A stretch of 64,000 nucleotides of DNA from Pirellulales bacterium. GTDB lineage: Bacteria; Planctomycetota; Planctomycetia; Pirellulales; JALHPA01. The notes below the pieces were generated by a model. The model worked only from the letters and a program-made list of their open reading frames with translations, was not told the DNA's origin and made no database searches. Both the position numbers and the translations under genes were made by a program. This document shows positions 1 to 64,000 of this stretch, piece by piece. Position 1 is the stretch's first letter. Each line of letters opens with the position of its first letter. Location of the stretch: the NCBI GenBank assembly GCA_033762255.1, contig JANRLT010000006.1, positions 62,001 through 126,000 on the forward strand. Direction: 5' to 3'.

Positions 1-1632
1 CTGCAAATCAACACCACGCTAATCGACCTGGCGGGCCGGTTGCGGTATTTGCAACGGGACGCGGTGGAGGGGGCGGCTAACGCCCTGGCCGAACAGCCGG
101 CGGATTACGAACAGTTGCTGGATATTTGCGCGCGGTATGAGTCATCTATCGCGGCGATTGTGCTGGCGGATGCGGTGATTGACCCCGTTCCGCGAGAGGG
201 AGAACAGCTAGCCCCGCTCGATCCCCGGATCAAACTGAAAATATTGCGCATGGCGGCCGCCACCCGGGCGGTCGATCTGTTCCCCACGCTGGTGGAAGTG
301 CTAAAAACCCCGGCGCAGCCTCCCGCCGTCCGCCTGGCCGCGGTCCAGGCGATTCGCGCGGTCGGATTGCCCCAACCTCCCCGGGCTGACGATGAAGAGT
401 ATCTGCCGGCCATCACTCCGGCCCAGTGCTACGAACAACTCTCCCGCATTCCCCGTGATCAACTTTCCGCCGCCGAACAGGCCGAATTTGCCGATCTACG
501 CGCCTGGCTGGACCAGCGTATGCGCCGGGGAGTTACCGAACCCGCCTTTCGCTATGGACCGGTCGAGGTCATGCCCGGCGATTGGCTCCTCATGCGCAAC
601 CCCTCTCCCTATAATATGCTGACCGAGCTATCGCCGGGGCTGTTCACGCATGTGGGCGTGGTCGCGGAAGAAAAAGACGCGGATGGCCAGCGGCGCATGG
701 TGATCGTGGATCTGCCGGAACGGGGTTCCAGCATTCCCGCGACCAATGTGGATAGTTACCTTTCGCGGACGTTGCATTATTGCTTTTTGCGGCACGAGGA
801 TCCCCGCTTGGCGGCTAAAATTGGCAGCGCCGCGGCCGAATGCATCGGCAATCCCAGTTCGTTTGATCTAAATTTTCGCACGGATCGCGTCTATGAACTG
901 CGGGATAAGCCGCTGCGGGGAACCCGGATCCACACGTACTGCGCGGGATTTTTGCTGCTCTGTTCGCAGACCACCGGCCGACCCCGCGAGGAATTTTTTC
1001 CCATTAGCGAATCCGGCTCGATCGGCCTGACACAAAAAAACTTTGCCCAGTTGGGCCTGGCGTTTGGCGAGGACTTTATTAGTCCCACGGGCGCGCTGTT
1101 GGCTCCGCGCATGCAATGGGTGGGGCAGCGCGAACCGATGTATGATCCCCGGCGCGAGGTGGAAGAAGCGATTTTTGACCACTTTGCCATGCGCTGCCGG
1201 ACAGTGCCGCTGAATGAATCTCCCGACGCGCTGCAGTCCCTGCGAACCAAATTGGCCCAGGCTTCCACGGGCAATCCCCTGTTAGCGCAGGCCCTGGCCA
1301 ATACGGCGAACGTGTCCGCGCAGATGGATTTGGTGGCGGCCGCAAAGACCGGAGCCGTGGTGGAAACGCTGGATGAGATCGCCTTTGGCAATAGCCGGGA
1401 TTATGCCAACGCGCGGCTAGCGATTCTGGAAGGGCCCAATCCCCCGTCGGTGGCGGGGCGCACCCGGGAGCAAGTGGCCGCGCTGGCCGCCGCGCGGACC
1501 ACGCACGCGGCCCTGGCCGCGCGCTGGGATGCGGAGCAACTCTCTCCACGGGCGTTGCGTTTAGAGTTGGTCGCGTATTACATCGCCCGGGGACAGCGGC
1601 AACTGGATGAGCGATTTTTTCAAGAAAAGTGA
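1..1632 (+). CDS. YiiX-like permuted papain-type hydrolase, 5' partial
   Basis: The reading frame is open from the first base, so the gene begins upstream of the window. The N-terminal part is helical and HEAT-like, with an Ala-rich stretch around bases 220-370. From about base 571 it reads as a permuted NlpC/P60 (YiiX/YebB-like) fold: a GDWLLMRN strand, then FTHVGVV carrying the likely catalytic His (codon 649-651), and later HTYCAGF carrying the likely nucleophile Cys (codon 940-942). His before Cys is the permuted order. Such enzymes are thought to act on amide or thioester bonds in lipids or peptides; the substrate here is unknown. The C-terminal 180 residues are helical and unassigned. 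The family call is by motif only. Confidence 0.6.
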   Translation: MQINTTLIDLAGRLRYLQRDAVEGAANALAEQPADYEQLLDICARYESSIAAIVLADAVIDPVPREGEQLAPLDPRIKLKILRMAAATRAVDLFPTLVEVLKTPAQPPAVRLAAVQAIRAVGLPQPPRADDEEYLPAITPAQCYEQLSRIPRDQLSAAEQAEFADLRAWLDQRMRRGVTEPAFRYGPVEVMPGDWLLMRNPSPYNMLTELSPGLFTHVGVVAEEKDADGQRRMVIVDLPERGSSIPATNVDSYLSRTLHYCFLRHEDPRLAAKIGSAAAECIGNPSSFDLNFRTDRVYELRDKPLRGTRIHTYCAGFLLLCSQTTGRPREEFFPISESGSIGLTQKNFAQLGLAFGEDFISPTGALLAPRMQWVGQREPMYDPRREVEEAIFDHFAMRCRTVPLNESPDALQSLRTKLAQASTGNPLLAQALANTANVSAQMDLVAAAKTGAVVETLDEIAFGNSRDYANARLAILEGPNPPSVAGRTREQVAALAAARTTHAALAARWDAEQLSPRALRLELVAYYIARGQRQLDERFFQEK

Positions 1633-1688
1633 AGTTTACAGATGCTCTATTCAAAAGATGCTCTGGAATTAAATACTTCTTTAAACAG

Positions 1689-2735
1689 CTATTTTGCCCG
1701 GGTCAAATTCCATTCCCCATCAAAGTAAACTTTGCCCGCCGTGTCCGTGACCCGTACATACCATGTTTGATGATCGGCATCCTGGATCTCTCCCGTGCTA
1801 GCGGATGTGAGGCCGTTTGGCAATTTGGCTGCAAATGTGAATTTGCGGGCTTTATCGTCCCAGTCTCCGTAAGACGTGTTGTGATGCCCCGCATCGCTAA
1901 ACCACCAGCTGCGGTAACGTTTGGACTGGGGATCAAAAGAGAACAGCGATAATCCAGAGAGCTTCTCTGTGGAGATCGTGGTATCCTGCACAAACCACCC
2001 ATCTAATATCCATTGACGCTGGATTTTTATGGTTGTTTGAATTTCCGCCGGTGTCCATTCCGCTCGCCGCGATACATGCCGGCAATCCCAAATCCCAATC
2101 AACTGCTCCAACTGTTTGATTTCGGCTGGAAGCGCAACGGTCGGCTCCGCATTTTTTGTCCAGGCGGCCATTTCGGCTTTACCCCAATCCGCTGTCTGCC
2201 GCGTCTTGGTCGCCTGGACCGCAAACTCGGTCTCCCCCCGGTTATTTTTTATCCACATGTCCACTTGGGTGGTATTTGCGTCGGGAAATTCATTTTTTCC
2301 GGCGCTGGTCCACCCCGGGGGCACATCCGTGGAAACAAAGTCCAAGCTTTTATTCTGCGCATCCCAAGTACCCCGCCATTGTCCCCCCTGGATTCCCGCA
2401 TTACTAAACGCCCACAAAGGATACTTTTGGGTTTGTTGATCGTAGGTCGCCAGCCACAAAGTTTTCAGGCCGTTTTGCTGGCGGCGAATGCGTCCCAGTA
2501 GAAAGCGATCACCCAGGGTCCATGCGGCTAACTCATGATCGGTGCCTGTGCCACCGTTGGGTGTTGCACGTGAAGGCAACTCTTTGATGTCATTTTTCCA
2601 ATGACCGGCCAAATGATTCAAGGCCCACAAGGGATCATTTTCCGCTGGTTCGGCGGCTAGCAGCAAAGCGCCATATCCCAACGTCAGAACCCAACAAACA
2701 AGAGCGGGAATCCCAATAGAAATTGCGCGCGACAT
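1689..2735 (-). CDS. secreted protein with two DUF1579-like domains
   Basis: 348 residues. The N-terminus is a signal peptide (hydrophobic stretch ending LLLAAEPA). The rest is an internal duplication. The first copy starts near LNHLAGHWKND and the second near LEQLIGIWDCRH; both continue through a Trp-rich beta pattern (LWLATYDQQTQKYPLWAFSNAG in copy 1 corresponds to FSFDPQSKRYRSWWFSDAG in copy 2). This matches the DUF1579 family, small lipocalin-like barrels common as single domains in planctomycetes and acidobacteria. The function is unknown. The ATG at 2735 gives a complete signal peptide. It is transcribed away from the partial gene at 1-1632, and the neighbours give no functional hint. 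Confidence 0.65.
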   Translation of the reverse strand: MSRAISIGIPALVCWVLTLGYGALLLAAEPAENDPLWALNHLAGHWKNDIKELPSRATPNGGTGTDHELAAWTLGDRFLLGRIRRQQNGLKTLWLATYDQQTQKYPLWAFSNAGIQGGQWRGTWDAQNKSLDFVSTDVPPGWTSAGKNEFPDANTTQVDMWIKNNRGETEFAVQATKTRQTADWGKAEMAAWTKNAEPTVALPAEIKQLEQLIGIWDCRHVSRRAEWTPAEIQTTIKIQRQWILDGWFVQDTTISTEKLSGLSLFSFDPQSKRYRSWWFSDAGHHNTSYGDWDDKARKFTFAAKLPNGLTSASTGEIQDADHQTWYVRVTDTAGKVYFDGEWNLTRAK

Positions 2736-2950
2736 GCTAAAACCCGGATCTCAATAAGTATGTATGAACGGAACTTTAGCTGTAACATACCAAAAAACAT
2801 GTTAAGAAGAAGTATTGCGTTAGAACAACACGAAATAATTAAATAGCCAGTCTAACGCTGGTAATAACCACCCGTGGATTGGCGGCTCTGAGAGATTGGA
2901 AGATGTCCACTGTAATTACCGCGCGAGGCATTCCACAAATCACAAGAAGA

Positions 2951-4264
2951 TTACTGCGCTTTCCAGCGATAAGCGGTTAAGGCCAGCAATTCTCGTACGA
3001 AGAGTTGGTCGCCGCTTATGGCCAGGTGAGCCCACGTGTCGGTTTGGCCAACTTTGACCGAGCCTAGCAACTCAAATTCGCGGGGATTAGCCCGCACTAA
3101 ATAGAGGGTGCCATTGGCACTGAGGCATAAAATTCTATCCCCCTGGGCGATCAAGCTGGAATATTTGCCCATCGGCTGGGAGGTCCAGGTGCGTTCTCCG
3201 GTTTGCAAATTGACGCATCCCAGGCGTTCATTTTGCAGATGGATATAGAGGTGGTCGCCAATCACCACGGGCGTTGACATGTATCCCTTGGCATTATTGC
3301 TCCAGGTTTCATTGAGGCGCCATTGGTCTGATTCTTTTTCCACGGAAAACAGCCAGGATTTGTTTTGATAACTGCTGGTAAAAATGGTATCGCCGCGCAC
3401 GACGGGGGTTAAAATGTTCATGCCACGAAAAGCGGGGATTTTTTGCGACCAAAGCACTTTTCCCTGCTCAAGTTCGACGCCGGACAAGTTTTCGCGGCCT
3501 TGCACCAGTAATTGTTGCTGACCGGCCAGTGTCGCGATGACCGGCGAGGAAAAAGCGGAACCATACATGCCGCCCCCATCCTCCAGCGTTCGCCAGAGAA
3601 TTTTTCCGGTTACTTTATCCAGTTTGACGGTGGATGCGCCGGCTTGGACATAGACTGCCTGATCCACGACCAACGGGGACGAGACAAACCCAAAGGCGGG
3701 AAGCGGGGACTTTAGCTCTTTGACAAAATCAACGCGCCATTGTTCCTCGCCGTTGGCCGCGTTGAGGCAAACCAGCACATCCCGCATGCCCGCAACATAG
3801 ACCCGTTCGCCATCATAAGCGGGGGTCGAGCGAATCCAACTGCCATTGGACGCGGCAAAGAAAGGGACGGACATGGCCCCTTCCCATTCCGCCTGCCACC
3901 GTTGCTTACCAGTCTGACGGTCCAAAGCCTGCACGACTTCGCGTTTTTTTTCCCGGGTCTCGGTGGTAATCACCACATCATCATAGACAATTGGTCCCGA
4001 ATAGCTGGACTCCAGGGGGACAGACCACAACTTTTCCAGGGAAGTGTCATTCAAAACAGTGGGCCAAGTAGGTCCCCCAACTTGGCCATCCCGCGTGGGG
4101 CCGCGCCACTGTGGCCAATCAGGTGCCGCAGGCTGGCCTACCACGGCCGCAGCTTGGTTTTCTTCCGCAATGACGCACCGTGGCCCGTGTAAATTAAATA
4201 GTCCGGCGCAGATTAGCAGAAAAAGGGAGGCAAATTCTGGCCGCAAGAAGGTAAAGAAATGCAT
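2951..4264 (-). CDS. secreted PQQ-binding-like beta-propeller protein
   Basis: 437 residues from the ATG at 4264. An upstream in-frame ATG at 4327 would put 21 residues in front of the signal peptide, so the shorter start (MHFFTFLRPEF, followed by a hydrophobic run) is preferred. The mature part begins with DWPQWRGPTRDG, the hallmark opening of planctomycete PQQ-like beta-propellers, followed by repeated blades with VxALDRQTGKQRWQ, VCLNAANGEEQW and VKLDKVTGKILW motifs. The fold is the eight-bladed BamB/quinoprotein type, but no dehydrogenase catalytic residues are apparent, so a binding or scaffold role is more likely than an enzyme. Similar proteins occur at 6387 and 57684 in this window. 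Confidence 0.75.
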   Translation of the reverse strand: MHFFTFLRPEFASLFLLICAGLFNLHGPRCVIAEENQAAAVVGQPAAPDWPQWRGPTRDGQVGGPTWPTVLNDTSLEKLWSVPLESSYSGPIVYDDVVITTETREKKREVVQALDRQTGKQRWQAEWEGAMSVPFFAASNGSWIRSTPAYDGERVYVAGMRDVLVCLNAANGEEQWRVDFVKELKSPLPAFGFVSSPLVVDQAVYVQAGASTVKLDKVTGKILWRTLEDGGGMYGSAFSSPVIATLAGQQQLLVQGRENLSGVELEQGKVLWSQKIPAFRGMNILTPVVRGDTIFTSSYQNKSWLFSVEKESDQWRLNETWSNNAKGYMSTPVVIGDHLYIHLQNERLGCVNLQTGERTWTSQPMGKYSSLIAQGDRILCLSANGTLYLVRANPREFELLGSVKVGQTDTWAHLAISGDQLFVRELLALTAYRWKAQ

Positions 4265-4422
4265 GTAAGTCAGATACTTTCGCGGGCAAAGATGAATTCT
4301 GGCCGGGGAACAGTCGGACGCCATCATTAGTAAATCATACTAAGCGGAACAATGCTAGAGTAAGAGCGCTTATTGCCAACACGCCTCCTTGGCCAATTTG
4401 CCACGCCATTGTAAGGGCATGG

Positions 4423-4544
4423 GCTTTGACAACGATTCGATTTCGGATGAGTCGTAGGGCGCTAGCCACGGTTGGAGCGGTAAAAATCGTGGGCTGCCCC
4501 CAGCGGCAGATTTGCCTAACTCGCATCTTTAACTTTGATACAGC
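4423..4544. repeat. MITE-like palindromic element, family A copy 1
   Basis: About 122 bp, an imperfect full-length inverted repeat closely matching the copy at 17885-18008. Shared blocks include CAACGATTCG, TCGGATGAG, GTAGGGCGCTAGCC, a central hairpin around ACGGTTGGAGCGG, and TTTGCCTAACTCG. A 63-codon ORF across it is just the translation of the repeat. The gap from 4328 to 4759 holds nothing else recognised. Confidence 0.75.
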
Positions 4545-4759
4545 ACGAGGGTAATTTTTTGAAGAAGTGCCGACATCAGTGCAATGAGGATAGATTGTCC
4601 ATAATTAAGCCGAGTACGGTATATACCAATTTATCCCTAGCAAATGCGGTTTAACCATTGATGCCAATAAAATTACATTGGTCCGACTGCGATGCTCCGC
4701 GAAATACTGGCCGCGCACACAGCAACTCACCAAATTCAGGCCGTAAATGGTCCTAAGCG

Positions 4760-5005
4760 TCATTTTTCAGTCTGCGGATCATTGGCATTCCCTTTCCAAA
4801 TTACCGATATTTTACGCTTTTGCTGATAGCAATCGCGTAGTTACAGACTTATCTGACTTTGACAGGGAATGCCCGATTCCTGCGATTGCTGCTGAAAATA
4901 ATCTAAAATATCCCCGGTTAGCCGCACCGTGACGGATTTCTTAAGCCGGCTAGCGAAAGGATTCTTGCGGGATTTGAGTTTTGATAAATCGTATTCGGCT
5001 TTCAT
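4760..5005 (-). pseudogene. brnA: brnA antitoxin gene interrupted by a stop codon
   Basis: The frame starts at the ATG at 5005, which overlaps the TGA of the upstream brnT remnant. It reads MKAEYDLSKLKSRKNPFASR and continues with VTVRL, the typical BrnA opening and ribbon-helix-helix region. After QISL a TAA codon (4841-4843) stands where the family has a Tyr in its INLYLRDC segment. The frame after this stop still codes LRDCYQQKRKISV up to a TGA at 4760, so a single base change accounts for the truncation (54 residues instead of 81). In intact systems BrnA neutralises the RNase BrnT and represses the operon. The partner brnT is also broken. Family recognition is by motif. Confidence 0.75.
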
Positions 5006-5287
5006 GGACGACTCTCTACATAGTGGGTAGTTTCAGATTTTGTTGCCCGACGGGCGGAAATAATTCGAATAGTGTCTCCACTATCGCGTTCGCAATGACA
5101 GATCAACAACAAGTTAGCTAGACTACCCATACCTAGCAATAAAAAGCGATCTTCCTTAATCGAATGCTCTTCGTCATAAAATTGAATCGCGAATTCATCA
5201 AAAAAAACAGATTTAGCCTCTTCAAAGGAAACACCGTGCTTTCAAAATGGCCGCTGCTTTTTCAGGATTCCATTCAAATTTAATCAT
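5002..5287 (-). pseudogene. brnT: brnT toxin gene with a frameshift
   Basis: The ATG at 5287 opens MIKFEWNPEKAAAILK, the usual BrnT (DUF497) N-terminus. At about 5239-5242 (AAAGCAC on the coding strand) the frame breaks and meets TGA five codons later. In the shifted frame the protein continues HGVSFEEAKSVFFDE, ...EDRFLLLGMG, ...IRIISARRAT and reaches TGA at 5002-5004. The locus spans 286 nt, one more than a multiple of three, and the missing residue fits a lost AA in an original AAA-AAG (Lys-Lys). BrnT is a RelE-like ribonuclease toxin. The ATGA overlap with brnA is typical of the operon. A sequencing error is possible, but the separate stop in brnA favours real decay. Confidence 0.8.
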
Positions 5288-5333
5288 ATAAACGAATTAC
5301 GTTGATTGAGTCTCCACAAAAAGTGCCCCCCCT

Positions 5334-5933
5334 CTAATCCATCTTCCGCACCACGCCTACCAGTACGCCTAGGATCTTAGCCTCTTTCACATAAATCGCC
5401 CGCATGCTGCTATTGGCGGGTTGCAGCCGGATGCGATTATGCTCTGGATACCAGTACTTGAGCGTCGCCTCGCCATCCTCGGTCTGGGCGACGACAATCT
5501 GCCCTGGGCTGGCGTCCTTTTGCTTGCGCATGACCACGTAATCGCCATCGGCAATCTGGGCGTCAATCATGGAATCGCCGGAGACGTGCAGGACAAACAT
5601 GTTCTTTTTGTTAAACATCGCCTCAAAATCGACTTTTTCCTCTTGCTCAACCGCCTCATGCAGAACGCCCGCAGCCACCCGACCCCGCAAAGGAAGACCC
5701 CGCTCTTCTTCAAAGCCGCCGGTAATTTGAATGGCCCGTGACATGTTTGGCTCGCGGGTGATGAGGCCCTTTTTCTCGAGCGCCTTGAGATGGCACATAA
5801 CGCCATTAGGACTGGCGATGCCAAATTCCTCGCCAATTTCGCGCACGGTTGGACCATAGCCCCGCCCCCGGATTTTCTCCAGGATAAATTCATAAACGGC
5901 TTTTTGACGTTTGGTCATTTCGGAAGTGGCCAT
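5334..5933 (-). CDS. lexA: LexA SOS repressor
   Basis: 199 residues, the normal LexA length. Residues 1-65 form the winged helix-turn-helix (MTKRQKAVYEFI, GPTVREIGEEFGIASPNGV, HLKALEKKGLI). The self-cleavage bond is A88-G89 in GRVAAGV; the catalytic Ser is S121 in SGDSM and the Lys is K159 in ATLKY, 38 residues apart as in the family. LexA represses DNA-damage genes and autocleaves when RecA filaments form. A good promoter (5982-6009) lies upstream and a CTGTACAG palindrome sits just beyond its -35 box. The gene is monocistronic in appearance, downstream of the decayed brnTA pair on the same strand. Confidence 0.95.
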   Translation of the reverse strand: MATSEMTKRQKAVYEFILEKIRGRGYGPTVREIGEEFGIASPNGVMCHLKALEKKGLITREPNMSRAIQITGGFEEERGLPLRGRVAAGVLHEAVEQEEKVDFEAMFNKKNMFVLHVSGDSMIDAQIADGDYVVMRKQKDASPGQIVVAQTEDGEATLKYWYPEHNRIRLQPANSSMRAIYVKEAKILGVLVGVVRKMD

Positions 5934-5981
5934 GGTGGAAACCTGAATTCAGATTGTGGAAAGAATGTTGCCCCATGAGGG

Positions 5982-6009
5982 ATTATAATATACGTCCGTT
6001 CATAAACAA
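5982..6009 (-). promoter_or_regulatory. lexA promoter candidate
   Basis: On the minus strand TTGTTT (6004-6009) and a perfect TATAAT (5982-5987) are 16 bp apart, about 50-75 bp upstream of the lexA ATG. The remaining gap to 6386 holds no recognisable gene. Confidence 0.5.
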
Positions 6010-6015
6010 GTGCAT

Positions 6016-6023
6016 CTGTACAG
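6016..6023. promoter_or_regulatory. CTGTACAG palindrome, possible LexA operator
   Basis: A perfect 8-bp palindrome inside AATACTGTACAGATG (minus strand), 6 bp upstream of the proposed -35 box of lexA. It resembles half of a CTGT/ACAG-type SOS box with the spacer removed. Its role as an operator is inferred from position only. Confidence 0.3.
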
Positions 6024-6386
6024 TATTTTGCCAATTTTGCGATTTTTTGCAAGATTTTAGCTCCGATTTTTGGTACTCACATGGATTAATCCTTAGTATG
6101 TAGCTGTGAGTTTGCTGCTGCGGCTATCCGCAGGCGTTCAGTTCCTTAATTTTCTTGCTTTTTCGGCTACAGGGGTGAGTTCCCGCGTGGTCATTACCGC
6201 CAAAACGCGTAGGCACAGTGGCAGATAGCCAGTCCGTGGGTTAACATCATTGTTTATGGGAATTTTGCATTTCCCAATTTACCCGCCTCGATTGTTCCCG
6301 CCTGTTGACTTATCACGGCCGCGTTTTTTCGCTTGCCAGTTAGGCCGGTGGTAAAGTTGTTGTGCTTTGTCCTGGAATGAGTCTCT

Positions 6387-7679
6387 ATGTTGCTAGCGTT
6401 TTCCACAAAGTTTTTGTCGCGGCCCTGTCCGGGAGCTAGCCTGTGGGTCGGCTTTTTTTTGATCGTATCAAGCTCCGCCGGACCTTCCCTGGCGCAGGAA
6501 TGGACCAGGTTTCGGGGACCTAATGGCACGGGACAAGGCCAAGCGGATAACTTGCCTCATCACTGGCAAGAAACGGATATTTTGTGGAAGCAAGAAATCC
6601 CTGGTAAAGGGCACGCTTCGCCGGTGTTGTGGGGCAATATCGTATTTATGGTCAGTGCCGACCATGACCAAGGGACTCGTACCATCCATGCGCTGGATGC
6701 CACCACGGGCAAGTTCCTCTGGTCCAAAGAATATCCCGCCGCATCACACCGCATCCATGCCCAGAATAGCTTTGCCAGTAGCACGCCCACCTGCGACGCC
6801 GAGAAAGTCTACGTGGCCTGGGCGACGCCCGAGGAATACACGGTGGTCGCTCTCACCCATAGTGGTGAGCAAGCCTGGAAATTTAGCCAAGGGGGATATT
6901 CCAGTCGGCATGGATTTGGCAGTTCGCCCATTTTGTACCAGGATTTGTTGATTACGACCAATGACCAGGATGGCCCCAGTTCGGTCCTGGCATTGGATAT
7001 TGCCAATGGTAAACCGCGCTGGACCGTCCAGCGGCAAGTGCACCAAGAACAAAACGCCAGTTATGCGACGCCTATCCTATTTCAGCCGGGAGGGGACAAA
7101 GCCGCGGCGACGGAATTGATTATTAATAGTTGGGGACATGGTGTCAGCAGTCTGAATCCGGCGAATGGCCAAACAAATTGGGAGTTTCGCGCGTTCGAGC
7201 GCCGTCCGGTTGGCTCGCCGATCGTGGTGGATGGCCTGATCCTGGGGAATTGCGGCGAGGGTGGCGGCGATAACGCCGTGGCCGCCGTCCGTCCCCCGCG
7301 CGATGGCAAGCCAGCGGAATTGGCGTTTTCCCTGGATCGTTCTTCCGCCCCGTATGTGCCGTCGCTGATCGCGCGGGACAATCTGGTGTTTTTGTGGGGA
7401 GATAAAGGAATCGTTATTTGTATCCGCGTGGTCAACGGTAAATATGAACTACTCTGGCGCGAACGCGTCGGCGGAAATTTTTCCGGCTCTCCCGTCTTAG
7501 TCGGGGATCGACTGTTTTGTGTCTCGGCCGATGGCGAGGTCGTCGTTCTGGCCGCGACCGAAAAGCCGCAAGTGCTAGCCCGCAATCAACTAGGCGAGGT
7601 CTGTCGTTCCACCCCCGCCGTGGCCAATGGGCGGATGTATATTCGTACCGAAAGCCACTTGTTCTGTATCGGGCGATAA
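6387..7679 (+). CDS. secreted PQQ-binding-like beta-propeller protein
   Basis: 430 residues. A signal peptide (hydrophobic LWVGFFLIVSSS ending at SLAQ) is followed by EWTRFRGPNGTGQG, the conserved opening of planctomycete PQQ-like propellers. Blade motifs repeat along the chain: IHALDATTGKFLW, VVALTHSGEQAW, VLALDIANGKPRW, VSSLNPANGQTNW. No catalytic Asp/Glu set of quinoprotein dehydrogenases is evident. The next gene, on the same strand 57 bp later, encodes a huge ThuA/cytochrome protein, so the two are probably co-transcribed and may share an exported, possibly carbohydrate-related, redox function (inference). Confidence 0.78.
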   Translation: MLLAFSTKFLSRPCPGASLWVGFFLIVSSSAGPSLAQEWTRFRGPNGTGQGQADNLPHHWQETDILWKQEIPGKGHASPVLWGNIVFMVSADHDQGTRTIHALDATTGKFLWSKEYPAASHRIHAQNSFASSTPTCDAEKVYVAWATPEEYTVVALTHSGEQAWKFSQGGYSSRHGFGSSPILYQDLLITTNDQDGPSSVLALDIANGKPRWTVQRQVHQEQNASYATPILFQPGGDKAAATELIINSWGHGVSSLNPANGQTNWEFRAFERRPVGSPIVVDGLILGNCGEGGGDNAVAAVRPPRDGKPAELAFSLDRSSAPYVPSLIARDNLVFLWGDKGIVICIRVVNGKYELLWRERVGGNFSGSPVLVGDRLFCVSADGEVVVLAATEKPQVLARNQLGEVCRSTPAVANGRMYIRTESHLFCIGR

Positions 7680-7736
7680 ATCTTGGCGTCGAAATATTTA
7701 GAAGACTCATTTACTTACTTTTACTACGGTAAGATT

Positions 7737-10700
7737 ATGCTCTTGCGCACACCTTGGTTGGCGGGATTGTTTGCGGCGACGCTGCTCTTTAACCAGGGGT
7801 TTCGCGTTTTGCACGCAGCAGACTCCCCCGCCACACCCAAAGTTGATCGCCAGCCATTAAAAGTGCTGTTAATCGCCGGTGGCTGCTGCCACGATTACAC
7901 CGAACAGGTCAAAATCCTCAGCGAGGGGATTGCCGCGCGGGCCAATGTGCAAGTGACCGTGCATCTGGATCCCAGCACCGGCACCGATGCGAGGTTTAAG
8001 GTTTATGATAGTGAGAATTGGGCCGACGACTATGACGTGGTCATTCACAACGAATGTAACGCCGATGTCAAGGACCCCCAATTTACCCAGCGCATTTTAA
8101 AGCCCCATCACGCGGGCAAACCGGCGGTGGTGATCCACTGCGCCATGCACTGTTACCGCGACGGCACCGACGAATGGTTCAAGTTTTTGGGCGTGACGTC
8201 GCGTGGGCACGGCGCGCATTACCCCTTTACCGTGGTTAATTTGGCGCGGGACAACCCCATCATGGCCAAATTTGGCAAGGAATGGAAAACGCCCAAGGGA
8301 GAGCTGTACCATATCGAAAAAGTGTGGGATACGGCGACTGTGCTAGCCCATGCGGAACGTGAAGGGGACGGGCCGAATAAGACGCTGGACGCCACGATCT
8401 GGACCAACCAGTATGGCCAGGGGCGGGTCTTTGGGACGACGGTCGGCCATTATAACGAAGAAATGTCCGATCCGGTGTTTCTGGATTATGTGACGCGGGG
8501 GCTATTGTGGTCCTGCGACAAACTGAACGACGATTATCTGAAAACCGCCGCGGCAGCGGGGCCAGAACAAGATCAAATCGGGGTAAAATCCCCGGGGAGT
8601 GCTGCGGATGCGCCCCAACCAACCCCCGCGCCGGAGGGCGCTTCCGGCGAAAATGTCGCGGTCGCAACCCCGCTGGATCTGACTCCCCATGAAGCAACGA
8701 TCACCCCCAAAGAAGAACTTCTCAAAGGAATCAAAATTCCCGCCGGATTTAGCGCGCGACTGTTTGCCGCGCCCCCGCGTGTGGGTTACCCCGTGGGGTT
8801 GTGTGTCGCGCCGAATGGGGATGTGTATGTGGCGGTCGATGAGAATAGCTCGATTGACCGCGAACCGAACCGGGGTAGGATTCTCCGCTGCCGCGATACC
8901 AATAAGGACAACGTGGCGGATGATATTACCACGTTTGCCACGCTCGATTCCCCGCGGGGGTTATTCCATGACGGCGCGCGGTTGTATGTCATGCATCCAC
9001 CGACGCTGTCGGTTTTGACCGATGAAAATGGGGACGGCGTCAGCGACAAACAACAGGCGCTGGTCGAGGGATTGGGTTTTGACCTGAAGTTTCGCGGAGC
9101 CGACCACACCACGAATCAACTGCAGATGGGTAGCGATGGCCGGTTGTATATCGCGGTGGGGGATTACGGTTTTACCGCGGCCAAGGATCGTTCAGGTAGA
9201 AAACTAGCCCTGCGCGGCGGAGGGATTGTGCGCGTCGGGACGGATGGCACCGGCCTAGAGATCGTCTCGCGCGGGCAGCGCAATATTTACGATGTGGCGG
9301 TCTCGCCCATGCTGGAACTTTTTACCCGCGACAACACCAACGACGGCGGCGGCTGGGATGTTCGGCTGACGCACGTGCTGCCCGGCGCGCAGTGCGGCTA
9401 TCCGTCGCTGTTTACGAACTTTTCAGCGGAAATCTGGCAGCCCCTGGCGGTTTATGGGGGCGGGTCGCCATGCGGGTCATATTTTATTGACGAGCCGTTG
9501 CTGCCGGGAGAAGTGGGCCGGACGCTGTTGACCTGTGATTGGGGGCGAAACTTTGTGTATCGCCACCCGCTGACACCCGCGGGGGGGAGTTATGTCGCCC
9601 AACAGGCGGAGTTGTTTGAGCTACCGCGGCCGGTAGACATTGACTATGACGGCGCGGGGCGGTTCTTTGTCGCCAGTTGGAAGGACGGAGGCTTTACCTT
9701 TAGCAACGAAAACGTCGGCTATGTGGTCTGTATCCAACATGACGCCACGGCAAAAAACTCCCTGCCGCACGATCCCGCCCAGCAAGATATAGAAACGCTC
9801 ATCGCCGATCTGCAAAGCGAAAGCCACCGCCGTCGCCTCTTTGCCCAATGCGAACTGCAGCGGCGTCTCTTCCCCCTCTCCCCCCGGGAGAGGGATCCTG
9901 TGGCGGACATCACCAACACCAAAAATCCCGCCATGATGCTGGCCAATACCGAACGTGCCAAAATACTTACGACCTTGCGGGAATATTTCTTTGATAAAAA
10001 TATTCCCGCGCCGGGCCGTTTGGCCATCTGGCCCTTGCTGGCTCGGGATCTGCGCGACGCGGGCGAACCCGAGCAGCGGGATTTTATCAATCGCTTGACC
10101 CATCAACTCTTGGCCAATCACGATCCGCTTAGCCCGTTTATCGCACAGATATTGATCCAGCACCCTTTTGCCGAACATGAATTAGCCCCGCAAGCCTTGC
10201 GGCAAATGCTGGCCGATGCCGATCCCCGCGTCCGGTTAAACGCCGTCAGTTATGCGGCTGGTTTGCCGATCTCTCGGTTGCTATTAACCATGCTGGTCAA
10301 ACGCCTGGCCGATGAGGATCCCGCCGTCGCACATCTGGCGGAGCGGACGCTATTACAGTTGGGGGGTAATCTGTCCTCCATTCGCGGTTTTGAGCATCCC
10401 TTTAACACCTCCACGCAAAATCCCGAATTTTTAACCGGACTGATCGCCACACTGGGGACGGGCCTAACCGACGACCAACCCCGGATCGTCGCCGCCACCG
10501 CCCGCATCCTGGGTCAAATTCCCCTCGCCGCCGCCGTGCGGGAACTCACCACGGTTGCCAAATCCTCGCGGGCGACCGACACGCAGCGCGCGGCGGCATT
10601 GGCCGGGCTGTGCCGGGCGTACTTTACCGATAAACAAGCCGGCGAGTGGTGGGGGACCCGCCCCGACACCAGTGGGCCGATGTACGATCCGGCAAAATGG

Positions 10701-11927
10701 TCGGAAAGCGACGCTATCGGCAAAACACTGACTGAACTGCTGGCCGCCGCCGAGGGGGACGCGCGGGGAGCGATCTTACGTGAGCTGATGCGACACAAGA
10801 TTGACCTGCCCGAGTTTTTGCCCGCCGCGCGGCGGTTTGCCCGCCAAAATGCGATCTTTCGGGCGGAGCTTGTCCGATACTTTCAGCGGCGGGAACCGGC
10901 GGAAGAAGACCGGCTGATGTTAAAGGTGGTGGCCATCGATCCCCAGACGCCGCCGGAATTGCGGGCGCTGGCGCTATCGATCTTGTGGCAGCCGGATCCG
11001 GGGAAAGAAAGTTTCAGCGATGGGCTTTCCGCGCTGGCCGCGATCCACCAAGGAGGAGTGGCCGTTGAGCAAATCACTCATTTTGAGAACGAACAATACA
11101 ACGACAATCGCTGGCGGCGGCACGTGGGGGAATTGACCAAATTGCTTGCCGAGAGCCAGGTGCCAGAGGAGCGCGCGATCCTCGTGCAGCTCTTAACGGC
11201 GGCGGCCCGGGGCAAGGAAGAACAGGGAGCTGAGCGCGAACGCTGGATGGCCGCGCAAGGGGAGGTGCGCGCGGCGTTGCGATCGGAAACCTTGGCAACG
11301 ATGGCCCTGGCCGCCATCGCGCGGCAAGAGGCGCGGGAATTTGCCGAGGATGTCCGCGCTTGCTGCAAATCCCCCGACCAGGCCATTCGCGCCGCGGCGG
11401 AGAAAGCCGCCCTGGCCCTGCGGCTAGATCTGGCCGCGGAAAGCAGCGACCAACCGCGAATCGGCCCGCTCAAAGTAGAAGATGTCCTGGCCGCGGCCCT
11501 CAAACTACCCGGCGACCCCGCCCGGGGAGAAACGCATTTTACCCGCCAACAATGCGTCAACTGCCACACCGTAAAAAAGGCCGACTCGCCCAAGGGACCC
11601 TACCTGGGCGATATTGCCAAGCGTTACAAGCGGGCGGAATTGCTGGAAAGCATTCTCAAACCGAGCGCGAAGATCGCGCAAGGGTTTGAGACGCAGTATT
11701 TTGAGCTGGCGGACGGCCTGACGCACGAGGGGTTTGTGGTGCGGGAATCGGCGACGGAGGTGGAGATTCGCAATAGCAAGGGGGAACAGTTTATCTTGCC
11801 CAAGGAAGAGATTGCCAGTCGCGTCAAGCGTGAGCAATCTGTCATGCCCCAAGGAGTGGTGGACCAACTGACCGTAGAGGAACTGGCGTCGTTGGTGGCG
11901 TATTTGGAAGGGCTGATGGGAGAGTGA
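7737..11927 (+). CDS. ThuA / PVC dehydrogenase-like / HEAT / cytochrome c fusion protein
   Basis: 1396 residues from the ATG at 7737; a TTG at 7683 would add 18 residues before the signal peptide (MLLRTPWLAGLFAATLLF) and is not favoured. Order of parts: ThuA-like domain (about 38-270, LKVLLIAGGCCHDYTEQ), Pro/Ala linker, six-bladed sorbosone-dehydrogenase-like propeller of the TIGR02604 type (about 325-670, PAGFSARLFAAPP, DEN.DGVSD, VGDYGF), long HEAT-like helical region (about 690-1220), and a C-terminal heme c domain of the TIGR02603 type with C1273-V-N-C1276-H1277 and a distal MPQG methionine. It is probably an exported electron-transferring sugar-related dehydrogenase; the substrate is unknown. 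An inserted palindrome lies at 9874-9894. Confidence 0.85.
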   Translation: MLLRTPWLAGLFAATLLFNQGFRVLHAADSPATPKVDRQPLKVLLIAGGCCHDYTEQVKILSEGIAARANVQVTVHLDPSTGTDARFKVYDSENWADDYDVVIHNECNADVKDPQFTQRILKPHHAGKPAVVIHCAMHCYRDGTDEWFKFLGVTSRGHGAHYPFTVVNLARDNPIMAKFGKEWKTPKGELYHIEKVWDTATVLAHAEREGDGPNKTLDATIWTNQYGQGRVFGTTVGHYNEEMSDPVFLDYVTRGLLWSCDKLNDDYLKTAAAAGPEQDQIGVKSPGSAADAPQPTPAPEGASGENVAVATPLDLTPHEATITPKEELLKGIKIPAGFSARLFAAPPRVGYPVGLCVAPNGDVYVAVDENSSIDREPNRGRILRCRDTNKDNVADDITTFATLDSPRGLFHDGARLYVMHPPTLSVLTDENGDGVSDKQQALVEGLGFDLKFRGADHTTNQLQMGSDGRLYIAVGDYGFTAAKDRSGRKLALRGGGIVRVGTDGTGLEIVSRGQRNIYDVAVSPMLELFTRDNTNDGGGWDVRLTHVLPGAQCGYPSLFTNFSAEIWQPLAVYGGGSPCGSYFIDEPLLPGEVGRTLLTCDWGRNFVYRHPLTPAGGSYVAQQAELFELPRPVDIDYDGAGRFFVASWKDGGFTFSNENVGYVVCIQHDATAKNSLPHDPAQQDIETLIADLQSESHRRRLFAQCELQRRLFPLSPRERDPVADITNTKNPAMMLANTERAKILTTLREYFFDKNIPAPGRLAIWPLLARDLRDAGEPEQRDFINRLTHQLLANHDPLSPFIAQILIQHPFAEHELAPQALRQMLADADPRVRLNAVSYAAGLPISRLLLTMLVKRLADEDPAVAHLAERTLLQLGGNLSSIRGFEHPFNTSTQNPEFLTGLIATLGTGLTDDQPRIVAATARILGQIPLAAAVRELTTVAKSSRATDTQRAAALAGLCRAYFTDKQAGEWWGTRPDTSGPMYDPAKWSESDAIGKTLTELLAAAEGDARGAILRELMRHKIDLPEFLPAARRFARQNAIFRAELVRYFQRREPAEEDRLMLKVVAIDPQTPPELRALALSILWQPDPGKESFSDGLSALAAIHQGGVAVEQITHFENEQYNDNRWRRHVGELTKLLAESQVPEERAILVQLLTAAARGKEEQGAERERWMAAQGEVRAALRSETLATMALAAIARQEAREFAEDVRACCKSPDQAIRAAAEKAALALRLDLAAESSDQPRIGPLKVEDVLAAALKLPGDPARGETHFTRQQCVNCHTVKKADSPKGPYLGDIAKRYKRAELLESILKPSAKIAQGFETQYFELADGLTHEGFVVRESATEVEIRNSKGEQFILPKEEIASRVKREQSVMPQGVVDQLTVEELASLVAYLEGLMGE
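9874..9894. repeat. CCCTCTCCC/GGGAGAGGG palindrome inside a gene
   Basis: A perfect 9-bp inverted repeat with a 3-bp loop lies inside the coding region and is translated as PLSPRER. The same palindrome core occurs twice between genes at 54357-54482. It keeps the frame open, suggesting a dispersed repeat that was accepted within the protein. Confidence 0.6.
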
Positions 11928-12338
11928 GGGGGCGGGGGAAGTTAGAAGTATGAATGAAGAATGAAGAATGGGGTGGCGGGGGGCAGCTCTAGCGGAGCGC
12001 AATCTTTATAGCTGGCGACAACCCTGCCTAACATTTTTTAATCCAATTTTTCATTCTTCAATGATCCCCATTCGACGCCAGGCAAAGAAAGCCGCCGATG
12101 GCATCGGCGGAACGCGATTCTAGCGAGGCGGGAATCCGGATTTGTTTAGCCGCGACGCGCAGCGGAGCGCGGTGTATTTGGTTGGCTGGCATTTGGCGTT
12201 AGGTTACCTGCGCAGTTCCGGAGGAGCGACATCTTTCTAGCCAACGTATTCTATCCTAATTCCTTTCTTGAATTTTCATTTTAAATGACCCGGGTCAGCG
12301 CGCAGAGGTGTGCTGACGGGAAGAACCATAAAGCATAA
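11928..12338. other. intergenic region with palindrome family F, copy 1
   Basis: No gene seen. It holds an AT/GAA-rich scrap after the ThuA gene (GAATGAAGAATGAAGAATGG at about 11951) with an inverted relative near 12047, and the near-perfect palindrome CCGCCGATGGCATCGGCGG at 12092-12110. That palindrome recurs at 13190-13208. Confidence 0.5.
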
Positions 12339-12803
12339 TCATGCGGGGGCAGTGGATGAATCATCGTCTTCAATGAATTCCACGAATTCATCCAGGTGCT
12401 GAAAGGCAAATTTTTCGATTTGATTGGCAAACTCCGTATCACTAACTTCTGATTCAACGGGTTGCATGAGTTCCAGGTAGACATCCCCGGCATCCGGGTT
12501 CAATTCATACTGCTCATTGCAATCAACAGCATAGGCATGCCTGTCCGCGTGGTACTTGCCAACGACTAGCGTTAAAGAGGCTTGTAATTCCCGGTCATCG
12601 ACAGCATAGCTAGAGTCAAAATAGTGCGACAAACCTCCGCCACAGGTCAAATTGTGATAGGTTAGCACATGTCGGAGCGCACGTTGTATGGGACTCATAT
12701 CATTAAGCTGAACCGAGGAGTGAACGCAATTGATAACAGCGTTCCACACAATCCAAGGAGTTTTAGCGGATTCACTACGTAAAACTTTGATGCGCTTAAC
12801 CAT
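12339..12803 (-). CDS. hypothetical protein, possibly DUF4375-like
   Basis: 154 residues starting at ATG 12803. It is not firmly recognised. The middle (ALRHVLTYHNLTCGGGLSHYFDSS) is faintly reminiscent of the DUF4375/DMP19 pattern, in which a Gly-rich turn precedes an aromatic helix; this is a weak resemblance. The C-terminus is acidic (EFVEFIEDDDSS). No signal peptide or membrane segment is present, so it should be cytosolic. Its base composition is visibly AT-richer than the housekeeping genes nearby, and it stands alone between two repeat-bearing gaps, which suggests acquired or accessory DNA. Confidence 0.55.
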   Translation of the reverse strand: MVKRIKVLRSESAKTPWIVWNAVINCVHSSVQLNDMSPIQRALRHVLTYHNLTCGGGLSHYFDSSYAVDDRELQASLTLVVGKYHADRHAYAVDCNEQYELNPDAGDVYLELMQPVESEVSDTEFANQIEKFAFQHLDEFVEFIEDDDSSTAPA

Positions 12804-13339
12804 GATGATTCTACATATTGGGGATTAACGGTTTGCGATGTAAATTAGGACCACGGTTGCGGCATAAATTAAGCGCGAACGCAAAAAATAAGGGGCGCAC
12901 GATAAATAACTTCCCGGTGAAAACACCCCAAATATCGTGCTAGCAGGCATTCGGAGTATCATAATCCGGGTCCTTATTTTTCGAGCGATCCTAAAATACT
13001 TGCTTTAATAATTGTTCGGCGACCTAGTTCCTAGGCCGCTAACCAATTCGGCAACAGAGTTGCCTCCTACATATTGCCTTCTCCGTGCGCCTGGGTGTCT
13101 TCTCCGTTCCTCCGTGATAAATGCATTTTCCGGTCACGCGGGCCCGCGCTCCAAGGCTAACCAAATTTCTCGCTCCCGCAACTCGCATCCCGCCGATGCC
13201 ATCGGCGGCTTTGTGACGCACATTGCCGAAGCTAGACAAATACCAGCAATCAAACACCAAACATAACTGCGGCAATGAAGTCGCATTCAAAAAATTCAAT
13301 AAACCACTGCGCACATTATCCTCAATCGTTCAAGACCAC
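12804..13339. other. gene-free region with repeat families F and G
   Basis: No credible gene. It contains the palindrome CCGCCGATGCCATCGGCGG (13190-13208) and a TGTCTTCTCCGTTCCTCCG stretch followed by GTGATAAATG (about 13096-13126). The latter recurs at 19930-19980 and, inverted, near 27322-27357. Short ORFs on both strands here are translations of these repeats. Confidence 0.5.
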
Positions 13340-13672
13340 TTATAAACATGCCCTGAGTATCGCAAGTGCATGTTCCGTGAATTCTGATGGCGCGGAGGAA
13401 ATATATTTGGCTTGTCGGGCCTGATAGTCCACGGACTTTGCTTGTTCAATCACGGCAAAGCCTGTCAATGTTGTGTCCTGCGGCACAGCTAAATGAAATG
13501 GAATACCTCGATCCGTATTTGTCAAAGGGCAAACAATGGCCATGCCTGTCGCTTTATTAAAGGCAGAATTGCTCAGAGTCAGTGCGGGACGACGCCCGCG
13601 CTGTTCGTGGCCGGCTTGTGGGTCAAAACTGATCGAAATAAAGTCTCCTTGTGCGGGTGTATAAACCGCCAT
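13340..13672 (-). CDS. mazF: MazF/PemK-type endoribonuclease toxin
   Basis: 110 residues from the ATG at 13672, which has an AAGGAAAGGAAG purine tract just upstream; a TTG two codons earlier is possible but less likely. The sequence fits the family along its length: YTPAQGDFISISFDPQAGHEQRGRRPALTLS, then FNKATGMAIVCPLTNT and IPFHLAVP. The EQRGRRPAL Arg and the CPLTNT Thr correspond to the catalytic Arg and Thr of MazF. MazF cleaves mRNA at short sequence motifs unless held by its antitoxin. The start codon shares one base with the stop of the upstream antitoxin-like gene, so translation is coupled. This is the only intact toxin-antitoxin pair in the window. Confidence 0.88.
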   Translation of the reverse strand: MAVYTPAQGDFISISFDPQAGHEQRGRRPALTLSNSAFNKATGMAIVCPLTNTDRGIPFHLAVPQDTTLTGFAVIEQAKSVDYQARQAKYISSAPSEFTEHALAILRACL

Positions 13673-13896
13673 CACCAAACTTCCTTTCCTTGGGGTGGAC
13701 CAAACTCTTCCTCATTCACCTGAAAGTTGGTTGGCATCTTGTTCAGCAAGGATTCCAGATCAATATTTGCTGGCGGCAGGGTGGTCGAATTCAACGGAAC
13801 GACAACATACACGGTTGCGTTTTCAGGTAAAGCGGCGTTACCGATCAAGCGGACTTGCCCATTCCGCACAATTCCTTCAAACGTTGTTACAGGCAT
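13672..13896 (-). CDS. MazE-like antitoxin partner
   Basis: 74 residues from ATG 13896, chosen over the in-frame start at 13932 because GGAAAG lies at ribosome-binding distance. The N-terminal half (TTFEGIVRNGQVRL, LPENATVYVVVPL) has the swapped-hairpin AbrB/DUF104-like look of many MazF partners. The C-terminal half (LESLLNKMPTNFQVNEEEFG) is acidic and probably the toxin-binding tail. It is placed directly upstream of mazF with a one-base TGATG overlap. It would bind DNA and toxin and repress its own operon, by analogy with the family. Confidence 0.75.
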   Translation of the reverse strand: MPVTTFEGIVRNGQVRLIGNAALPENATVYVVVPLNSTTLPPANIDLESLLNKMPTNFQVNEEEFGPPQGKEVW

Positions 13897-14125
13897 GTTT
13901 GACTTTCCATAAAATCCAGAAAGGTATCTCATTTGAAAATTTATTATAAATCTAGCAATGATTGAGTGATAGTGCCATAGAAACGTGGATTTGGCAACGG
14001 TGACGCCTTCTCCAAATTGCCGCCGTAAACAATGTATTCAATGGTCCCGCATGTCCGCGCTGCGCATACTACCAAAAACCAGTTTCCAAAAAAAACTCCA
14101 CCTTATAAAGGGCTCGCTGAGGCTC

Positions 14126-14183
14126 GACTCCTGCCTCCCACCTCCCGTCTCCCCGCCTCTCGTCTCCCGCCACCTCCCCCTCA
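14126..14183. repeat. degenerate heptanucleotide C/T repeat, tract 1
   Basis: Seven-base units GACTCCT, GCCTCCC, ACCTCCC, GTCTCCC, CGCCTCT and onward run in register into the stop codon of the DUF1501 gene that ends at 14181. The rest of the 13897-14125 gap shows nothing recognisable. Confidence 0.65.
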
Positions 14184-15677
14184 CGCAAATACCTCTTCCA
14201 CCACCCGCCCCGCGATCGCCAAGGGACGCTGCTGCGCGTCCCGCACTTCAGTTTCCGGCGACAGGCCCAGGGCCGCGAACATGGTCGCCGCCAAGTCGTC
14301 TGGGCGGACCGGGTCGCTGGCGGGATACGCCCCGTCCTTGTCGCTGCTGCCGTATACAAAACCGCGCTTGGTTCCCCCGCCCGCCAAGAGCGCCGTGTAA
14401 CACTGCGGCCAATGGTCCCGGCTGGCCTGCCCATTCAGCTTGGGCGTGCGGCCAAACTCACCCACCCAGACGACCAGTGTGTCGTCCAGCAGCCCCTGTT
14501 CCCGCAGGTCGGTCAAAAAAACCGGCAGCGTCTGGTCCAGCAGCGGCAGGTGGAATTTTTCGATAATGGGATACATGTGTGTGTTATTAAAGCCGTGCGT
14601 GTCCCAGCCCCCTTCTTTGGTGCTTTGACCGCCGATCCCCTGGGCAAAGTAAACATTGATAAATTTCACGCCCGCCTGGACCAAGCGGCGGGCCAGGAGC
14701 AGGCTCTGGCCATAGGTGGTGCGGCCGTAGCGGTCGCGCATGGCGGCGGATTCGCTGGAGAGGTCAAACGCCCGCTTGACGGCGTCATTAGTGATGAGCG
14801 CCAGGGCCTTGGCATAGGTTTCGTCCATGTTCTTGGCCGCGGTCGATTGCTCGCGCAGACGCAACTGATCGTCAATGAGAGCTTGCAGCGCGCGGCGGTC
14901 CCGTAGCCGCTCAACCGACACATCGGAAGGCAGGCTCAATTCCGGCAGGCGAAAATCAGCCCCGTTGGGGTCTTCGGTCACCAATAGCGGATCGTGCCGC
15001 TTGCCCAGAAAGCTGGCGTGCTGTCCGGGAGAGACGGAGCCATCGCTAATCACATGCGGCAGCGCGGCAAACGTGGGGACGCCCGGCGCGTTGGGGGACA
15101 GATGATCGACGATGGAGCCGTACGCGGGAAATAGCTCGATGGTGTCCCGCAGACGGATGTCGTCCACCGGCGGAGCCTTGCCCGTCAGGGCGTAGTACGC
15201 GGCGGAGTTATGGTTTTTCATGGTGTGGGTCATGCTTTTGATCAGCGTGACCTGGTCCATGATCTTGGCCATGTTGGGCAATTTGTCACAAACAGGCATT
15301 CCCGGCACGACGCTGGACATCGGGCGAAATTGCCCGCGAATGCCGTCCGGCGCATCGGGCTTCATGTCGAATGTTTCAAACTGCGTGGGCCCCCCCCATT
15401 GAAATAGAAACACCACGCTTTTGGCGGTGGGCTTGCGGGCGGGGAGGGGTTCCATGGCCCGGGCGGTGCCGGGAGTCAATAGGCCCGAGGAAGTTATTCC
15501 CGCAGGCAAAAAATGCTGCATCGTCAGGCCCAGCATCCCCAGGCCACCGATCTGCAGCGCCCGACGCCGCGAAAGCCGCAATTGGCGGAGAGTGGCGGCG
15601 TGCTGGAAAGTAACCGGCAAATCCCCAGCGGACTGGGATAAGTGGTTAAACCCAGAAAGGTTATCATCAGGAGTCAT
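14181..15677 (-). CDS. DUF1501 family protein with Tat signal
   Basis: 498 residues. A twin-arginine signal is present (LSRRRALQIGGLGMLGLTM, about residues 35-53), as usual for DUF1501 proteins. Family motifs include KSVVFLFQWGGPTQFETFDMKPDAPDGIRG near the start of the domain, NHNSAAYYALTG, WDTHGFNNTHMYPIIEK, and VVWVGEFGRTPK near the C-terminus. DUF1501 belongs to the alkaline-phosphatase/sulfatase superfamily, but its substrate is unknown. Most planctomycete copies follow a DUF1549/DUF1553 gene, as the copy at 24065 does; this one has no such partner in the window. It is predicted to be folded before export to the periplasm. Confidence 0.88.
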   Translation of the reverse strand: MTPDDNLSGFNHLSQSAGDLPVTFQHAATLRQLRLSRRRALQIGGLGMLGLTMQHFLPAGITSSGLLTPGTARAMEPLPARKPTAKSVVFLFQWGGPTQFETFDMKPDAPDGIRGQFRPMSSVVPGMPVCDKLPNMAKIMDQVTLIKSMTHTMKNHNSAAYYALTGKAPPVDDIRLRDTIELFPAYGSIVDHLSPNAPGVPTFAALPHVISDGSVSPGQHASFLGKRHDPLLVTEDPNGADFRLPELSLPSDVSVERLRDRRALQALIDDQLRLREQSTAAKNMDETYAKALALITNDAVKRAFDLSSESAAMRDRYGRTTYGQSLLLARRLVQAGVKFINVYFAQGIGGQSTKEGGWDTHGFNNTHMYPIIEKFHLPLLDQTLPVFLTDLREQGLLDDTLVVWVGEFGRTPKLNGQASRDHWPQCYTALLAGGGTKRGFVYGSSDKDGAYPASDPVRPDDLAATMFAALGLSPETEVRDAQQRPLAIAGRVVEEVFA

Positions 15678-15745
15678 AAGCGCGGATTCTCCTGCGGGAA
15701 TGGAGGGGATATGGGATTTTGCGAGCTACTGTTGTCTTGGGGAGG

Positions 15746-15955
15746 TTAACCGTTATGTGAATTGCCGTAGGTCAAAACTTCTTCCACCTGCCGTTTACTA
15801 ACATCGGGAAATCATTCCACAAGGTCATGCACCGTGGCTCCCGTCTCTAAATTCTCAAAGAGTGCCACCGGGACGCGCGTCCCGCTAACCACCCAAGCGC
15901 CACTGTAAATGGCGGGATTTTGGGTGACCGCGGGGCAGTGGGACCAGTTAAACAT
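15746..15955 (-). pseudogene. DUF433 antitoxin-like gene with internal stop
   Basis: The frame from ATG 15955 codes for CPAVTQNPAIYSGAWVVSGTRVPV and TVHDLVE, then TGA at 15812-15814, then FPDVSKRQVEEVLTYG to a TAA at 15746. The DUF433 pattern is continuous across the stop, where the family usually has Trp (WFPG-like), so TGG to TGA is the simplest cause. Comparison with the intact copy at 53982 supports this (TRVPVQALWDYL there, TRVPVALFENL here). DUF433 proteins usually pair with DUF5615 PIN-like toxins; no such toxin is adjacent. Confidence 0.72.
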
Positions 15956-15989
15956 GAAGTCACCTTTTTTTAGCTGTATTCCTTAAATC

Positions 15990-16412
15990 CTACGGCGCGT
16001 ATGGATTATCCGATAGCGGCTTGCGAAATTGCGGTGGTGTGGGTGGTGGGGGCGGGGTAGTATCAATCAGATCCAGATCGGTCAATAGGGCCACTTCGCC
16101 GGGTGGGGAAATCGGAACCGCATAGTTTGACGCGCTAACTAAGATGATGATCAGGCCCAGTACCATAAAGCCCAACGTCGTAAATGTCCCATATAAGCTA
16201 GCATAGTCGCGGTGCATTCCTTGCAAGTGAAAAATCACCCCGGCAATGATCCCCGCGGCAAATGACAAAAAGGGTAAGGCAAACAAAATCCCGCCAAAAA
16301 CGCGGGCCGTTGTCCCCACCAACTGTTTGGTACGCGAGAGTTTGAACTTGCCGTTAATGATGACCAGCAAGCCCATGACTAGGGGTATTCCCAAAAAGGC
16401 ATACAGAATCAT
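15990..16412 (-). CDS. small membrane protein of unknown function
   Basis: 140 residues. Three hydrophobic segments are visible: residues 1-20 (MILYAFLGIPLVMGLLVII), about 36-62 (VFGGILFALPFLSFAAGIIAGVIF) and about 76-97 (FTTLGFMVLGLIIILVSA). The C-terminal tail is cytosolic or periplasmic and proline-rich (TTPPPPPTPPQF). I do not recognise the family. The next gene downstream on the same strand is the broken DUF433 remnant. It is likely real because of the regular membrane topology and codon use matching the neighbours. Confidence 0.6.
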   Translation of the reverse strand: MILYAFLGIPLVMGLLVIINGKFKLSRTKQLVGTTARVFGGILFALPFLSFAAGIIAGVIFHLQGMHRDYASLYGTFTTLGFMVLGLIIILVSASNYAVPISPPGEVALLTDLDLIDTTPPPPPTPPQFRKPLSDNPYAP

Positions 16413-16496
16413 CGCGCCCCCCGCGTGAAAAGATGTGGCAAATTTATGAAAAAAATTGCTTGTTAAATGAGTGCGGGAGTGGAACAGGGGATAAAC

Positions 16497-16724
16497 CTAC
16501 GCCCAATCGCGGCCGCTGGCTTTTTTGATGCGGCGTTCGTAATCGCCGATCAGGCCGCCGACCACATCCCAGCGGTCGGGGCGGCGGACTTCGATATCGC
16601 CTTGCAGGTTGATCCGGACGAGGCAATTTTCGGTCAGGCCAGCGGCCTGCAGTTCCTCGGGCGAGACCTCGCCGGGAGTCAGGATGGACATGAGCGATTT
16701 GCCAGAAAGTTCGATAAAACGCAT
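16497..16724 (-). CDS. small conserved-looking hypothetical protein
   Basis: 75 residues (MRFIELSGKSLMSILTPGEV, LVRINLQGDIEVRRPDRWDVVGGLIGDYERRIKK). The alternating hydrophobic beta pattern and a terminal amphipathic helix suggest a compact cytosolic domain. There are no signal peptide, metal or catalytic motifs. It stands alone between the small membrane protein and the P460-like gene. The family is not recognised. Confidence 0.5.
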   Translation of the reverse strand: MRFIELSGKSLMSILTPGEVSPEELQAAGLTENCLVRINLQGDIEVRRPDRWDVVGGLIGDYERRIKKASGRDWA

Positions 16725-16976
16725 GGTGGTGGTCGTGCTGGAGTGAGTAAAATCCTTGCCCGGCTAGACTTAGCTTAGATTACTACGGTTTGCCGGGTCA
16801 AGCAAGCAGTGGGGGGGCGGAATGGGGTTTGTCGTGGACTTGTTACTATGAATTTACAGAGATTCCCGCGGTCGGACTGTATCCTGGAATAGTAGGTGTA
16901 AGAATTATCCGTTCCGTGGTCCTTCGAGAGTTGCCAAATTGGCAAATCATAGCAAACTTTTTCTAGGAGATTTGTG

Positions 16977-17738
16977 ATGCACTATGTATGGCGCAGTTTG
17001 GCCGTGGGGAGTTTTCTGCTTGCTAGTGGAGTGGTCTTTTGGCAGGCGGCCGCCGCGGAAAATGAGAATCCGGTGGATCAACCGAATATGGACAGGGCAA
17101 AAAAAGAAAACAGGGCAGATACGGACGACAGTGCCGACAATCCGCCGCTAACCACTCAACAACAAACGGAGCTACTAAGCGAACAGACAAGCCAGTCGAT
17201 TGTCGATCGGATCTCGCAGCGCGCAAAAAATTTGGTGCGGGTGACGGATGCTCCTTACAGCATCGATTGGAAAGTGGCGCAATTATGCAGAGAGCCCACG
17301 CCCCAAGAACTACCGCTGGAAAATCCGCATCGCGCACATTGGATTCACGTCCACGTGAATGCGCTGGCGGAAAAACCGATCCAAACGGGCACGGGAGTCT
17401 ACCCACCCGGCAGCCTCATCATCAAAGAAAAATTTGCGGGTACATTACCCTGGGCTCAACCGGCTCCCCGGAATGAGGCGAATTTGCAAAATGCTCCAGC
17501 CAGTCGCAAAGAGCGCCTCAAAACCCCCGAACTCTTCACCGCCATGCTCAAGCGCGAGCCGGGCTACAACCCCGACTGCGGCGACTGGGAGTTCTTGGTC
17601 ATCGACGGCCGGGCCACACAGGTCCTCGCCCGTGGCAAAATCGAATCCTGCATGGACTGCCATAAAGACTATAAAGGGACCGACTATGTCACGCGGGCGT
17701 ATCTGCCGGCGGTCACAGAAAATAAACCCCCGCAATAA
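16977..17738 (+). CDS. secreted cytochrome P460-like heme protein
   Basis: 253 residues from ATG 16977; AGGAGA sits seven bases upstream, so the adjacent GTG at 16974 is not preferred. An N-terminal signal sequence (SLAVGSFLLASGVVFW ending near AAAEN) is followed by a charged linker, then the heme domain. The pattern YPPGSLIIKEKF, then FTAMLKREPGYNPDCGDWEFLVIDG, then C225-M-D-C228-H229 and DYVTRAY matches cytochrome P460 proteins, which carry one heme c and in known members oxidise hydroxylamine or detoxify NO. The Lys used for the heme cross-link in P460 cannot be placed with confidence, so this may be a cytochrome c'-beta type member instead. Confidence 0.7.
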   Translation: MHYVWRSLAVGSFLLASGVVFWQAAAAENENPVDQPNMDRAKKENRADTDDSADNPPLTTQQQTELLSEQTSQSIVDRISQRAKNLVRVTDAPYSIDWKVAQLCREPTPQELPLENPHRAHWIHVHVNALAEKPIQTGTGVYPPGSLIIKEKFAGTLPWAQPAPRNEANLQNAPASRKERLKTPELFTAMLKREPGYNPDCGDWEFLVIDGRATQVLARGKIESCMDCHKDYKGTDYVTRAYLPAVTENKPPQ

Positions 17739-17884
17739 TCCCACTTCGACTGGCTACCCCGCGACGCATTCTCTCACCGGGTAGCCAACAGCGCTGCCCG
17801 CCCCCCAAAAATCATTGCACGGCCTGCCACGGTTGCTTTGGCAAGAATGTCGCTCCGTAGGATCGCCATCGTTATAGAAGTAGT

Positions 17885-18008
17885 GTTTTGTCAACGATTC
17901 GTTTTCGGATGAGCCGTAGGGCGCTAGCCCACGGTTTGAGCGGCAAAAACCGTGGGCTAACGCCCAGCGGCTGATCTGCCTAACTCGAATCTTTAACTGT
18001 GACAAAGC
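17885..18008. repeat. MITE-like palindromic element, family A copy 2 (best copy)
   Basis: 124 bp. The left end GTTTTGTCAACGATTCG matches the inverted right end (GCTTTGTCA... then GATTCG). Inside, the arms continue with GAGCCGTAGGGCGCTAGCCC versus CAGCCGCTGGGCGTTAGCCC and meet at ACGGTTT. The whole element can fold into one long stem. It lies in the 17739-18212 gap, where I see nothing else but one C-rich scrap. Confidence 0.8.
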
Positions 18009-18212
18009 ACCAGTGTTCATGAGCAGTATTTATCCCTCGGGGTCGGGAGTCGTGGGCAGTGCAAACGTCTTTGGCTAAGCAGCCTGATACGCCCAGGACT
18101 CCTGTCCCCCTCATGGTTGTCAGGCCGGAGGGGGACGGGAATCCTTGGCGGCAATCCTGTGCAAATGACAGCGCCATCCGCGTTCAAAGCTTGGTTCTGC
18201 CGACTGAGCGCG

Positions 18213-19079
18213 TCAGTAGCTCTCAAATAACCGCGAAACATTCCCGTTTACATCAATGAACAGGTAAATGCTACCCATATCGCCAAACACGGCACAGTTG
18301 TCGTCGCCGTAGATTCCATTATTGTTGAAATCAAGTCCAAGCGGGTCGCGCTGGTTTACCCAAGGGTACGGCGCGTATGGAGCGGCTTGAATTGAACCAA
18401 GTTGGCAGAGGAAATAATTGTCTGTATCCGCGCCACCTTGAATGAAGTGTGGTAGCCCACCGATTTTTGTACCGTTTAAGATCGGCAGATTGTAGTTTTG
18501 CGACACAGCTAATTTGTGGGCAGCATCTCCAGCATCAGGGTAATCGGCTGAGCGGTGGATAGTGCCGTAGAATGAACCAGAAGAACCGATGGCGGAAGGA
18601 ACGATTAGGTTTTTGGCGGGACTAATGTCCGCCGACATCCAGTGAAAGGAGAGACCATCCTCACACCAGAGCCAATCTTCCTTTGAATCGGTGAGAAGCA
18701 AGAGCACCGTACCCGGCAGATTGTCGCCGATGATGTCTATCGAGTCGGCGAAATTAAATTGAGCAAGAAAGTGACACGGGGAACCATCCGGTGCGCTGGG
18801 CCACTCTTGATCGGCGGGCCAAAACGGACGGCCACCGACCTTCGTACATGATGGATCATCAGGTTCGCCCTTGCCAAACACGAAAATATCGGTGGGAAAC
18901 GCCTCGCCAATACGAAGATTATGTCGTTTCCGGAGTGTTTCGACCGAGTACAGATCCCACACGCTAGTGACTAGTTCGCCAGTCAGCTTCTCTGCGGCAG
19001 CATATGCGGCGAACGCCTTTGCGGCCGCAGCCATATCGAGTTCGGGATGTGCTTTGGAAGACTTTTTGACGATCATCAT
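18213..19079 (-). CDS. DUF1963 (YwqG-like) protein
   Basis: 288 residues. Motifs of DUF1963 are present in order: SCTKVGGRPFWPADQEWP, FLAQFNFAD, GTVLLLLTD, then KIGGLPHFIQGG and the C-terminal YLFIDVNGNVSRLFESY. YwqG-like proteins are cytosolic, with no known enzymatic role; they often occur near toxin or Rhs loci as accessory proteins. The composition is AT-richer than the housekeeping genes, and the gene lies beside a large repeat field, so recent acquisition is plausible. The ATG at 19079 is followed by a second ATG codon. Confidence 0.75.
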   Translation of the reverse strand: MMIVKKSSKAHPELDMAAAAKAFAAYAAAEKLTGELVTSVWDLYSVETLRKRHNLRIGEAFPTDIFVFGKGEPDDPSCTKVGGRPFWPADQEWPSAPDGSPCHFLAQFNFADSIDIIGDNLPGTVLLLLTDSKEDWLWCEDGLSFHWMSADISPAKNLIVPSAIGSSGSFYGTIHRSADYPDAGDAAHKLAVSQNYNLPILNGTKIGGLPHFIQGGADTDNYFLCQLGSIQAAPYAPYPWVNQRDPLGLDFNNNGIYGDDNCAVFGDMGSIYLFIDVNGNVSRLFESY

Positions 19080-20480
19080 GGTGGTCCGTTACGGCAGAAC
19101 ATCTAGTATTCAGATGCCTGTAAATTACCAAACTCACCATATTCTGTCTAAACCATGCTCGTAGTCAAGAGTTTTCTACTAAATCCTGGTCTCTCCTTTT
19201 GTATGCTTTCTAGCTAAACGCAGCACGGCTAGCAATTTGTGAAGGCACCCAGCATTTATGGGTTATTTTCGCATGACGCAACCGCGTTGCGGTAGAAATA
19301 CAGCGGCGGAACACGTTCCGCCCTACGGGGCTATCGGAAGAAGGGGAGGGGGCGAATTCAAAAGCAGGAATGTCGAAAGCAGAATTTCACCGCGTAGCGG
19401 TTTCGTATCGTAGCCGTGGGTGTCAACCCACGGTTTGGATAAGCCAGAAAAGTCTAGCCGCGTAGCGGCGAAGTCGTTTTTGGTTGGCGTTTATTTGTGG
19501 CTAGGAGAAGGTACATCCGTCACCGCAATGAATGTAGCAGGCACCGTCCCCGGTGCCGTGTCATTCCGTCGCCGCTGCGCGGCTCTGCATCCTGCCCATG
19601 CTGCGATCCGGGGGTTTGCACCCCGGCTAGCATCTTGACGCCGCTGCGCGGCTAACCGAGTTATTTTGCTTACCCCGGGTAGTCGCTGCGCGGCAACCCG
19701 GGGCTAAGTGCTGTAACCGCTGCGCGGTAGGAAGGCATTCAACCAAAAACTAAATGCCATCCACCAAAAACTAGCAGACACGCGCTCCGCTGCGCGTCGC
19801 GGCTTACCAAATTCTTGTACGGCGACGAAACGTCGCCGCTACGGGAGGATCGGCGAGTACAACTTGCCAGCTACGAAGAATACGGCGACGAAACGTCGCC
19901 ACTACGGGGAGATCGGCGACGCCGTCTGGATGTCTTCTCCGTGCTCCTCGGTATTTTCTTCGTAACTCCGTGATAAACGAATTATCCGGGTCTCTCAATT
20001 CTCGCTCCACGTGGCGGCTAAACAAATACTAGAAGTGCAGCGGCGGAACACGTTTCGCCCTCCGAGACTCAATTTTGTTACGTCACCCGTTGCCGCCAGT
20101 AATCTGGCAAATTCCGCAAAACGATGCTGGCGAATTTGGGCTTTATGCGCAATCTTCCTCATTTGATTTTGCATTACCCGGCCAATTTGCTTGAAATTAG
20201 GCCACGCCCTCTGGTAAAATAAGGGGAGGAAAATCGAATTGCCATGCGGTAAATCGGTTTTCGCCATACAACCGCTACCAGGATAGCATCCTGTGGCCTG
20301 TGCCGCTTGGTCGAGCGTGGGGTTGATTCCCCCGTTCCGCTGCTAGGCTGGCAGGGTATCTCGTGGACTGGGAAGAACTGCCCATATGGCATCTTCCCCG
20401 CGGTTGAAGGAGTTAATCAGTCCGGCAATAGGTTTACCGTGGGATCCTCTCACTCCGTGAGAGTGGAACTAAGATGAACC
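19080..20480. repeat. gene-free repeat field
   Basis: About 1.4 kb with no credible gene. It carries CGCATGACGCAACCGCG (about 19272) and GTAGTCGCTGCGCGGCAACC (about 19678), both of which recur inverted at 54400-54535. It also carries two copies of CGGCGACGAAACGTCGCC (about 19819 and 19891, 72 bp apart), two CGGCGGAACACGTT segments (about 19312 and 20040) and a family G copy (19930-19980). Short ORFs across it on both strands are repeat translations. Confidence 0.7.
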
Positions 20481-20571
20481 GGGCCGTTGGTCCTTACCGC
20501 TTGGTTGACGCTTGACCTAGGGCGGCGCTGCGCTTGCCCTAGGCTGGGATAAGTCGGGCCTTTGGCCCGCA
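20481..20571. repeat. palindromic repeat family B, copy 1
   Basis: Starts GGGCCGTTGG, centre CCTAGGGCGGCGCTGCGC with GCCCTAGGCTGGGATAAG, ends GGGCCTTTGGCCCGC. Both the ends and the centre are self-complementary. Other copies are at 31800-31889 (inverted) and 34054-34144. Confidence 0.75.
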
Positions 20572-20620
20572 AAGAATGAACCCCCCTTTTAGTTGAACGG
20601 TAATCCACGAAGCTATCCTC

Positions 20621-20686
20621 TGTTCCTGTTCCCTGTTCCCTATCCCCTGTTCCCTGACCCCTATCCCCTGACTCCAAACTCCCCCC
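20621..20686. repeat. heptanucleotide C/T repeat, tract 2, in a gene leader
   Basis: Units TGTTCCC, TGTTCCC, TATCCCC, TGTTCCC, TGACCCC, TATCCCC, TGACTCC, AAACTCC run in strict period 7 up to four bases before the ATG at 20687. The leader therefore has no purine-rich ribosome-binding site. Confidence 0.8.
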
Positions 20687-23600
20687 ATGCCCATACTCGC
20701 CCAATATTGCCGCTGGTATCCTGCAACGTGCGCAGTCCTGTGGAGTGCGATTACGTTGCTGGTGGCATGTCCCACTTACGCAGAGGATGCGCTCGGAAAG
20801 TCGGCGGACCAGCCTCAATCAGCCGATCAACTGATCAAGTACAATCGCGACATTCGGCCAATTCTGGTCGAGAATTGTTTTGCCTGTCATGGGGCGGACT
20901 CGGCCGCGCGTCAGGCTGAATTGCGACTGGACAAGCGGGAAGCGGCGATTCAAAAGGGGGCGTTATCTCCCGGCGCGCCCGACAAAAGCGCGCTGATCGA
21001 GCGTATCCTGAGCAGCGACCCGGAAATGGTCATGCCCCCGCCCACCACGCATAAGACTCTTTCTCCCGAGCAAAGAGAATTACTGCGGCGGTGGATTGCG
21101 GACGGAGCGGAGTATGAGCCACATTGGTCGTATCAAACTCCCCGTCGGCCAGAGCTTCCCCCGGTCAAAAACACCTCCTGGCCACGCAATCCGATCGATC
21201 ATTTTATCTTGGCCCAGTTGGAAGCCGCCGGCCTGCAACCCGCCCCAGAGGCGGACCGCCGCACACTGGCTCGCCGCTGGAGTCTGGACATCACGGGTCT
21301 GCCGCCGGACCCGGCCGATGTCGAGGCGTTTGTGAATGACAACTCCGCCGACGCGGCCGAAAAGTACGTGGATCGGCTGATGGCCCAGCCGGAATGGGGG
21401 GAGCACCGCGCCCGCTATTGGTTGGATTATGCCCGCTATGCCGACACGCACGGCATCCATTTTGACAACTTCCGCGAGATGTGGTCTTATCGCGACTGGA
21501 TGATCAAATCCTTTAACGATAACAAGCCTTTTGATCAATTCACGATCGAGAATCTGGCGGGGGACCTGTTGCCCAACGCCACGCTGGAACAACAAATCGG
21601 CAGCGGGTTTAATCGCTGCAACATGACCACCAACGAAGGGGGAGCCATTGATGAAGAGTATCTTGTCCTGTACGCCCGCGATCGGACGGATACGACGGCG
21701 CAAGTGTGGTTGGGCTTGACTGCGGGCTGCGCTGTGTGCCATGACCACAAGTTTGACGCCCTCGCGCAGAAAGAGTTTTACGCGCTGTCGGCGTTTTTTA
21801 ACAACACCACCCAGCGGGCAATGGATGGCAACATTCGGGACACGCCGCCAATCGTCCCTGTGCCGCAATCCGCCGACCGCGCCCGTTGGGAGCAAATCGG
21901 GGGAGAAATTGACAGCGCCCGCAGTGCGCAGGTCGCGCGCCGGGAAGCCGCGCGGGGGGACTTTAACGCGTGGTTGGATGCCGCCCAGCCTGAGGAATTG
22001 TCCGCGGGGATTCCGCGGGATAAGTTGCAGTTGCACGCTCCTTTAGCCGAAGGATCCGGCGCTAAAATTCAGGCCGTGCAAAATGGCGAAACCAGGGAGC
22101 ACAACCTGATTGAGGGGGCTACTTGGTCCCCGGGACGGGCAAATCTATCCGCGCTAAAAATCGCCGGCCAGGCACCATTGTCACTTGCCGATGCGGGAAA
22201 TTTTGAATCGGATCAGCCTTTTTCCTTTGGCGCTTGGATCAAATTACCCGACATTGACGTCACCAGCGCGGTCTTTGCCCGCATGGATGACGGCAATGGC
22301 TATCGCGGTTGGGACCTGTGGATCGATAACAATCGCGTGGGGGCCCATCTGGTCAACTCTTGGGCGGGGGACGCCATCAAGGTTTTTAGCAAAGCCCAAC
22401 TCAAGAAACCGCGCGAATGGCAACATGTGTTTGTCACGTATGATGGGTCGAAAAAGGCCGAGGGGGTAAAAGTTTATATCGATGGACAGCCGCAGCCAAT
22501 CGAAATCGCCAACAACAATCTCAAATCGACGATTAAAACCGATGTGCCGCTTAAGTTGGGCCAGCGGCACAATAGTTCGCGGATAGAGAATCTCGCGTTG
22601 GCCGATGTGCGGCTCTATGACCGCGAACTTTCCGCGACCGAAGTCGACTCCCTCGCGCAGGCGGAGCGCGTGTTGCCAGCCGTCCAAAAAGCCCGCGACC
22701 AGCGAAACGAGGCGGAAACCGCGGAGTTGTTCGCCTGGTGGCTGCAAAACCAAGACGCCCCGTCCCGCGAAATTCAAACTAGGATCGCAGCGCTAGAAAA
22801 GGAGCAGAACGAAATCAAGGCCCGCAGCACCATCGCCCATGTGATGCATGAAAAGCCGGACATGCCCAAGGCGCATGTCTTGTTCCGGGGCGATTATGAC
22901 AAGCGGCGGGACGAGGTTGCGGCCGCGGTTCCCGCCGCGCTGCCGCCGTTTCCCGCGGACTTTCCGCGGAATCGCCTGGGCCTGGCCAAATGGCTGCTGC
23001 TGCCCGAACATCCCCTGACCGCGCGGGTGACGGTGAATCGCATGTGGCAAGAAGTCTTTGGCCTGGGTCTGGTGCGGACCACGGGTGACCTGGGCATTAG
23101 CGGCGAGTTGCCGTCGCATCCGGAGTTGCTGGATTGGCTGGCGGTGGAATTCCGCGAGAGCGGTTGGGATATGAAAAAGTTTTATCGGATGCTGTTGCTG
23201 TCGGCGAGCTACCGTCAGGCGGCGCTGAACACGCCGGAGAAATTGGCCAAGGACCCGCAGAATCGACTGTTGTCGCGCGGACCGCGGTTCCGCATGGACG
23301 CCGAGATGGTCCGCGACACGGCCTTGGCGGCCAGCGGTTTATTAGTCCGCAAGATTGGCGGCCCCAGTGTCCGCCCCTATCAGCCGGAAGGAGTGTGGGA
23401 GGCGGTGGCGATGCTGGAAAGCAACACGCGTAATTATCAGCGCGACCAGGGTGAAAACCTGTATCGGCGGAGCATGTACACCTTTTGGAAGCGGGCCGCG
23501 CCGCCGGCTTCGATGGAGATTTTTAACGCCCCCAACCGCGAGACCTGCGCGGTCAAACGGGACCGGACCAATACACCCTTGCAGGCGCTGGTGACGCTCA

Positions 23601-23917
23601 ATGATACTCAATTTGTGGAAGCCGCGCGTAAGCTGGCGGAAATGGCACTGGCCCAGGGAGGACCAACGACCGAAGAGCGGTTGCGGTTTGTCGCCTTGCG
23701 ACTGATTGGCCGGCCCCTTTCGGCGGCGGAACAAGAAATCCTTTCCCGATCCCTAGCGGATTTTGCCGCGCATTACGCGAGCGCACCGGCGGACGCGGCG
23801 GCGCTTTTGGCCGTGGGCGAGTCAAAATCCGACCCAGCCTTTCAGGCGGAGGAACTAGCCGCGTGGACGATGACGGTCAATGTGCTGCTCAACATGGATG
23901 AAGCGCTGTGCAAATAA
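20687..23917 (+). CDS. DUF1549/DUF1553 protein with PSCyt1 heme motif and LamG domain
   Basis: 1076 residues. A signal peptide is followed by the PSCyt1 cytochrome-like domain with C64-F-A-C67-H68 (ENCFACHG) and VMPPP. DUF1549 follows at about 160-370 (PIDHFILAQLEAAGLQPAPEAD, ITGLPPDP, ARYWLDYARYADTHG, TAGCAVCHDHKFD, the last also a CxxCH). A concanavalin/LamG-like beta-sandwich occupies about 500-640 (FSFGAWIKLPD, VYIDGQ, LADVRLYDREL). DUF1553 closes the protein (NRLGLAKWLLLPEHPLTARVTVNRMWQ, SASYRQ, NDTQFVEAAR). This is the standard planctomycete architecture, thought to be periplasmic and redox- or glycan-related, but no reaction is established. It is the first gene of a pair with the DUF1501 gene at 24065. 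Confidence 0.9.
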   Translation: MPILAQYCRWYPATCAVLWSAITLLVACPTYAEDALGKSADQPQSADQLIKYNRDIRPILVENCFACHGADSAARQAELRLDKREAAIQKGALSPGAPDKSALIERILSSDPEMVMPPPTTHKTLSPEQRELLRRWIADGAEYEPHWSYQTPRRPELPPVKNTSWPRNPIDHFILAQLEAAGLQPAPEADRRTLARRWSLDITGLPPDPADVEAFVNDNSADAAEKYVDRLMAQPEWGEHRARYWLDYARYADTHGIHFDNFREMWSYRDWMIKSFNDNKPFDQFTIENLAGDLLPNATLEQQIGSGFNRCNMTTNEGGAIDEEYLVLYARDRTDTTAQVWLGLTAGCAVCHDHKFDALAQKEFYALSAFFNNTTQRAMDGNIRDTPPIVPVPQSADRARWEQIGGEIDSARSAQVARREAARGDFNAWLDAAQPEELSAGIPRDKLQLHAPLAEGSGAKIQAVQNGETREHNLIEGATWSPGRANLSALKIAGQAPLSLADAGNFESDQPFSFGAWIKLPDIDVTSAVFARMDDGNGYRGWDLWIDNNRVGAHLVNSWAGDAIKVFSKAQLKKPREWQHVFVTYDGSKKAEGVKVYIDGQPQPIEIANNNLKSTIKTDVPLKLGQRHNSSRIENLALADVRLYDRELSATEVDSLAQAERVLPAVQKARDQRNEAETAELFAWWLQNQDAPSREIQTRIAALEKEQNEIKARSTIAHVMHEKPDMPKAHVLFRGDYDKRRDEVAAAVPAALPPFPADFPRNRLGLAKWLLLPEHPLTARVTVNRMWQEVFGLGLVRTTGDLGISGELPSHPELLDWLAVEFRESGWDMKKFYRMLLLSASYRQAALNTPEKLAKDPQNRLLSRGPRFRMDAEMVRDTALAASGLLVRKIGGPSVRPYQPEGVWEAVAMLESNTRNYQRDQGENLYRRSMYTFWKRAAPPASMEIFNAPNRETCAVKRDRTNTPLQALVTLNDTQFVEAARKLAEMALAQGGPTTEERLRFVALRLIGRPLSAAEQEILSRSLADFAAHYASAPADAAALLAVGESKSDPAFQAEELAAWTMTVNVLLNMDEALCK

Positions 23918-23965
23918 CTTCCAATTTTACCACGGATTAGCACGGATGAAACACGAATTATGTAG

Positions 23966-24063
23966 TTCCCCGAACCTCATTCCCTAACCCCTGTTCCCTC
24001 GCCCCGCATCCCTAGCCCCTCGACCCTCGCCCCGCATCCCTCTCTCCTCACCCCACATCCCCC
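23966..24063. repeat. heptanucleotide C/T repeat, tract 3, in a gene leader
   Basis: Fourteen seven-base units in unbroken register, most of the form NNCCCYN (TTCCCTA, ACCCCTG, TTCCCTC, GCCCCGC, ATCCCTA and so on). They end one base before the ATG at 24065. As in tract 2, this removes any Shine-Dalgarno sequence. Confidence 0.85.
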
Positions 24064-24064
24064 C

Positions 24065-25606
24065 ATGCATCCCCTCGACCAACTACGGCTAAATCTGACC
24101 CGTCGGCATTTTTTTCAGGCTGGTTCGCACCTGTTGGGCGGGGCGGCCTTGGCCACGCTGCTAGGACCGCGCGGGTTGGCTTTTGGCAGTGATAACGCAA
24201 CGCGTGATGCCACGGCGGGAAACACGGGCGAAAGTGCGGGCGCCGTTGATCCCGCACTGACCAGCACGCTGGGCAAGCAAGCCGCACTCTCCGCGACGCA
24301 TCTTCCGCCGAGGATCAAGCAGGTGATTTATTTGCACATGGTCGGCGGTCCTTCCCAGATGGACCTTTTTGATTATAAGCCGCAAATGGCCGAATGGTAC
24401 GATAAGGACCTGCCGGAAAGCATTCGCAACGGCCAGCGCCTGACCACCATGACCAGCGGCCAAAGCCGGTTTCCCATCGCGCCGTCCATGTATAAATTTA
24501 AACAACATGGCCAGTGCGGCATGTGGGTGACGGAGTTACTCCCCTGGACGGCCAAAATGGTGGACGACATGTGCTTTGTGCGCAGCATGTGCACCGAAGC
24601 GATCAATCACGAACCGGCCATTAGCTACATTCAAACCGGCAATCAAATCACGGGACGGCCTTGCCTGGGCTCGTGGTTATCCTACGGGCTGGGGACGCTC
24701 AACGAAAACCTGCCGACATTTGTGGTCATGGTGGCCAAGCCCACCAATACCGAGCAGATGCAGGCAATTAGCGGGCGACTCTGGAGCAGCGGCTACCTGC
24801 CTGGAGAACATTCTGCCGTCACATTTCGCTCTAGCGGCGATCCGATTTTGTATATTAACAACCCCGCGGGCGTGCCAACGGACATTCGCCGCAAGTCGCT
24901 GGACAGCCTGAATCAGCTCAATCAAATGACGTTAGAGCAATTGGGCGATCCCGAGACGCGCACCCGCATCCAGCAGTACGAAATGGCGTTTCGGATGCAA
25001 GCTAGCGTGCCGGAACTGACCGCGCTCGAAACCGAACCCGCCAGCACGTTTGAATTATACGGCGAGGCGGCCAAAAAGCCCGGAACATTTGCCAATACCG
25101 CGCTCCTGGCCCGGCGAATGGTCGAACGCGGTGTCAGGTTTGTGCAGATTTATCACAACAATTGGGACCATCATGGCAATGTGGCGGGGCGGATGCCGGA
25201 CCAGTGTAAGGATGTGGATCAAGCCTGCTACGGCCTGGTGCAAGACCTGAAATCGCGGGGACTTTTGGATTCGACCCTGGTGGTGTGGGGTGGGGAATTT
25301 GGCCGTACGATTTACTCTCAAGGGGGCCTCAGCAAGACCAACTACGGCCGTGACCACCATCCCCGCTGCTTTACCATGTGGATGGCCGGCGGCGGGTTCA
25401 AGGGAGGGACCATCTACGGCGAAACCGATGATTTCTCTTACAATATTTTGGACGAGGCCAAAAAAGTTCACATGCGGGACTTTCACGCCACGGTGCTGCA
25501 CCAACTGGGCCTGGACCACGCCCGGTTTAGCTACCGCGTGAATGGCCTGGACTCGCGGTTGACCGGGGTGGAACCGTGCCGCGTCGTGCGGGAGCTGCTG
25601 GCGTAG
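24065..25606 (+). CDS. DUF1501 family protein with Tat signal
   Basis: 513 residues. The twin-arginine signal is LTRRHFFQAGSHLLGGAAL (R13-R14). The domain shows KQVIYLHMVGGPSQMDLFDYKP, YIQTGNQITGRPCLGSWLSYGLG, IYHNNWDHHG, and VVWGGEFGRTIYSQ with GRDHHPRCFTMWMAGGGFKGG, all typical of the family. It follows the DUF1549/DUF1553 gene on the same strand, separated by the heptad tract, and is probably co-transcribed with it. The pair is one of the most expanded gene units in planctomycetes; an exported function in polymer breakdown has been proposed but not shown. Confidence 0.92.
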   Translation: MHPLDQLRLNLTRRHFFQAGSHLLGGAALATLLGPRGLAFGSDNATRDATAGNTGESAGAVDPALTSTLGKQAALSATHLPPRIKQVIYLHMVGGPSQMDLFDYKPQMAEWYDKDLPESIRNGQRLTTMTSGQSRFPIAPSMYKFKQHGQCGMWVTELLPWTAKMVDDMCFVRSMCTEAINHEPAISYIQTGNQITGRPCLGSWLSYGLGTLNENLPTFVVMVAKPTNTEQMQAISGRLWSSGYLPGEHSAVTFRSSGDPILYINNPAGVPTDIRRKSLDSLNQLNQMTLEQLGDPETRTRIQQYEMAFRMQASVPELTALETEPASTFELYGEAAKKPGTFANTALLARRMVERGVRFVQIYHNNWDHHGNVAGRMPDQCKDVDQACYGLVQDLKSRGLLDSTLVVWGGEFGRTIYSQGGLSKTNYGRDHHPRCFTMWMAGGGFKGGTIYGETDDFSYNILDEAKKVHMRDFHATVLHQLGLDHARFSYRVNGLDSRLTGVEPCRVVRELLA

Positions 25607-25669
25607 GGGGGATGATTGTTTCGGTAACTTTGTGTGGTTGTATTGTATTAGTTGAACAAGGAATCGAAT

Positions 25670-26533
25670 ATGTGCAGATTTTTCATCCTGTTCATTCTGA
25701 TTGCACTTCGTGTTTATAACGCTTACGCCGCCGAAAGTCCCCTCGCCCAGGCCCTCTCTACCAAAGCCGCCGAAGTCAAAAAACTGCTCGCCGACGACCT
25801 GCGCATGATCGTCCGCGAGCCATTTATCATCGCCGGAAACTTGAGCGAAAAAAATCTGGCGACCTGGCACCAGCAAACCATTCAACCCGCCGCCGCGGCG
25901 CTGGGCAGGCAGTATTTTACCACTCCTCCCAACGCTCCGATCGTTATTTGGCTCTTTACCGACGCCGACACCTATACCCGACACGCCGAGCGGATTTATG
26001 GTGATAAGGATATTTCCGTTTACGGTTATTACAAGCCCGACCAGCGGGCACTGGTGATGAACATCGGCACGGGGGGGGGTACGCTCATACACGAACTGGC
26101 CCACGCGCTGGCGGCGGTGGACTTTCCGGGCCAGCCCGATTGGTTTAACGAAGGTCTCGCCAGTTTGTACGAGCAAAGTCGCTTCGCCGGAACCGGCGAA
26201 AAGCTGCGCATCTATGGGCTGACGAATTGGCGGCTGCCCAAATTGCAAGAGGCGATCAAAGCGGGCAAACTGCAATCGCTAACGGAACTCATGTCCCTGC
26301 GGGATTTTCGCGGGGCCAACATGGGACTCAACTACGCCCAAGCAAGATATTTTTGCCAATATTTGCAAGAGCAAGGCAAGCTGGAGGAGTATTACCGGGC
26401 GTTTCGCGATAATCGTGAAGAGGACCCCCACGGCCTAAAAGCGGCAAAAAAAGTCCTCGGCGCGGAGGCCTGGCAAATCATCGATGCCGATTATCAGAAG
26501 TGGGTCTTGGGGCTGAGGCCAATTAAGAATTAA
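25670..26533 (+). CDS. secreted zincin-like metallopeptidase
   Basis: 287 residues from ATG 25670; a TTG at 25652 is possible, but the signal peptide (MCRFFILFILIALRVYNAYA) begins at the ATG and AAGGAA precedes it. The likely zinc site is H141-E-L-A-H145 in LIHELAHALAA, followed by WFNEGLASLYEQS, whose Glu would be the third ligand as in gluzincins (peptidase MA-like families). A C-terminal helical part (YAQARYFCQYLQEQGKLEEYYRAFR) is typical of this group. It is probably periplasmic or secreted. It ends next to an AATTAAGAAT-rich scrap shared with several other gene ends in this window. Confidence 0.7.
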   Translation: MCRFFILFILIALRVYNAYAAESPLAQALSTKAAEVKKLLADDLRMIVREPFIIAGNLSEKNLATWHQQTIQPAAAALGRQYFTTPPNAPIVIWLFTDADTYTRHAERIYGDKDISVYGYYKPDQRALVMNIGTGGGTLIHELAHALAAVDFPGQPDWFNEGLASLYEQSRFAGTGEKLRIYGLTNWRLPKLQEAIKAGKLQSLTELMSLRDFRGANMGLNYAQARYFCQYLQEQGKLEEYYRAFRDNREEDPHGLKAAKKVLGAEAWQIIDADYQKWVLGLRPIKN

Positions 26534-26543
26534 GAATGAAGAA

Positions 26544-27287
26544 TTAAAAATGAATAAGCATTTCCGCCGCTGACTTATCCAAAAATAGTTCACACCTAGC
26601 GTGCCTTTGCAAAATACTGGCCGGGACATCCGGGGTGATTGGCCCCTCGACCGCCCGCGCGACCGCGACGGCTTTGCGTTGGTCGGGAACGGTGCAAATG
26701 ATCTCCCGGCTGGACAGAATTTGCCGCACGGACATGCTGATGGCACGGCGGGGAACATCGTCCAGCGTGGCAAACCAGCCTTCTCCCAACTGCTGGCGAC
26801 GGCAGGCCTCGTCCAGATTTACCACCAAATAAGGGTCCGTCGCGTCAAAGTCCGCCGGCGGATCATTAAACGCCAGATGCCCATTCTCGCCGATGCCCAC
26901 AAACGCCACATCAATGGGCGTGTCGCGCAGGATCGCGCCGACACGCTGGCACTCGGTCTGGGGGTCGCGGTCACCGTGCAGATAATGAAAGTCCGCCAGC
27001 GGCAAGGGAAGTTTACTAACAAACCTCCGCCACAGATACAGCCGAAACGAGGCCGGATGCGTGATCGGCAGGCCGATATACTCGTCCAGATGAAAAGCCG
27101 TGACGCGCGACCAGTCCAGGTCTGGCTGCGCGACCAGGTTTTCCAGCATTTCAAATTGCGACGCGCCGGTGGCGACAATAATCGCCGCCGCGCCGCGCTC
27201 GGCGATTGCCGTGCGGATCAGGCTGGCTCCGGCCGCGGCGGCCGCCCGCCCCAGGGTCGGTTTGTCGGGATGGATGTGGATTTGCAT
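26544..27287 (-). CDS. nagB: glucosamine-6-phosphate deaminase family protein
   Basis: 247 residues. [17 protein letters not shown] holds the catalytic Asp (D68), and [15 protein letters not shown] holds the ring-opening His (H137). The E. coli enzyme has Asp and Glu where this protein has N135 and D142; the Asn form also occurs in related deaminases, so activity is still likely. The reaction is glucosamine 6-phosphate to fructose 6-phosphate plus ammonia, feeding amino sugars into glycolysis. It lies downstream of galT, GH57 and trpD on the same strand but after a 156-bp repeat-bearing gap, so co-transcription is uncertain. Confidence 0.85.
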
Positions 27288-27321
27288 GGCGCAAAAAAGA
27301 GAGTTTTAAAATACAAATTTA

Positions 27322-27440
27322 ATCACGGAGAATTGGAGGAGTCACGGAGAAGCATTTAATAAAAATTCAGTAAAGGAATTACCAGTCCATAATTTTAAAT
27401 TTCAAATTTGACATTACAAATCTTGCATTTCAAATTTGAT
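27322..27440. repeat. family G copy (inverted) plus AT-rich repeat
   Basis: CACGGAGAATTGGAGGAG followed by TCACGGAGAAGCATTTA is the inverted form of the sequences near 13096 and 19930. It is followed by ATTTCAAATTTGA repeats (about 27400 and 27428). It fills the gap between trpD and nagB. Confidence 0.5.
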
Positions 27441-27443
27441 TTT

Positions 27444-28469
27444 TCAGGTCTGGCTCTGCTCCGCCAACTTTGCCAAGAGCGTCTTTGCCGCGCCGCTGGC
27501 TATTGCCCGCTCTGCCCGCGCTGCGCATACGCGCGGGTCCGTCGCCGCGCCCGCCGTCCATAGTCCCGCGGCGGCGTTGAGAATCACAATCTCGCGTGGC
27601 GGGCCGGGTTCGTTGTCCAGCACGCGGTGGATGAGCGCCGCGCTGTCAGCGGGATCGTTGATTAACAGGCTGTCAAGCGGACTTTCTTGCAAGCCAAAAT
27701 CGGCGGGCGACCAGGTGAATTCGGTTATCTGGCCATCTTGCACGAGCGAGACATCTGTCGCGCCGGCCAGGGTCACTTCGTCCAGTCCGTCCCGCCCACT
27801 GACCACCACTGACCGCCGCGTTCCCAGTTGGGCCAGCGCGCCGGCCAAAAGCGGTCTGTACGCCGGCTTTCCCACGCCTAGCAGTTGGCAAGGAGCGCTG
27901 GCGGGATTGGCCAATGGCCCCAGCAGATTAAAGATGGTCGGCACGCCCAGGGCGCGGCGGACGTCGGCGACGCGTTTCATCGCGGGGTGGTAGAGCGGGG
28001 CAAAACAAAAGCCGATTCCCAGTTCGGCCAGGCAGCGTTCGATAACAGGGAGGTCGGCCGAGATATTGACGCCCAGCGCGGTAAGGACGTCGGCGGAACC
28101 GCTTTTGCTGCTGATGCCGCGGTTGCCATGTTTGGCCACGGGGACGCCGGCAGCGGCGGCAACGAGCGCGGCGGCGGTGCTAATGTTAAAAGTCCGCGCG
28201 CCATCTCCGCCGGTGCCGCACGTGTCCAGGAATGTCGCGTGGGGGGAGCGGATCGCCCGCATGTGCCGCCGCAGGGCCATGGCGGCGCCGGCGATTTCAT
28301 CGGCGGTTTCCCCTTTGTTCCGGAGGGCTAGTAGAAATTCTCCGATCTGTTCGTCGGGAATGTCGCCGCGCATGATGGCGTCCAGGGCCTGATCCGCTGT
28401 TTCAATAGACAGCGCCTGCCCCGCGATGAGATTCTGACACAACTCGGTCCAATGCTGGATGTTATTCAT
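27444..28469 (-). CDS. trpD: anthranilate phosphoribosyltransferase
   Basis: 341 residues, the usual length. The PRPP-binding glycine loop DTCGTGGDGARTFNIST lies at about 82-98, KHGNRGISSKSGSADVL follows at about 118, and the C-terminal DEVTLAGATDVSLVQDG segment is intact. It transfers phosphoribose from PRPP to anthranilate in tryptophan synthesis. It sits between a GH57 gene (30 bp upstream) and nagB rather than with other trp genes, an unusual placement. Confidence 0.95.
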   Translation of the reverse strand: MNNIQHWTELCQNLIAGQALSIETADQALDAIMRGDIPDEQIGEFLLALRNKGETADEIAGAAMALRRHMRAIRSPHATFLDTCGTGGDGARTFNISTAAALVAAAAGVPVAKHGNRGISSKSGSADVLTALGVNISADLPVIERCLAELGIGFCFAPLYHPAMKRVADVRRALGVPTIFNLLGPLANPASAPCQLLGVGKPAYRPLLAGALAQLGTRRSVVVSGRDGLDEVTLAGATDVSLVQDGQITEFTWSPADFGLQESPLDSLLINDPADSAALIHRVLDNEPGPPREIVILNAAAGLWTAGAATDPRVCAARAERAIASGAAKTLLAKLAEQSQT

Positions 28470-28499
28470 CGGCGCGGAATTTCAATTGAAAAATCCCCC

Positions 28500-30665
28500 T
28501 TACCCCACGCCTACCATGCTGGCCGCCGGTTGGTGGGCTTCGGCCAGCGCCGTGTCCGCCGTCAGCCGCAGGGTGATGCTCCATTTGCCTTGGGCGTCCC
28601 CGGTCACATGCCAGTGCGGGACCACCGCCACCGATTGATGCACCAGTTCAAAGCCCCCCTCGCTTTGACTGACCGTTTGCACCGGGTACGTCCAAAGATG
28701 CGTGGGTTGCGAAAAAGCCAAGCCGACGTCGATTCCCAGCCACTCATCGACCAGGCTCAGCTCCGTTTGTTGGCGTAGGTCCAGGCTGGTCCCCAGGTCT
28801 CCTAGTCGTTGGCGGCTGGCGTCTAAAAAGTAACGGTCGCTGGCGCCGCCGGGTAGTCCGGCAAAATTAAATTCCACGGCAAAGTGAAACGTGCGGCCGG
28901 GGGGAAGACCTTCGATCAAGTAGCCAATCTCGAATGCGGAATGACCCGCCTCCAGGGTGATCCCCTTGGTAATCCGTAGCGGCACACCCCAGGCGTTCCC
29001 CGCGCGGGTCATCTGCACCTGAATGCGTCCCGGATTGCGGCGAATTTTGGCCTCGTAGCCACCATGCAAAAAGTCCCCCCGCTCCATCGCTTGGCTGGCG
29101 GCAATTGTAGTCAACGACACATCGTCATCATAAAAGTGGTCCAGCAGGCTTTTGCGCTCATAGGCGTCATACTGGGTGACGCGATGTTCCAACCCGGCTT
29201 GCTTGAATTTGACCGGCGCGTTGGCGTCAATGACGCTTCCGCCGGCGGCGTTGGGACCGGCTAGCACGCGTTGGTGGTAGGCCTCGGGCCGACGGGTCAG
29301 CGTGGCCAATAGATTATGTCGGATCGCGCGGACATCCAGTTCGTAGATTTGGCCGCCGCGGGCCGGGGCAATGAGCGCCAGCAATTTATCATTTGCCAGC
29401 CGGACTTCGGGCCGACCGTCAAAGTTGTAATCGTCGCTCGTCGCTTCCACCCAGGGATGGCGGCGGTTTTCCGCCTGATCGAGCAGGTTTTCGGCCTGGA
29501 TCAGATGTTCGTAAATGGCATTGCGCAGATGGGGCAGATAAATTCCGCCAAACGCGCCATGCCAGTAGGGGCAATTGCACTGGCCGCGATACAGTTCGGT
29601 TCGCGCCTGGCGAATCAGGCCCTGGTCAGCGCCATTGGCAACCGCTTCTTGCAGGCGTTTGCTAATCAGCATCATGCGGGCATACATTTCGTTCGCTTCG
29701 GGGTATCGGACCTTAAAGTTGCGCCAAAAACCCCCGCGCATAAAATGCGACAGCGTGGGCCAACGGGGATCATCGCGCAGCGACGCCCGCGCTCCTTCGT
29801 ATTGGATCAGTTGTTCGGGGGGCAACACCCATTCTGTCATTTCGCGGTAGCTTCCCTCGGGTAGATAGACAGTCCCCTGGGGTGGGACGCTGTCGATCAG
29901 TTCGCTGGGGAGTGTCAGTTGGATCCAGGGATTTTGGGCGAATTGCTCAAATAATTGCGCCAGCCAGCCGCCGGGTTGCACGGTGTGGCCGGTATCGGGC
30001 CATACGCCAAATTTCTCGCCATCATCGGCAAACAGCGCCGCGCAGCCCGGCGCGCGGTGCGATAAATCGCGCAGATAGTCGATCGCCTGGTAAACCGCGC
30101 CAAACGGGATGATATAACGCAAAGGCTCGCTCCCCGGCAGGACGCGCAAAGTGCGGCCGTCATCCTCGGTCAGATAATATCCATGCAATTGATCGGGTCG
30201 TAACCCGGCGTTTTTAAAGTGTGAATCATCCAGAATAATGTAATCGACCCCCGCCTCGATCAGGTCGCCGGTCATCGACTGTTCCCAGACCCGCTCGGGA
30301 ATCCACATGCCGCGGACGGTGGCTCCCAAGCGGGTTTCCAGCCATTCGCGAAATGTGCGGATCTGCCCCACGCGGTCGCGGGGGGAAATCATCGACAGGA
30401 TCGGCTCATAAAACGCGCCGCCGATAATTTCGATCCGGTTGGCCGCCACATAGCGGGCCAGCCGATCCAGGTATTCGGGATGATGCGCGTCCAGCCACTC
30501 CATCAGCGGTCCGCTGGTGTGCAAGCCGACCCGCAACTGGGGATACTGATCCAATAGATCCAAAAACGGCCGGTAGCTGTCCTGATATGCCTGTTCAAAG
30601 ACATGGTCAAAGTTGCCAATCGGTTGATGGTCGTGCAAGACAAAGAGCAGGCGCAGGGAGTTCAT
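28500..30665 (-). CDS. GH57 alpha-glucan enzyme, 4-alpha-glucanotransferase-like
   Basis: 721 residues from ATG 30665. GH57 conserved regions are easy to place: HDHQP at 11-15, GAFYEPILS at 83-91, MWIPERVWE with the nucleophile E124, and LFADDGEKFG with the acid/base D214. These positions agree with the Thermococcus litoralis 4-alpha-glucanotransferase (E123, D214). The C-terminal half is beta-rich with the look of DUF1925/DUF1926 (ARGGQIYELDVRAIRHNLLATLTRRPEAYH), as in that enzyme. It probably rearranges or hydrolyses cytosolic glycogen-type glucan. It is 23 bp downstream of galT, implying an operon. Confidence 0.9.
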   Translation of the reverse strand: MNSLRLLFVLHDHQPIGNFDHVFEQAYQDSYRPFLDLLDQYPQLRVGLHTSGPLMEWLDAHHPEYLDRLARYVAANRIEIIGGAFYEPILSMISPRDRVGQIRTFREWLETRLGATVRGMWIPERVWEQSMTGDLIEAGVDYIILDDSHFKNAGLRPDQLHGYYLTEDDGRTLRVLPGSEPLRYIIPFGAVYQAIDYLRDLSHRAPGCAALFADDGEKFGVWPDTGHTVQPGGWLAQLFEQFAQNPWIQLTLPSELIDSVPPQGTVYLPEGSYREMTEWVLPPEQLIQYEGARASLRDDPRWPTLSHFMRGGFWRNFKVRYPEANEMYARMMLISKRLQEAVANGADQGLIRQARTELYRGQCNCPYWHGAFGGIYLPHLRNAIYEHLIQAENLLDQAENRRHPWVEATSDDYNFDGRPEVRLANDKLLALIAPARGGQIYELDVRAIRHNLLATLTRRPEAYHQRVLAGPNAAGGSVIDANAPVKFKQAGLEHRVTQYDAYERKSLLDHFYDDDVSLTTIAASQAMERGDFLHGGYEAKIRRNPGRIQVQMTRAGNAWGVPLRITKGITLEAGHSAFEIGYLIEGLPPGRTFHFAVEFNFAGLPGGASDRYFLDASRQRLGDLGTSLDLRQQTELSLVDEWLGIDVGLAFSQPTHLWTYPVQTVSQSEGGFELVHQSVAVVPHWHVTGDAQGKWSITLRLTADTALAEAHQPAASMVGVG

Positions 30666-30688
30666 TTGATGCAATTAAGAATTAAAAA

Positions 30689-31702
30689 TTACGAATTAAA
30701 ATGGACTGGGAAAGCTGTGAACATTCGTCGCAATTCAGCGGCCGCGGATTCGGCGCCGACGGTATTAATATAATAACCGCTGGACCACTCAAAACCGGCC
30801 TGGATAGTTGTGCGCGGAATAACCTCTATATGCCAGTGATAGTGTGCCAACGGCAAACTGTCAAACGGCCCGCTGTGAATCCACCAATTCCACGCCGCTT
30901 GGCCAAAAATCCGCTCATATGCGACTAAAATTTGTCCAATCAAATTCGCCAAATCGGCAAGGTCGCCGTGAGCCGCAAACTCAAAATGACTGTTATGCCG
31001 TTTGGGTAAAATCCAAATTTCATACGGGACACGTCCCGCCGCGGGACAAAGCGCGACAAAATTCGCGCTCTCCGACACCCAGCGATCACCTGCCGCTTCA
31101 CCGGACGCCAGCAATTCGCAGAAGGGACATTGACCTGTTAAGGCGTGACGCTCGGCGGCGGCGAACAGCTCTTGGCGGGGTATGAGTGGAACGGCGGGGA
31201 GTGCCAATAACTGGCAATGCAGATGCGCGATTGACGCTCCCGCCGCCGCGCCGCAATTTTGAAAAGCGGCCAACCACTTCCACGGGGCAGTGCCGTTAGC
31301 CGCTCCCTTCCGCAATTCGCCATACCGCCGCCAGAGCGCGGTTAATGTCAATTCCCATTGCAATAAGCTGAGGCCCGTGGCCGTGGTCACATGTTCGGGA
31401 CAACAGACAAGGACCTCGTGTTGGCCCGTATCTCCGCGCGCGGCGGGGTAACGATTGGGGATTAGCCGCGTCAGCCAACCTGGCATGTCGACGGCGGAGC
31501 CCGCGGGTCGGTCGGCCCAGACTTCGGGCGGTGTCGCGGATTCGTTTCCCGGACAAAAAGGGCAGGGGGGTTCTATTGGATTTTCAAATGCATTGCCGGG
31601 GATTCCGCTCAACAGTGCTTGCGGCCGCGCCGCGCGCTCTTCCGCCACCAGCACCGTATGGGGCAAGAGCCAACCAGGCTGGGTGAATGGTTCGGGTGGC
31701 AT
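30689..31702 (-). CDS. galT: galactose-1-phosphate uridylyltransferase
   Basis: 337 residues from ATG 31702; a TTG at 31714 is an alternative. There are two zinc-binding CxxC motifs, PCPFCPGNE near residue 47 and QCPFCELL in the second half. The active-site HxHxQ is HLHCQ in SIAHLHCQLLALP, whose second His is the uridylylated nucleophile. The reaction exchanges UMP between UDP-glucose and galactose 1-phosphate in the Leloir pathway. Bacterial GalT proteins next to GH57 genes are common, and may act on glucose 1-phosphate/UDP-glucose in glycogen turnover rather than on galactose alone (inference). Confidence 0.9.
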   Translation of the reverse strand: MPPEPFTQPGWLLPHTVLVAEERAARPQALLSGIPGNAFENPIEPPCPFCPGNESATPPEVWADRPAGSAVDMPGWLTRLIPNRYPAARGDTGQHEVLVCCPEHVTTATGLSLLQWELTLTALWRRYGELRKGAANGTAPWKWLAAFQNCGAAAGASIAHLHCQLLALPAVPLIPRQELFAAAERHALTGQCPFCELLASGEAAGDRWVSESANFVALCPAAGRVPYEIWILPKRHNSHFEFAAHGDLADLANLIGQILVAYERIFGQAAWNWWIHSGPFDSLPLAHYHWHIEVIPRTTIQAGFEWSSGYYINTVGAESAAAELRRMFTAFPVHFNS

Positions 31703-31799
31703 AGGTTTTACCAAAAAATCTTTATCGCGGGCTTTATCTAGAATAACCGAATCGCGATGTAATTAAATCTACGCAAAGTTGCGAGTAAGACATCTTAGT

Positions 31800-31889
31800 G
31801 GGCCAAAGGCCCAACCTGTCTCAGCCTAGGGCAAGCGCAGCGTCGCCCTAGGTTTATGGCAAGAAAAAAGTGGAAGGGCCAACGGCCCG
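31800..31889. repeat. palindromic repeat family B, copy 2 (inverted)
   Basis: Reverse-oriented relative of 20481-20571, with GGGCCAAAGGCCC, CCTAGGGCAAGCGCAGCG and AAGGGCCAACGGCCCG. It lies upstream of pepF; copy 3 lies downstream in the opposite orientation. The remaining 31703-32150 gap contains nothing else recognised. Confidence 0.75.
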
Positions 31890-32150
31890 ATTCATCAAAT
31901 TTGGCTGACAGCAGTTTATCCGCCTCTCTCTTGGGTTGCGGATTGAATTGCCACACCACGTTTCATCAGTGCTTAATCGTGGCCCAATATGATTTCCTGG
32001 TGTGGACGAAGTTGATGAAATGGCATGTCGCGCCTTATCCTGCGAAATTATTAACTCCTCCCGCTTTCCTGTCTGCCCCAATCGCCGTCAGCGTGCTAAA
32101 ATTCCCTGCTGCCGTAGCTTACCAGACAGCCCCCCACTAGAGATTCTTCC

Positions 32151-33950
32151 ATGCCTGTCAAATCGCTTCCTCCCCGCGATAAAGTCAAACCCGCCGATGC
32201 CTGGGATTTGACACCCCTGTTTGCCAGCGATGCCGCTTGGGAAAAAGCCTTTCGCAAATGGGTGGCGCTCATTCCCAAGTACCAGGAATTTGCCGGCAAG
32301 CTCGGCGATAGCGCCCAACAACTGGCCAGCTTTTTGGACTTTGATAACGAATTTGAACGTCTGGGTGAGCGGCTATCGACTTATGCGTTTCTGAAAACAA
32401 CCGAAGACCAGGCCAATAGTAAGTATCAGGAGCTACTGGGACGGTATCGCCATGCCGCCAGCCAGGCGGGCCAGGCGGGAAGCTTTTTTCGGCCAGAATT
32501 GATGGCCATACCCGCGGCAAAGATGCAAAAATTCCTTAAGTCCGCGGAGTTGGCCCCGCACTTGATCAGCCTCAATCGTATCCTGCGGTACAAGGCCCAT
32601 ACGCTGACGCCGGGGGAGGAAAAGTTATTGGCGATGCAGGCGGAAATGTCGGAAACGCCGAACTTGGTCTTTCGCCAATTAAATGACACGGATCTCAAAT
32701 TTGGCGTGGTGGAAAACGAGCGCGGACAAAAGATAGAGCTCAGCAGCGCGACGTTTATGAATTTTTTGTACTCGCCAGCGCGGAAGGTGCGGGAGACGGC
32801 GTTTCACCAGTTTTACGAGGAATACGCCGCGCATGCCAACACGCTGGCCGCCACGTTATCCGGATCGATCCAGCGGGATGTCTATTATGCCAAGGCCCGG
32901 AATTTTCCTTCCGCGCTGGAGAATGCCTTATTTCCGGACAAAGTGCCGCTGGCCGTGTATGACAACCTGATCGCGGCCGTCCGACGGCATCTCCCCGCGC
33001 TGCATCATTATTACGAGGTGCGGCGGCGGCGGATGAAGCTCAAGGCCATCCATCACTACGACACGTATGTCCCCATCCTGGCCGAACGCCAAACCAAGCA
33101 CACCTGGCAGCAGGCGGTGCAAGTGATTTTAAGCTCGCTCAAGCCCCTGGGGAGCGAATATTGCGGTGTCCTGGAAAAAGGCCTGAATAACGGTTGGTGC
33201 GACCGCTATCCCAATCGGGGCAAGCAAAGCGGCGCGTTTAGCTGCGGCTCGTTCGATGGTCCACCGTACATTCTGATGAATTATCAGCCCGAGGTGCTGG
33301 ATCAGGTCTTTACCCTGGCGCATGAGGCGGGGCACTCGATGCACTCGTTCTACTCCGCTAAGCATCAGCCGTTTCAGTATTACAACTACACGATCTTTGT
33401 GGCGGAGGTCGCCAGCACGTTTAATGAGCAATTGCTGGGACGAATGATGTTGGATCAGGCCACCGATGACGCGCAGCGGGCTTATTTGCTCAATCGCGAA
33501 ATTGACGCCATACGCGGCACCATCTTTCGCCAAACGATGTTTGCCGAATTTGAAAAGTCCACCCATGCCCTGGCGGAGGCGGGCGAAACGCTCACGCTGG
33601 ACCGGCTGCGGGGGACCTATCGCGAATTGCTGGACGCGTACTTTGGGCCAAAGTTTGCCATTGATGATTGCTTATCGCTGGAATGCCTGCGGATTCCCCA
33701 CTTTTATCGAGCATTTTATGTCTACAAGTACGCCACCGGCTTGGCGGCCTCGATTGCGCTCTCGGAAAAAGTCTTGGCTGGAGGCAAAGCGGAGTTGGAC
33801 GCGTATTTGGGCTTTCTCAAGGGAGGGTGCTCGCGGGACCCGCTGGAGCTACTCCGCGGAGCAGGGGTTGATATGGAACAGGCAGGCCCCGTCGATACCG
33901 CCTTGGCCCGGTTTGAAAAATTGGTCGACGAGCTGGATGAATTGTTATAA
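32151..33950 (+). CDS. pepF: oligoendopeptidase F (M3 family)
   Basis: 599 residues, the usual PepF length. The N-terminal helical region (AWDLTPLFASDAAWEKAF) is standard. The zinc site is AHEAGHSMHSFYSA near residue 390 with the downstream Glu in FVAEVASTFNEQLL, the M3 signature. SGAFSCGSFDGPPYILMNY before it is also typical. It hydrolyses short peptides in the cytosol with no signal peptide. It is flanked by inverted copies of repeat family B at 31800 and 34054, and no operon partner is present. Confidence 0.95.
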   Translation: MPVKSLPPRDKVKPADAWDLTPLFASDAAWEKAFRKWVALIPKYQEFAGKLGDSAQQLASFLDFDNEFERLGERLSTYAFLKTTEDQANSKYQELLGRYRHAASQAGQAGSFFRPELMAIPAAKMQKFLKSAELAPHLISLNRILRYKAHTLTPGEEKLLAMQAEMSETPNLVFRQLNDTDLKFGVVENERGQKIELSSATFMNFLYSPARKVRETAFHQFYEEYAAHANTLAATLSGSIQRDVYYAKARNFPSALENALFPDKVPLAVYDNLIAAVRRHLPALHHYYEVRRRRMKLKAIHHYDTYVPILAERQTKHTWQQAVQVILSSLKPLGSEYCGVLEKGLNNGWCDRYPNRGKQSGAFSCGSFDGPPYILMNYQPEVLDQVFTLAHEAGHSMHSFYSAKHQPFQYYNYTIFVAEVASTFNEQLLGRMMLDQATDDAQRAYLLNREIDAIRGTIFRQTMFAEFEKSTHALAEAGETLTLDRLRGTYRELLDAYFGPKFAIDDCLSLECLRIPHFYRAFYVYKYATGLAASIALSEKVLAGGKAELDAYLGFLKGGCSRDPLELLRGAGVDMEQAGPVDTALARFEKLVDELDELL

Positions 33951-34053
33951 GTTTGCGAAATTTTGTGTGAGTAGAAGTACCCGGATTTTCGTAGTTCGGG
34001 CTTTAGCCCGACACCCAGAGGAGTGTTGAATCGTTGGTCGAAGCGGATGAATC

Positions 34054-34170
34054 GGACCGTTGGCCCTTCCTTTTGAAATGCGCTGTTAACCTAGGGCGAC
34101 GCTGCGCTGGCCCTAGGCTGGGATAGGTCGGGCCTTTGGCCCGCAGAGAAACAAACGCCTTTGGCCCGCA
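34054..34170. repeat. palindromic repeat family B, copy 3
   Basis: GGACCGTTGGCCCTTCC, CCTAGGGCGACGCTGCGC and GGGCCTTTGGCCCGC, followed by a second partial CCTTTGGCCCGCA (34158-34170) that looks like a local duplication. It follows pepF. The rest of 33951-34380 is unremarkable. Confidence 0.75.
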
Positions 34171-34380
34171 AATATTTAGTCAACCAATTATCTTTGCACC
34201 TTGCGAAGATTTTGAAAGGTTAGTAGTACGGTATTCTGCGATTCCGCGGGGCACGGGAGGCGATTTTGCGAATCTAGTTAAATATTGCCATTTCTTACGG
34301 TACTTTGCTTGTCAGGTATGCCTCGTATTGAATAAAACCAAATTCCAAACTCCATAAATCAAACACCCAGCCCCCCCACC

Positions 34381-35244
34381 ATGTCCACCACCCGTCAACT
34401 TATCCGTGTCGGTCATAGCCCCGATCCCGACGACGCATTCATGTTTCATGCCCTGACCAATGGCAAGGTCGATACCGGCCCGTATGAATTTCGCCATGAA
34501 TTGGTCGATATCGAAACGCTCAACCGCCGCGCGTTTGCGGGCGAACTGGAACTTACCGCCCTTAGCCTGCATGCCTACGCCCATTTACACCAGATTTATG
34601 TCCTCTGCCCCTGCGGCGCCAGCATGGGTGACAATTACGGCCCGATGGTGGTCGCCCGCCAAAAATTTGACCGGGATTCCCTGCGCGGCAAGACCATCGC
34701 TGTCCCCGGGACGCTAACGACCGCGTATCTGGCCCTGCGCTTGTGGCTGGGGCGGGATTTTCAGGAGGTGGTCGTCCCCTTTGACCAGATTATCCCCGCA
34801 CTCTTGGCGGGCGAATACCAGGGAACGCCCCTGGACGCCGGGCTGATTATTCATGAGGGACAACTGACTTACGCTGATGACGGCCTGCAACTAGCCGTGG
34901 ACCTGGGTGTGTGGTGGCAAGCCGAAACCGGCCTCCCCCTGCCGCTAGGGGCCAACGGCATCCGCCGCGACCTGGGCCTCCCCACGATGATCGCCGTGAC
35001 CAAGCTCCTCAAGCAAAGTATCGAATATGGACTGAAAAACCGGGCCGAGGCCCTGGATTATGCCATTCAGTGGGGGCGTGACCTGGATCGGCCCCGTGCC
35101 GACAAGTTTGTGGGGATGTATGTGAATGACTGGACGCTGGATTTTGGAACGCGGGGGAGGGAGGCGATCCGGGTGTTGCTAGATAGGGGATTTACCGAAG
35201 GTGTGATCCCCCAACGGGTTACGCCGGAATTTGTAGATTATTAG
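34381..35244 (+). CDS. mqnD: menaquinone biosynthesis protein MqnD
   Basis: 287 residues. The start GHSPDPDDAFMFHAL is the family signature, followed by IETLNRRAFAGELELTALSLHAY, GDNYGPMVVAR and KTIAVPGTLTTAYLALRL. MqnD has the periplasmic-binding-protein-like fold but is a cytosolic enzyme of the futalosine route, converting cyclic dehypoxanthinyl futalosine to 1,4-dihydroxy-6-naphthoate. Its presence implies the futalosine pathway for menaquinone in this organism. No other mqn gene is in the window. Confidence 0.9.
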   Translation: MSTTRQLIRVGHSPDPDDAFMFHALTNGKVDTGPYEFRHELVDIETLNRRAFAGELELTALSLHAYAHLHQIYVLCPCGASMGDNYGPMVVARQKFDRDSLRGKTIAVPGTLTTAYLALRLWLGRDFQEVVVPFDQIIPALLAGEYQGTPLDAGLIIHEGQLTYADDGLQLAVDLGVWWQAETGLPLPLGANGIRRDLGLPTMIAVTKLLKQSIEYGLKNRAEALDYAIQWGRDLDRPRADKFVGMYVNDWTLDFGTRGREAIRVLLDRGFTEGVIPQRVTPEFVDY

Positions 35245-35690
35245 GCTGTAGCGGCGACTTTTAGTCGCCGAAACTGTTTAGTCGCCAAACTTGTTCGCAA
35301 GACTTTAAATCCCTCTGAAGCCTTATTTTCTCTCAGCTTAAAGCCCAGGCTGGCGTAAGCCGTCCACCCGAACTGTCAATTATTAATTCTTAATTTTTAA
35401 TTATTAATTCTAAACACTGGCATTCCCCGCAATATTCCGAAATAATAAAATTTGGAACAGAGAATCTCATCTGATTTGGGCCAGAGAGCGATCGGAGCCG
35501 TGGCAAGCTAGACCGTCGCTCGACTTTTGTGGCAGGCGGAAATCAAACTCGATTTTGGGATTGCGCACGCCTATACTGGAAGTTGGCGGAAGTTTTTCTT
35601 TTCTGGCTCGGCTTTTTTCGCGATAGCATTGCAAATTTGGCAATTTTGCACCGCACTTTTTGCACAGCGTTTTTGAATAAGGATTCTGTC
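35245..35690. other. intergenic region with a hairpin and AT-rich repeat
   Basis: A perfect 8-bp hairpin, CGGCGACT-TTT-AGTCGCCG (35252-35270), lies just after mqnD and resembles the family at 19819/19891; it lacks a T run. An AATTATTAATTCTTAATTTT scrap lies near 35378. No gene is seen: the open frame from 35529 to 35690 is the unlikely upstream extension of the DUF1559 gene. Confidence 0.45.
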
Positions 35691-36629
35691 ATGCGCAAGC
35701 GCAGCGTCGGCTTTACGTTGGTGGAATTGCTGGTGGTGATCACGATCATCGGCATGCTCATGTCGCTGTTGCTTCCCGCGGTCAATTCTGCCCAGGAAGC
35801 AGCCCGCCGGGCGACGTGCAATAATCGGATTCGCGAGATTTGCACCGCGACGATCGCCTACGCCACGGCCAAGCAGTATTTTCCCGGCTATCGCAATCCG
35901 CCGGTGTTTAGCAATAACAACACCCAAGGCCCGGCTGTTTCTTGGCAGGTGACCCTGCTACCGTACTTGTCGGAACAAGCTCTCTATGACAACTGGGTCA
36001 ACAACCAGAACGGCCCCGTGCCGGTTCCCCGCAGGGACATGTTTGTTTGCCCGTCGGATGCCAACGCCGCCGCCAGTCTGACGGGCACCACCAGCTATGC
36101 CGTCAATTCCGGTCGACAGGATCGAGTTGATCAAGCCAACACGAATCAGGGAACGGTGACGGTGTCCGGTACGGAACGGTACGAAGGTATTTTTAACTTT
36201 CTCTCCCATCCCGCCACGAATAAGCAACTACGGTTGCAATTTGGCACCATGCGGGACGGCGACGCCACCACCGTCATGGTCACCGAAAATCTGGATGTCA
36301 ACGAATGGGGGACGCCCAACCCGACCGAGGACCTGATGGGCGTGATGTGGGAGCCAAACGGCCCCTCGCTATTCCTGCGAATCAATAAGGAACGGGGCAA
36401 ACGGACCGATTTTAACAATCCCGCGACGATTCGGTTTGCCCGGCCCTCCAGCAATCATCCCGGGGTTTTCCTCACGGGGTTTGTCTCGACTAACGTCCGT
36501 TCAATCGATGAAAATATTCAGTCAACCGTTTGGGAACGGCTGATGACGCCGGACGGGCAGAAGCTGTGGCAAATCAATAACACCCTGTATGCCGCGCAAA
36601 ACGTGCCTGTCTCTGATAGCGATTTCTAA
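35691..36629 (+). CDS. DUF1559 prepilin-like protein 1
   Basis: 312 residues from ATG 35691; upstream in-frame codons were rejected because the type IV prepilin leader starts here: MRKRSVGFTLVELLVVITII, with cleavage expected at G-FTLVE. The C-terminal part is the DUF1559 domain (NNRIREICTATIAYA, AVSWQVTLLPYLSEQ, VCPSDAN, LTENLD-like VTENLDVNEWG). DUF1559 proteins are greatly expanded in planctomycetes and are thought to be pseudopilins or surface proteins. A second copy follows 39 bp later, and the two share near-identical DNA in the leader region. Confidence 0.88.
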   Translation: MRKRSVGFTLVELLVVITIIGMLMSLLLPAVNSAQEAARRATCNNRIREICTATIAYATAKQYFPGYRNPPVFSNNNTQGPAVSWQVTLLPYLSEQALYDNWVNNQNGPVPVPRRDMFVCPSDANAAASLTGTTSYAVNSGRQDRVDQANTNQGTVTVSGTERYEGIFNFLSHPATNKQLRLQFGTMRDGDATTVMVTENLDVNEWGTPNPTEDLMGVMWEPNGPSLFLRINKERGKRTDFNNPATIRFARPSSNHPGVFLTGFVSTNVRSIDENIQSTVWERLMTPDGQKLWQINNTLYAAQNVPVSDSDF

Positions 36630-36668
36630 ATTTTTATTTTGCACCCCAACTTTTTTGGAAACCGGAAC

Positions 36669-37688
36669 ATGGCTCCCACAACAAAGCGGCGTTCGTCCGC
36701 GCGTGGTTTTACGCTGGTGGAACTGCTGGTGGTGATCACGATCATCGGCATGCTGATGTCGCTTTTGTTACCGGCGATTAATGCCGCCCAGGCGACCGCC
36801 CGGCAGCGGGTTTGTCAAAGCCAGATTCGCGATCTGGCCCTGGCGGTAATCGGCTATGCCAGCGCCAAGTCCAAGTATCCCGGCTATCGGGGGAATCAAC
36901 TGCGGGAAAGGAACGTCTTTGACGCCCCCTGGACCGTCATGGTGCTGCCGTATAAAGAAGGGCAGGGGATCTATGAGCGGTTTCAAAATTTGACCAATCA
37001 ACCCGCGGCGAATGTGGGTCCCAATTCGCAATTAGCCTGGCCGGGGGGGAACACCGAAGAACTGTACCGGGCGGATTTTATCTGCCCGGACAATTTACCC
37101 AACCGGCCGGATAATGCCTGGACGTCGTATTGCATCAATAGTGGTCGGCCGATGCCGGTGCCGCCGACGGGTAATAATCCTGAAAAGCGCGGGGACGGTC
37201 TGTGTCATGACACGGCCAGCCCGCAACCCGGGGCCAGCAATAGCCGTCAGGGGCAGCGGATCTTTAACACGCCCGACACGGTCACGGACGGCAAATCGCA
37301 GACGATTCTACTGGCCGAAAATATCCAGGCGCAATTTTATACCGACCGCGATCAAAAGTATCACACGATCATGTGGCATCCCCGCGGGGGAACCGCCCAG
37401 CAAGAGGCCCTGCGCAAGGTCAACGGCCGCGACCCGGCCCGTTACACGCCTTATCCGCCGGATTTGGCTATAAATGACGACGAGGCCCGCCCCAGCGGTT
37501 ACCACGCGGGAGGAGTGAACATCGCGACGCTGGATGGTTCCACCCAATTTTTGCGTGAAGATGTCGATTACGAGGTTTACCGGCATCTGTTGACCGTGTC
37601 CAACCAAGACATGAGCGCGGATCTGTTTGGCGATACCAATGCCAATAACGTGCTCAATCGGGTGATCAGCGACGGGGAATTTAGGTAG
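36669..37688 (+). CDS. DUF1559 prepilin-like protein 2
   Basis: 339 residues from ATG 36669. It has a type IV prepilin-like leader (SSARGFTLVELLVVITII) and then the DUF1559 domain: QSQIRDLALAVIGYASA, PWTVMVLPY, FICPDN, ILLAENIQAQFYT, HPRG, and the C-terminal HAGGVNIATLDGSTQFLREDVDY, which is the usual ending and is more complete than in copy 1. It is tandem with copy 1 and presumably in one operon. A strong terminator follows at 37786. Confidence 0.9.
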   Translation: MAPTTKRRSSARGFTLVELLVVITIIGMLMSLLLPAINAAQATARQRVCQSQIRDLALAVIGYASAKSKYPGYRGNQLRERNVFDAPWTVMVLPYKEGQGIYERFQNLTNQPAANVGPNSQLAWPGGNTEELYRADFICPDNLPNRPDNAWTSYCINSGRPMPVPPTGNNPEKRGDGLCHDTASPQPGASNSRQGQRIFNTPDTVTDGKSQTILLAENIQAQFYTDRDQKYHTIMWHPRGGTAQQEALRKVNGRDPARYTPYPPDLAINDDEARPSGYHAGGVNIATLDGSTQFLREDVDYEVYRHLLTVSNQDMSADLFGDTNANNVLNRVISDGEFR

Positions 37689-37785
37689 GAAAAAGTTTAG
37701 GATTCATGTATTTGGCAATATTCAAGCTAGCATTCGCTGGCAGATTCCCGCCGATTTTGCCGCCATTTCCGATTTTTCCATTTTT

Positions 37786-37818
37786 CCCCGCACGCCTGTT
37801 GACGCGCGGGGTTTTTTT
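37786..37818 (+). terminator. intrinsic terminator
   Basis: CCCCGC(37786-37791) pairs with GCGGGG(37806-37811), extended inside by CG/CG, followed by seven T residues. It ends the DUF1559 pair, and lies 108 bp before the infC start. Confidence 0.8.
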
Positions 37819-37926
37819 ATTCCATACTTACTGGTTCGGAGCATTTCTTTCTCCCCGCGACCGGACGCTGGCGCGGGCGGGGGACTTCGTCTTTAGACCC
37901 GCGTCCTACTTCAGGAGAACTTAGCC

Positions 37927-38427
37927 ATCGACAAGCCGCAACGGATCAATGAACAAATTCGCATCTCGCCAATTCGTGTCATTGGAGCAGACGGACAGCA
38001 ATTAGGCGTCATGCCCACGGATCAGGCCATGGCCATGGCCCGCGATGCCGATCTGGACCTGGTGGAGGTCGCGGGGAACGAGCGCCCGCCGGTCTGCCGG
38101 ATCATGGACTTTGGTAAATTCAAATACCAGCAAAAAAAGAAGCACAATAAAACGCACGGCCATCAAAGCAAGCTAAAAGAGCTACGCGTCCGCCCCAGCA
38201 CCGGCGAGCATGACCTGGAATTCAAGGTCAACCAGGCCCGCGGCTTTTTGCAGCATAAGGATAAGGTCGTCTTTTCGGTGATCTTTCGCGGTCGCGAGAA
38301 CGCCCACATCGACGAGGGGCATCGCGTGGTCAACCAGATCATTCACACACTGGAAGACGTCTGCAAGGTGGAGTCCCCCCCGCAGCAACAGGGTAAGCGG
38401 ATTGTGTGCGTGCTGGTGCCGAAGTAA
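37927..38427 (+). CDS. infC: translation initiation factor IF-3, AUC start codon
   Basis: 166 residues. The IF-3 N-terminus is readable upstream of the first [26 protein letters not shown], then [14 protein letters not shown]. An in-frame TAG at 37894-37896 precedes it, and no ATG, GTG or TTG lies between that stop and the ATG at 38011. The only sensible start is ATC at 37927, nine bases after GGAG. Rare AUU/AUC starts on infC are the known device for autoregulation, because IF-3 rejects non-canonical starts. The core ([45 protein letters not shown]) is intact. rpmI and rplT, usually next, are absent. Confidence 0.93.
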
Positions 38428-38451
38428 CGCAGGCACTTTACCCGCCCCGTG

Positions 38452-38919
38452 TTACTTCTTGCCTAGTTTGCGCTGCGCCTGAAAGAACCGCGAGAGGATT
38501 TCTCCGCATTCCGCCGCCAGGACTCCCCCCGCGACGGCGCACCTGTGATTGAGCCGCGGGTCCGTGAGAAGCTGAAATAGCGACGCCGCGGCCCCCGCCT
38601 TGGGATCGGCCGCGCCATACACCACCCGCGGAATCCGCGCCTGCAAGATCGCTCCCGCGCACATCGGGCAAGGCTCCAGCGTGACATACAGCGCGCACCC
38701 CTCTAACCGCCAATCCCCCAGCTCCCGCGCTCCCCGTGTGATCGCCAGCATCTCGGCATGGGCCGTGGGGTCATGCAATTGCTCGCGCAGGTTATGGGCC
38801 GTCGCCAAGATTCGCCCCTCGTGGACTAGTACCGCCCCCACCGGGACTTCCCCCGCTTGTGCGGCTAGGGAAGCTTCTGCGAGTGCCATCCGGATGTAGT
38901 CTTCGTCGGTGTTATGCAT
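38452..38919 (-). CDS. tadA: tRNA-specific adenosine deaminase
   Basis: 155 residues. Zinc and proton-shuttle motif H54-A-E56 (TAHAEM) and zinc ligands C84 and C87 in EPCPMCAGAI are intact. VVYGAADPKAGAAASLFQLL is typical of TadA rather than of cytosine or guanine deaminases. It deaminates A34 to inosine in tRNA-Arg(ACG). It converges on infC, 24 bp away. Confidence 0.92.
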   Translation of the reverse strand: MHNTDEDYIRMALAEASLAAQAGEVPVGAVLVHEGRILATAHNLREQLHDPTAHAEMLAITRGARELGDWRLEGCALYVTLEPCPMCAGAILQARIPRVVYGAADPKAGAAASLFQLLTDPRLNHRCAVAGGVLAAECGEILSRFFQAQRKLGKK

Positions 38920-38978
38920 GACCCAGCACCTGTCCCGTTCGGCGCAACTATCCCGTCCGGCGGACGGGACCTACTGAC

Positions 38979-40736
38979 TCACTCCCCGATTGTGACGGTC
39001 AATGGCGGGCTGATCACGTTGCTGGTGGTGCCGGAATCTCCCATCGCCATCACCCGCAGGGTTACCGGTCCCGTGCCTAAAATGGTCTTGGCCGTGGTGG
39101 GAATATTAAAAGTGGTCTGGCCGCCGACCGCCTGGGCCAGAATGCGGCCATTGGAATAGGCCAGCAGGTTACGGGCGCCGGGAGCGGTGACTTGGATGCT
39201 AATCGGCTTGCCCGCGGCGACGGTGGTGGCGGCCAGTTTGGCGGTCAATTTGCGGTTGGAATTGACAAACGGGGCATTGATGACTTTGCGTCCCTGGGTT
39301 TCGATCAGCGTGGCCGTCAGCCCGACGACCCGCAGTTCATGGTAACCGTCGGGATATTGCGCGGTGTTGAGTGTTAACTTTTCTCCCGCGCCACAGCGGC
39401 CGACGCGCGCTCCATCGACAAACAATTCAAAGCGATCCACAGCGGCCCCCCCGGCCCCCGCCACGGCGGTGGGAATTAATTCTATGGTCCCCTGCAACGG
39501 CTGACCGGTGAGCGCTGCTCCGGCCTCCCCCTCCGCGCCGGCCAGGGTTACATCCACCTGAGGGACTACTCCCCAGGGGGCGCACAGGGGGTCCCCCACA
39601 ATCAGTAGCTGGTAGGGCCCCTGAACCGATTGATAAAACGATTCCGCCAGGTTGCATCCCCGGGCGTAATGCACGTGCAGTTGCGGATGGGGAAACTTTT
39701 GCGCTATGGCGTTGGGTTCGTCCACGGTGCCGCTGGAACCGGACGCCCCCGCGCGGAGAAACTCGGTAAGTAGTGTCTGGCCGTGTCCCTTGTCAAAGCG
39801 GCCGCCAAAGCTGGTCAGGTTTTCGACAACCGCCCCGGGCAATATCGTCGATCCCGACGCCGCCACGTTGAACGTGGGAAACCCCAACACCCCGCCGGCG
39901 ATATCGGGTTTTTCGCGCGGGAACAGGTCCTTGATGATTTCCACTTTTTGGTTCATGGCTTGGAGTTCTTTGGCCACCACGCCAAAGTAGGGAGCCCGCG
40001 TTCTGGCCCGGACATCGGCATGGTCCGAAAAATAGTGCGTCCCGCCGGGCCGGGTGCCATCCGCGGCGGCGGACCGGGTTAGCACATTGACCGCCTCGGC
40101 CAGGGTGTTGCCGGGGGCGTCCCTGGTCGCCGTCACGCCCAGGGCCACGCACAGGACGTAGTGTTCGCCGCCGTTTTCCAGCAGTTCGCCTTTGTTTCCC
40201 CAGCCGTACCAGGATCGAAAGCCCAGCGATGGTTGCAGGTTGCCTCCCGTGAGTTGCTTGCGAAAATAAAGATTGCTGTTGAGGTCTTGAAATAGTTCCA
40301 TGCGGCGGGCCAGGACATCGTTGCGTAAAAAAGTCAGGGCGGTCAGCGACGCGCTAAAGCGTCCCTTGGCCGAGGCTCCGCCGGGGACATCGGCCCTGAA
40401 ATCCACCACCCAGGGGAATCCGCTGGAATAAGCGATGATGTCGATCTGCGCGGTCAGCCCGCGGGTTTGCATCATCTGCAGCGTGGGGAGGAGGATTTTC
40501 TTGCGAAAATCGAGGATGTCGATGGTCCCTTCGGTCTGGTCGATATCCAGATACAGCACGTTGCCGGGGGGAATTTGCCGCAGGGCGATATAATGGTTAG
40601 CCAGCGAAATGGAATCGGCGCTGCGATTATTGACGACTACAAAGACATTTTCCGGGCCGCCGCCGGCAAAAAGCGCGCCCGGCCAACCCAGCGCTAGTAA
40701 TCCAGCCATCAGGCAGCCCAGGAAAATTGCGCGCAT
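38979..40736 (-). CDS. TIGR03790 family secreted protein
   Basis: 585 residues from ATG 40736, which starts the signal peptide MRAIFLGCLMAGLLALGWPGALFAG; an upstream in-frame codon at 40775 is not needed. The family signature is visible at the mature N-terminus: ENVFVVVNNRSADSISLANHYIALRQIPPGNVLYLDI. Later come YSSGFPWVVDF and HVHYARGCNLAESFYQSVQGPYQLLIVGDPLCAPW, also characteristic. The C-terminus holds two beta-sandwich, Ig-like segments. TIGR03790 proteins are of unknown function, often in genomes with PEP-CTERM sorting. It lies just downstream of the exosortase/EPS block on the same strand. Confidence 0.75.
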   Translation of the reverse strand: MRAIFLGCLMAGLLALGWPGALFAGGGPENVFVVVNNRSADSISLANHYIALRQIPPGNVLYLDIDQTEGTIDILDFRKKILLPTLQMMQTRGLTAQIDIIAYSSGFPWVVDFRADVPGGASAKGRFSASLTALTFLRNDVLARRMELFQDLNSNLYFRKQLTGGNLQPSLGFRSWYGWGNKGELLENGGEHYVLCVALGVTATRDAPGNTLAEAVNVLTRSAAADGTRPGGTHYFSDHADVRARTRAPYFGVVAKELQAMNQKVEIIKDLFPREKPDIAGGVLGFPTFNVAASGSTILPGAVVENLTSFGGRFDKGHGQTLLTEFLRAGASGSSGTVDEPNAIAQKFPHPQLHVHYARGCNLAESFYQSVQGPYQLLIVGDPLCAPWGVVPQVDVTLAGAEGEAGAALTGQPLQGTIELIPTAVAGAGGAAVDRFELFVDGARVGRCGAGEKLTLNTAQYPDGYHELRVVGLTATLIETQGRKVINAPFVNSNRKLTAKLAATTVAAGKPISIQVTAPGARNLLAYSNGRILAQAVGGQTTFNIPTTAKTILGTGPVTLRVMAMGDSGTTSNVISPPLTVTIGE

Positions 40737-40954
40737 GGGGTATTCCTTTTGTTTTTTCAGATCGTCGCTAGGCAAAAAATATCCCGGCGATTAAAGCCAA
40801 AACTTGCCCGGAAAGAACGCCCTGGTGAATTGTTCGTCAACCAGGCACCGGGCAAAATCATAGCACGTGGGGGGCGTGGCGGCAAACTGGTCGGATGGCC
40901 CAGGCGGGATCAAGCTACCGTCGATCCGGGAACCCCGAACCTTTTTTGCAAAGG

Positions 40955-41002
40955 AAACCAGGGGCCGGATGCACGATAGAGGGCGCCGGCGAAACCTGGT
41001 TT
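40955..41002 (-). terminator. hairpin after the epsI-like gene
   Basis: AAACCAGG (40955-40962) pairs with CCTGGTTT (40995-41002) around a GC-rich loop; on the minus strand it is followed by a weak T-rich stretch (TTTCCTTTGC). It could end the minus-strand EPS transcript. Confidence 0.4.
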
Positions 41003-41023
41003 AGCGGCCCGTGGGTAGTAGGT

Positions 41024-41812
41024 TTAGCCAACCTTATCTGAACTAGCCCCCTTTTCAGGATTGGTTTTATCCTTGTCCGAGGGTTGATTACCGTCTTCGC
41101 CGCTAGTTGCCGTCGGAGATTGCACAAATAACACTTTATTCAGCTCGGGAATAAAGGCCGCTAAAAAATCCTGCTGGGGGAGCTTTTCTTGGGCGGTTGG
41201 GACGGTCGTTTCGTCAAAAGCGCGGGTCAGGTAAATTTTGTACATGGCCCGGCTCGAGAAGTAATGGCTGCGGGGGTTGCGGGGACCTTCCCAGGTGCCA
41301 TCGGCCGAAAAGCCCCACCACACCTCGCGCGAGACCTTCACCCCATTTACATCTTGGTGGTAGGTCTGGTTGAGAAATTCGGCCACCAGCTTATTATCAT
41401 CATTATAGACTTTCATGGCAGTCGGCTGGTGGCTGGTGTCCGCCCCATGTCCGGGATAACATTGCTCTGGAGTGTGGATGCAGATTTCGTTGGTGGGACC
41501 GGTGGCCACAAAGATCGATAAATGTTCGTTGGTGTTCAGGTTTTTGTAGACGGCTTGCACCACGCTGGTGATCCCCGCCAAGCGAATCTCTTTTTCATTG
41601 ACGGGATCAAATTGCACAAATTCCCAATTGCCAAAACTTTTTGGTATGGCGTCTTTTGTCAACCGTTTGGCAAATTCCGCTTGCTGCTTGATGCTGACTT
41701 CATCCAGAAATCCCCAAAATTGCAATTCCCGCCATTGCAAGAATGTAAAACCGGCCAAAGCCAGCGCGATAAAGGCGGAAAAAGTAATTTGCGTGAGCAA
41801 GTGGGGTTTCAT
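41024..41812 (-). CDS. EpsI/DUF3485-like exosortase-associated protein
   Basis: 262 residues from ATG 41812. One N-terminal membrane anchor (ITFSAFIALALAGFTFLQW) precedes a soluble domain. The stretch ICIHTPEQCYPGHGADTS recalls the HxPExCYP motif of DUF3485/EpsI proteins, which are found fused to or next to exosortases. The rest (FVATG, WWGFSADGTWEGPRNPRSHYF) fits a periplasmic globular domain. Its role in EPS export or sorting is unknown. It is downstream of the Wzc-like and exosortase genes on the same strand, so it probably belongs to the same operon. Confidence 0.72.
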   Translation of the reverse strand: MKPHLLTQITFSAFIALALAGFTFLQWRELQFWGFLDEVSIKQQAEFAKRLTKDAIPKSFGNWEFVQFDPVNEKEIRLAGITSVVQAVYKNLNTNEHLSIFVATGPTNEICIHTPEQCYPGHGADTSHQPTAMKVYNDDNKLVAEFLNQTYHQDVNGVKVSREVWWGFSADGTWEGPRNPRSHYFSSRAMYKIYLTRAFDETTVPTAQEKLPQQDFLAAFIPELNKVLFVQSPTATSGEDGNQPSDKDKTNPEKGASSDKVG

Positions 41813-41979
41813 AAGTTGCCTGCTGGAAATGCGGTGGCGGGCGATCAAAATGCCCAATCCGACCAGTGAAAATCAGTCCAACGATGGGAAAATAGCCAGC
41901 GTCAGTCACCATGTGGCCGACGCTGGCGCGTGGGGTAAATCTAGCTGATGTGGATGGAACAATAAAACCTGGGGACGGA

Positions 41980-44313
41980 CTAACCGGCCAGCGCCCGATG
42001 GACTTTCTCGGGAGCCCGGCCCACGACGGTTCCCAGAATGGGGATGCCAACGGAATCCAACCGTCCGCGGGCTTCGTTAACCTTGGTGATTTGGCTGACA
42101 TCCCGCAATACGGACAGCACCGCCGTGTCGGCGTAACCACCCAGCAGCAGGGCGTCGGCAAAGCCCAGGACCGGTCCGCTGTCGATAATGATATAGTCAA
42201 AATCAGCCCGCAGCGTGCGGAAAATCGCCTCGGCGTGTTCCTTGGCCAGGGCCGCCAGGCTGTTATGGTCGCACACCCCCGCTTGCATGAGATACAGACC
42301 CTCGACATGGGCGGGATGGATCACGGCTTCCAGTTCGGCTTCGCTTCGCAGGACCTCGCTTAGACCGGCGGACTGGGGCAGGCCAAATAGGTGGTGAATG
42401 GTGGGCTTGCGCAGGTCACCGTCGACCAGCAGTGTGCGGCGTCCGGCCCGCGCGAGACTGGCGGCCAGGTGGGTGGCGACGGTGGTTTTGCCCTCTCCCT
42501 CGCTGGGGCTGCTGACCAGGACGATTCGCAGGGCCTCGCGGTTGCGATTTTGCAGAAGCATGGTCCGCACGCCATCGATCGACTCGGCCAACACACTAGA
42601 GGCGGTGTCGGAACCCAGGCGAGCCAAATTGGGCACGGTCCCCAGGACGCGCAGGCCGCAGGCGGGGCTGCCAATTTCTTGGACGGTGTTCACGCGGTGT
42701 TTGCTATTTTCCCACAGCACCACCGAGGCCACCCCCGCCAAGAGTGAAACCACACCGGCAAAAGAGGTCAGCATGATCTGGTAGGTCAGGTTGCCACGGG
42801 GGGGGACTTCCGGTTCGCTGTACAGTACCACGGTGGGGCTGATTTTTAGCCCTTCCAGTTTGCGCTCCGCTTCGTGTCGGTCGTTATTGAGGTTCCGCAG
42901 TTTGGTCTCTAGGTCGTGACGCTGGATCCGTTTGTTTTCCAGGTCGGCGGAAATATAGCTTTTCTTGGTGAATTCCGCTTGCTTGGTTTTCAGGGCCTCG
43001 GTCAAGCGGGCCATTTCGCCTTCGATCCGCTGTTGATTCTTTTTGAGAACGGGCAGGTATTCCTCTAAACGGTTGTTATTTTGGATTGTGTGTCTAATCA
43101 CGTTCTCTTTGTTTTCTTCCCAAAGCTGATCCATGCGGGCTTTGGTATTGACAATTTGGTTGTCCAAGCTGCGAATGGTGGGGGTGTTTTTATTGCGGGA
43201 GGTACTGACGGCGTCGTTGAGTTGCCGCTGCATGATACCCAGGGCGTCGGAAAGTTCCTTATATTCCGGGACGATTTCACGTAATTTTGCCTCGTAAATG
43301 CTTCTGGGAATTTCGTTGGTGTTTTTTTCGTTCTCCATGTATTCGTACAAGTCAATCCGTTCCAGGATGTCGTTTCGCTTGCGATTGAAATCCATTAGCA
43401 TCGCCTCGTCGCGGGCGATTTCGCTGCGGAGTAATTCGATTTCCCGCATCCGGCCCTCATTGGTCAAGGCCCCGGAGACTTCCTCCATGCTGCGAATGGC
43501 GTCGATCACCGTGCCGATCTGCGCCTGCTCGGCCTTGATCTGCGCGTCGAGGTTGGAAATGCTCAGATTGGCCGCTTGCTGTTCCTCATCAGTGTGATAC
43601 TTCAAATAAGATTCGGCCAAGGCCCGCACGATTTGAACCACTTGCGCGGGATCGGATCCGGTCATGCGAATCTCGATAAAATCGGACCCCTTGAGATTGA
43701 CCACGGTTAGCATCTTGGCCAAATAGCCATTGATATTTGACTGTTGGGCCAATAATGGCAGCGAGGTAATCGGGGTCGGGACGTGTTTGGGATGGGTGTA
43801 TACCTTTGCCAGGTTAAACACTTTTTCGTGTTTGAGCATCGCGATTTGGGTCTCGCGAAATGTTTGCCGCTGACCGTGGTCGATCACCCCTTGGCGCTTG
43901 CCGATGAAGTCATTCACGTCGTAATTACACTTGAGGAGGGCGCTTACCTCGTAGCTGTCGGGTAGCATAAACCAGACACCCAACGCGGTGGGTATGGCCA
44001 AGAGCAAGCCCACAAAACTCGCCAAGAGCCACTGTCGCCGAAAGGCGTGATAGAGCTTGGCAAAGGACATGGCCGTGGGAGAGGCGTCCTGCGCGTCGGC
44101 CGCCAAGCCGGGAAACCCATAAGGGTTGTAGGGAGCCAGATCGGTCGGTTCCGGGCGGGGGATGAGGGCGGTCCCCCCATAAATACCGTTGCCGTTGCCG
44201 TGCCCATTACCACCATAGGTGGAGCCGTTAGGGCTATTTGCCGAGTACAAGCCGGAATGCTTGCCAGCACCATCGTTGTGCAATTCGGGATTGTCGAGGG
44301 TTGAGCTAGCCAC
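41980..44313 (-). CDS. Wzc-like polysaccharide chain-length / tyrosine autokinase
   Basis: 777 residues. A Gly/Asn-rich N-terminal tail (NGSTYGGNGHGNGNGIYGG) is followed by TM1 at about 93-115, a Wzz-like domain, a long coiled coil (about 235-490), TM2 at about 513-537, and a C-terminal BY-kinase/ATPase domain. That domain has a Walker A SPSEGEGKTT (about 600), Walker A' LLVDGDLRKP and Walker B YIIIDSGP (about 705). It should polymerise and export exopolysaccharide with the Wza-like gene at 46421. The usual C-terminal Tyr cluster is missing: the tail ends EKVHRALAG. The leader carries an 8-bp hairpin. Confidence 0.88.
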   Translation of the reverse strand: MASSTLDNPELHNDGAGKHSGLYSANSPNGSTYGGNGHGNGNGIYGGTALIPRPEPTDLAPYNPYGFPGLAADAQDASPTAMSFAKLYHAFRRQWLLASFVGLLLAIPTALGVWFMLPDSYEVSALLKCNYDVNDFIGKRQGVIDHGQRQTFRETQIAMLKHEKVFNLAKVYTHPKHVPTPITSLPLLAQQSNINGYLAKMLTVVNLKGSDFIEIRMTGSDPAQVVQIVRALAESYLKYHTDEEQQAANLSISNLDAQIKAEQAQIGTVIDAIRSMEEVSGALTNEGRMREIELLRSEIARDEAMLMDFNRKRNDILERIDLYEYMENEKNTNEIPRSIYEAKLREIVPEYKELSDALGIMQRQLNDAVSTSRNKNTPTIRSLDNQIVNTKARMDQLWEENKENVIRHTIQNNNRLEEYLPVLKKNQQRIEGEMARLTEALKTKQAEFTKKSYISADLENKRIQRHDLETKLRNLNNDRHEAERKLEGLKISPTVVLYSEPEVPPRGNLTYQIMLTSFAGVVSLLAGVASVVLWENSKHRVNTVQEIGSPACGLRVLGTVPNLARLGSDTASSVLAESIDGVRTMLLQNRNREALRIVLVSSPSEGEGKTTVATHLAASLARAGRRTLLVDGDLRKPTIHHLFGLPQSAGLSEVLRSEAELEAVIHPAHVEGLYLMQAGVCDHNSLAALAKEHAEAIFRTLRADFDYIIIDSGPVLGFADALLLGGYADTAVLSVLRDVSQITKVNEARGRLDSVGIPILGTVVGRAPEKVHRALAG

Positions 44314-44362
44314 GCGGTACCATCCTTTTTACGAAAACCTGGCGATTCGTTGGCAAATCGGA

Positions 44363-44385
44363 CTCTCCGCGTCGGGTGCGGAGAG
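44363..44385 (-). promoter_or_regulatory. hairpin in the wzc-like leader
   Basis: A perfect 8-bp stem CTCTCCGC/GCGGAGAG with a 7-bp loop, about 50 bp before the Wzc-like start and without a following T run. It may be an RNA leader structure. The 44314-44697 gap holds no other feature. Confidence 0.35.
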
Positions 44386-44697
44386 CCGGGACGTGATCGG
44401 TTCTATTGCAAGTCTGAGGCCGATCCGTGACCAATAACTGGCGGTTGTTTGCAAGCTCTTATGATCTAAGGCTTTATAAAAATGCAACTGGCCGGGAATG
44501 GCTTCCTATCAATGTCCCGCCAGGGTAAGCATGGTGTTAAAGGGCAACTTCCCGAGGAGGGGATGTGGTGAAAAGTGAACATTTTGTCATTCTACATACG
44601 CACGCCACTGGTTCAAAGTTCTGTCCGTTACGCTCCGCAAATCCAGAAATATGCGGAATTTATTTGGTCATTCAACCCTTGACGACCGTCGCGCGGC

Positions 44698-45966
44698 CTA
44701 CCGTTTAAACACCGGCGGTATCGCGGGTTTGTTGACAGGAACAGGGGCTTTGGGGGGGACCAGACCGGCGATGGGGACTCCCGCGCTGGCGGGATTGGGC
44801 ATGGCCCCCAGGGTACTGGCCGGAGTCATGGACCGCATGGGGATCGCGGTGGCATGTTCATCATCCAGGACCAAGTTTCGCAGAATTACATATTCGAGAT
44901 ACATCAATCCGAACATAATGGGAAAAACCACGAAACCGGCGGCATAATCATGAAAGAATTGCCCCGCGCCATCGGACATCATGGAGGCAAAACACTGCAG
45001 GATAATTCGCACGACATTGGCCGCCATGGCAATCACCGGCGCGCTGGCCACCATGACGATTTTTATCCAGAGGTCCACGTTGACCAAAAACGACCAGCAG
45101 AGCGTGATGGACAGCAGGGTCAACATGCCGCGAAAACCGGCGCAGGCCTCGGCCACGCTGAGTTTTTTCTCTTCGTTATCGCGGCGTATAAGTATGTCAT
45201 TTCCATTGCTGGTGACATCCACCCCCATGGTTTCCATGGCGTAAACGCTGGCGCGGGTGGAGAATTTTTGCAGATTGTCAAAGCTCAGGCGTTCCATTTT
45301 GCTGGAAAAGGGAATCGCCAACAGCAAGAGCAACATCCCCGGCCAAGTCCAGCGGAGCATGTTCAAGCCGCCAAACAGCATCACCAAGCCGGCAATAACC
45401 AAAACCGAGGAATACAGGGCAAATTGCTCGGAACGGTAAGCGTAGACGGTGACAAACCGCACAATTAAACAAGCTAAAATGATCCCCAGCCCGACAATCG
45501 CCTCCCAGGTTTCCGCGGGTTTGTATTCCCGCCGCCAGACCCACAACACCACGACGGCCATGATGGGAATCAAAAACCCGGACTCATACTCGAGCCGTGT
45601 CCAGGAACTGATGATGCGGTAAAGCTCGTAGGCATAAGAAAAAACCACCAGGGTCAGCATCATCAGCGACAGATTTAAGCTGGAGCGGACGGTGTTTCCC
45701 TGCTTGATGCTGGTCGTCAGGTCGGCGGCACAGCAGGCTAGGGCCAGCCCGCACAGCGCCGTGGAGACCCAAAAACAGATGCTATTGGAAAATTCCAGCT
45801 TTTGTCCCGACTCGCCACCAATCTCCGGCTTAAAAAAGCACACCACAAAATAAAAGAGAATGGTCAGGCTGAGCAAACCCATCACGATTTGCTGCAGGAT
45901 CGGCAACTCCCGGAATTTTTGCAGGGTCGCTTTGATTTCGCTGAGGGGATCAGACATAGGTGCCAT
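44698..45966 (-). CDS. exosortase
   Basis: 422 residues from ATG 45966; a GTG at 45993 and an ATG at 45957 are alternatives. About eight to ten hydrophobic segments are present. The catalytic triad of exosortases is readable: Cys275 in SVAEACAGFRGM, Arg320 in ANVVRIIL, and His339 in FFHDYAAGFVVFP. The C-terminal tail (about 50 residues) is Pro/Ala-rich and soluble. The enzyme should cleave PEP-CTERM tails in the inner membrane and transfer the protein to an envelope acceptor. A PEP-CTERM protein is encoded at 57684. It is the first gene of the minus-strand set xrt, wzc-like, epsI-like, with a good promoter upstream. Confidence 0.85.
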   Translation of the reverse strand: MAPMSDPLSEIKATLQKFRELPILQQIVMGLLSLTILFYFVVCFFKPEIGGESGQKLEFSNSICFWVSTALCGLALACCAADLTTSIKQGNTVRSSLNLSLMMLTLVVFSYAYELYRIISSWTRLEYESGFLIPIMAVVVLWVWRREYKPAETWEAIVGLGIILACLIVRFVTVYAYRSEQFALYSSVLVIAGLVMLFGGLNMLRWTWPGMLLLLLAIPFSSKMERLSFDNLQKFSTRASVYAMETMGVDVTSNGNDILIRRDNEEKKLSVAEACAGFRGMLTLLSITLCWSFLVNVDLWIKIVMVASAPVIAMAANVVRIILQCFASMMSDGAGQFFHDYAAGFVVFPIMFGLMYLEYVILRNLVLDDEHATAIPMRSMTPASTLGAMPNPASAGVPIAGLVPPKAPVPVNKPAIPPVFKR

Positions 45967-46161
45967 CGCGCGGGTGTGGGGAAAAGGGGACACCCTCCCC
46001 GTCTCTTGCCAGGGAAAATGCCGATTCTATCCGCCCCAGTTGACAGTGGGGGGAAATGTCCGGGTACGTCCCAACCCGGAGGTGCTCGGGGCAAAATTTT
46101 TCTTAAACTAGGTTCAAACCAAACTAATTTTGCCCGTGCTGCTTCGACTCACTCAAATTTG

Positions 46162-46190
46162 ACCATAAGCAGATTTTGACTAGCTGTCAA
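46162..46190 (-). promoter_or_regulatory. promoter candidate for the exosortase operon
   Basis: Minus-strand TTGACA (46185-46190) and TATGGT (46162-46167) with a 17-bp spacer, about 170-195 bp upstream of the exosortase start. The gap 45967-46420 also serves as the divergent leader of the Wza-like gene; no clear plus-strand promoter was seen. Confidence 0.5.
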
Positions 46191-46420
46191 GAAACCAGCA
46201 AAAGGCTAATAATCCCAATAAAAATGGTAGTCTGGGTAATTCGGGTAAAAATGACCGTTGGCGTAAATTTTTCTCAAGAATTCTCCGGTTTAATCCGCTT
46301 TTCCAGCAAAGTCCCAGGCGGGGTTGACCGATCTTAATGCCTGTATGAATTGCGCGGGCGGATTTTCCCCAGGGACTATTACGCCGGCTGTAACGAACGG
46401 TTCAGCAAGAACGTTCAATT

Positions 46421-47515
46421 ATGCACTTTTCTGAGATGTGGCGTTGCATGACCCCCTATCGTCTCCCCGGATCGCTGCGACTTTTCGCCTGGATCTGCCT
46501 GTTCGCGGGGATGCTGGCGGGCTGCCGTGCCAATACCCTTAATTCGCGCTACCAGCTCCCCGGCGATCAACCCTCCGCCGTGGCCCGGGAACAGGACTAT
46601 GTCCAATTGCCAGAGTACCGGCTGGAACCGCCGGATATTATTTTGATCGACGCCCTGCGAATCGTTCCGCGGGAGCCATTTAGGATCGAGGCGCTTGATA
46701 TCTTGTACGTGCAGGTGGAAGGCACCTTTGAGGACCAACCCATCAACGGGCAATTTAGTGTGTCGCCCAATGGGGCGATTGACCTGGGACCGGCTTATGG
46801 CCGGGTAAAAGTGGCGGGTCTGAGCATTGACGAAGCTATTCAAGAAGTCGAAAAGTTTCTCAGCCGCACCTTGCGCGAACCGCAAGTCAGCATCACACTT
46901 TTGCTGTCGGGGGGACAGGCCCAAATTGCCGGTCAGCGCCTGGTTGGTCCCGATGGCTATGTCAATCTGGGGACCTACGGGATGGTCTATGTCGCGGGAT
47001 CAACCATCTCCGAGGCCCAGGAGAAAATCACGGAGCATTTGCAGCAGTATCTGCAAAACCCCATCATTTCGGTGGATATCTTTGCGTACAACAGCAAGGT
47101 TTACTACGTTGTTTCCGAAGGGGCGGGCTCCGGGGACAATTTACAGCGATTTCCCATCACCGGAAAAGAGACCGTCCTGGATGCCATCGCCAATGTCGGC
47201 GGGTTGTCCCGGTTTTCGGATAAGCGAATTTGGATTGCCCGTCCCGCTCCGAGCGGACAGGAATGCGACCAGGTATTACCCGTCCAATGGAACGACATCG
47301 TCCGCGGCGGACAAACAGCCACCAATTACCAGTTAATGCCCGGCGACCGGGTATTTATTGCCGAAGAGCATATGTCGGCGGTCGATTCCCGCTTGACTCA
47401 ACTCTTTGACCCACTCGAACGGATTCTGGGCGTTACCATCCTAGGGTCCAATGTCGTCGCCACGGGACAACGCTTTCCAGGAGGGTTGCAAGGACAAAAC
47501 AACCCGGGTTTCTAG
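46421..47515 (+). CDS. Wza-like polysaccharide export lipoprotein
   Basis: 364 residues. A lipobox LFAGMLAGC (Cys35) makes it a lipoprotein; the start could instead be ATG 46436 or 46448. The Poly_export domain follows (YRLEPPDIILIDAL, then IEALDILYVQVEG, FSVSPNGAIDLGPAYGRVKVAGLSIDEA), with two SLBB-like segments, the second beginning AGQRLVGPDGYVNLGTYGMVYVAGSTISEAQ. The final part (RFPITGKETVLDAIANVGGL, RGGQTATNYQLMPGDRVFIAEE) closes the standard order. It should form the outer-membrane exit for exopolysaccharide and work with the Wzc-like protein encoded divergently. Its stop codon touches the family A element. Confidence 0.88.
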   Translation: MHFSEMWRCMTPYRLPGSLRLFAWICLFAGMLAGCRANTLNSRYQLPGDQPSAVAREQDYVQLPEYRLEPPDIILIDALRIVPREPFRIEALDILYVQVEGTFEDQPINGQFSVSPNGAIDLGPAYGRVKVAGLSIDEAIQEVEKFLSRTLREPQVSITLLLSGGQAQIAGQRLVGPDGYVNLGTYGMVYVAGSTISEAQEKITEHLQQYLQNPIISVDIFAYNSKVYYVVSEGAGSGDNLQRFPITGKETVLDAIANVGGLSRFSDKRIWIARPAPSGQECDQVLPVQWNDIVRGGQTATNYQLMPGDRVFIAEEHMSAVDSRLTQLFDPLERILGVTILGSNVVATGQRFPGGLQGQNNPGF

Positions 47516-47622
47516 CGCTGTGTTAAGTTGAAAATGTGAGTTTGGCAGATCAACCTCGGGGCGCGGGCCTACGGTTTTTGCCGCTCCAACCGTGTGGCTA
47601 GGACCCTACGGCTCAGGCAACA
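47515..47622. repeat. MITE-like element, family A copy 4 (inverted, one arm shortened)
   Basis: Reverse-oriented relative of 17885-18008: GGCAGATCAACC, ACGGTTTTTGCCGCTCC and CCGTGTGGCTAGGACCCTACGG. The outermost left-arm part is lost. It begins at the last base of the Wza-like stop codon. The 47623-47854 remainder shows nothing recognised. Confidence 0.65.
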
Positions 47623-47854
47623 CGATATGTTGATACGGCACTAGGAGCGGCGCATGAGGCCGGTGATCCAGCGGCTGCCATTGCCAGAAAACGTTCAATT
47701 GAAGGCAGATGAGTTGCTTTTCACTGCGTAACGAGCCGGGGACTGGGCATGAAGCCCGTATGACACCACTCGCCAACGAACTGTAACATTTACATAAGAT
47801 TATTGACGCCACGCGTACCATACGCCGGCGGCGTTTCCTTTGAGGGAAATTTGT

Positions 47855-49240
47855 ATGTCACCAACTAAACGCTTGCTTACACGCCGCTTGCTCAGCCGGA
47901 TGATCACCGGTTGGGGAATGAGCTGTACGATTTTTATGGCCGCCGCGGGAGTATTCGCGGGCGGACCGGGAATGCCCTACCATCGCGAACCGGGCTGTAT
48001 TGATGGAATTTGCGTTCCCAAGCGGGAGACCAATGGATTTCATGAAACGCGTTGGCGCCCCTGGCCCGGGACAGAGCAAGGTCCTCCCCCCAAGCCCCGT
48101 TACGAAGGGGTGAATGCCCCCAAAAGCGAGCTTCCTCCCCCCAAGACGGAACTGGATCTTCCCGCCGCGGAACCTCCCGGGGGTGCGGCTGCCAGTCCCA
48201 CTCAGCCAAATGGCGTTAACCCCGCGACACCCGTGGTTCCCGGCAATCCCTTTCCCGACGCCGAGCTTTCCCCCGAGTTGCGGGGGACCGTTCCGGCGAC
48301 ACCACCGGTGGAACGTCTCCCCCCGATGGGCCAGCTACCCCGCAACAAGCCTTCCCGGCGTTTGCCACAACTGGCCACATTGCCCGATCATAGTCCCCCA
48401 CCGGTGTTAAAATTGCCGCAAACCGAACTGACCCCCTCGGCGCGGGTGGTCCCTCCGGCTTCCCCACGGTCCACCAAAATGCCGTTGGCCCGGACAAATG
48501 TTGGTACGCCCCGCAGTGGTTCTCCCAGCCAGACCGCCCGTAACTTGTTAGCGGAATTGCAAAATCCCGCGTCCGCCGGTTTACCCCCCGCGTTACGACC
48601 CGAAGATGCGCCCCTGAGCGGGAATCCGCGTCTGAGTCTGGATCAAGCCTTGCGAATTCAAGAAGTGCCCTCCCGTGGCGGTCCGCGCTTGGCGGGACAT
48701 GTATCCGTTCCCGACGCGGGACCAAAACTTCCGCCAGTTGCAAAGGAAAAACCGCAACAGCCTACCACACCTTCCACGGGACCGTTGGCCAGCGCGGATT
48801 TTGTGTCACAGCATGCGGTGGCGGCGATCCCCAGTCCTGTCCGCAATCAAGAGCAGCCCCGCGCGGGATCCGTGGAAAAAATCCGTCCGGCTGGCACACC
48901 CCCTATAAACACGTCCAGCCAAACGGTACGGATAACGGAAGCGGCAAGCGGGGTAAGTTCCGTCCCCCCCAGCGGACAACCCACCACCAGTCTGCGGATC
49001 AAGCCCCAGTCTGAATCTCCGACCAGTGATGGATTGGTTAACCCCGCCAGTTTTTCAGAGTTGGCCACTCCCCCCCGATCCGAGCAGAATCGCGCGTCAG
49101 GCTCTACTCTCGATCCCCACGTGCAGCCCGCTCAAAATCTTGTTCCCGAATCTTCCGCGGCAAACGCCGCTCAACCTTTGCCCCCCCGCAGTGGCAGTTC
49201 ACCCTTGCGGGGTAAAAGCCACGGCAACCCTCTTCGTTAA
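47855..49240 (+). CDS. proline-rich secreted protein of unknown function
   Basis: 461 residues from ATG 47855, with GAGGGAAAT upstream. A basic N-terminus (SPTKRLLTRRLLSRM) and a hydrophobic segment (MSCTIFMAAAGVFAGG) form a likely signal peptide or anchor. The short Cys-containing segment CIDGICVPKRE follows. The remainder is low-complexity Pro/Ser/Thr/Ala-rich with no fold recognised, suggesting a disordered or envelope-spanning protein. It lies downstream of the Wza-like gene on the same strand, past the family A repeat. Roles in the envelope are conceivable but unsupported. Confidence 0.6.
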   Translation: MSPTKRLLTRRLLSRMITGWGMSCTIFMAAAGVFAGGPGMPYHREPGCIDGICVPKRETNGFHETRWRPWPGTEQGPPPKPRYEGVNAPKSELPPPKTELDLPAAEPPGGAAASPTQPNGVNPATPVVPGNPFPDAELSPELRGTVPATPPVERLPPMGQLPRNKPSRRLPQLATLPDHSPPPVLKLPQTELTPSARVVPPASPRSTKMPLARTNVGTPRSGSPSQTARNLLAELQNPASAGLPPALRPEDAPLSGNPRLSLDQALRIQEVPSRGGPRLAGHVSVPDAGPKLPPVAKEKPQQPTTPSTGPLASADFVSQHAVAAIPSPVRNQEQPRAGSVEKIRPAGTPPINTSSQTVRITEAASGVSSVPPSGQPTTSLRIKPQSESPTSDGLVNPASFSELATPPRSEQNRASGSTLDPHVQPAQNLVPESSAANAAQPLPPRSGSSPLRGKSHGNPLR

Positions 49241-49535
49241 AGATCGTTACTAATACTTGTTGATATTTTCTAACCGTACAAATCGGGGGAAAATGTATTG
49301 GCACATAATCAAAGCTAGGTTGCGTAGTCATGTTGGAATAACCCGATTCCCGCATCTCCCGCAACCATGCCCGCTTTTTGTGCAAATAGCTCGAAATTTC
49401 ATGCCGTAATCATTTTCTGACCCGGGTGAGTGGAATTATTTCCTGCCACAGTCTTATATATTTTCTCTCACCGCTCCCAGCAATTGGTATCTCTGAGAAT
49501 GCCGGAGGCGCGGTTTTTTAGATCGCCCGGACTTT

Positions 49536-49550
49536 TGGCATAATCTTTGC
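49536..49550 (+). promoter_or_regulatory. sigma-54-like motif upstream of ppc
   Basis: TGGCATAATCTTTGC has the GG-N10-GC spacing of -24/-12 promoters, about 145-160 bp upstream of the ppc start. The match is partial and the call tentative. The rest of 49241-49693 holds no gene. Confidence 0.3.
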
Positions 49551-49693
49551 CCATTAATTTTTGTTGGTCGCTTCTTGTCGCGGATCTATCGACCTGACCG
49601 TTGCGGGGTGAGGGTTATTCAACCACGCCCAAAAGAGTTAAATTGATATCTCCGGGGCGGAAATTTCTTGGTGCGATTGTTCACAGGCGGAAT

Positions 49694-52453
49694 ATGCAAA
49701 CTCAAGATTCACTTAGGCGGGATGTCCGGCAGTTGGGCGATTTGTTGGGCCAAATTATCACCGAGCAGTCGGGAACCGCGACACTGGATTTGGTGGAACA
49801 GGTTCGTCAACTGGCGCGTGGCCAGCGGGGAGGCGAAACCGCCGCTGGCGATGAACTAGCGCGTCTACTGGGGCAGTTGCATCCGCGGCAGATGCAGCCC
49901 CTAGCCCGCGCGTTTGGGGTTTTTTTTGATCTGGCGAATTTGGCGGAGGATCGCCAGCGGGTGCGGGTCCTGCGCGAACGAGAGCGTTCGCTACATCCCC
50001 AGCCCGTGAGCGAATCCATTCCCGCGGCCATTTTGGCCCTGCGCGAGGCGGGTTGGCATCCCGCGCAGGTCCAGGCCGCGCTGGACAAACTATCGATCGA
50101 GTTGGTCTTTACCGCCCACCCCAGCGAGGCCAAGCGGCGGGCCATTCGGGCCAAGCTGCGCCGCATGCGAACAGCGGTGGAAAGCCTGGATGACGATCAG
50201 TTGCTTCCCCGCGAACGCCGCGAATGGGAGCAACGCTTGCGCGCGGAGCTGACATCGCTCTGGGAGACCGAGTTTCTCAAAACCCGCCGTCCCACCGTGC
50301 TGGATGAAGTCGCGCGCGGGTTGTCGATCACTCCCCGCCTGGTCGAAACCGTGCCGCGAATTTACTCGGCCCTGCGGAACGCCCTCGCCCAGTATTATCC
50401 GGGCGTGGATTTTCGGCTGCCGGTATTTTTGCGGTTTGGTTCATGGATTGGGGGGGATCGCGACGGCCATCCGCATGTGACGGCTCCGGTCACGGCGGAG
50501 ACCTTGCTCAAATTGCGCACCGCCGCCTTGGATTTGCAGTATGAGCAATGCCAGCGGTTGTTTGACGCCCTGAGTCTGTCGGCCCGCTTATGCGGGTCGG
50601 ATGAACGGTTGCAAAATGAAATTGACGCCGCTTGCAAACAATGGCCGGCGGTTCAGCAAGAACTGAAAAACCTGGACCCGCGCGAACAACTCCGTCAATG
50701 GCTGGCAATTATCCGCTGGAAGCTCAAAAATTCCTATTTGCAATCCTGGAATGACGTGCTTCCCCCCGGAGCTTATGCCCAAGGAAGCCAACTGCTGGCC
50801 GATCTAGAGTTATTGCAATCAGCTCTGCTGGCGCAAGGGGGAAAGGTATTACTTGAGACGCAATTGCTTCAGTGGCGGGACTTGGTGGCGGTTTTTGGAC
50901 TACAGGTATCGCGGCTGGATGTGCGGCAGGATTCGCGCCGCCTGGTCGAGGTGCTGCACGAACTGTTGACCACCGACCAGCTTTGTGCCGATTACCAAAA
51001 CCTGTCCGAGGAAGAAAAACAAGCCCTGCTCATGCGGACCATGCCCTGGGCCGGTCCCCTTAACGAAGAACGCTTGTCTCCCTTAACGCGCGACACGCTG
51101 CAGTTGTTTCGCCTGCTGCGCCGCGTGCTGGAATACCTGGGGCCGGACACCATTGGCGGTTTTATTGTCAGTTTGACGCAATACCCCAGCGACCTGCTTG
51201 GCGTGTTGTGGCTATGGCGCTGGGCCCAAAACGAGACCAGTTCCGCCCGCGATACCGTCTGTTATGTGGTTCGTCCGGAATTGCGGATCATTCCGTTATT
51301 TGAAAAAATCGGCGATCTACAACGCGCGGCGCAGACTTTGTGCGCCATCTTGGATCAACCCGTCTATCGCGCGCATTTGCAAAAACAAAACTCCCGCCAA
51401 ATTGTCATGGTGGGGTATTCAGACAGCACCAAGGACGGGGGATACTTATCCGCCTGTTGGGGCCTCTATCAAGCCCAAAGCGCCCTGCACGACGCCGCGG
51501 CCGCGCGCGGCGTGCAAATCACGTTTTTTCATGGGCGGGGAGGCTCGCTGGGACGCGGCGGCGGACCGGCCGCGCGGGGGATTATTTCCCTGCCCACCGC
51601 CGCGCTCGATGGCACATTACGCCTGACCGAACAAGGCGAAGTTCTGGCCGAGCGGTACGACGACCCGCAAATCGCGTTTCGCCATTTGGAACAAGTCACC
51701 TGGGCGACCTTGATTGGCAGCAGCCTACCCCGGGCGCAAGTTCCCCCGGAATGGCCCCGGTTGGTGGAAGAGCTTAGCGCGCTCTCTTATCAGGCGTATC
51801 GCGAGCTGGTCGATTATCCTGGCTTTATCCGCTATTTTTCCGAAGGGACCCCCATTGAAGAGATCGAGCAGCTTCCCATCGCCTCGCGCCCCGCGCATCG
51901 GCGCGGAGAACGCAGCCTGGCCGACCTGCGGGCAATTCCCTGGGTGTTTTCTTGGACGCAAAATCGCCTGCTGATTCCGGCGTGGTATGGCCTGGGCCTG
52001 GCGATCACCCGCCGCGCGGCGGATGATCCCGGGGTGCTGGAGACACTTTCGCGGATGTACCGCGAATGGCCGTTCTGGCAGGCGACCCTGGACAATGCGG
52101 CCCTGGCCCTGGCCAAGGCCGACCTGGGGATCGCTTCCCGCTATCAGCAGTTGGTCACGGACGAAGGGCTGCGCGCGGCGATATGGGAGCGAATCTCCGC
52201 CGAATATGCCCGCACCCGCGAAGTGGTGGACCGGATGATGCAAGTGGCCGAGCCACTGGCCGGCACGCCGTGGCTGCATCAATCCATCGCCGTGCGCAAT
52301 CCCTACATCGACCCGCTCAACATGCTGCAGATAGAGCTGTTGCGCCGCCGCCGGGCCTTGCCGGAAATTGCCAACGAGGAACGCGAGCAATTGCGCGACT
52401 TATTGCGTTTGACCGTGCAGGGGATCGCCGCGGGAATGCGCACGACGGGGTGA
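49694..52453 (+). CDS. ppc: phosphoenolpyruvate carboxylase
   Basis: 919 residues from ATG 49694 (MQTQDSLRRDVRQLG); 31 upstream in-frame codons do not resemble the family. The catalytic His is H142 in VFTAHPSEAKRR, the second region is MVGYSDSTKDGGYLSACW, and the glycine-rich FFHGRGGSLGRGGGPA loop is intact. The C-terminus ends RTTG with no Asn-Thr-Gly-like regulatory change obvious. It carboxylates PEP to oxaloacetate (anaplerosis). It is longer than the E. coli enzyme (883) but within range. Confidence 0.95.
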   Translation: MQTQDSLRRDVRQLGDLLGQIITEQSGTATLDLVEQVRQLARGQRGGETAAGDELARLLGQLHPRQMQPLARAFGVFFDLANLAEDRQRVRVLRERERSLHPQPVSESIPAAILALREAGWHPAQVQAALDKLSIELVFTAHPSEAKRRAIRAKLRRMRTAVESLDDDQLLPRERREWEQRLRAELTSLWETEFLKTRRPTVLDEVARGLSITPRLVETVPRIYSALRNALAQYYPGVDFRLPVFLRFGSWIGGDRDGHPHVTAPVTAETLLKLRTAALDLQYEQCQRLFDALSLSARLCGSDERLQNEIDAACKQWPAVQQELKNLDPREQLRQWLAIIRWKLKNSYLQSWNDVLPPGAYAQGSQLLADLELLQSALLAQGGKVLLETQLLQWRDLVAVFGLQVSRLDVRQDSRRLVEVLHELLTTDQLCADYQNLSEEEKQALLMRTMPWAGPLNEERLSPLTRDTLQLFRLLRRVLEYLGPDTIGGFIVSLTQYPSDLLGVLWLWRWAQNETSSARDTVCYVVRPELRIIPLFEKIGDLQRAAQTLCAILDQPVYRAHLQKQNSRQIVMVGYSDSTKDGGYLSACWGLYQAQSALHDAAAARGVQITFFHGRGGSLGRGGGPAARGIISLPTAALDGTLRLTEQGEVLAERYDDPQIAFRHLEQVTWATLIGSSLPRAQVPPEWPRLVEELSALSYQAYRELVDYPGFIRYFSEGTPIEEIEQLPIASRPAHRRGERSLADLRAIPWVFSWTQNRLLIPAWYGLGLAITRRAADDPGVLETLSRMYREWPFWQATLDNAALALAKADLGIASRYQQLVTDEGLRAAIWERISAEYARTREVVDRMMQVAEPLAGTPWLHQSIAVRNPYIDPLNMLQIELLRRRRALPEIANEEREQLRDLLRLTVQGIAAGMRTTG

Positions 52454-52455
52454 GA

Positions 52456-52559
52456 TAAATTAAAAATTAAAAATTAATAATTAAGAATGGGGAGTTAGAG
52501 CACTACGCTTGACTCCCGCGACCCGTCTCCCACCTCCCCACTATCCACCTCCCACCGCA
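52456..52559. repeat. AT-rich scrap plus heptanucleotide C/T repeat, tract 4
   Basis: AAATTAAAAATTAATAATTAAG-type sequence follows ppc. Seven-base units GACTCCC, GCGACCC, GTCTCCC, ACCTCCC then run from 52511 towards the phosphofructokinase start. A CCCGTCCGGCGGACGGGAC palindrome (52564-52582), also seen at 38953-38970, lies between them and the ATG. Confidence 0.65.
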
Positions 52560-52608
52560 CTTGTCCCGTCCGGCGGACGGGACCTACTCCCATCTCCCCT
52601 CCCTCACC

Positions 52609-53931
52609 ATGCTCACCGCTGACGAACTCACGATTACGACGCTTGGTCCTTGTCGGATTGATTCGCCGCTGTTGCCGTTATTGCAACATCGACAAATCAG
52701 CTATAACAATGTGGAGGAAACCGACCGCGTGCTGTACGACGACTGCGTGCATGCGATTCAGGCGCGGCAGTGCGGGGTAGAGCATTTGCCCGGCTTTGAA
52801 CCGGCGGGCGCGCGCAAAAAAATCTTTTTTGACCCTTCTAAAACCCGCGCAGGCATCGTCACTTGCGGTGGGTTGTGCCCGGGACTTAACGATGTCATTC
52901 GCGGCATCGTCATGGAGTTATACTTTCATTATGGGGTCAAGCGGATCCACGGCTTTTGCAACGGCTTTCAGGGGTTCATTCCCCGTTATGGCCGCGATGT
53001 GCTGGACCTGACGCCCGACATGGTCGGCCATATTAATGAAATCGGCGGGACCATGCTGGGCAGTTCCCGCGGCGAGCAAGATGTGCAGGAAATTGTCGAT
53101 TGCCTGGAGCGCATGAACATTAACGCGCTGTTTGTGATCGGCGGCGATGGCAGCCTGCGCGGGGCGCAGGCCATCGCCTCCGCCGCGCTCGAGCGCAACC
53201 TAAAAATCGCGGTGGTGGGCGTGCCGAAGACGATCGATAACGATATATTGTTTATCGAGCAAAGCTTTGGTTTTTTGACGGCGTTTTCGCAAGCGGCGGA
53301 ATCGATTTGCGCCGCGCATGTCGAGGCCAAGTCCGCGCCCAATGGCATCGGCCTGGTAAAGCTGATGGGGCGGCATTCGGGTTTTATCGCCTGCTATGCG
53401 TCGCTGGCGCGAAATGACGCCAACTTTGTGCTGATTCCGGAGATCCCCTTTGCCCTGGAGGGGGAACGGGGGCTGCTAAGCCAGTTACGGGAACGCGTGG
53501 AACGCCGCGGCCATGCCGTGATCGTCGTCGCCGAGGGGGCCGGGCAAGAACTCATCCGCCAGGGGGAACCTCAATACGACGCCTCCGGCAATGTAAAGCT
53601 GGCGGACATCGGCACATTTCTCAAGGAGCAAATCCAGGCCGACTTTAAGCGGAACGGCGCGGAATGCAACCTAAAATATATCGACCCCAGCTATCTCATT
53701 CGCAGTGTGCCGGCCAGCCCCTTTGACGCGGTGCTCTGCCTGAGGCTGGCCCACAATGCCGTGCACGCGGCCATGTGCGGTCGGACAAAGCTGGTCGTCG
53801 CCCGCTGGCGGGGGCGGTTTGTGCATTTGCCGATTTCGCTGTGCGTGCAGGGGCGCAACACCGTCGATCCCAACGGCGACCTGTGGATGAGCGTGCTAGA
53901 ATCCACGGGCCAACCGCCGGTCATGCGGTAG
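52609..53931 (+). CDS. pfkA: 6-phosphofructokinase, ATP-type with Lys in the TIDND loop
   Basis: 440 residues from ATG 52609; the ORF continues upstream to a TTG at 52561, but those codons are the C/T repeat. Motifs: GIVTCGGLCPGLNDVIRG, GFCNGFQGF, VIGGDGSLRGA (about 178), VVGVPKTIDNDI (about 205) and LMGRHSGFIA. Gly in GGDGS suggests ATP as phosphoryl donor, whereas Lys in PKTIDND is seen in PPi-dependent enzymes and in plant/trypanosome-type ATP enzymes; the combination points to the latter group. It phosphorylates fructose 6-phosphate in glycolysis. Confidence 0.9.
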   Translation: MLTADELTITTLGPCRIDSPLLPLLQHRQISYNNVEETDRVLYDDCVHAIQARQCGVEHLPGFEPAGARKKIFFDPSKTRAGIVTCGGLCPGLNDVIRGIVMELYFHYGVKRIHGFCNGFQGFIPRYGRDVLDLTPDMVGHINEIGGTMLGSSRGEQDVQEIVDCLERMNINALFVIGGDGSLRGAQAIASAALERNLKIAVVGVPKTIDNDILFIEQSFGFLTAFSQAAESICAAHVEAKSAPNGIGLVKLMGRHSGFIACYASLARNDANFVLIPEIPFALEGERGLLSQLRERVERRGHAVIVVAEGAGQELIRQGEPQYDASGNVKLADIGTFLKEQIQADFKRNGAECNLKYIDPSYLIRSVPASPFDAVLCLRLAHNAVHAAMCGRTKLVVARWRGRFVHLPISLCVQGRNTVDPNGDLWMSVLESTGQPPVMR

Positions 53932-53981
53932 AAAAGTCCAGCGCGCGGTCCACAAACGCCATCTAGCGATTCATAACGATT

Positions 53982-54179
53982 TTACAACTCATGCGCCTCT
54001 TCCATCACCGCCACCGCCTGCTCATGGGTGACGGTGGGGAAATCATCTAAAAATTCGGCCAGGGTGTCTCCCCCGGTCAGATAATCCCACAGTGCCTGGA
54101 CTGGGACGCGGGTACCACGAAACACCGGTGTACCGCCCAGAATTGCGGGGTCGCTGCTAATCACGGATGACAAGATCAT
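53982..54179 (-). CDS. DUF433 antitoxin-like protein
   Basis: 65 residues (SSDPAILGGTPVFRGTRVPVQALWDYL, then GDTLAEFLDDFPTVTHEQAVAVMEEA). This is a full-length DUF433 domain with a winged-helix-like DNA-binding pattern. Members usually precede a DUF5615 PIN-like nuclease toxin; none is visible next to it, so it is an orphan. It is intact, unlike the relative at 15746. It converges on the phosphofructokinase gene. Confidence 0.8.
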   Translation of the reverse strand: MILSSVISSDPAILGGTPVFRGTRVPVQALWDYLTGGDTLAEFLDDFPTVTHEQAVAVMEEAHEL

Positions 54180-54339
54180 GTAAGACTAATCGCATGTATT
54201 ATAGCGCGGTTTTAACCCAATTTACTAAGGGATTACGCAACTCCAGTGGAGTAGGAGTTCCTTGGCTTTTGTTCTTTTTCCCAGGGTTGTTCGCTTGCGC
54301 TTCAACCCGTGGGCTTAGTTACCCAGTATTACCATTGAA

Positions 54340-54535
54340 CAGGGCGCGTTGCGGTGCTCCCTCTCCCTCTGGGAGAGGGTCGGCGTGAGGGAACCTACCG
54401 CGAAGCGGTTACGGAACTCAGCCCTGGGTTGCCGCGCAGCGACTACCCTGGGAATACCCCCTCTCCCACTGGGAGAGGGCCGGGGTGAGGGAACCTACCG
54501 CAACGCGGTTGCGTCATGCGGAAATAACCCAGTAT
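54340..54535. repeat. intergenic repeat cluster with CCCTCTCCC palindromes
   Basis: Two CCTCTCCC-N-GGGAGAGGG palindromes (54359-54377 and 54462-54480) are each followed by GTGAGGGAACCTACCGC. Between them GGTTGCCGCGCAGCGACTAC is the inverse of sequence near 19678, and CGCGGTTGCGTCATGCG (about 54505) is the inverse of sequence near 19272. A short ORF across it (SLSLWERVGVRE...) is the repeat. 54180-54612 holds no gene. Confidence 0.7.
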
Positions 54536-54612
54536 TACTGAATGCCTTCACAAATTTCTAACCGCGCTAAGTTTAGCTAGAAAGATTATTATACATACTG
54601 TACACCTGTATG

Positions 54613-56073
54613 TCAACGGGTTTTTTGGGCCACGGAGGGTTGTTTTTCTTCCGTCAGGGATTCCTCCGCAAATTTGCTGAGAAAATAGATGCTGCTGTCG
54701 TGCCCATGAAAGCCCACGACGCGCTCGTCGACATTGGTGACTTGCTTGATGATCCGCCCGGCGCGCAGGTCAAATTCAATCGTCCCCCGGCCCAGGTTTT
54801 GGATCACCTGGCTGCGGATTTCGGGATTGTCGATCGGCGGCAGCACGGTTTCATACGAAATGCTGGCAATGCCCCCTTCGACCTTGTCCAGTTGATAGCG
54901 GTGGCGGGCCTGATAGACGCGCGGTTGATCCGCCACCGTCACGGTGATCTCAATCGGCGTCGACCAGGGCTGGCCCAGGTGGACCGGCTGGGCGGGAAGG
55001 GGGACAAGGACCTGCTGATGGGCCTGATAGGTGCCGCTGTCGTGGATTTTGGCCGATTGTTCGGAGGTGGACTCGCGCTTGAGGACCTTGCCTGTCCGGT
55101 CGATGGTTAACCGGGAAAGGGGCGTGCCGATCATGGCGGCGGTGGATTCGTATCCCGGAGGAGGGGTTTTGTCGGTGCGGCTGTTGTAGCGGACTTCCTC
55201 GCGGCCGGACATTTTTTGCCGCATGTCGATGGCGTCCCACATCGTTTCAAAGGTTACGTTCCCCGCTTCGTCCACGGCGATCACTTTCCAACGCTTGTCA
55301 GAGACAGTGGCGATTTCCGCGACCTGCGATGTCCCGGAGATGGTCGTCTCGACCCGCGTTTGCTGGGTCAGGCGGGTGCGCACCACCTCGCCGGCGGTAA
55401 ATTTGTATTGCAGCGTGTATTTTTCCACTTTGGCGGGTTGGCCAGCCGCGGCGGAAACGCTGCCTGCCGCAGTGGAAGAGTTTGTCGTCGATTGCGTGAC
55501 AGGAGTAGCGGCCCCCGCCTTGGCGGCGCTGGTGGTACTCGGCGTGGTGGGCTGCGCGGTGCTGGTTGGAGCGGCGGGCGCTGGTTTGGTGGTCGCGGCC
55601 GTGGCGGGCTGCGGGGAAGGAGCGGGCTTTGCCGCTGTGGGGCTGTTCTTGCCCGTGGCCGCGCTGCCTGCTTTTGCGTTGGTTGCTTTGGCGTTGCTAG
55701 GCTGCGCGCCGCGAGGCTGTGCGCTTTTTGGCTGGTTGTTATTTGTTTGGGCGCTCCCCGCCCGTGTGGTTGATTTGGCGGGGGGCTTGATGACGGGGGC
55801 GGGCTTGGCTGGTGCGGCCTTGGCGGTTGCGGGGGCCTTAGCGGTTGCTTGGCTTTTGGTATTTGAGGGGGCCACAGTCGTCGCGGCCCGGGGGGGCGTG
55901 GCGGACTGCTGCGCGATAGGAGCTTTTAATACCGAAGGGGGAGTGGTGGCCGCGGGTTCGGCGCTTTGAACACTTGGCGGCAGCCAACAATTCGTCCCGC
56001 AGATCCCCACGACCGCGGCCAGTGTCAGGCTCTTGCCATAACCAGCCCAAGAGCTGTTTGTCAACTTTTGCAT
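54613..56073 (-). CDS. secreted protein with Ala/Pro/Thr-rich linker and beta domain
   Basis: 486 residues. A signal peptide (SLTLAAVVGICGTNCWLPPSVQSAEP) is followed by about 180 residues of low-complexity Ala/Pro/Thr/Lys-rich linker. A globular C-terminal domain (about 220-486) begins KVEKYTLQYKFTAGEVVRTRLTQQTRVETTISGT. That domain is beta-rich and reminiscent of the DUF6263-like group of periplasmic proteins, although I am not certain. It is monocistronic, ending next to the repeat cluster. A domain anchored to the envelope by a flexible spacer is the most that can be said. Confidence 0.65.
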   Translation of the reverse strand: MQKLTNSSWAGYGKSLTLAAVVGICGTNCWLPPSVQSAEPAATTPPSVLKAPIAQQSATPPRAATTVAPSNTKSQATAKAPATAKAAPAKPAPVIKPPAKSTTRAGSAQTNNNQPKSAQPRGAQPSNAKATNAKAGSAATGKNSPTAAKPAPSPQPATAATTKPAPAAPTSTAQPTTPSTTSAAKAGAATPVTQSTTNSSTAAGSVSAAAGQPAKVEKYTLQYKFTAGEVVRTRLTQQTRVETTISGTSQVAEIATVSDKRWKVIAVDEAGNVTFETMWDAIDMRQKMSGREEVRYNSRTDKTPPPGYESTAAMIGTPLSRLTIDRTGKVLKRESTSEQSAKIHDSGTYQAHQQVLVPLPAQPVHLGQPWSTPIEITVTVADQPRVYQARHRYQLDKVEGGIASISYETVLPPIDNPEIRSQVIQNLGRGTIEFDLRAGRIIKQVTNVDERVVGFHGHDSSIYFLSKFAEESLTEEKQPSVAQKTR

Positions 56074-56138
56074 CGCACTCGCTTCCTTTCGAGAACGTCT
56101 GAATCAATTTGGCTAAATCTGTCGCCCCAGGCTATTTC

Positions 56139-57035
56139 CTAATTTGGCCGCACGTGTCCGCTCCAGCCCAGTTTTTCGCGTAAGGTGCGGTAGTAGCTGC
56201 GACCCAGCACTTCGATCAATTGAAAATGCGTCCCCGCCTGGCTGATACGCACCCGGTCCGCGGCCGTCAGTCGCCCCAACACCCGGCCATCCACCACCAC
56301 CGAGGTCGATTCGTGCGGCTGGTCCACCAGCAGCTCGTACACCCGCTCGGCGCTATCCACCAGCGGACGCACGGTCATCGTGTGTGGACTAATCGCACAA
56401 ATCACAAACGCCCGCAGGTCTTTTCGCAAAATCGGACCCCCCGCCGACAAGTTGTGGGCGGTCGAACCGACCGGCGTGGAGACGATCAAACCGTCGCAAC
56501 TATACGACGTCACCCATTCAGCGTCAACGCGAAGATGGATGTTCAGCATTTGAAACGGCGGTCCCCCCAGGAGGGCCGTTTCATTCAGGCCCAGGGTACT
56601 TGCTAGCACTTCTTCTTTGCGCAGGATTTCGCAGCGAAACATTAGATGCCGCACCACCCGATACCGCCCCGCGCAGATCGCGGGCAAAATAGCTAGCAAG
56701 TCGTCGGGGGAATAATCCGCTAAAAAACCCAGCTTGCCCAAATTTGCGCCAATGATCGGAATTTGCCGCTCCCCCAGGCGATGGGCGGCCCGCAGGATGG
56801 AGCCATCCCCCCCCAGGACAATGGCAAAGTCCGCAGCGGGGACCGTGGCCAGGGAGTGGTTGTCCTGCTCGGCCACGGGCAGGTCCAGATCGCAATGGAT
56901 GATCTGGGCGAGCTTGGCCAATTCAGGTCGAAAACGCTCGAGTTCCGCCGCGATGCGCGGATTGCCCGTCCGGCCCAGCAGCAGCACGCGGGGACCGGGG
57001 GGAGTCGACCAGGAAGGGACGGAGGGGGAATCCAT
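56139..57035 (-). CDS. nadK: NAD kinase
   Basis: 298 residues from ATG 57035 (a TTG at 57062 is an alternative). The catalytic GGDGS lies at 75-79 (VLGGDGSILRAAHR), followed by GANLGKLGFLADYSPDDL, the NE motif region (LGLNETALL), and the STPVGSTAHNLSAGGPIL loop. It phosphorylates NAD to NADP using ATP or polyphosphate. It is upstream of the secreted linker protein on the same strand; the 65-bp gap allows co-transcription. Confidence 0.93.
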   Translation of the reverse strand: MDSPSVPSWSTPPGPRVLLLGRTGNPRIAAELERFRPELAKLAQIIHCDLDLPVAEQDNHSLATVPAADFAIVLGGDGSILRAAHRLGERQIPIIGANLGKLGFLADYSPDDLLAILPAICAGRYRVVRHLMFRCEILRKEEVLASTLGLNETALLGGPPFQMLNIHLRVDAEWVTSYSCDGLIVSTPVGSTAHNLSAGGPILRKDLRAFVICAISPHTMTVRPLVDSAERVYELLVDQPHESTSVVVDGRVLGRLTAADRVRISQAGTHFQLIEVLGRSYYRTLREKLGWSGHVRPN

Positions 57036-57170
57036 GCGGCACGCGGAAAAGGGACGGTTCAAATCGTGTGACGATTTTACGGGAAACAGGAGCCAATTTC
57101 ATGATAGTCAACCCAATAGCTTTTGACGAATGGAAAATGGATGATCGCGGAGAGTGGACCGTCCATACAA

Positions 57171-57236
57171 TCAGCCGCAGGGCGCTAGCCCACGGTTGGA
57201 GCGGTAAGAAAACCGTGGGCGAGTTGATCGGCAGGG
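57171..57236. repeat. family A core, copy 3
   Basis: TCAGCCGCAGGGCGCTAGCC, CACGGTTGGAGCGG and AAAACCGTGGGC, the central hairpin of the MITE-like element without its outer arms. It lies inside a short ORF (57068-57478) that is repeat translation. Confidence 0.6.
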
Positions 57237-57260
57237 CCGGAGACGCAATTGTTATTTGTA

Positions 57261-57336
57261 AACAGGAGGAAGCAGAGAGAGCAGAGGGGGGAAAACTGCA
57301 AATAGTATTCCTCCGCTGTCTCTGCTACCTCCTGTT
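57261..57336. repeat. palindromic repeat family D, copy 1
   Basis: Arms AACAGGAGGAAGCAGAGAGA... and ...TGTCTCTGCTACCTCCTGTT are imperfect inverts flanking a short loop; other copies are at 59105-59205 and 60429-60545. An ACAAAAGGAAGCGAAGAG segment (57393) resembles the flank of the other copies, inverted. The rest of 57036-57683 carries CACCGGAACTTGTTCCGGTG (57430), another palindrome. Confidence 0.7.
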
Positions 57337-57683
57337 AAAAAATGGATTGCGGTGTTTTTGTGAACAGGAGCAAGCAGAGGGAGCAGAGTTAAACAAAAGG
57401 AAGCGAAGAGAACGAAGGGGGAGTTGCACCGGAACTTGTTCCGGTGTGCGCGGCACTAGAAGCCTACGGGGTGGATAGGTAAACAATCAACAAAGGGCCT
57501 CCAACCGCTCTGCGGCCCTAGGAATTTGTTACGTACTTGTTTTTTACCTGGCTGATTGACTTGCCTTGACCGAGCAAATAAATTATTAACATATTTACGA
57601 GTAGCTGGCGGTACCGTCACTCGTTCGCGCAGTGTGCGGGCAACAATTTTCTAAAATTTTGGCATAACCCGGGAGGACCGCTC

Positions 57684-59051
57684 GTGAGCATTACATCATG
57701 CCGTTTCTGTTTGCGCAGCCCAAATTTTTTGCGCGCTGCCCTGTGGAGTGCGTTTGTTGGTCTGACCTGGATCTGCAACTCCGCCGTTGTTCGAGCGGAT
57801 TGGGAGCAATTTCAGGGGAACGCCGCACACACTGGTTACGTCGATAGTTATATCTATGCCCCCGGCTTGACGCAGCAATGGTTCTCCCCAGCCCCGTCCT
57901 ATTCGGCCGGACCCGGCGATCGCAGCGTGGCCATCGTCGCTGGGGACGTTTACGCCACGATGCTGCAAGGTTACGGACCCGTTGGTCCATACTTGGTCAA
58001 ACGCCTGGACGGATTGACGGGCGCGACGGAGTGGCAGGCCTCAATTCCCGGCAGTTCGCATTCGGGCGTCTCGGCCCCCTCAGTGGCCGGTGATACTGTC
58101 TACGTGCATCATTTTGGGCATTCCGGCAGCAGCGGATCAGCTTTTCCCACGGACTACCCAGCGCTTGTGGGGCTGGATAGAGCTAGTGGCGTCCAGCAAT
58201 TTTGGACGACGCATTCCGGTCAATGGTCGAGCGGCAGCCGGCCAACGATCGAGGGGACCGGGGTCTTCGCCGCGGGGGGCTATTTCGGCGGGTTGGACGC
58301 CTATGGTTTGAACGGCTCCCACGTTTGGTTTCATGGGGTGAACCAGCAATATGGCTGGATTCCAGCCGCCGACCAAAACAATGTCTACGTGTACATGGGG
58401 GCCGCGAGCGCCAGCCCCGGGCCCAGCGTCGGGTCGCTCTTTATTGTGAATCGTACCACGGGAGTACGCGACGCAACCGTGCCGCACCCACAATCAAACG
58501 GCACCTTTTATGGAGAAGAGCAAAGCGTAATCCTGGGCGGCCAGGGGGATGCGCTCGCGCTGACGTACAATAATCATCCAGCTTTTGCCAATAGCAAGAC
58601 CCTAGTGAGTTTTGATATCGTCAGCCGCACGATCAACTGGCAAATCACAGGCAATTTTGGTGGCAACGCCGCCGTTTCCGACGGTCAGATCGCCGTGCCC
58701 GACGGCAACGCGCTGCGGATTGTGGATCAATCGACCGGCGGAACCTTGTGGACCTGGACCGCGCCGGGGGCGGTGTGGGGCAATGTCGTGCTAAGCAATC
58801 AGTACGCATTTGTAAATGCCGGCGGCAGCGTGCATGCGATTGACCTGCTGACGCGGACGTCCGTTTGGAACTCGTCCGGTGTAACGGGCAGTATCGCGCT
58901 CGACGATAACCTGCTAGTCATCAGCAATCCGAGCGGAGTGCGTGCCTACACGGCGATCCCCGAACCTGCCTCGTTCGTTGCGACTGTTGTAGCGGGTGCC
59001 GCATGGATGCTCATGCGGCGGCGCAAGGCGCGGATTACCGGCCAAACTTAA
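57684..59051 (+). CDS. PEP-CTERM PQQ-like beta-propeller protein
   Basis: 455 residues; the GTG start has GGAGG upstream (GGGAGGACCGCTC). A signal peptide (ALWSAFVGLTWICNSAVVRA) is followed by DWEQFQGNAAHTGYVD, the beta-propeller opening, then repeated blades (VKRLDGLTGATEW, VGLDRASGVQQFW, IVNRTTGVRDA, VSFDIVSRTINW, LRIVDQSTGGTLW). The C-terminus is IPEPASFVATVVAGAAWMLM followed by RRRKAR: PEP, one membrane helix, basic tail. It is thus a likely substrate of the exosortase at 44698 and would be anchored in, or released to, the outer envelope. It sits between two D repeats. Confidence 0.9.
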   Translation: MSITSCRFCLRSPNFLRAALWSAFVGLTWICNSAVVRADWEQFQGNAAHTGYVDSYIYAPGLTQQWFSPAPSYSAGPGDRSVAIVAGDVYATMLQGYGPVGPYLVKRLDGLTGATEWQASIPGSSHSGVSAPSVAGDTVYVHHFGHSGSSGSAFPTDYPALVGLDRASGVQQFWTTHSGQWSSGSRPTIEGTGVFAAGGYFGGLDAYGLNGSHVWFHGVNQQYGWIPAADQNNVYVYMGAASASPGPSVGSLFIVNRTTGVRDATVPHPQSNGTFYGEEQSVILGGQGDALALTYNNHPAFANSKTLVSFDIVSRTINWQITGNFGGNAAVSDGQIAVPDGNALRIVDQSTGGTLWTWTAPGAVWGNVVLSNQYAFVNAGGSVHAIDLLTRTSVWNSSGVTGSIALDDNLLVISNPSGVRAYTAIPEPASFVATVVAGAAWMLMRRRKARITGQT

Positions 59052-59104
59052 TCTTTCAATAGCTCAGTAAATTATACTACTATGAATGTTCCCCTTTCTC
59101 CCTC

Positions 59105-59205
59105 TTCGTTCCCTTCGTTAACTTTTGTAATATCCGGGATATTGATTTAACAGGAGAGAGCAGAGAAAGCAGAGGGGGAAAATAGTAAGCAGAATTCCTC
59201 CGCTA
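59105..59205. repeat. repeat family D, copy 2 (right arm shortened)
   Basis: TTCGTTCCCTTCGTTAACTT and TTTAACAGGAGAGAGCAGAG followed by ATTCCTCCGCT. The same flank and arm recur at 60429-60545. The rest of 59052-59373 carries the palindromic CACTGGAACTTGTTCCAGTG (about 59238). Confidence 0.65.
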
Positions 59206-59373
59206 GCGGGTAGCCCAGCTAATCGCCCATTGGCTAGCACTGGAACTTGTTCCAGTGTGCGTAGCACAAGAAGCCTACTTGGATATAATGGAAATTTTTG
59301 AAGAAATGCTTCTTGCCGCTGCGCGGCCCAGGAACAAGTTCCTTGGGTACCCGGTCATTGAGGTACGCCCCTA

Positions 59374-59994
59374 ATGTCGATGAAACCACTAACTAAAAAT
59401 GAGTTGAGGGAGTACTTCCAGGTATATCGCGACGCATTCCCAGAATGGGAAGCAGACGTACCTTACTCACTTTCAAGAACATGCGGCCCAATTACGCAAG
59501 TTATAGGCTTTCAGAATTTGAGCTACGGTGCGTATCGACTTATGTGTGGAGTCGAAGTCTCAGGCCCACCAGATGGTGGTTCGTTCGTATTGCCACAGAT
59601 GCTTGACGTTAAACACCGTAACATTGAGCGCAGGCAGCACTTAACCAAGTGGCCAAAGGTGTTGCGAGCCATTGAAGAACAAATCGTTCCCGATGTGCGG
59701 ATGCCGCTTGAAATCGTCGAAGTATTCCAGCTTGCTGAAGAAGAAGCAGAGCGAGGTGCAAACGGTAGATACCTCAATGGCGTGGCCGCGCTGAGTGTTT
59801 ACGTTGGCCAGTATGACCGAGCGATCGAATGGTGCAACCAGGCGGAAGCGAGCTTTAGCGAGTTTGAAAAAGCTATACCATGCCCGGAGTGGATGCTAAT
59901 CCAAAGAGATTTCACGAATAGATTACGCGAAGCAATCAAGAACGGTACAGGATTGGAGTTTCTTGCAATAACATCTGACCAGCGACAGTCTTAG
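59374..59994 (+). CDS. hypothetical protein, possible orphan immunity protein
   Basis: 206 residues, no recognised family. The first half (PYSLSRTCGPITQVIGFQNLSYGAYRLMCGVEV) has the alternating aromatic pattern seen in DUF4304-like accessory proteins. The second half (NGVAALSVYVGQYDRAIEWCNQAEASFSEFEKA) looks TPR-like. There is no signal peptide. The codon and base use is AT-richer than the neighbours, and the gene sits inside repeats, 130 bp before an Rhs scrap on the same strand. That context suggests a leftover immunity gene of a lost Rhs/polymorphic toxin, but no motif proves it. Confidence 0.6.
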   Translation: MSMKPLTKNELREYFQVYRDAFPEWEADVPYSLSRTCGPITQVIGFQNLSYGAYRLMCGVEVSGPPDGGSFVLPQMLDVKHRNIERRQHLTKWPKVLRAIEEQIVPDVRMPLEIVEVFQLAEEEAERGANGRYLNGVAALSVYVGQYDRAIEWCNQAEASFSEFEKAIPCPEWMLIQRDFTNRLREAIKNGTGLEFLAITSDQRQS

Positions 59995-60125
59995 GCTAGC
60001 GGGGTAGCCCCGGTTATTAAACGTTTACCTAAGGAACATATTCCTTGGCCGCGCAGTGGTAAGAAGCAGTTCTTTCTAAGCTTCCGGAACTTCCAATAGG
60101 CTTCTTTTGCCTCGCACACTGGAAC

Positions 60126-60410
60126 GTGTTTTCATACCAACTGCGCGAGGCGGACTACACGGCGGGCGGGGGCGCGACGGTCCCCGCCGACGAGCATTAC
60201 GAGACCGACCTGAACGGCAACCGGTTCGAGCGGGGAGTCGGCACGTCCTATTACCGAGCCAGCACCATCAACAACAACCAGGTGCGGGACGACGGGGTTT
60301 ACGAATATACCTACGACGCCGAGGGGAACCGCCTCACGCGGTTCCGCCTGACCGCCACCCAGGGGGCCGAGGACAACTATGTCTTTTACTATTATGACCC
60401 CGGCAACATA
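60126..60410 (+). pseudogene. Rhs/YD-repeat fragment
   Basis: An open frame with no start or end of its own reads FSYQLREADYTAGGG, HYETDLNGNRFERG, then DGVYEYTYDAEGNRLTRF and FYYYDPGN. The YEYTYDAEGNRLTR segment is a canonical YD repeat of Rhs proteins. Homology stops abruptly at both sides: on the left at CACACTGGAACGTG, and on the right at the family D flank (CACCTCTTCGTTCCC). It is a displaced scrap, not a gene. Its GC-rich codon use differs from the AT-richer hypothetical gene before it. Confidence 0.8.
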
Positions 60411-60428
60411 GCTCCCCTATTCCACCTC

Positions 60429-60545
60429 TTCGTTCCCTTCGCTAACTTTTGTAAAATCCGGGGTATCATATTTACAGGAGGAAGCAGAGATAACAGAGAG
60501 TGAAAAGCAACAAGTATTCCTCCGCTGCCTCTGCTACCTCCTGTT
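60429..60545. repeat. repeat family D, copy 3
   Basis: TTCGTTCCCTTCGCTAACTT, then TTTACAGGAGGAAGCAGAG, loop, and CTCTGCTACCTCCTGTT. It directly abuts the Rhs scrap. 60546-60616 is a short AT-rich leader of mutM. Confidence 0.7.
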
Positions 60546-60616
60546 CAAAATGAATTCTGTATTTCATAACAGTACAGAACCGTGTATGAAACTATTGTCA
60601 ATCATGCAGGCTACCC

Positions 60617-61498
60617 GTGCCCGAACTGCCCGAAGTTGAAACCATGCGCCGCGGATTGCTGCCGTTGACCGGGCAAGTAATTCGCCGGGTGCGGCTTTTG
60701 CCCTGTGAACGCCGGCCGCTGACCATCACGCCCGCTCAAATCGATTTTTGCCGCAGCCAGACAGGCCAAAAAATCATCGCCATCGAACGCCTGGGAAAGC
60801 GCGTCATTCTGCGCCTGGCCAACGAACTGGCCCTGGTGATCGAACCCCGCATGACCGGCTTGTTGCTCTTGGCCGATCCCCCCACCGCCGACCACTTACG
60901 CGTGCGGTGGGAGTGTGTTCCCCCTTCGTCCAAGCGTTCAGGCCCACGCGGTAAAACCACCTCGTTTTGGTATTGGGACCGCCGCGGCTTGGGCGTGCTC
61001 CGGTTGGTCACGCCGGCGCAGTTTGCCGCGTATTATGGCCCGCAGCGGATCGGCCCCGACGCCTTGCAGCTAAGTCCCGTTGAACTGCGCGCGCGGTTGC
61101 AGGGGACCAGCCGGCCGATCAAGGTCGCGCTCTTGGACCAAAAACTGTTGGCGGGCGTGGGAAACCTGTACGCGTCGGAAATGCTGCACCTGGCAAAAAT
61201 CCATCCCGCGGTGCCGTGTGATTGCCTGCGCGGGGGGGATTGGTCGCGGCTGCATGCGGCCCTGGTCGAAGTGCTCGAGACCGCGATCCGCTACGAAGGC
61301 TCTACCCTGGGGGATGGGACCTACCGCAATGTGCTAAACCAAGATGGCGGCTACCAAAACGAGCATCGGGTGTATGCCCGTCACAAGGAACTTTGCCCCG
61401 CCTGCCAAAAAGCGGCGGTGGTCCGCATTGTGCAGGCCCAGCGGGCGACGTTTTTTTGCCCCCGCTGCCAACGAGCGCGGGGCGTAAAATCGACTTAA
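60617..61498 (+). CDS. mutM: formamidopyrimidine-DNA glycosylase
   Basis: 293 residues from a GTG start fixed by the invariant N-terminus PELPEVETMRRGL: Pro2 is the catalytic amine after removal of Met, and Glu3 is also essential. K61 in GKRVIL is the DNA-contacting Lys. DQKLLAGVGNLYASEML is the helix-two-turn-helix, and the C-terminal zinc finger is CPACQ...CPRCQ. It excises oxidised purines such as 8-oxoguanine. It lies between the Rhs scrap and the DUF3500 gene without an obvious operon partner. Confidence 0.95.
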   Translation: MPELPEVETMRRGLLPLTGQVIRRVRLLPCERRPLTITPAQIDFCRSQTGQKIIAIERLGKRVILRLANELALVIEPRMTGLLLLADPPTADHLRVRWECVPPSSKRSGPRGKTTSFWYWDRRGLGVLRLVTPAQFAAYYGPQRIGPDALQLSPVELRARLQGTSRPIKVALLDQKLLAGVGNLYASEMLHLAKIHPAVPCDCLRGGDWSRLHAALVEVLETAIRYEGSTLGDGTYRNVLNQDGGYQNEHRVYARHKELCPACQKAAVVRIVQAQRATFFCPRCQRARGVKST

Positions 61499-61675
61499 AA
61501 TTTAATTGCAAGGGACTGGCCCAACCGTTCTAATGAGTTTGTGACTGGTTTTCGGCCTAAGAGTCTAACCCGCCACTTTCCCCGCCCCCGTTTGTTGTTG
61601 CCATCAGGCGCATCACGCCTATTTTTTTCGTCGCGTGGCAAAACTTTCTTGGTTTTCCCATAAAGGAGCTTTCTT

Positions 61676-62758
61676 ATGTCCCATTCGCCCAACTGCCCCG
61701 ATTGCACAGTCGAAAATGGAATTGTGGAGAATAACACGCCCAAGTTGACTGTTCCCCGCCGCAAATTTCTGCAAACGAGCGCCGCGGCGGTCGCCGCCTT
61801 TTCCGCGGGGGTGTCCGCCTTGCCTAATTGGGCCGTGGCCAAAGAAGCCGTCGCCGCCGCCAGCACGCCGGAATCGCTGGTCAAACTGCTCATGGAGTCG
61901 CTTTCTCCCGGGCAGAAAGAGACGATTTGCTTTGATTGGGATTATCAAGACGCCAAGCGGGGGCTGTTGCGGACGTATGTCTCGAACAATTGGAAAATCA
62001 CCGAGCCGAACATCAACGACGATTTTTATACCAAGGACCAGCGGCAACTGGTGCGGGACATTTTTAAGGGGTTGATCCAGCCCGATTGGGTTAAGAAGAT
62101 CGACAAGCAGTTAGAGGATGACGCGGGGGGCTTTGGGAATGAGCAAAGCATTGCGATTTTTGGCGCTCCGGGGGAAAAGTTTGAATTTGTGATGACCGGC
62201 CGCCACATGACGCTGCGGTGCGATGGCAATTCGGCCTCGCATGTCGCCTTTGGCGGGCCGATCTTTTACGGCCACGCGGCGGACGGCTTTAATGAAAAGC
62301 CGGACCATCCGGGGAATGTCTTTTGGCCGCAAGCCCAAGCGGCGAACAAGGTCTATCAAATGCTGGATGAAAAGCAGCGCAAGGGGGCCTTGGTGACGGA
62401 CGCGAATTTGCCGCGCGAGCAAGCGGTCGGTTTCCGCGGCAAGAAGAACGACCTGCCGGGAATTCCCGTGACCGAGATGTCCGCCGATCAGCAGTCGGAA
62501 ATGCAAAAAGTGTTGGCTCTGCTATTGGAACCGTATCGCCAAGGGGATCGGGATGAAGTCTTGGCCTGCCTGAAAGCGCAGGGAGGCCTGGAGGGGTGTT
62601 CGCTGGCGTTTTATCAGGCCGGAGACCTGGGGAATGACCAAGTGTGGGATAACTGGCGGCTGGAAGGGCCATCGTTTGTATGGCACTTTCGCGGTACGCC
62701 CCACGTGCATGTCTGGGTGAACGTGGCGGATGACGCCAGCGTCAAACTGAATGCGTAA
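61676..62758 (+). CDS. DUF3500 family protein with Tat signal
   Basis: 360 residues. The Tat signal PRRKFLQTSAAAVAAFSAG (about residues 27-45) is clear. The mature region shows DUF3500 features: WKITEPNINDDFYTKDQRQLVRDIFKGLIQPDWVKKIDKQLEDD, EFVMTGRHMTLRCDGNS, AFGGPIFYGH, and FVWHFRGTPHVHVWVNV. DUF3500 is an uncharacterised family in planctomycetes and relatives. There is a Cys pair (CPDC) near the N-terminus. A 13-bp hairpin follows the gene. Confidence 0.8.
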   Translation: MSHSPNCPDCTVENGIVENNTPKLTVPRRKFLQTSAAAVAAFSAGVSALPNWAVAKEAVAAASTPESLVKLLMESLSPGQKETICFDWDYQDAKRGLLRTYVSNNWKITEPNINDDFYTKDQRQLVRDIFKGLIQPDWVKKIDKQLEDDAGGFGNEQSIAIFGAPGEKFEFVMTGRHMTLRCDGNSASHVAFGGPIFYGHAADGFNEKPDHPGNVFWPQAQAANKVYQMLDEKQRKGALVTDANLPREQAVGFRGKKNDLPGIPVTEMSADQQSEMQKVLALLLEPYRQGDRDEVLACLKAQGGLEGCSLAFYQAGDLGNDQVWDNWRLEGPSFVWHFRGTPHVHVWVNVADDASVKLNA

Positions 62759-62805
62759 GCTGTGCCATTTTAAGTGGCATGGGCCGTTTATCTAAAGCGC
62801 TCTTT

Positions 62806-62840
62806 GGCCGATACGGGAAGTCGTCTATCCCGTGTCGGCC
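62806..62840 (+). terminator. strong hairpin after the DUF3500 gene
   Basis: GGCCGATACGGGA (62806-62818) pairs with TCCCGTGTCGGCC (62828-62840), 13 bp with one G-T wobble and a 9-base loop. A T-rich stretch begins about 20 bases further (CTTTTTGTTTT), so it may serve as a terminator. 62759-63250 holds no convincing gene; an ORF of 78 codons on the minus strand is unsupported. Confidence 0.6.
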
Positions 62841-63250
62841 CTGCTGCGCGCTATTCGGGCTTTTTGTTTTCGCTCCGCTCTTGAAGGAATCTGCCAGAAC
62901 GGCGGTAGACTTTGCGCGCGTGTTAAATCAGTTACACGAGTTGCCGCAATCGTGGGGAATATCCCAATTTTTCCTCCGTTTTCCAGAATAATGCTGTAGA
63001 TTTGTAATAGAATCTGTCGCAAATCTCATCGGCATACGCTTTGCAGTAATAAAGATCAGCCCGCCCCGTATTCACCACATTTGGCAGGCCCTTACAAACC
63101 GTCCCTTTCCGTTTTTCGCAATAATCCGCGAAAACTTGAATTGCGGTAAATCCACTCCCGAACCTCAAACTGGCAAGAATTGTCTAACGTAGGAAGCACA
63201 ACGGAACAACCCCCCCGCCGGGGCGAATAGGCGACAGAAAAGAGGCCAAA

Positions 63251-63508
63251 ATGTCCCCCACAACCCATGTTTTGCCCCTGAATGTTACTTGGGATGACGG
63301 TTTCGACCGGTTTTTTGAAACCGCCCCCTTTGCCAAATTAGAGGCCGAGTTAGAACGCTCCTTGGCCGAGTTAGAGGTGCGCTACAGTTTTTGGATTCTG
63401 CCGACCCGGGGGGGAAGTACACGCCGGGGAGAAGCTTCGGTGGCTCTGCCGGGCATGCCACATTCGGGCGATTCTGCGGAATCTGCTGATCCCAAAAAGC
63501 CCCGATAA
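63251..63508 (+). CDS. small hypothetical protein
   Basis: 85 residues starting at ATG 63251 with AGAGGCC upstream. It reads TWDDGFDRFFETAPFAKLEAELERSLAELEVRYSFWILP, an acidic amphipathic helix then a short beta segment, and a basic/Ser-rich tail. No family is recognised. 63509-63811 shows nothing but a CCCCCT/AGGGGG hairpin. Confidence 0.45.
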   Translation: MSPTTHVLPLNVTWDDGFDRFFETAPFAKLEAELERSLAELEVRYSFWILPTRGGSTRRGEASVALPGMPHSGDSAESADPKKPR

Positions 63509-63811
63509 GGTTGTCAGCGTGGCTAAATCGCCACATTGGTCCGGGAACATCTTTGATATTCGCTCTTGGTAATATCCCGCAAATGATTGCCAGTTATTTA
63601 CTTGCATATTAGTTTTTTTGGATTTACTTTCTTGTGCGCGCGGCAAATCCGCTCCTTTCCGAGTGCGCGTCCTTTGTTAAGTAAAATCTAGCATTAAGTA
63701 AAATTCCCGCGAATTTATCGACCCCCTTGTTTCAGGATCAGGGGGGATTCTGTTACTCTGTTAAACTGTTAATTTACACAGTTTCCCCACCATCCCGGGT
63801 ATTTTTTTCGT

Positions 63812-64000
63812 ATGCAGGATTGGCCCCAGCGAGTTGTTTTGATAACGGGCGCGTCGCGTGGTTTGGGCCTGCATTTGGCCGGTAAATTTGCCCAGCGGAG
63901 CGCGCGCTTGGTGCTGGTCGCCCGTCAACCCGAGCAATTGTTTACCGCCGCCGCCGGTTTAGGCCTTTCGGCGGATCGTTGCTTGATACTTCCCGCGGAT
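63812..64000 (+). CDS. short-chain dehydrogenase/reductase, 3' partial
   Basis: 63 codons before the window ends, from ATG 63812 to the final base, in frame. VVLITGASRGLGLHLAGKFAQRSARLVLVARQPEQL holds the SDR cofactor signature TGxxxGxG (TGASRGLG at 12-19), and Arg near the second strand (VARQ) hints at NADPH. The catalytic Tyr-x-x-x-Lys would lie beyond the window. Confidence 0.75.
   Translation, partial: MQDWPQRVVLITGASRGLGLHLAGKFAQRSARLVLVARQPEQLFTAAAGLGLSADRCLILPAD

Follow-up and report, generated by a model that had tools for sequence, protein, structure and literature searches.

The palindrome at positions 17880-18013 of the window, the whole 64,000-nucleotide stretch of Pirellulales bacterium DNA that was analysed, is very probably an IS630-derived MITE that carries a REP-like palindrome as its cargo. 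In this element, the outer arms would be served in trans by an IS630 transposase, the centre would come from a separate repeat of the host, and the copies would now be decaying.

The element on the forward strand consists of a left shell arm with the terminal inverted repeat (17880-17910, consensus CTAGTGCTTTGTCAACGATTCGTTTTCGGAT), a REP-like palindromic core (17911-17975, GAGCCGTAGGGCGCTAGCCCACGGTTTGAGCGGCAAAAACCGTGGGCTAACGCCCAGCGGCTGAT) that was also found shell-free elsewhere in the genome, and a right shell arm with the terminal inverted repeat (17976-18013), both arms being defined by the alignment of the genome copies. A sequence-only reading had placed a 124-bp palindrome at 17885-18008; the palindrome was real, but its true ends lie further out, at about 134 bp, as the aligned genome copies agree out to a CTAG on both sides. 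This copy was 96% identical to the consensus and contained GTAG and CCAG in place of the two terminal CTAGs. The stretch 17885-18008 aligned with its own reverse complement in blastn, and the element folded with -36.6 kcal/mol (DNA parameters; z -7.4 against 200 shuffles), in agreement with the self-complementary arms and single stem that had been proposed.

Four copies had been counted in the window. Searching the window with 17885-18008 by blastn returned 4425-4544 (87%, E 1e-36), 47517-47615 on the minus strand (81%, E 2e-20) and the core at 57170-57220 (88%, E 1e-12). The first two were confirmed as MITE copies with full limits of 4418-4549 (forward strand, 88% identity to the consensus) and 47512-47644 (minus strand, 79% identity, both end CTAGs intact), while the forward-strand repeat at 57170-57220 was a core without shell arms, so that the window holds three MITE copies and one free core rather than four equivalent copies. 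The copy at 4418-4549 lies on the upstream side of a PQQ_2 (BamB-like) gene (2951-4327, minus strand), whose start is about 90 bp away. The copy at 47512-47644 does touch a gene stop, as had been noticed: the TAG (47513-47515) that ends the forward-strand Poly_export gene (46421-47515) is that of the element's terminal CTAG, so that an insertion there leaves a stop codon in place. The free core is located inside a 136-aa open reading frame (57068-57478) with no Pfam match. A faint core-like match was also present at 19412-19436 (E 0.07), perhaps the remnant of a REP-like repeat.

The family was not confined to the window. Searching its own genome, a 5.47-Mb draft of 72 contigs, with the element gave 62 matching stretches and at least about 40 loci (40 of the 115 candidates scored), and further copies were found in other genomes; the ends were consistent among copies, as the earlier reading had supposed. 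The consensus was a near-complete palindrome with 14-bp perfect inverted ends, CTAGTGCTTTGTCA...TGACAAAGCACTAG, and contained no gene. Divergence from it averaged 14.5% among the 25 fuller copies (range 4% to 23%), which indicates that the family is old. The common ends of the copies stopped at CTAG, which was retained on both sides in the better-preserved copies; since CTAG is itself palindromic, a 2-bp TA duplication and a 4-bp duplication look the same. When empty sites were sought among the collected loci with joined flanks, every match was either the query locus or a tandem copy. In G439, locus L218 contained two tandem copies, 1403-1515 and 1512-1623, with one CTAG in common; such tandem 111-bp-type copies with a single common CTAG were seen in two related closed genomes (L218, 1403-1623, in G439 and L214 in G351). 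Upstream of position 1290 in L108, inspection by eye suggested that the start of an integrase-like frame may have been cut at a MITE-end-like GGCACAGTTAAAGATT.

Partner elements were sought through IS630-family transposases (Pfam DDE_3), followed by inspection of their flanks, and three elements with matching ends were found in other Planctomycetota genomes. L238 (G351) is a 1.23-kb IS630-family element with the ends CTAGTGCTCCGTCA and CTAGTGCTGTGTCA and with matches to DDE_3 and NF033545, its second protein being an IS630 transposase above the NCBIfam cut-off. L123 (G026) has the 5′ end CTAGTGCTTTGGCA and a broken 3′ end, and L241 (G319) is a broken element with the ends CTAGTGGTCTGTCA and CTAGTGGTCTGGTC. 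Their transposases were 59-69% identical to each other; by reading frame, the first frames of the three shared 59-68% identity and the second frames of L238 and L123 shared 69%, with the two frames of L238 and L123 overlapping at ACGCTTAAAAAAACGG. By our estimate, about 0.07 end matches of such quality are expected by chance per 3 kb, both strands together, so both ends of one element would seldom match so well by chance. According to the passage of PMC2170065 that cites Tenzen and Ohtsubo 1991, IS630 prefers the TA in 5′-CTAG-3′. These IS630-like ends in three Planctomycetota elements, together with the known CTAG target, argue that the element is an IS630-derived MITE.

The transposase with matching ends that the sequence-only reading had suggested looking for thus exists in G351, G026 and G319, but none was found in the MITE's own genome. 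The one DDE_3 locus there, on contig C14, has the ends CTAGAGCGCTTTTCA, which are of another type, and was therefore rejected as the partner; these ends fit the second shell of G028 described below. This 1.06-kb IS630 element (L173, C14:1-1062) has its transposase split over two frames. IS630 elements of the C14 type also lie at the contig ends of C5, C26, C40, C47 and C48, which implies further copies and probably a break of the assembly at these places.

The core has the form GAGCCG...CGGTT / AACCG...CGGCTGAT. In the own genome, 50 of the 98 matches to a core half lay outside MITE loci, and many of the free cores consisted of a pair of units in inverted orientation (ATCAGCCG...CGGTT), arranged as in REP dimers. 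The GTAG or CGTC tag of the REP super-families (PMC3733652) was absent from the core units, which begin with ATCAGCCG or GAGCCG and end with CGGTT, and the core is accordingly called REP-like and not a super-family member. Ten Y1 transposase matches were found in the genome, two of which (L102 and L107) were genes flanked by the core-related hairpin AGCCGTGGGCGCAAGCCCACGG. The Y1 genes of L101, L103 and L104 each had private flanking inverted repeats, that is, differing pairs of REP and transposase in one genome. The earlier guess of a MITE or a structured REP-like element thus holds on both counts, with arms that match IS630 ends and a REP-like centre that also stands free.

Comparison of shell elements from different genomes showed that the outer arms and the centres behave as separate modules. 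Among twelve such elements, the outer arms had a mean identity of 69% against 32% for random 28-mers, a value inflated because most of the elements compared had been picked by an exact match of 15 to 19 bases at one of their ends, although the opposite ends, which played no part in the choice, matched too. The centres had a mean identity of 35% against 30% for random 68-mers, and high identity was seen only among four elements that have the REP-like core in common, those of the own genome, G046 and JAHWKJ and one from G009. Other centres in the same shell were CCACTGCTGGCTTGTCCAGCAGTG in G009, CGAGCCGGAAGCGTAAGCGACGG in CAMAUE and SIAQ, two MAGs in which this palindrome was also present outside the shell, GGGTGCCACTGGCTCCGCCAGTG in JAFGFF, and GTCAGGAGTCAATTG in JANQJJ and JAEUIP; the centres of JADHUC, G319 and G439 were not strong palindromes. 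L198 contained two palindromes in tandem, and the shells of L183 (49 bp) and L217 (38 bp) were nearly empty. A further repeat, CAATGGCACTTAC...GTAAGTGCCATTG, splits the REP-like core of the MITE in L186 (4007-4275) and in L121. The REP-like core was also found in G028 inside a second CTAG-ended shell, CTAGAGCGCATTTCA (L143, L152 and L161), which held other centres in G012 (L147 and L162) and resembles the ends of the IS630 in the own genome and of IS630 elements in G439 and G319.

Matches in further genomes depended on the length of the end pattern. The long exact pattern gave nothing in the named genomes and, among 392 genomes of the phylum, matched the own genome only, and was thus too strict. 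With a 19-base pattern, the named genomes gave 23 matching stretches, almost all of which came from Planctomycetota MAGs, and a 15-base pattern matched 8 of the 392 phylum genomes, mostly of one genus (g46, several closed) that carries a 111-bp form. Among the relatives searched, G046 and G009 carried the shell of the window's element. A Saccharibacillus match to the 19-base pattern was dismissed as chance, as it had no partner end and one or two chance hits are expected; five matches in viral contigs, with no partner end at two mismatches or fewer, were likewise taken as chance, and two of the viral contig loci, L229 and L230, showed a candidate partner end at 313 bp with three mismatches. 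Plasmids contained no match to the window's MITE or to the G439 form.

The matching ends and the target sequence suggest how the element would have spread: an IS630-family transposase acting in trans would recognise the inverted ends CTAGTGCTTTGTCA, excise the element and paste it at the TA of CTAG sites through the genome. The centre would derive from a separate dispersed palindromic host repeat, probably a REP dimer, which an IS200-like (Y1, RAYT-type) transposase may have moved into the tip of the MITE palindrome. With the partner lost, the copies in the own genome would now be decaying, with no selection for the fold. Since the same ends occur with differing palindromic middles across planctomycete genomes, the two kinds of repeat seem to move jointly, and it is quite possible, if short of probable, that this is a phylum-wide two-way hitchhiking in Planctomycetota. 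IS630-type MITE shells with constant ends would serve as landing pads whose centres are repeatedly filled by the REP-like repeat of the host; the IS630 transposase would then disperse the REPs, and the MITE would gain a strong hairpin. Several observations fit this picture: one shell type holds four or more unrelated self-complementary centres, a single centre occurs in two types of shell, one genome contains two different centres, one element has two centres in tandem, and the shells of 38 and 49 bp are nearly empty.

Three other explanations were weighed against the IS630-derived MITE. The element could belong to an IS5- or IS701-type transposon with a 4-bp CTAG duplication instead of a TA duplication by IS630, because IS5-type elements target CTAG (YTAR) as well, CTAG or YTAA is duplicated by MITEPsy1 (PMC3189936), and the flanks of L007 read ATAG on both sides, favouring a 4-bp duplication. 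We consider this unlikely, as three IS630 elements have this end type and a search of the own genome for DDE_5 (IS701), one of the two transposase types concerned, found no gene. It is very improbable that an IS200-like tyrosine transposase spread all 134 bp of the palindrome as a single REP/BIME-like unit, of which the outer arms would be no more than the flanks: the core is REP-like, and several of the ten Y1 matches in the genome have their own flanking inverted repeats, but the outer arms match IS630 ends and remain the same from one genome to the next, whereas the core varies.

The strong fold, the contact with the gene end at 47515 and the position of the 17880-18013 copy between convergent genes would also suit a conserved structured RNA or a transcription-related hairpin under selection. 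The decay of the family speaks against it. In the 25 copies, 248 pairs were broken against 249.9 +/- 5.1 in shuffled data, and compensatory changes numbered 12 against 11.3 +/- 2.9, so the pairs broke at the shuffled rate with no compensatory excess. As the whole window also gave no Rfam match, the structural-RNA reading was rejected as hardly credible, and no RNA gene accounts for the conservation.

MITEs and REPs are usually treated as separate repeat classes that are moved by unrelated enzymes (DDE and HUH, respectively). Here the same REP-like palindrome was found on its own as well as in an IS630-type shell and in another shell, and one shell was found with different palindromes by genome, which offers natural material for testing the target choice of REPs and their possible preference for landing at the tips of palindromes. 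For annotation, it is a warning that such 134-bp palindromes are composites and not RNA genes.

Of the known MITEs, RUP, ERIC and Correia elements come closest in kind. The RUP element of Streptococcus pneumoniae, a MITE of 107 bp that IS630-Spn1 presumably mobilises, resembles the present family in its IS630-type ends, TA target, non-coding sequence, intergenic location and about a hundred copies, but it differs in sequence and phylum, and no REP-like core is described for it in PMC2229807 and PMC2817692. ERIC, a 127-bp palindrome with TA ends, and Correia/NEMIS are likewise palindromic MITEs with TA at the ends, whereas their sequences are unrelated and no swappable REP-like centre is described for them in PMC2229807. 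REP dimers central in a longer palindrome were reported as GTAG-15 of Anabaena variabilis, where the palindrome ends in TA, and CGTC-1 of Halothiobacillus neapolitanus (Di Nocera 2013, PMC3733652); in the section of that paper dealing with them, the outer palindrome comes without a link to a transposon family or alternative centres, in contrast to the IS630-matching ends and swapped centres found here. The IS630 elements L238, L123 and L241 of other planctomycete genomes have the same CTAG-bounded end type but encode a transposase, with two overlapping frames where they are intact enough. In the open-licence literature, we found no prior description of a link between the outer palindrome and IS630 ends or of a phylum-wide exchange of centres in one shell. 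MITEs of such a kind and REP dimers inside palindromes are already known, while the IS630-end link and the swapping of centres in one shell throughout the phylum appear, within that literature, to be new.

Follow-up and report, generated by a model that had tools for sequence, protein, structure and literature searches.

Exosortase systems of the XrtA/EpsH type (TIGR03109, TIGR02602 and TIGR02595) are the closest described counterparts of the locus analyzed here, and share with it the exosortase fold family, PEP-CTERM tails that score over the cut-off, and neighboring genes related to EpsI, Wzc and Wza. A Trp-bearing PEP-type tail paired with one exosortase subtype is known from the PEPxxWA-CTERM proteins, in which the Trp follows PEPxx and the partner enzyme is XrtV. 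Other relevant families are the VPLPA-CTERM exosortase XrtD (TIGR04152) and exosortase U (NF033780). In Nostoc, traits related to polymer are disturbed when an exosortase is lost (PMC12188702), and floc formation by Aquincola requires a prsT gene together with a PEP-CTERM gene (PMC9850573).

The window, a stretch of 64,000 nucleotides from a Pirellulales bacterium, carries an exosortase gene (xrt, 44698..45993, minus strand, GTG start) at the locus where the original prediction had placed it. Its 431-residue product matches PF09721 at 133.9 bits (cut-off 25.7) and TIGR04178 at 45.7 bits (cut-off 23). Cys284, Asn326, Arg329 and His348 are present and are invariant or nearly so across 45 aligned exosortases; the Cys, Arg and His, which we take to be the catalytic residues, all align in the window protein. 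A PF09721 search of its own genome (a 72-contig assembly of 96.6% completeness) returned this single match, the sole exosortase found. With the 8TM_EpsH model TIGR02602 the protein reaches 103.2 bits, just below the cut-off of 105.55, and so falls outside that subfamily as defined; among relatives of the compact type described below that were scanned singly, four scored 108.9 to 147.2 bits and one 103.3 bits. No solved structure matched the exosortase profile at E <= 0.01.

Classification of the enzyme, which had been proposed as a check, yielded a type and no named subtype. The window exosortase lies far below every listed cut-off of the named NCBIfam subtypes (XrtA, B, C, D, J, T, V, W, X and others). 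Against XrtA it scores 83.7 with a cut-off of 208, and in contrast to XrtA/EpsH systems its locus contains neither a glycosyltransferase nor a PrsT gene and encodes a Wzc-like protein without a Tyr tail. XrtD provides the best-scoring NCBIfam exosortase model (103.7 bits), as it does for members of both exosortase clades distinguished below, but its cut-off is 400 bits and the 486-position profile is matched only over positions 3-251. Exosortase U occurs in the same order (L084, 99.5 bits, cut-off 40), but gives no match to the window protein at E <= 0.01, and XrtU-like rows form a far branch of the tree. By locus and by model the window exosortase belongs to what we call the compact type, scoring 331.6 with a compact model that includes it as a member versus 158.0 with a model of the EPS clade. 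The best reading of these sequences is that it would represent an unnamed subtype of compact type, whose EPS-linked sister goes with a variant signal.

The surrounding genes are arranged as originally described, with wzc-like and epsI-like genes on the minus strand together with xrt and a wza-like gene opposite, all being open frames with family matches. The Wzc-like membrane ATPase (41980..44313, minus strand) contains a BY-kinase-like domain (TIGR01007, 124.2 bits, cut-off 108.05) with the Walker A and A' motifs GEGKTT and LLVDGDLR, and its solved relatives by sequence are CapAB and Wzc. Its Walker B motif reads DSGP and not DxPP, and its last 35 residues hold 0 Tyr, in agreement with the lack of a Tyr-rich tail described at the outset; because the C-terminal Tyr cluster of Wzc-type autokinases is absent, we call the protein only Wzc-like. 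The EpsI-like (DUF3485) protein (41024..41857, minus strand) is a weak match, at 25.9 bits just under the PF11984 cut-off of 26.1, and epsI homologues lie directly 3' of wzc in 15 other compact loci. The next gene on the same strand (38979..40775) encodes a TIGR03790 family protein (84.1 bits, cut-off 67) that is single copy in the genome and is also found near the exosortase in two other loci (L079 and L097). To our knowledge this family has been described only together with PEP-CTERM systems. Divergent from xrt, on the plus strand, is the gene for a Wza-like lipoprotein with Poly_export domains (46421..47515; PF02563, 90.7 bits), in which the sequence LAGC looks lipobox-like by eye; homologues of this gene occur in 9 other compact loci. 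Further neighbors in the window are housekeeping genes, among them PEP carboxylase, phosphofructokinase, and infC- and tadA-like genes, the latter two named by eye.

The TTGACA-N17-TATGGT sequence that had been called a clean promoter is present, exact in every letter, upstream of xrt (46162..46190, minus strand), at a distance of 169 bases from its GTG start codon. In its strict form the pattern, chosen after the fact, has 2 matches in the window with 0.03 expected, and a general scan of the window finds 8 promoter-like sites versus 5.0 +/- 2.0 in shuffles, so the sequence stands only as a candidate promoter. The second strict match, TTGACA-N17-TATAAT, is located at 54588-54616 (minus strand), with the phosphofructokinase gene on one side and, on the other, the region where a convergent frame starts.

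A PQQ-type beta-propeller encoded on the plus strand at 57684..59051 (PQQ_2, 37.9 bits) carries the PEP-CTERM tail that had been assigned to it. This tail, IPEPASFVATVVAGAAWMLMRRRKARITGQT (G000:C6:120956-121027), scores 17.5 bits with TIGR02595 (cut-off 16), is C-terminal and has a basic end, and the protein is a predicted substrate. The genome-wide listing of such tails that had been called for gave 61 TIGR02595 matches at E <= 10, of which 45, the propeller among them, exceed the cut-off and 38 have E <= 0.1. Among 14 control genomes, 12 contained a match at E <= 10, two contained one over the cut-off and none reached E <= 0.1. All 30 of the tails that were read are located at the very end of their frame, at most 34 residues from the motif, and 0/30 have Trp at tail position 10. 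The locus looks like a complete exosortase module of compact form, with many predicted substrates dispersed over the genome. One exosortase, 45 tails and the terminal position of every tail read support the proposal of an envelope-sorting system with the propeller as one substrate, and by analogy the window exosortase would cut about 45 proteins. We also note that four PEP-CTERM proteins of this genome are encoded in tandem (L128:11033-17915, G000:C33).

We compared the locus with 39 relatives besides the window's own listing and with 107 genomes of the order; since the 39 are also within the 107, only 68 genomes are new. An exosortase was found in 36 of the 39 relatives. In a tree of 54 exosortase rows (L056 was left out as a duplicate of L086), 22 rows form a clade with SH-aLRT 100, the EPS clade, whose loci, where sufficient DNA is available, contain xrt, wzc, a gene for a PrsT-like TPR protein of ~1,400-1,500 residues, epsI and a sugar transferase gene. 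Compact loci, including that of the window, contain xrt, wzc and epsI. Between wzc and epsI lie no more than 204 bases in 16 of 26 compact-type rows, versus 4.4 to 4.8 kb in 13 of 22 rows of the EPS clade; the others are truncated at the end of a contig or locus, are fused, or have no epsI found there. The gap in EPS loci is occupied by the PrsT-like TPR protein. A wza-like gene is nearby in 10/26 compact rows versus 1/22 EPS-clade rows. The window exosortase falls into a compact group of 22 rows (SH-aLRT 84), the compact rows together forming no single firmly supported clade.

Many members of the order carry an EPS-type exosortase in addition to the compact type. EPS type was called with an alignment model on which known EPS-clade rows score at least 321.9 and compact rows at most 291.3; G057 (286 bits, in the compact range) was counted as EPS type owing to its 1755-residue fused frame, and G072 (298 bits, near the boundary) as compact. 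Judged mostly by E-values and not by scores against cut-offs, no scanned member of either type was shown to exceed a named NCBIfam subtype cut-off apart from the outlier L084 (XrtU), and these two exosortase groups without a subtype assignment could be named and modeled. The compact gene order is also found in named Pirellulales, Thermoguttaceae, Gemmataceae and Singulisphaera records (80 loci), which were searched with a model of six closer compact rows because the alignment of all 26 was too variable for scanning. An EPS-type exosortase lies within a single frame of ~1,740 residues in L065:5080-10305, L069:5026-10248 and L102:9445-14733, as well as in G098:C91 and G057:C2. The rest of the L065 frame matches the PrsT-like TPR protein, and the fused exosortase of L069 adjoins eight tailed proteins (VPEMTTILSW is an example of such a tail).

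The Wzc-like proteins encoded at the two locus types differ as well. Walker A and A' are kept, whereas the Walker B form DxPP is found in 0/22 compact-type versus 15/17 EPS-type proteins, and the mean number of Tyr in the last 35 residues is 1.1 in the compact versus 3.8 in the EPS type (p 2e-5). Some Wzc proteins of compact gene order in the named records, for example in Thermoguttaceae, retain 6 or 7 Tyr, and the PP form occurs in a few, so the change is a tendency shared by much of the compact group without defining it; absence of the Tyr-rich tail is accordingly common, not universal, in the compact type. We put at roughly 0.7 the probability that the window locus is a compact general PEP-CTERM sorting module, distinct in type from the EPS-cluster exosortase and the Trp-tail variant that goes with it.

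A rather unlikely alternative is that the locus is a classical EPS-coupled, XrtA-like one: Wzc and Wza would export a polysaccharide, the exosortase would attach proteins to this polymer or release them into it, and the synthesis genes would simply have moved away. Homologues of all export parts are present at the locus, and this part of the original prediction of a coupling to exopolysaccharide stands. The locus has no polysaccharide synthesis gene, a PF02397 search gave no match on its contig C6, and its gene order differs from that of an EPS cluster. Both PF02397 initiating sugar transferases of the genome are on contig C28, which leaves synthesis genes and export homologues unlinked in this assembly of 72 contigs and 96.6% completeness. 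No other Wzc-like protein of this genome exceeds the TIGR01007 cut-off. That of the window could therefore still serve a polymer made elsewhere, and with the two transferases on C28 a polymer pathway has no other obvious Wzc; the Nostoc traits mentioned above are also consistent with such a link. Against it, order-mates possess a separate EPS-type locus that encodes a sugar transferase and a Tyr-tailed Wzc of its own, and the window protein has neither the Tyr tail nor DxPP. Coupling to exopolysaccharide is the weakest part of the earlier interpretation. Two other Wza-like genes are located elsewhere in the genome, and one of them, on C65 (L127:9209-10390, E 3e-118 to the window's), is divergent from a PrsT-like TPR gene (L127:11126-15541), with no exosortase beside this pair.

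The preferred reading of a separate sorting module also draws on the tails themselves. Next to EPS-type loci the tails have the form VPEx(S/T)(S/T)xxxW, with a Trp placed ten residues from where the tail starts, as in VPEPSSLLVWSLL; this position differs from that in PEPxxWA-CTERM tails. We built a tail model (A3) from 11 of these W tails from seven genomes (G004, G007, G014, G020, G024, G026 and G036; one tail there was left out), after the tails of those genomes had been seen, and ran it on the relatives and then on the 107 genomes with a threshold of E <= 1e-5. W tails were found in 23/29 genomes with an EPS-type exosortase versus 6/78 without, and in 16/22 versus 6/78 when the seven A3 genomes were excluded. 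In the 68 genomes outside model building the counts were 10/12 versus 3/56 (Fisher p 6e-8), the former being 10/11 when G057 is excluded. The groups separate at each of the thresholds 1e-6, 1e-5 and 1e-4, and a genus-level table (19, 5, 3, 38) gives p 4e-9. When tails from the new genomes were read, 13/14 had the Trp at the same place, the exception (L176) belonging to a genome without a detected exosortase. Several W-tail matches, such as ones in G006 and G010, are distant from the exosortase.

Exosortases could alternatively be interchangeable, with the Trp marking EPS-associated cargo or a lineage habit and not the choice of enzyme. We regard this as doubtful, as co-occurrence within families is strong: the observed overlap of W tails and EPS type was reached in 0/20000 within-family label shuffles, and in families f7 and f18 W tails are present in 5/6 and 4/4 genomes with the EPS type versus 0/7 and 0/9 without. 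In its favor, W and plain tails have the same layout of motif, helix and Arg cluster, no alignment column separates compact from EPS exosortases at thresholds of 70% (compact) and 80% (EPS), and six genomes (G011, G022, G031, G051, G054 and G064, two of them <85% complete) have strong W tails with no detected EPS-type exosortase. Six other genomes have an EPS-type exosortase and no strong W tail. The window's own genome, in which no EPS-type exosortase was found, encodes a single W-tail protein, VPEPATLVIWGLIGG (G000:C3:27053-27124; L150, L177:18827-19708; E 1.6e-4). A hidden EPS-type locus at this site was considered and rejected: the neighboring frames, read by eye, resemble a cytochrome oxidase, a P-type ATPase, regulators and one repeat protein, and no exosortase or sugar transferase was recognized among them.

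The number of predicted substrates was likewise compared between types. The median count of PEP-CTERM (TIGR02595) matches is 42.5 where a compact-type exosortase is present (70 genomes) versus 3 where it is absent (37 genomes; p 1.5e-7), the highest per-genome counts being at least about 71. The 9 EPS-only genomes (0 to at least 71) and the 50 compact-only genomes do not differ significantly (p 0.13), so it is mostly genomes such as that of the window, which have nothing else, that underlie the view of compact enzymes as the main ones for PEP-CTERM proteins.

On the reading of a compact general sorting module, the eight-helix-type exosortase with its Cys, Arg and His would team with the Wzc-like ATPase, the EpsI-like protein and the divergent Wza-like lipoprotein. 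After Sec export, the exosortase most likely would cut the C-terminal PEP-CTERM tail off ~45 secreted proteins, propeller included, and the cut proteins would be released to the envelope or surface. Since DxPP is lost and the Tyr cluster usually lost, the compact Wzc-like protein is probably an ATP-driven envelope partner and not a phosphorylation-cycled chain-length regulator.

A more speculative extension, which we think quite unlikely as it stands, is that many members of the order run two parallel sorting lines. In one, a compact xrt, a Wzc-like ATPase without kinase tail and its own Wza-like pore would take plain PEP-CTERM proteins and move the freed proteins across the outer membrane; in the other, the EPS type, PrsT and a true Wzc would take W-tailed proteins bound for polymer. 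The window genome would keep the first line only. With two exosortase lines, tails differing by one placed Trp, and single- and double-line genomes all in one order, both exosortase substrate choice and the transport of sugar versus protein by the adjoining export homologues become testable.

That the window exosortase is decaying and non-functional, as its end branch, the longest in the exosortase tree (2.34), and changes at 11 positions that all 44 other sequences of the alignment conserve (F225L, P230S and P320V among them) might suggest, is very improbable with Cys284, Asn326, Arg329 and His348 intact, the frame open, and 45 PEP-CTERM tails persisting with no other exosortase found. The protein is too divergent for a single-sequence search to succeed, so that a contig search with it alone gave 68 pattern matches and no relative.

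An order-mate (G028) has PEP-CTERM tails in an unusual arrangement. On 16 of its contigs (L178, L180 and L268-L281), 16 open frames contain 2 to 9 tails each, with 53 internal junctions at which the Arg cluster of one tail runs into a signal-peptide-like stretch, many of these ending in A-x-A, with no stop between. In 36/53 junctions the 14 residues that follow the matched basic cluster contain no Met. To judge from these frames, they look like proteins that would be cut apart by exosortase and signal peptidase. The literature searched, mostly outside subscription journals, yielded no paper combining PEP-CTERM with polyprotein, nor, among the exosortase and PEP-CTERM papers covered, a description of the W tail, of tandem frames or of two types of locus. 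On five contigs of four other genomes (L282-L286), by comparison, 7/7 tails end their frame.
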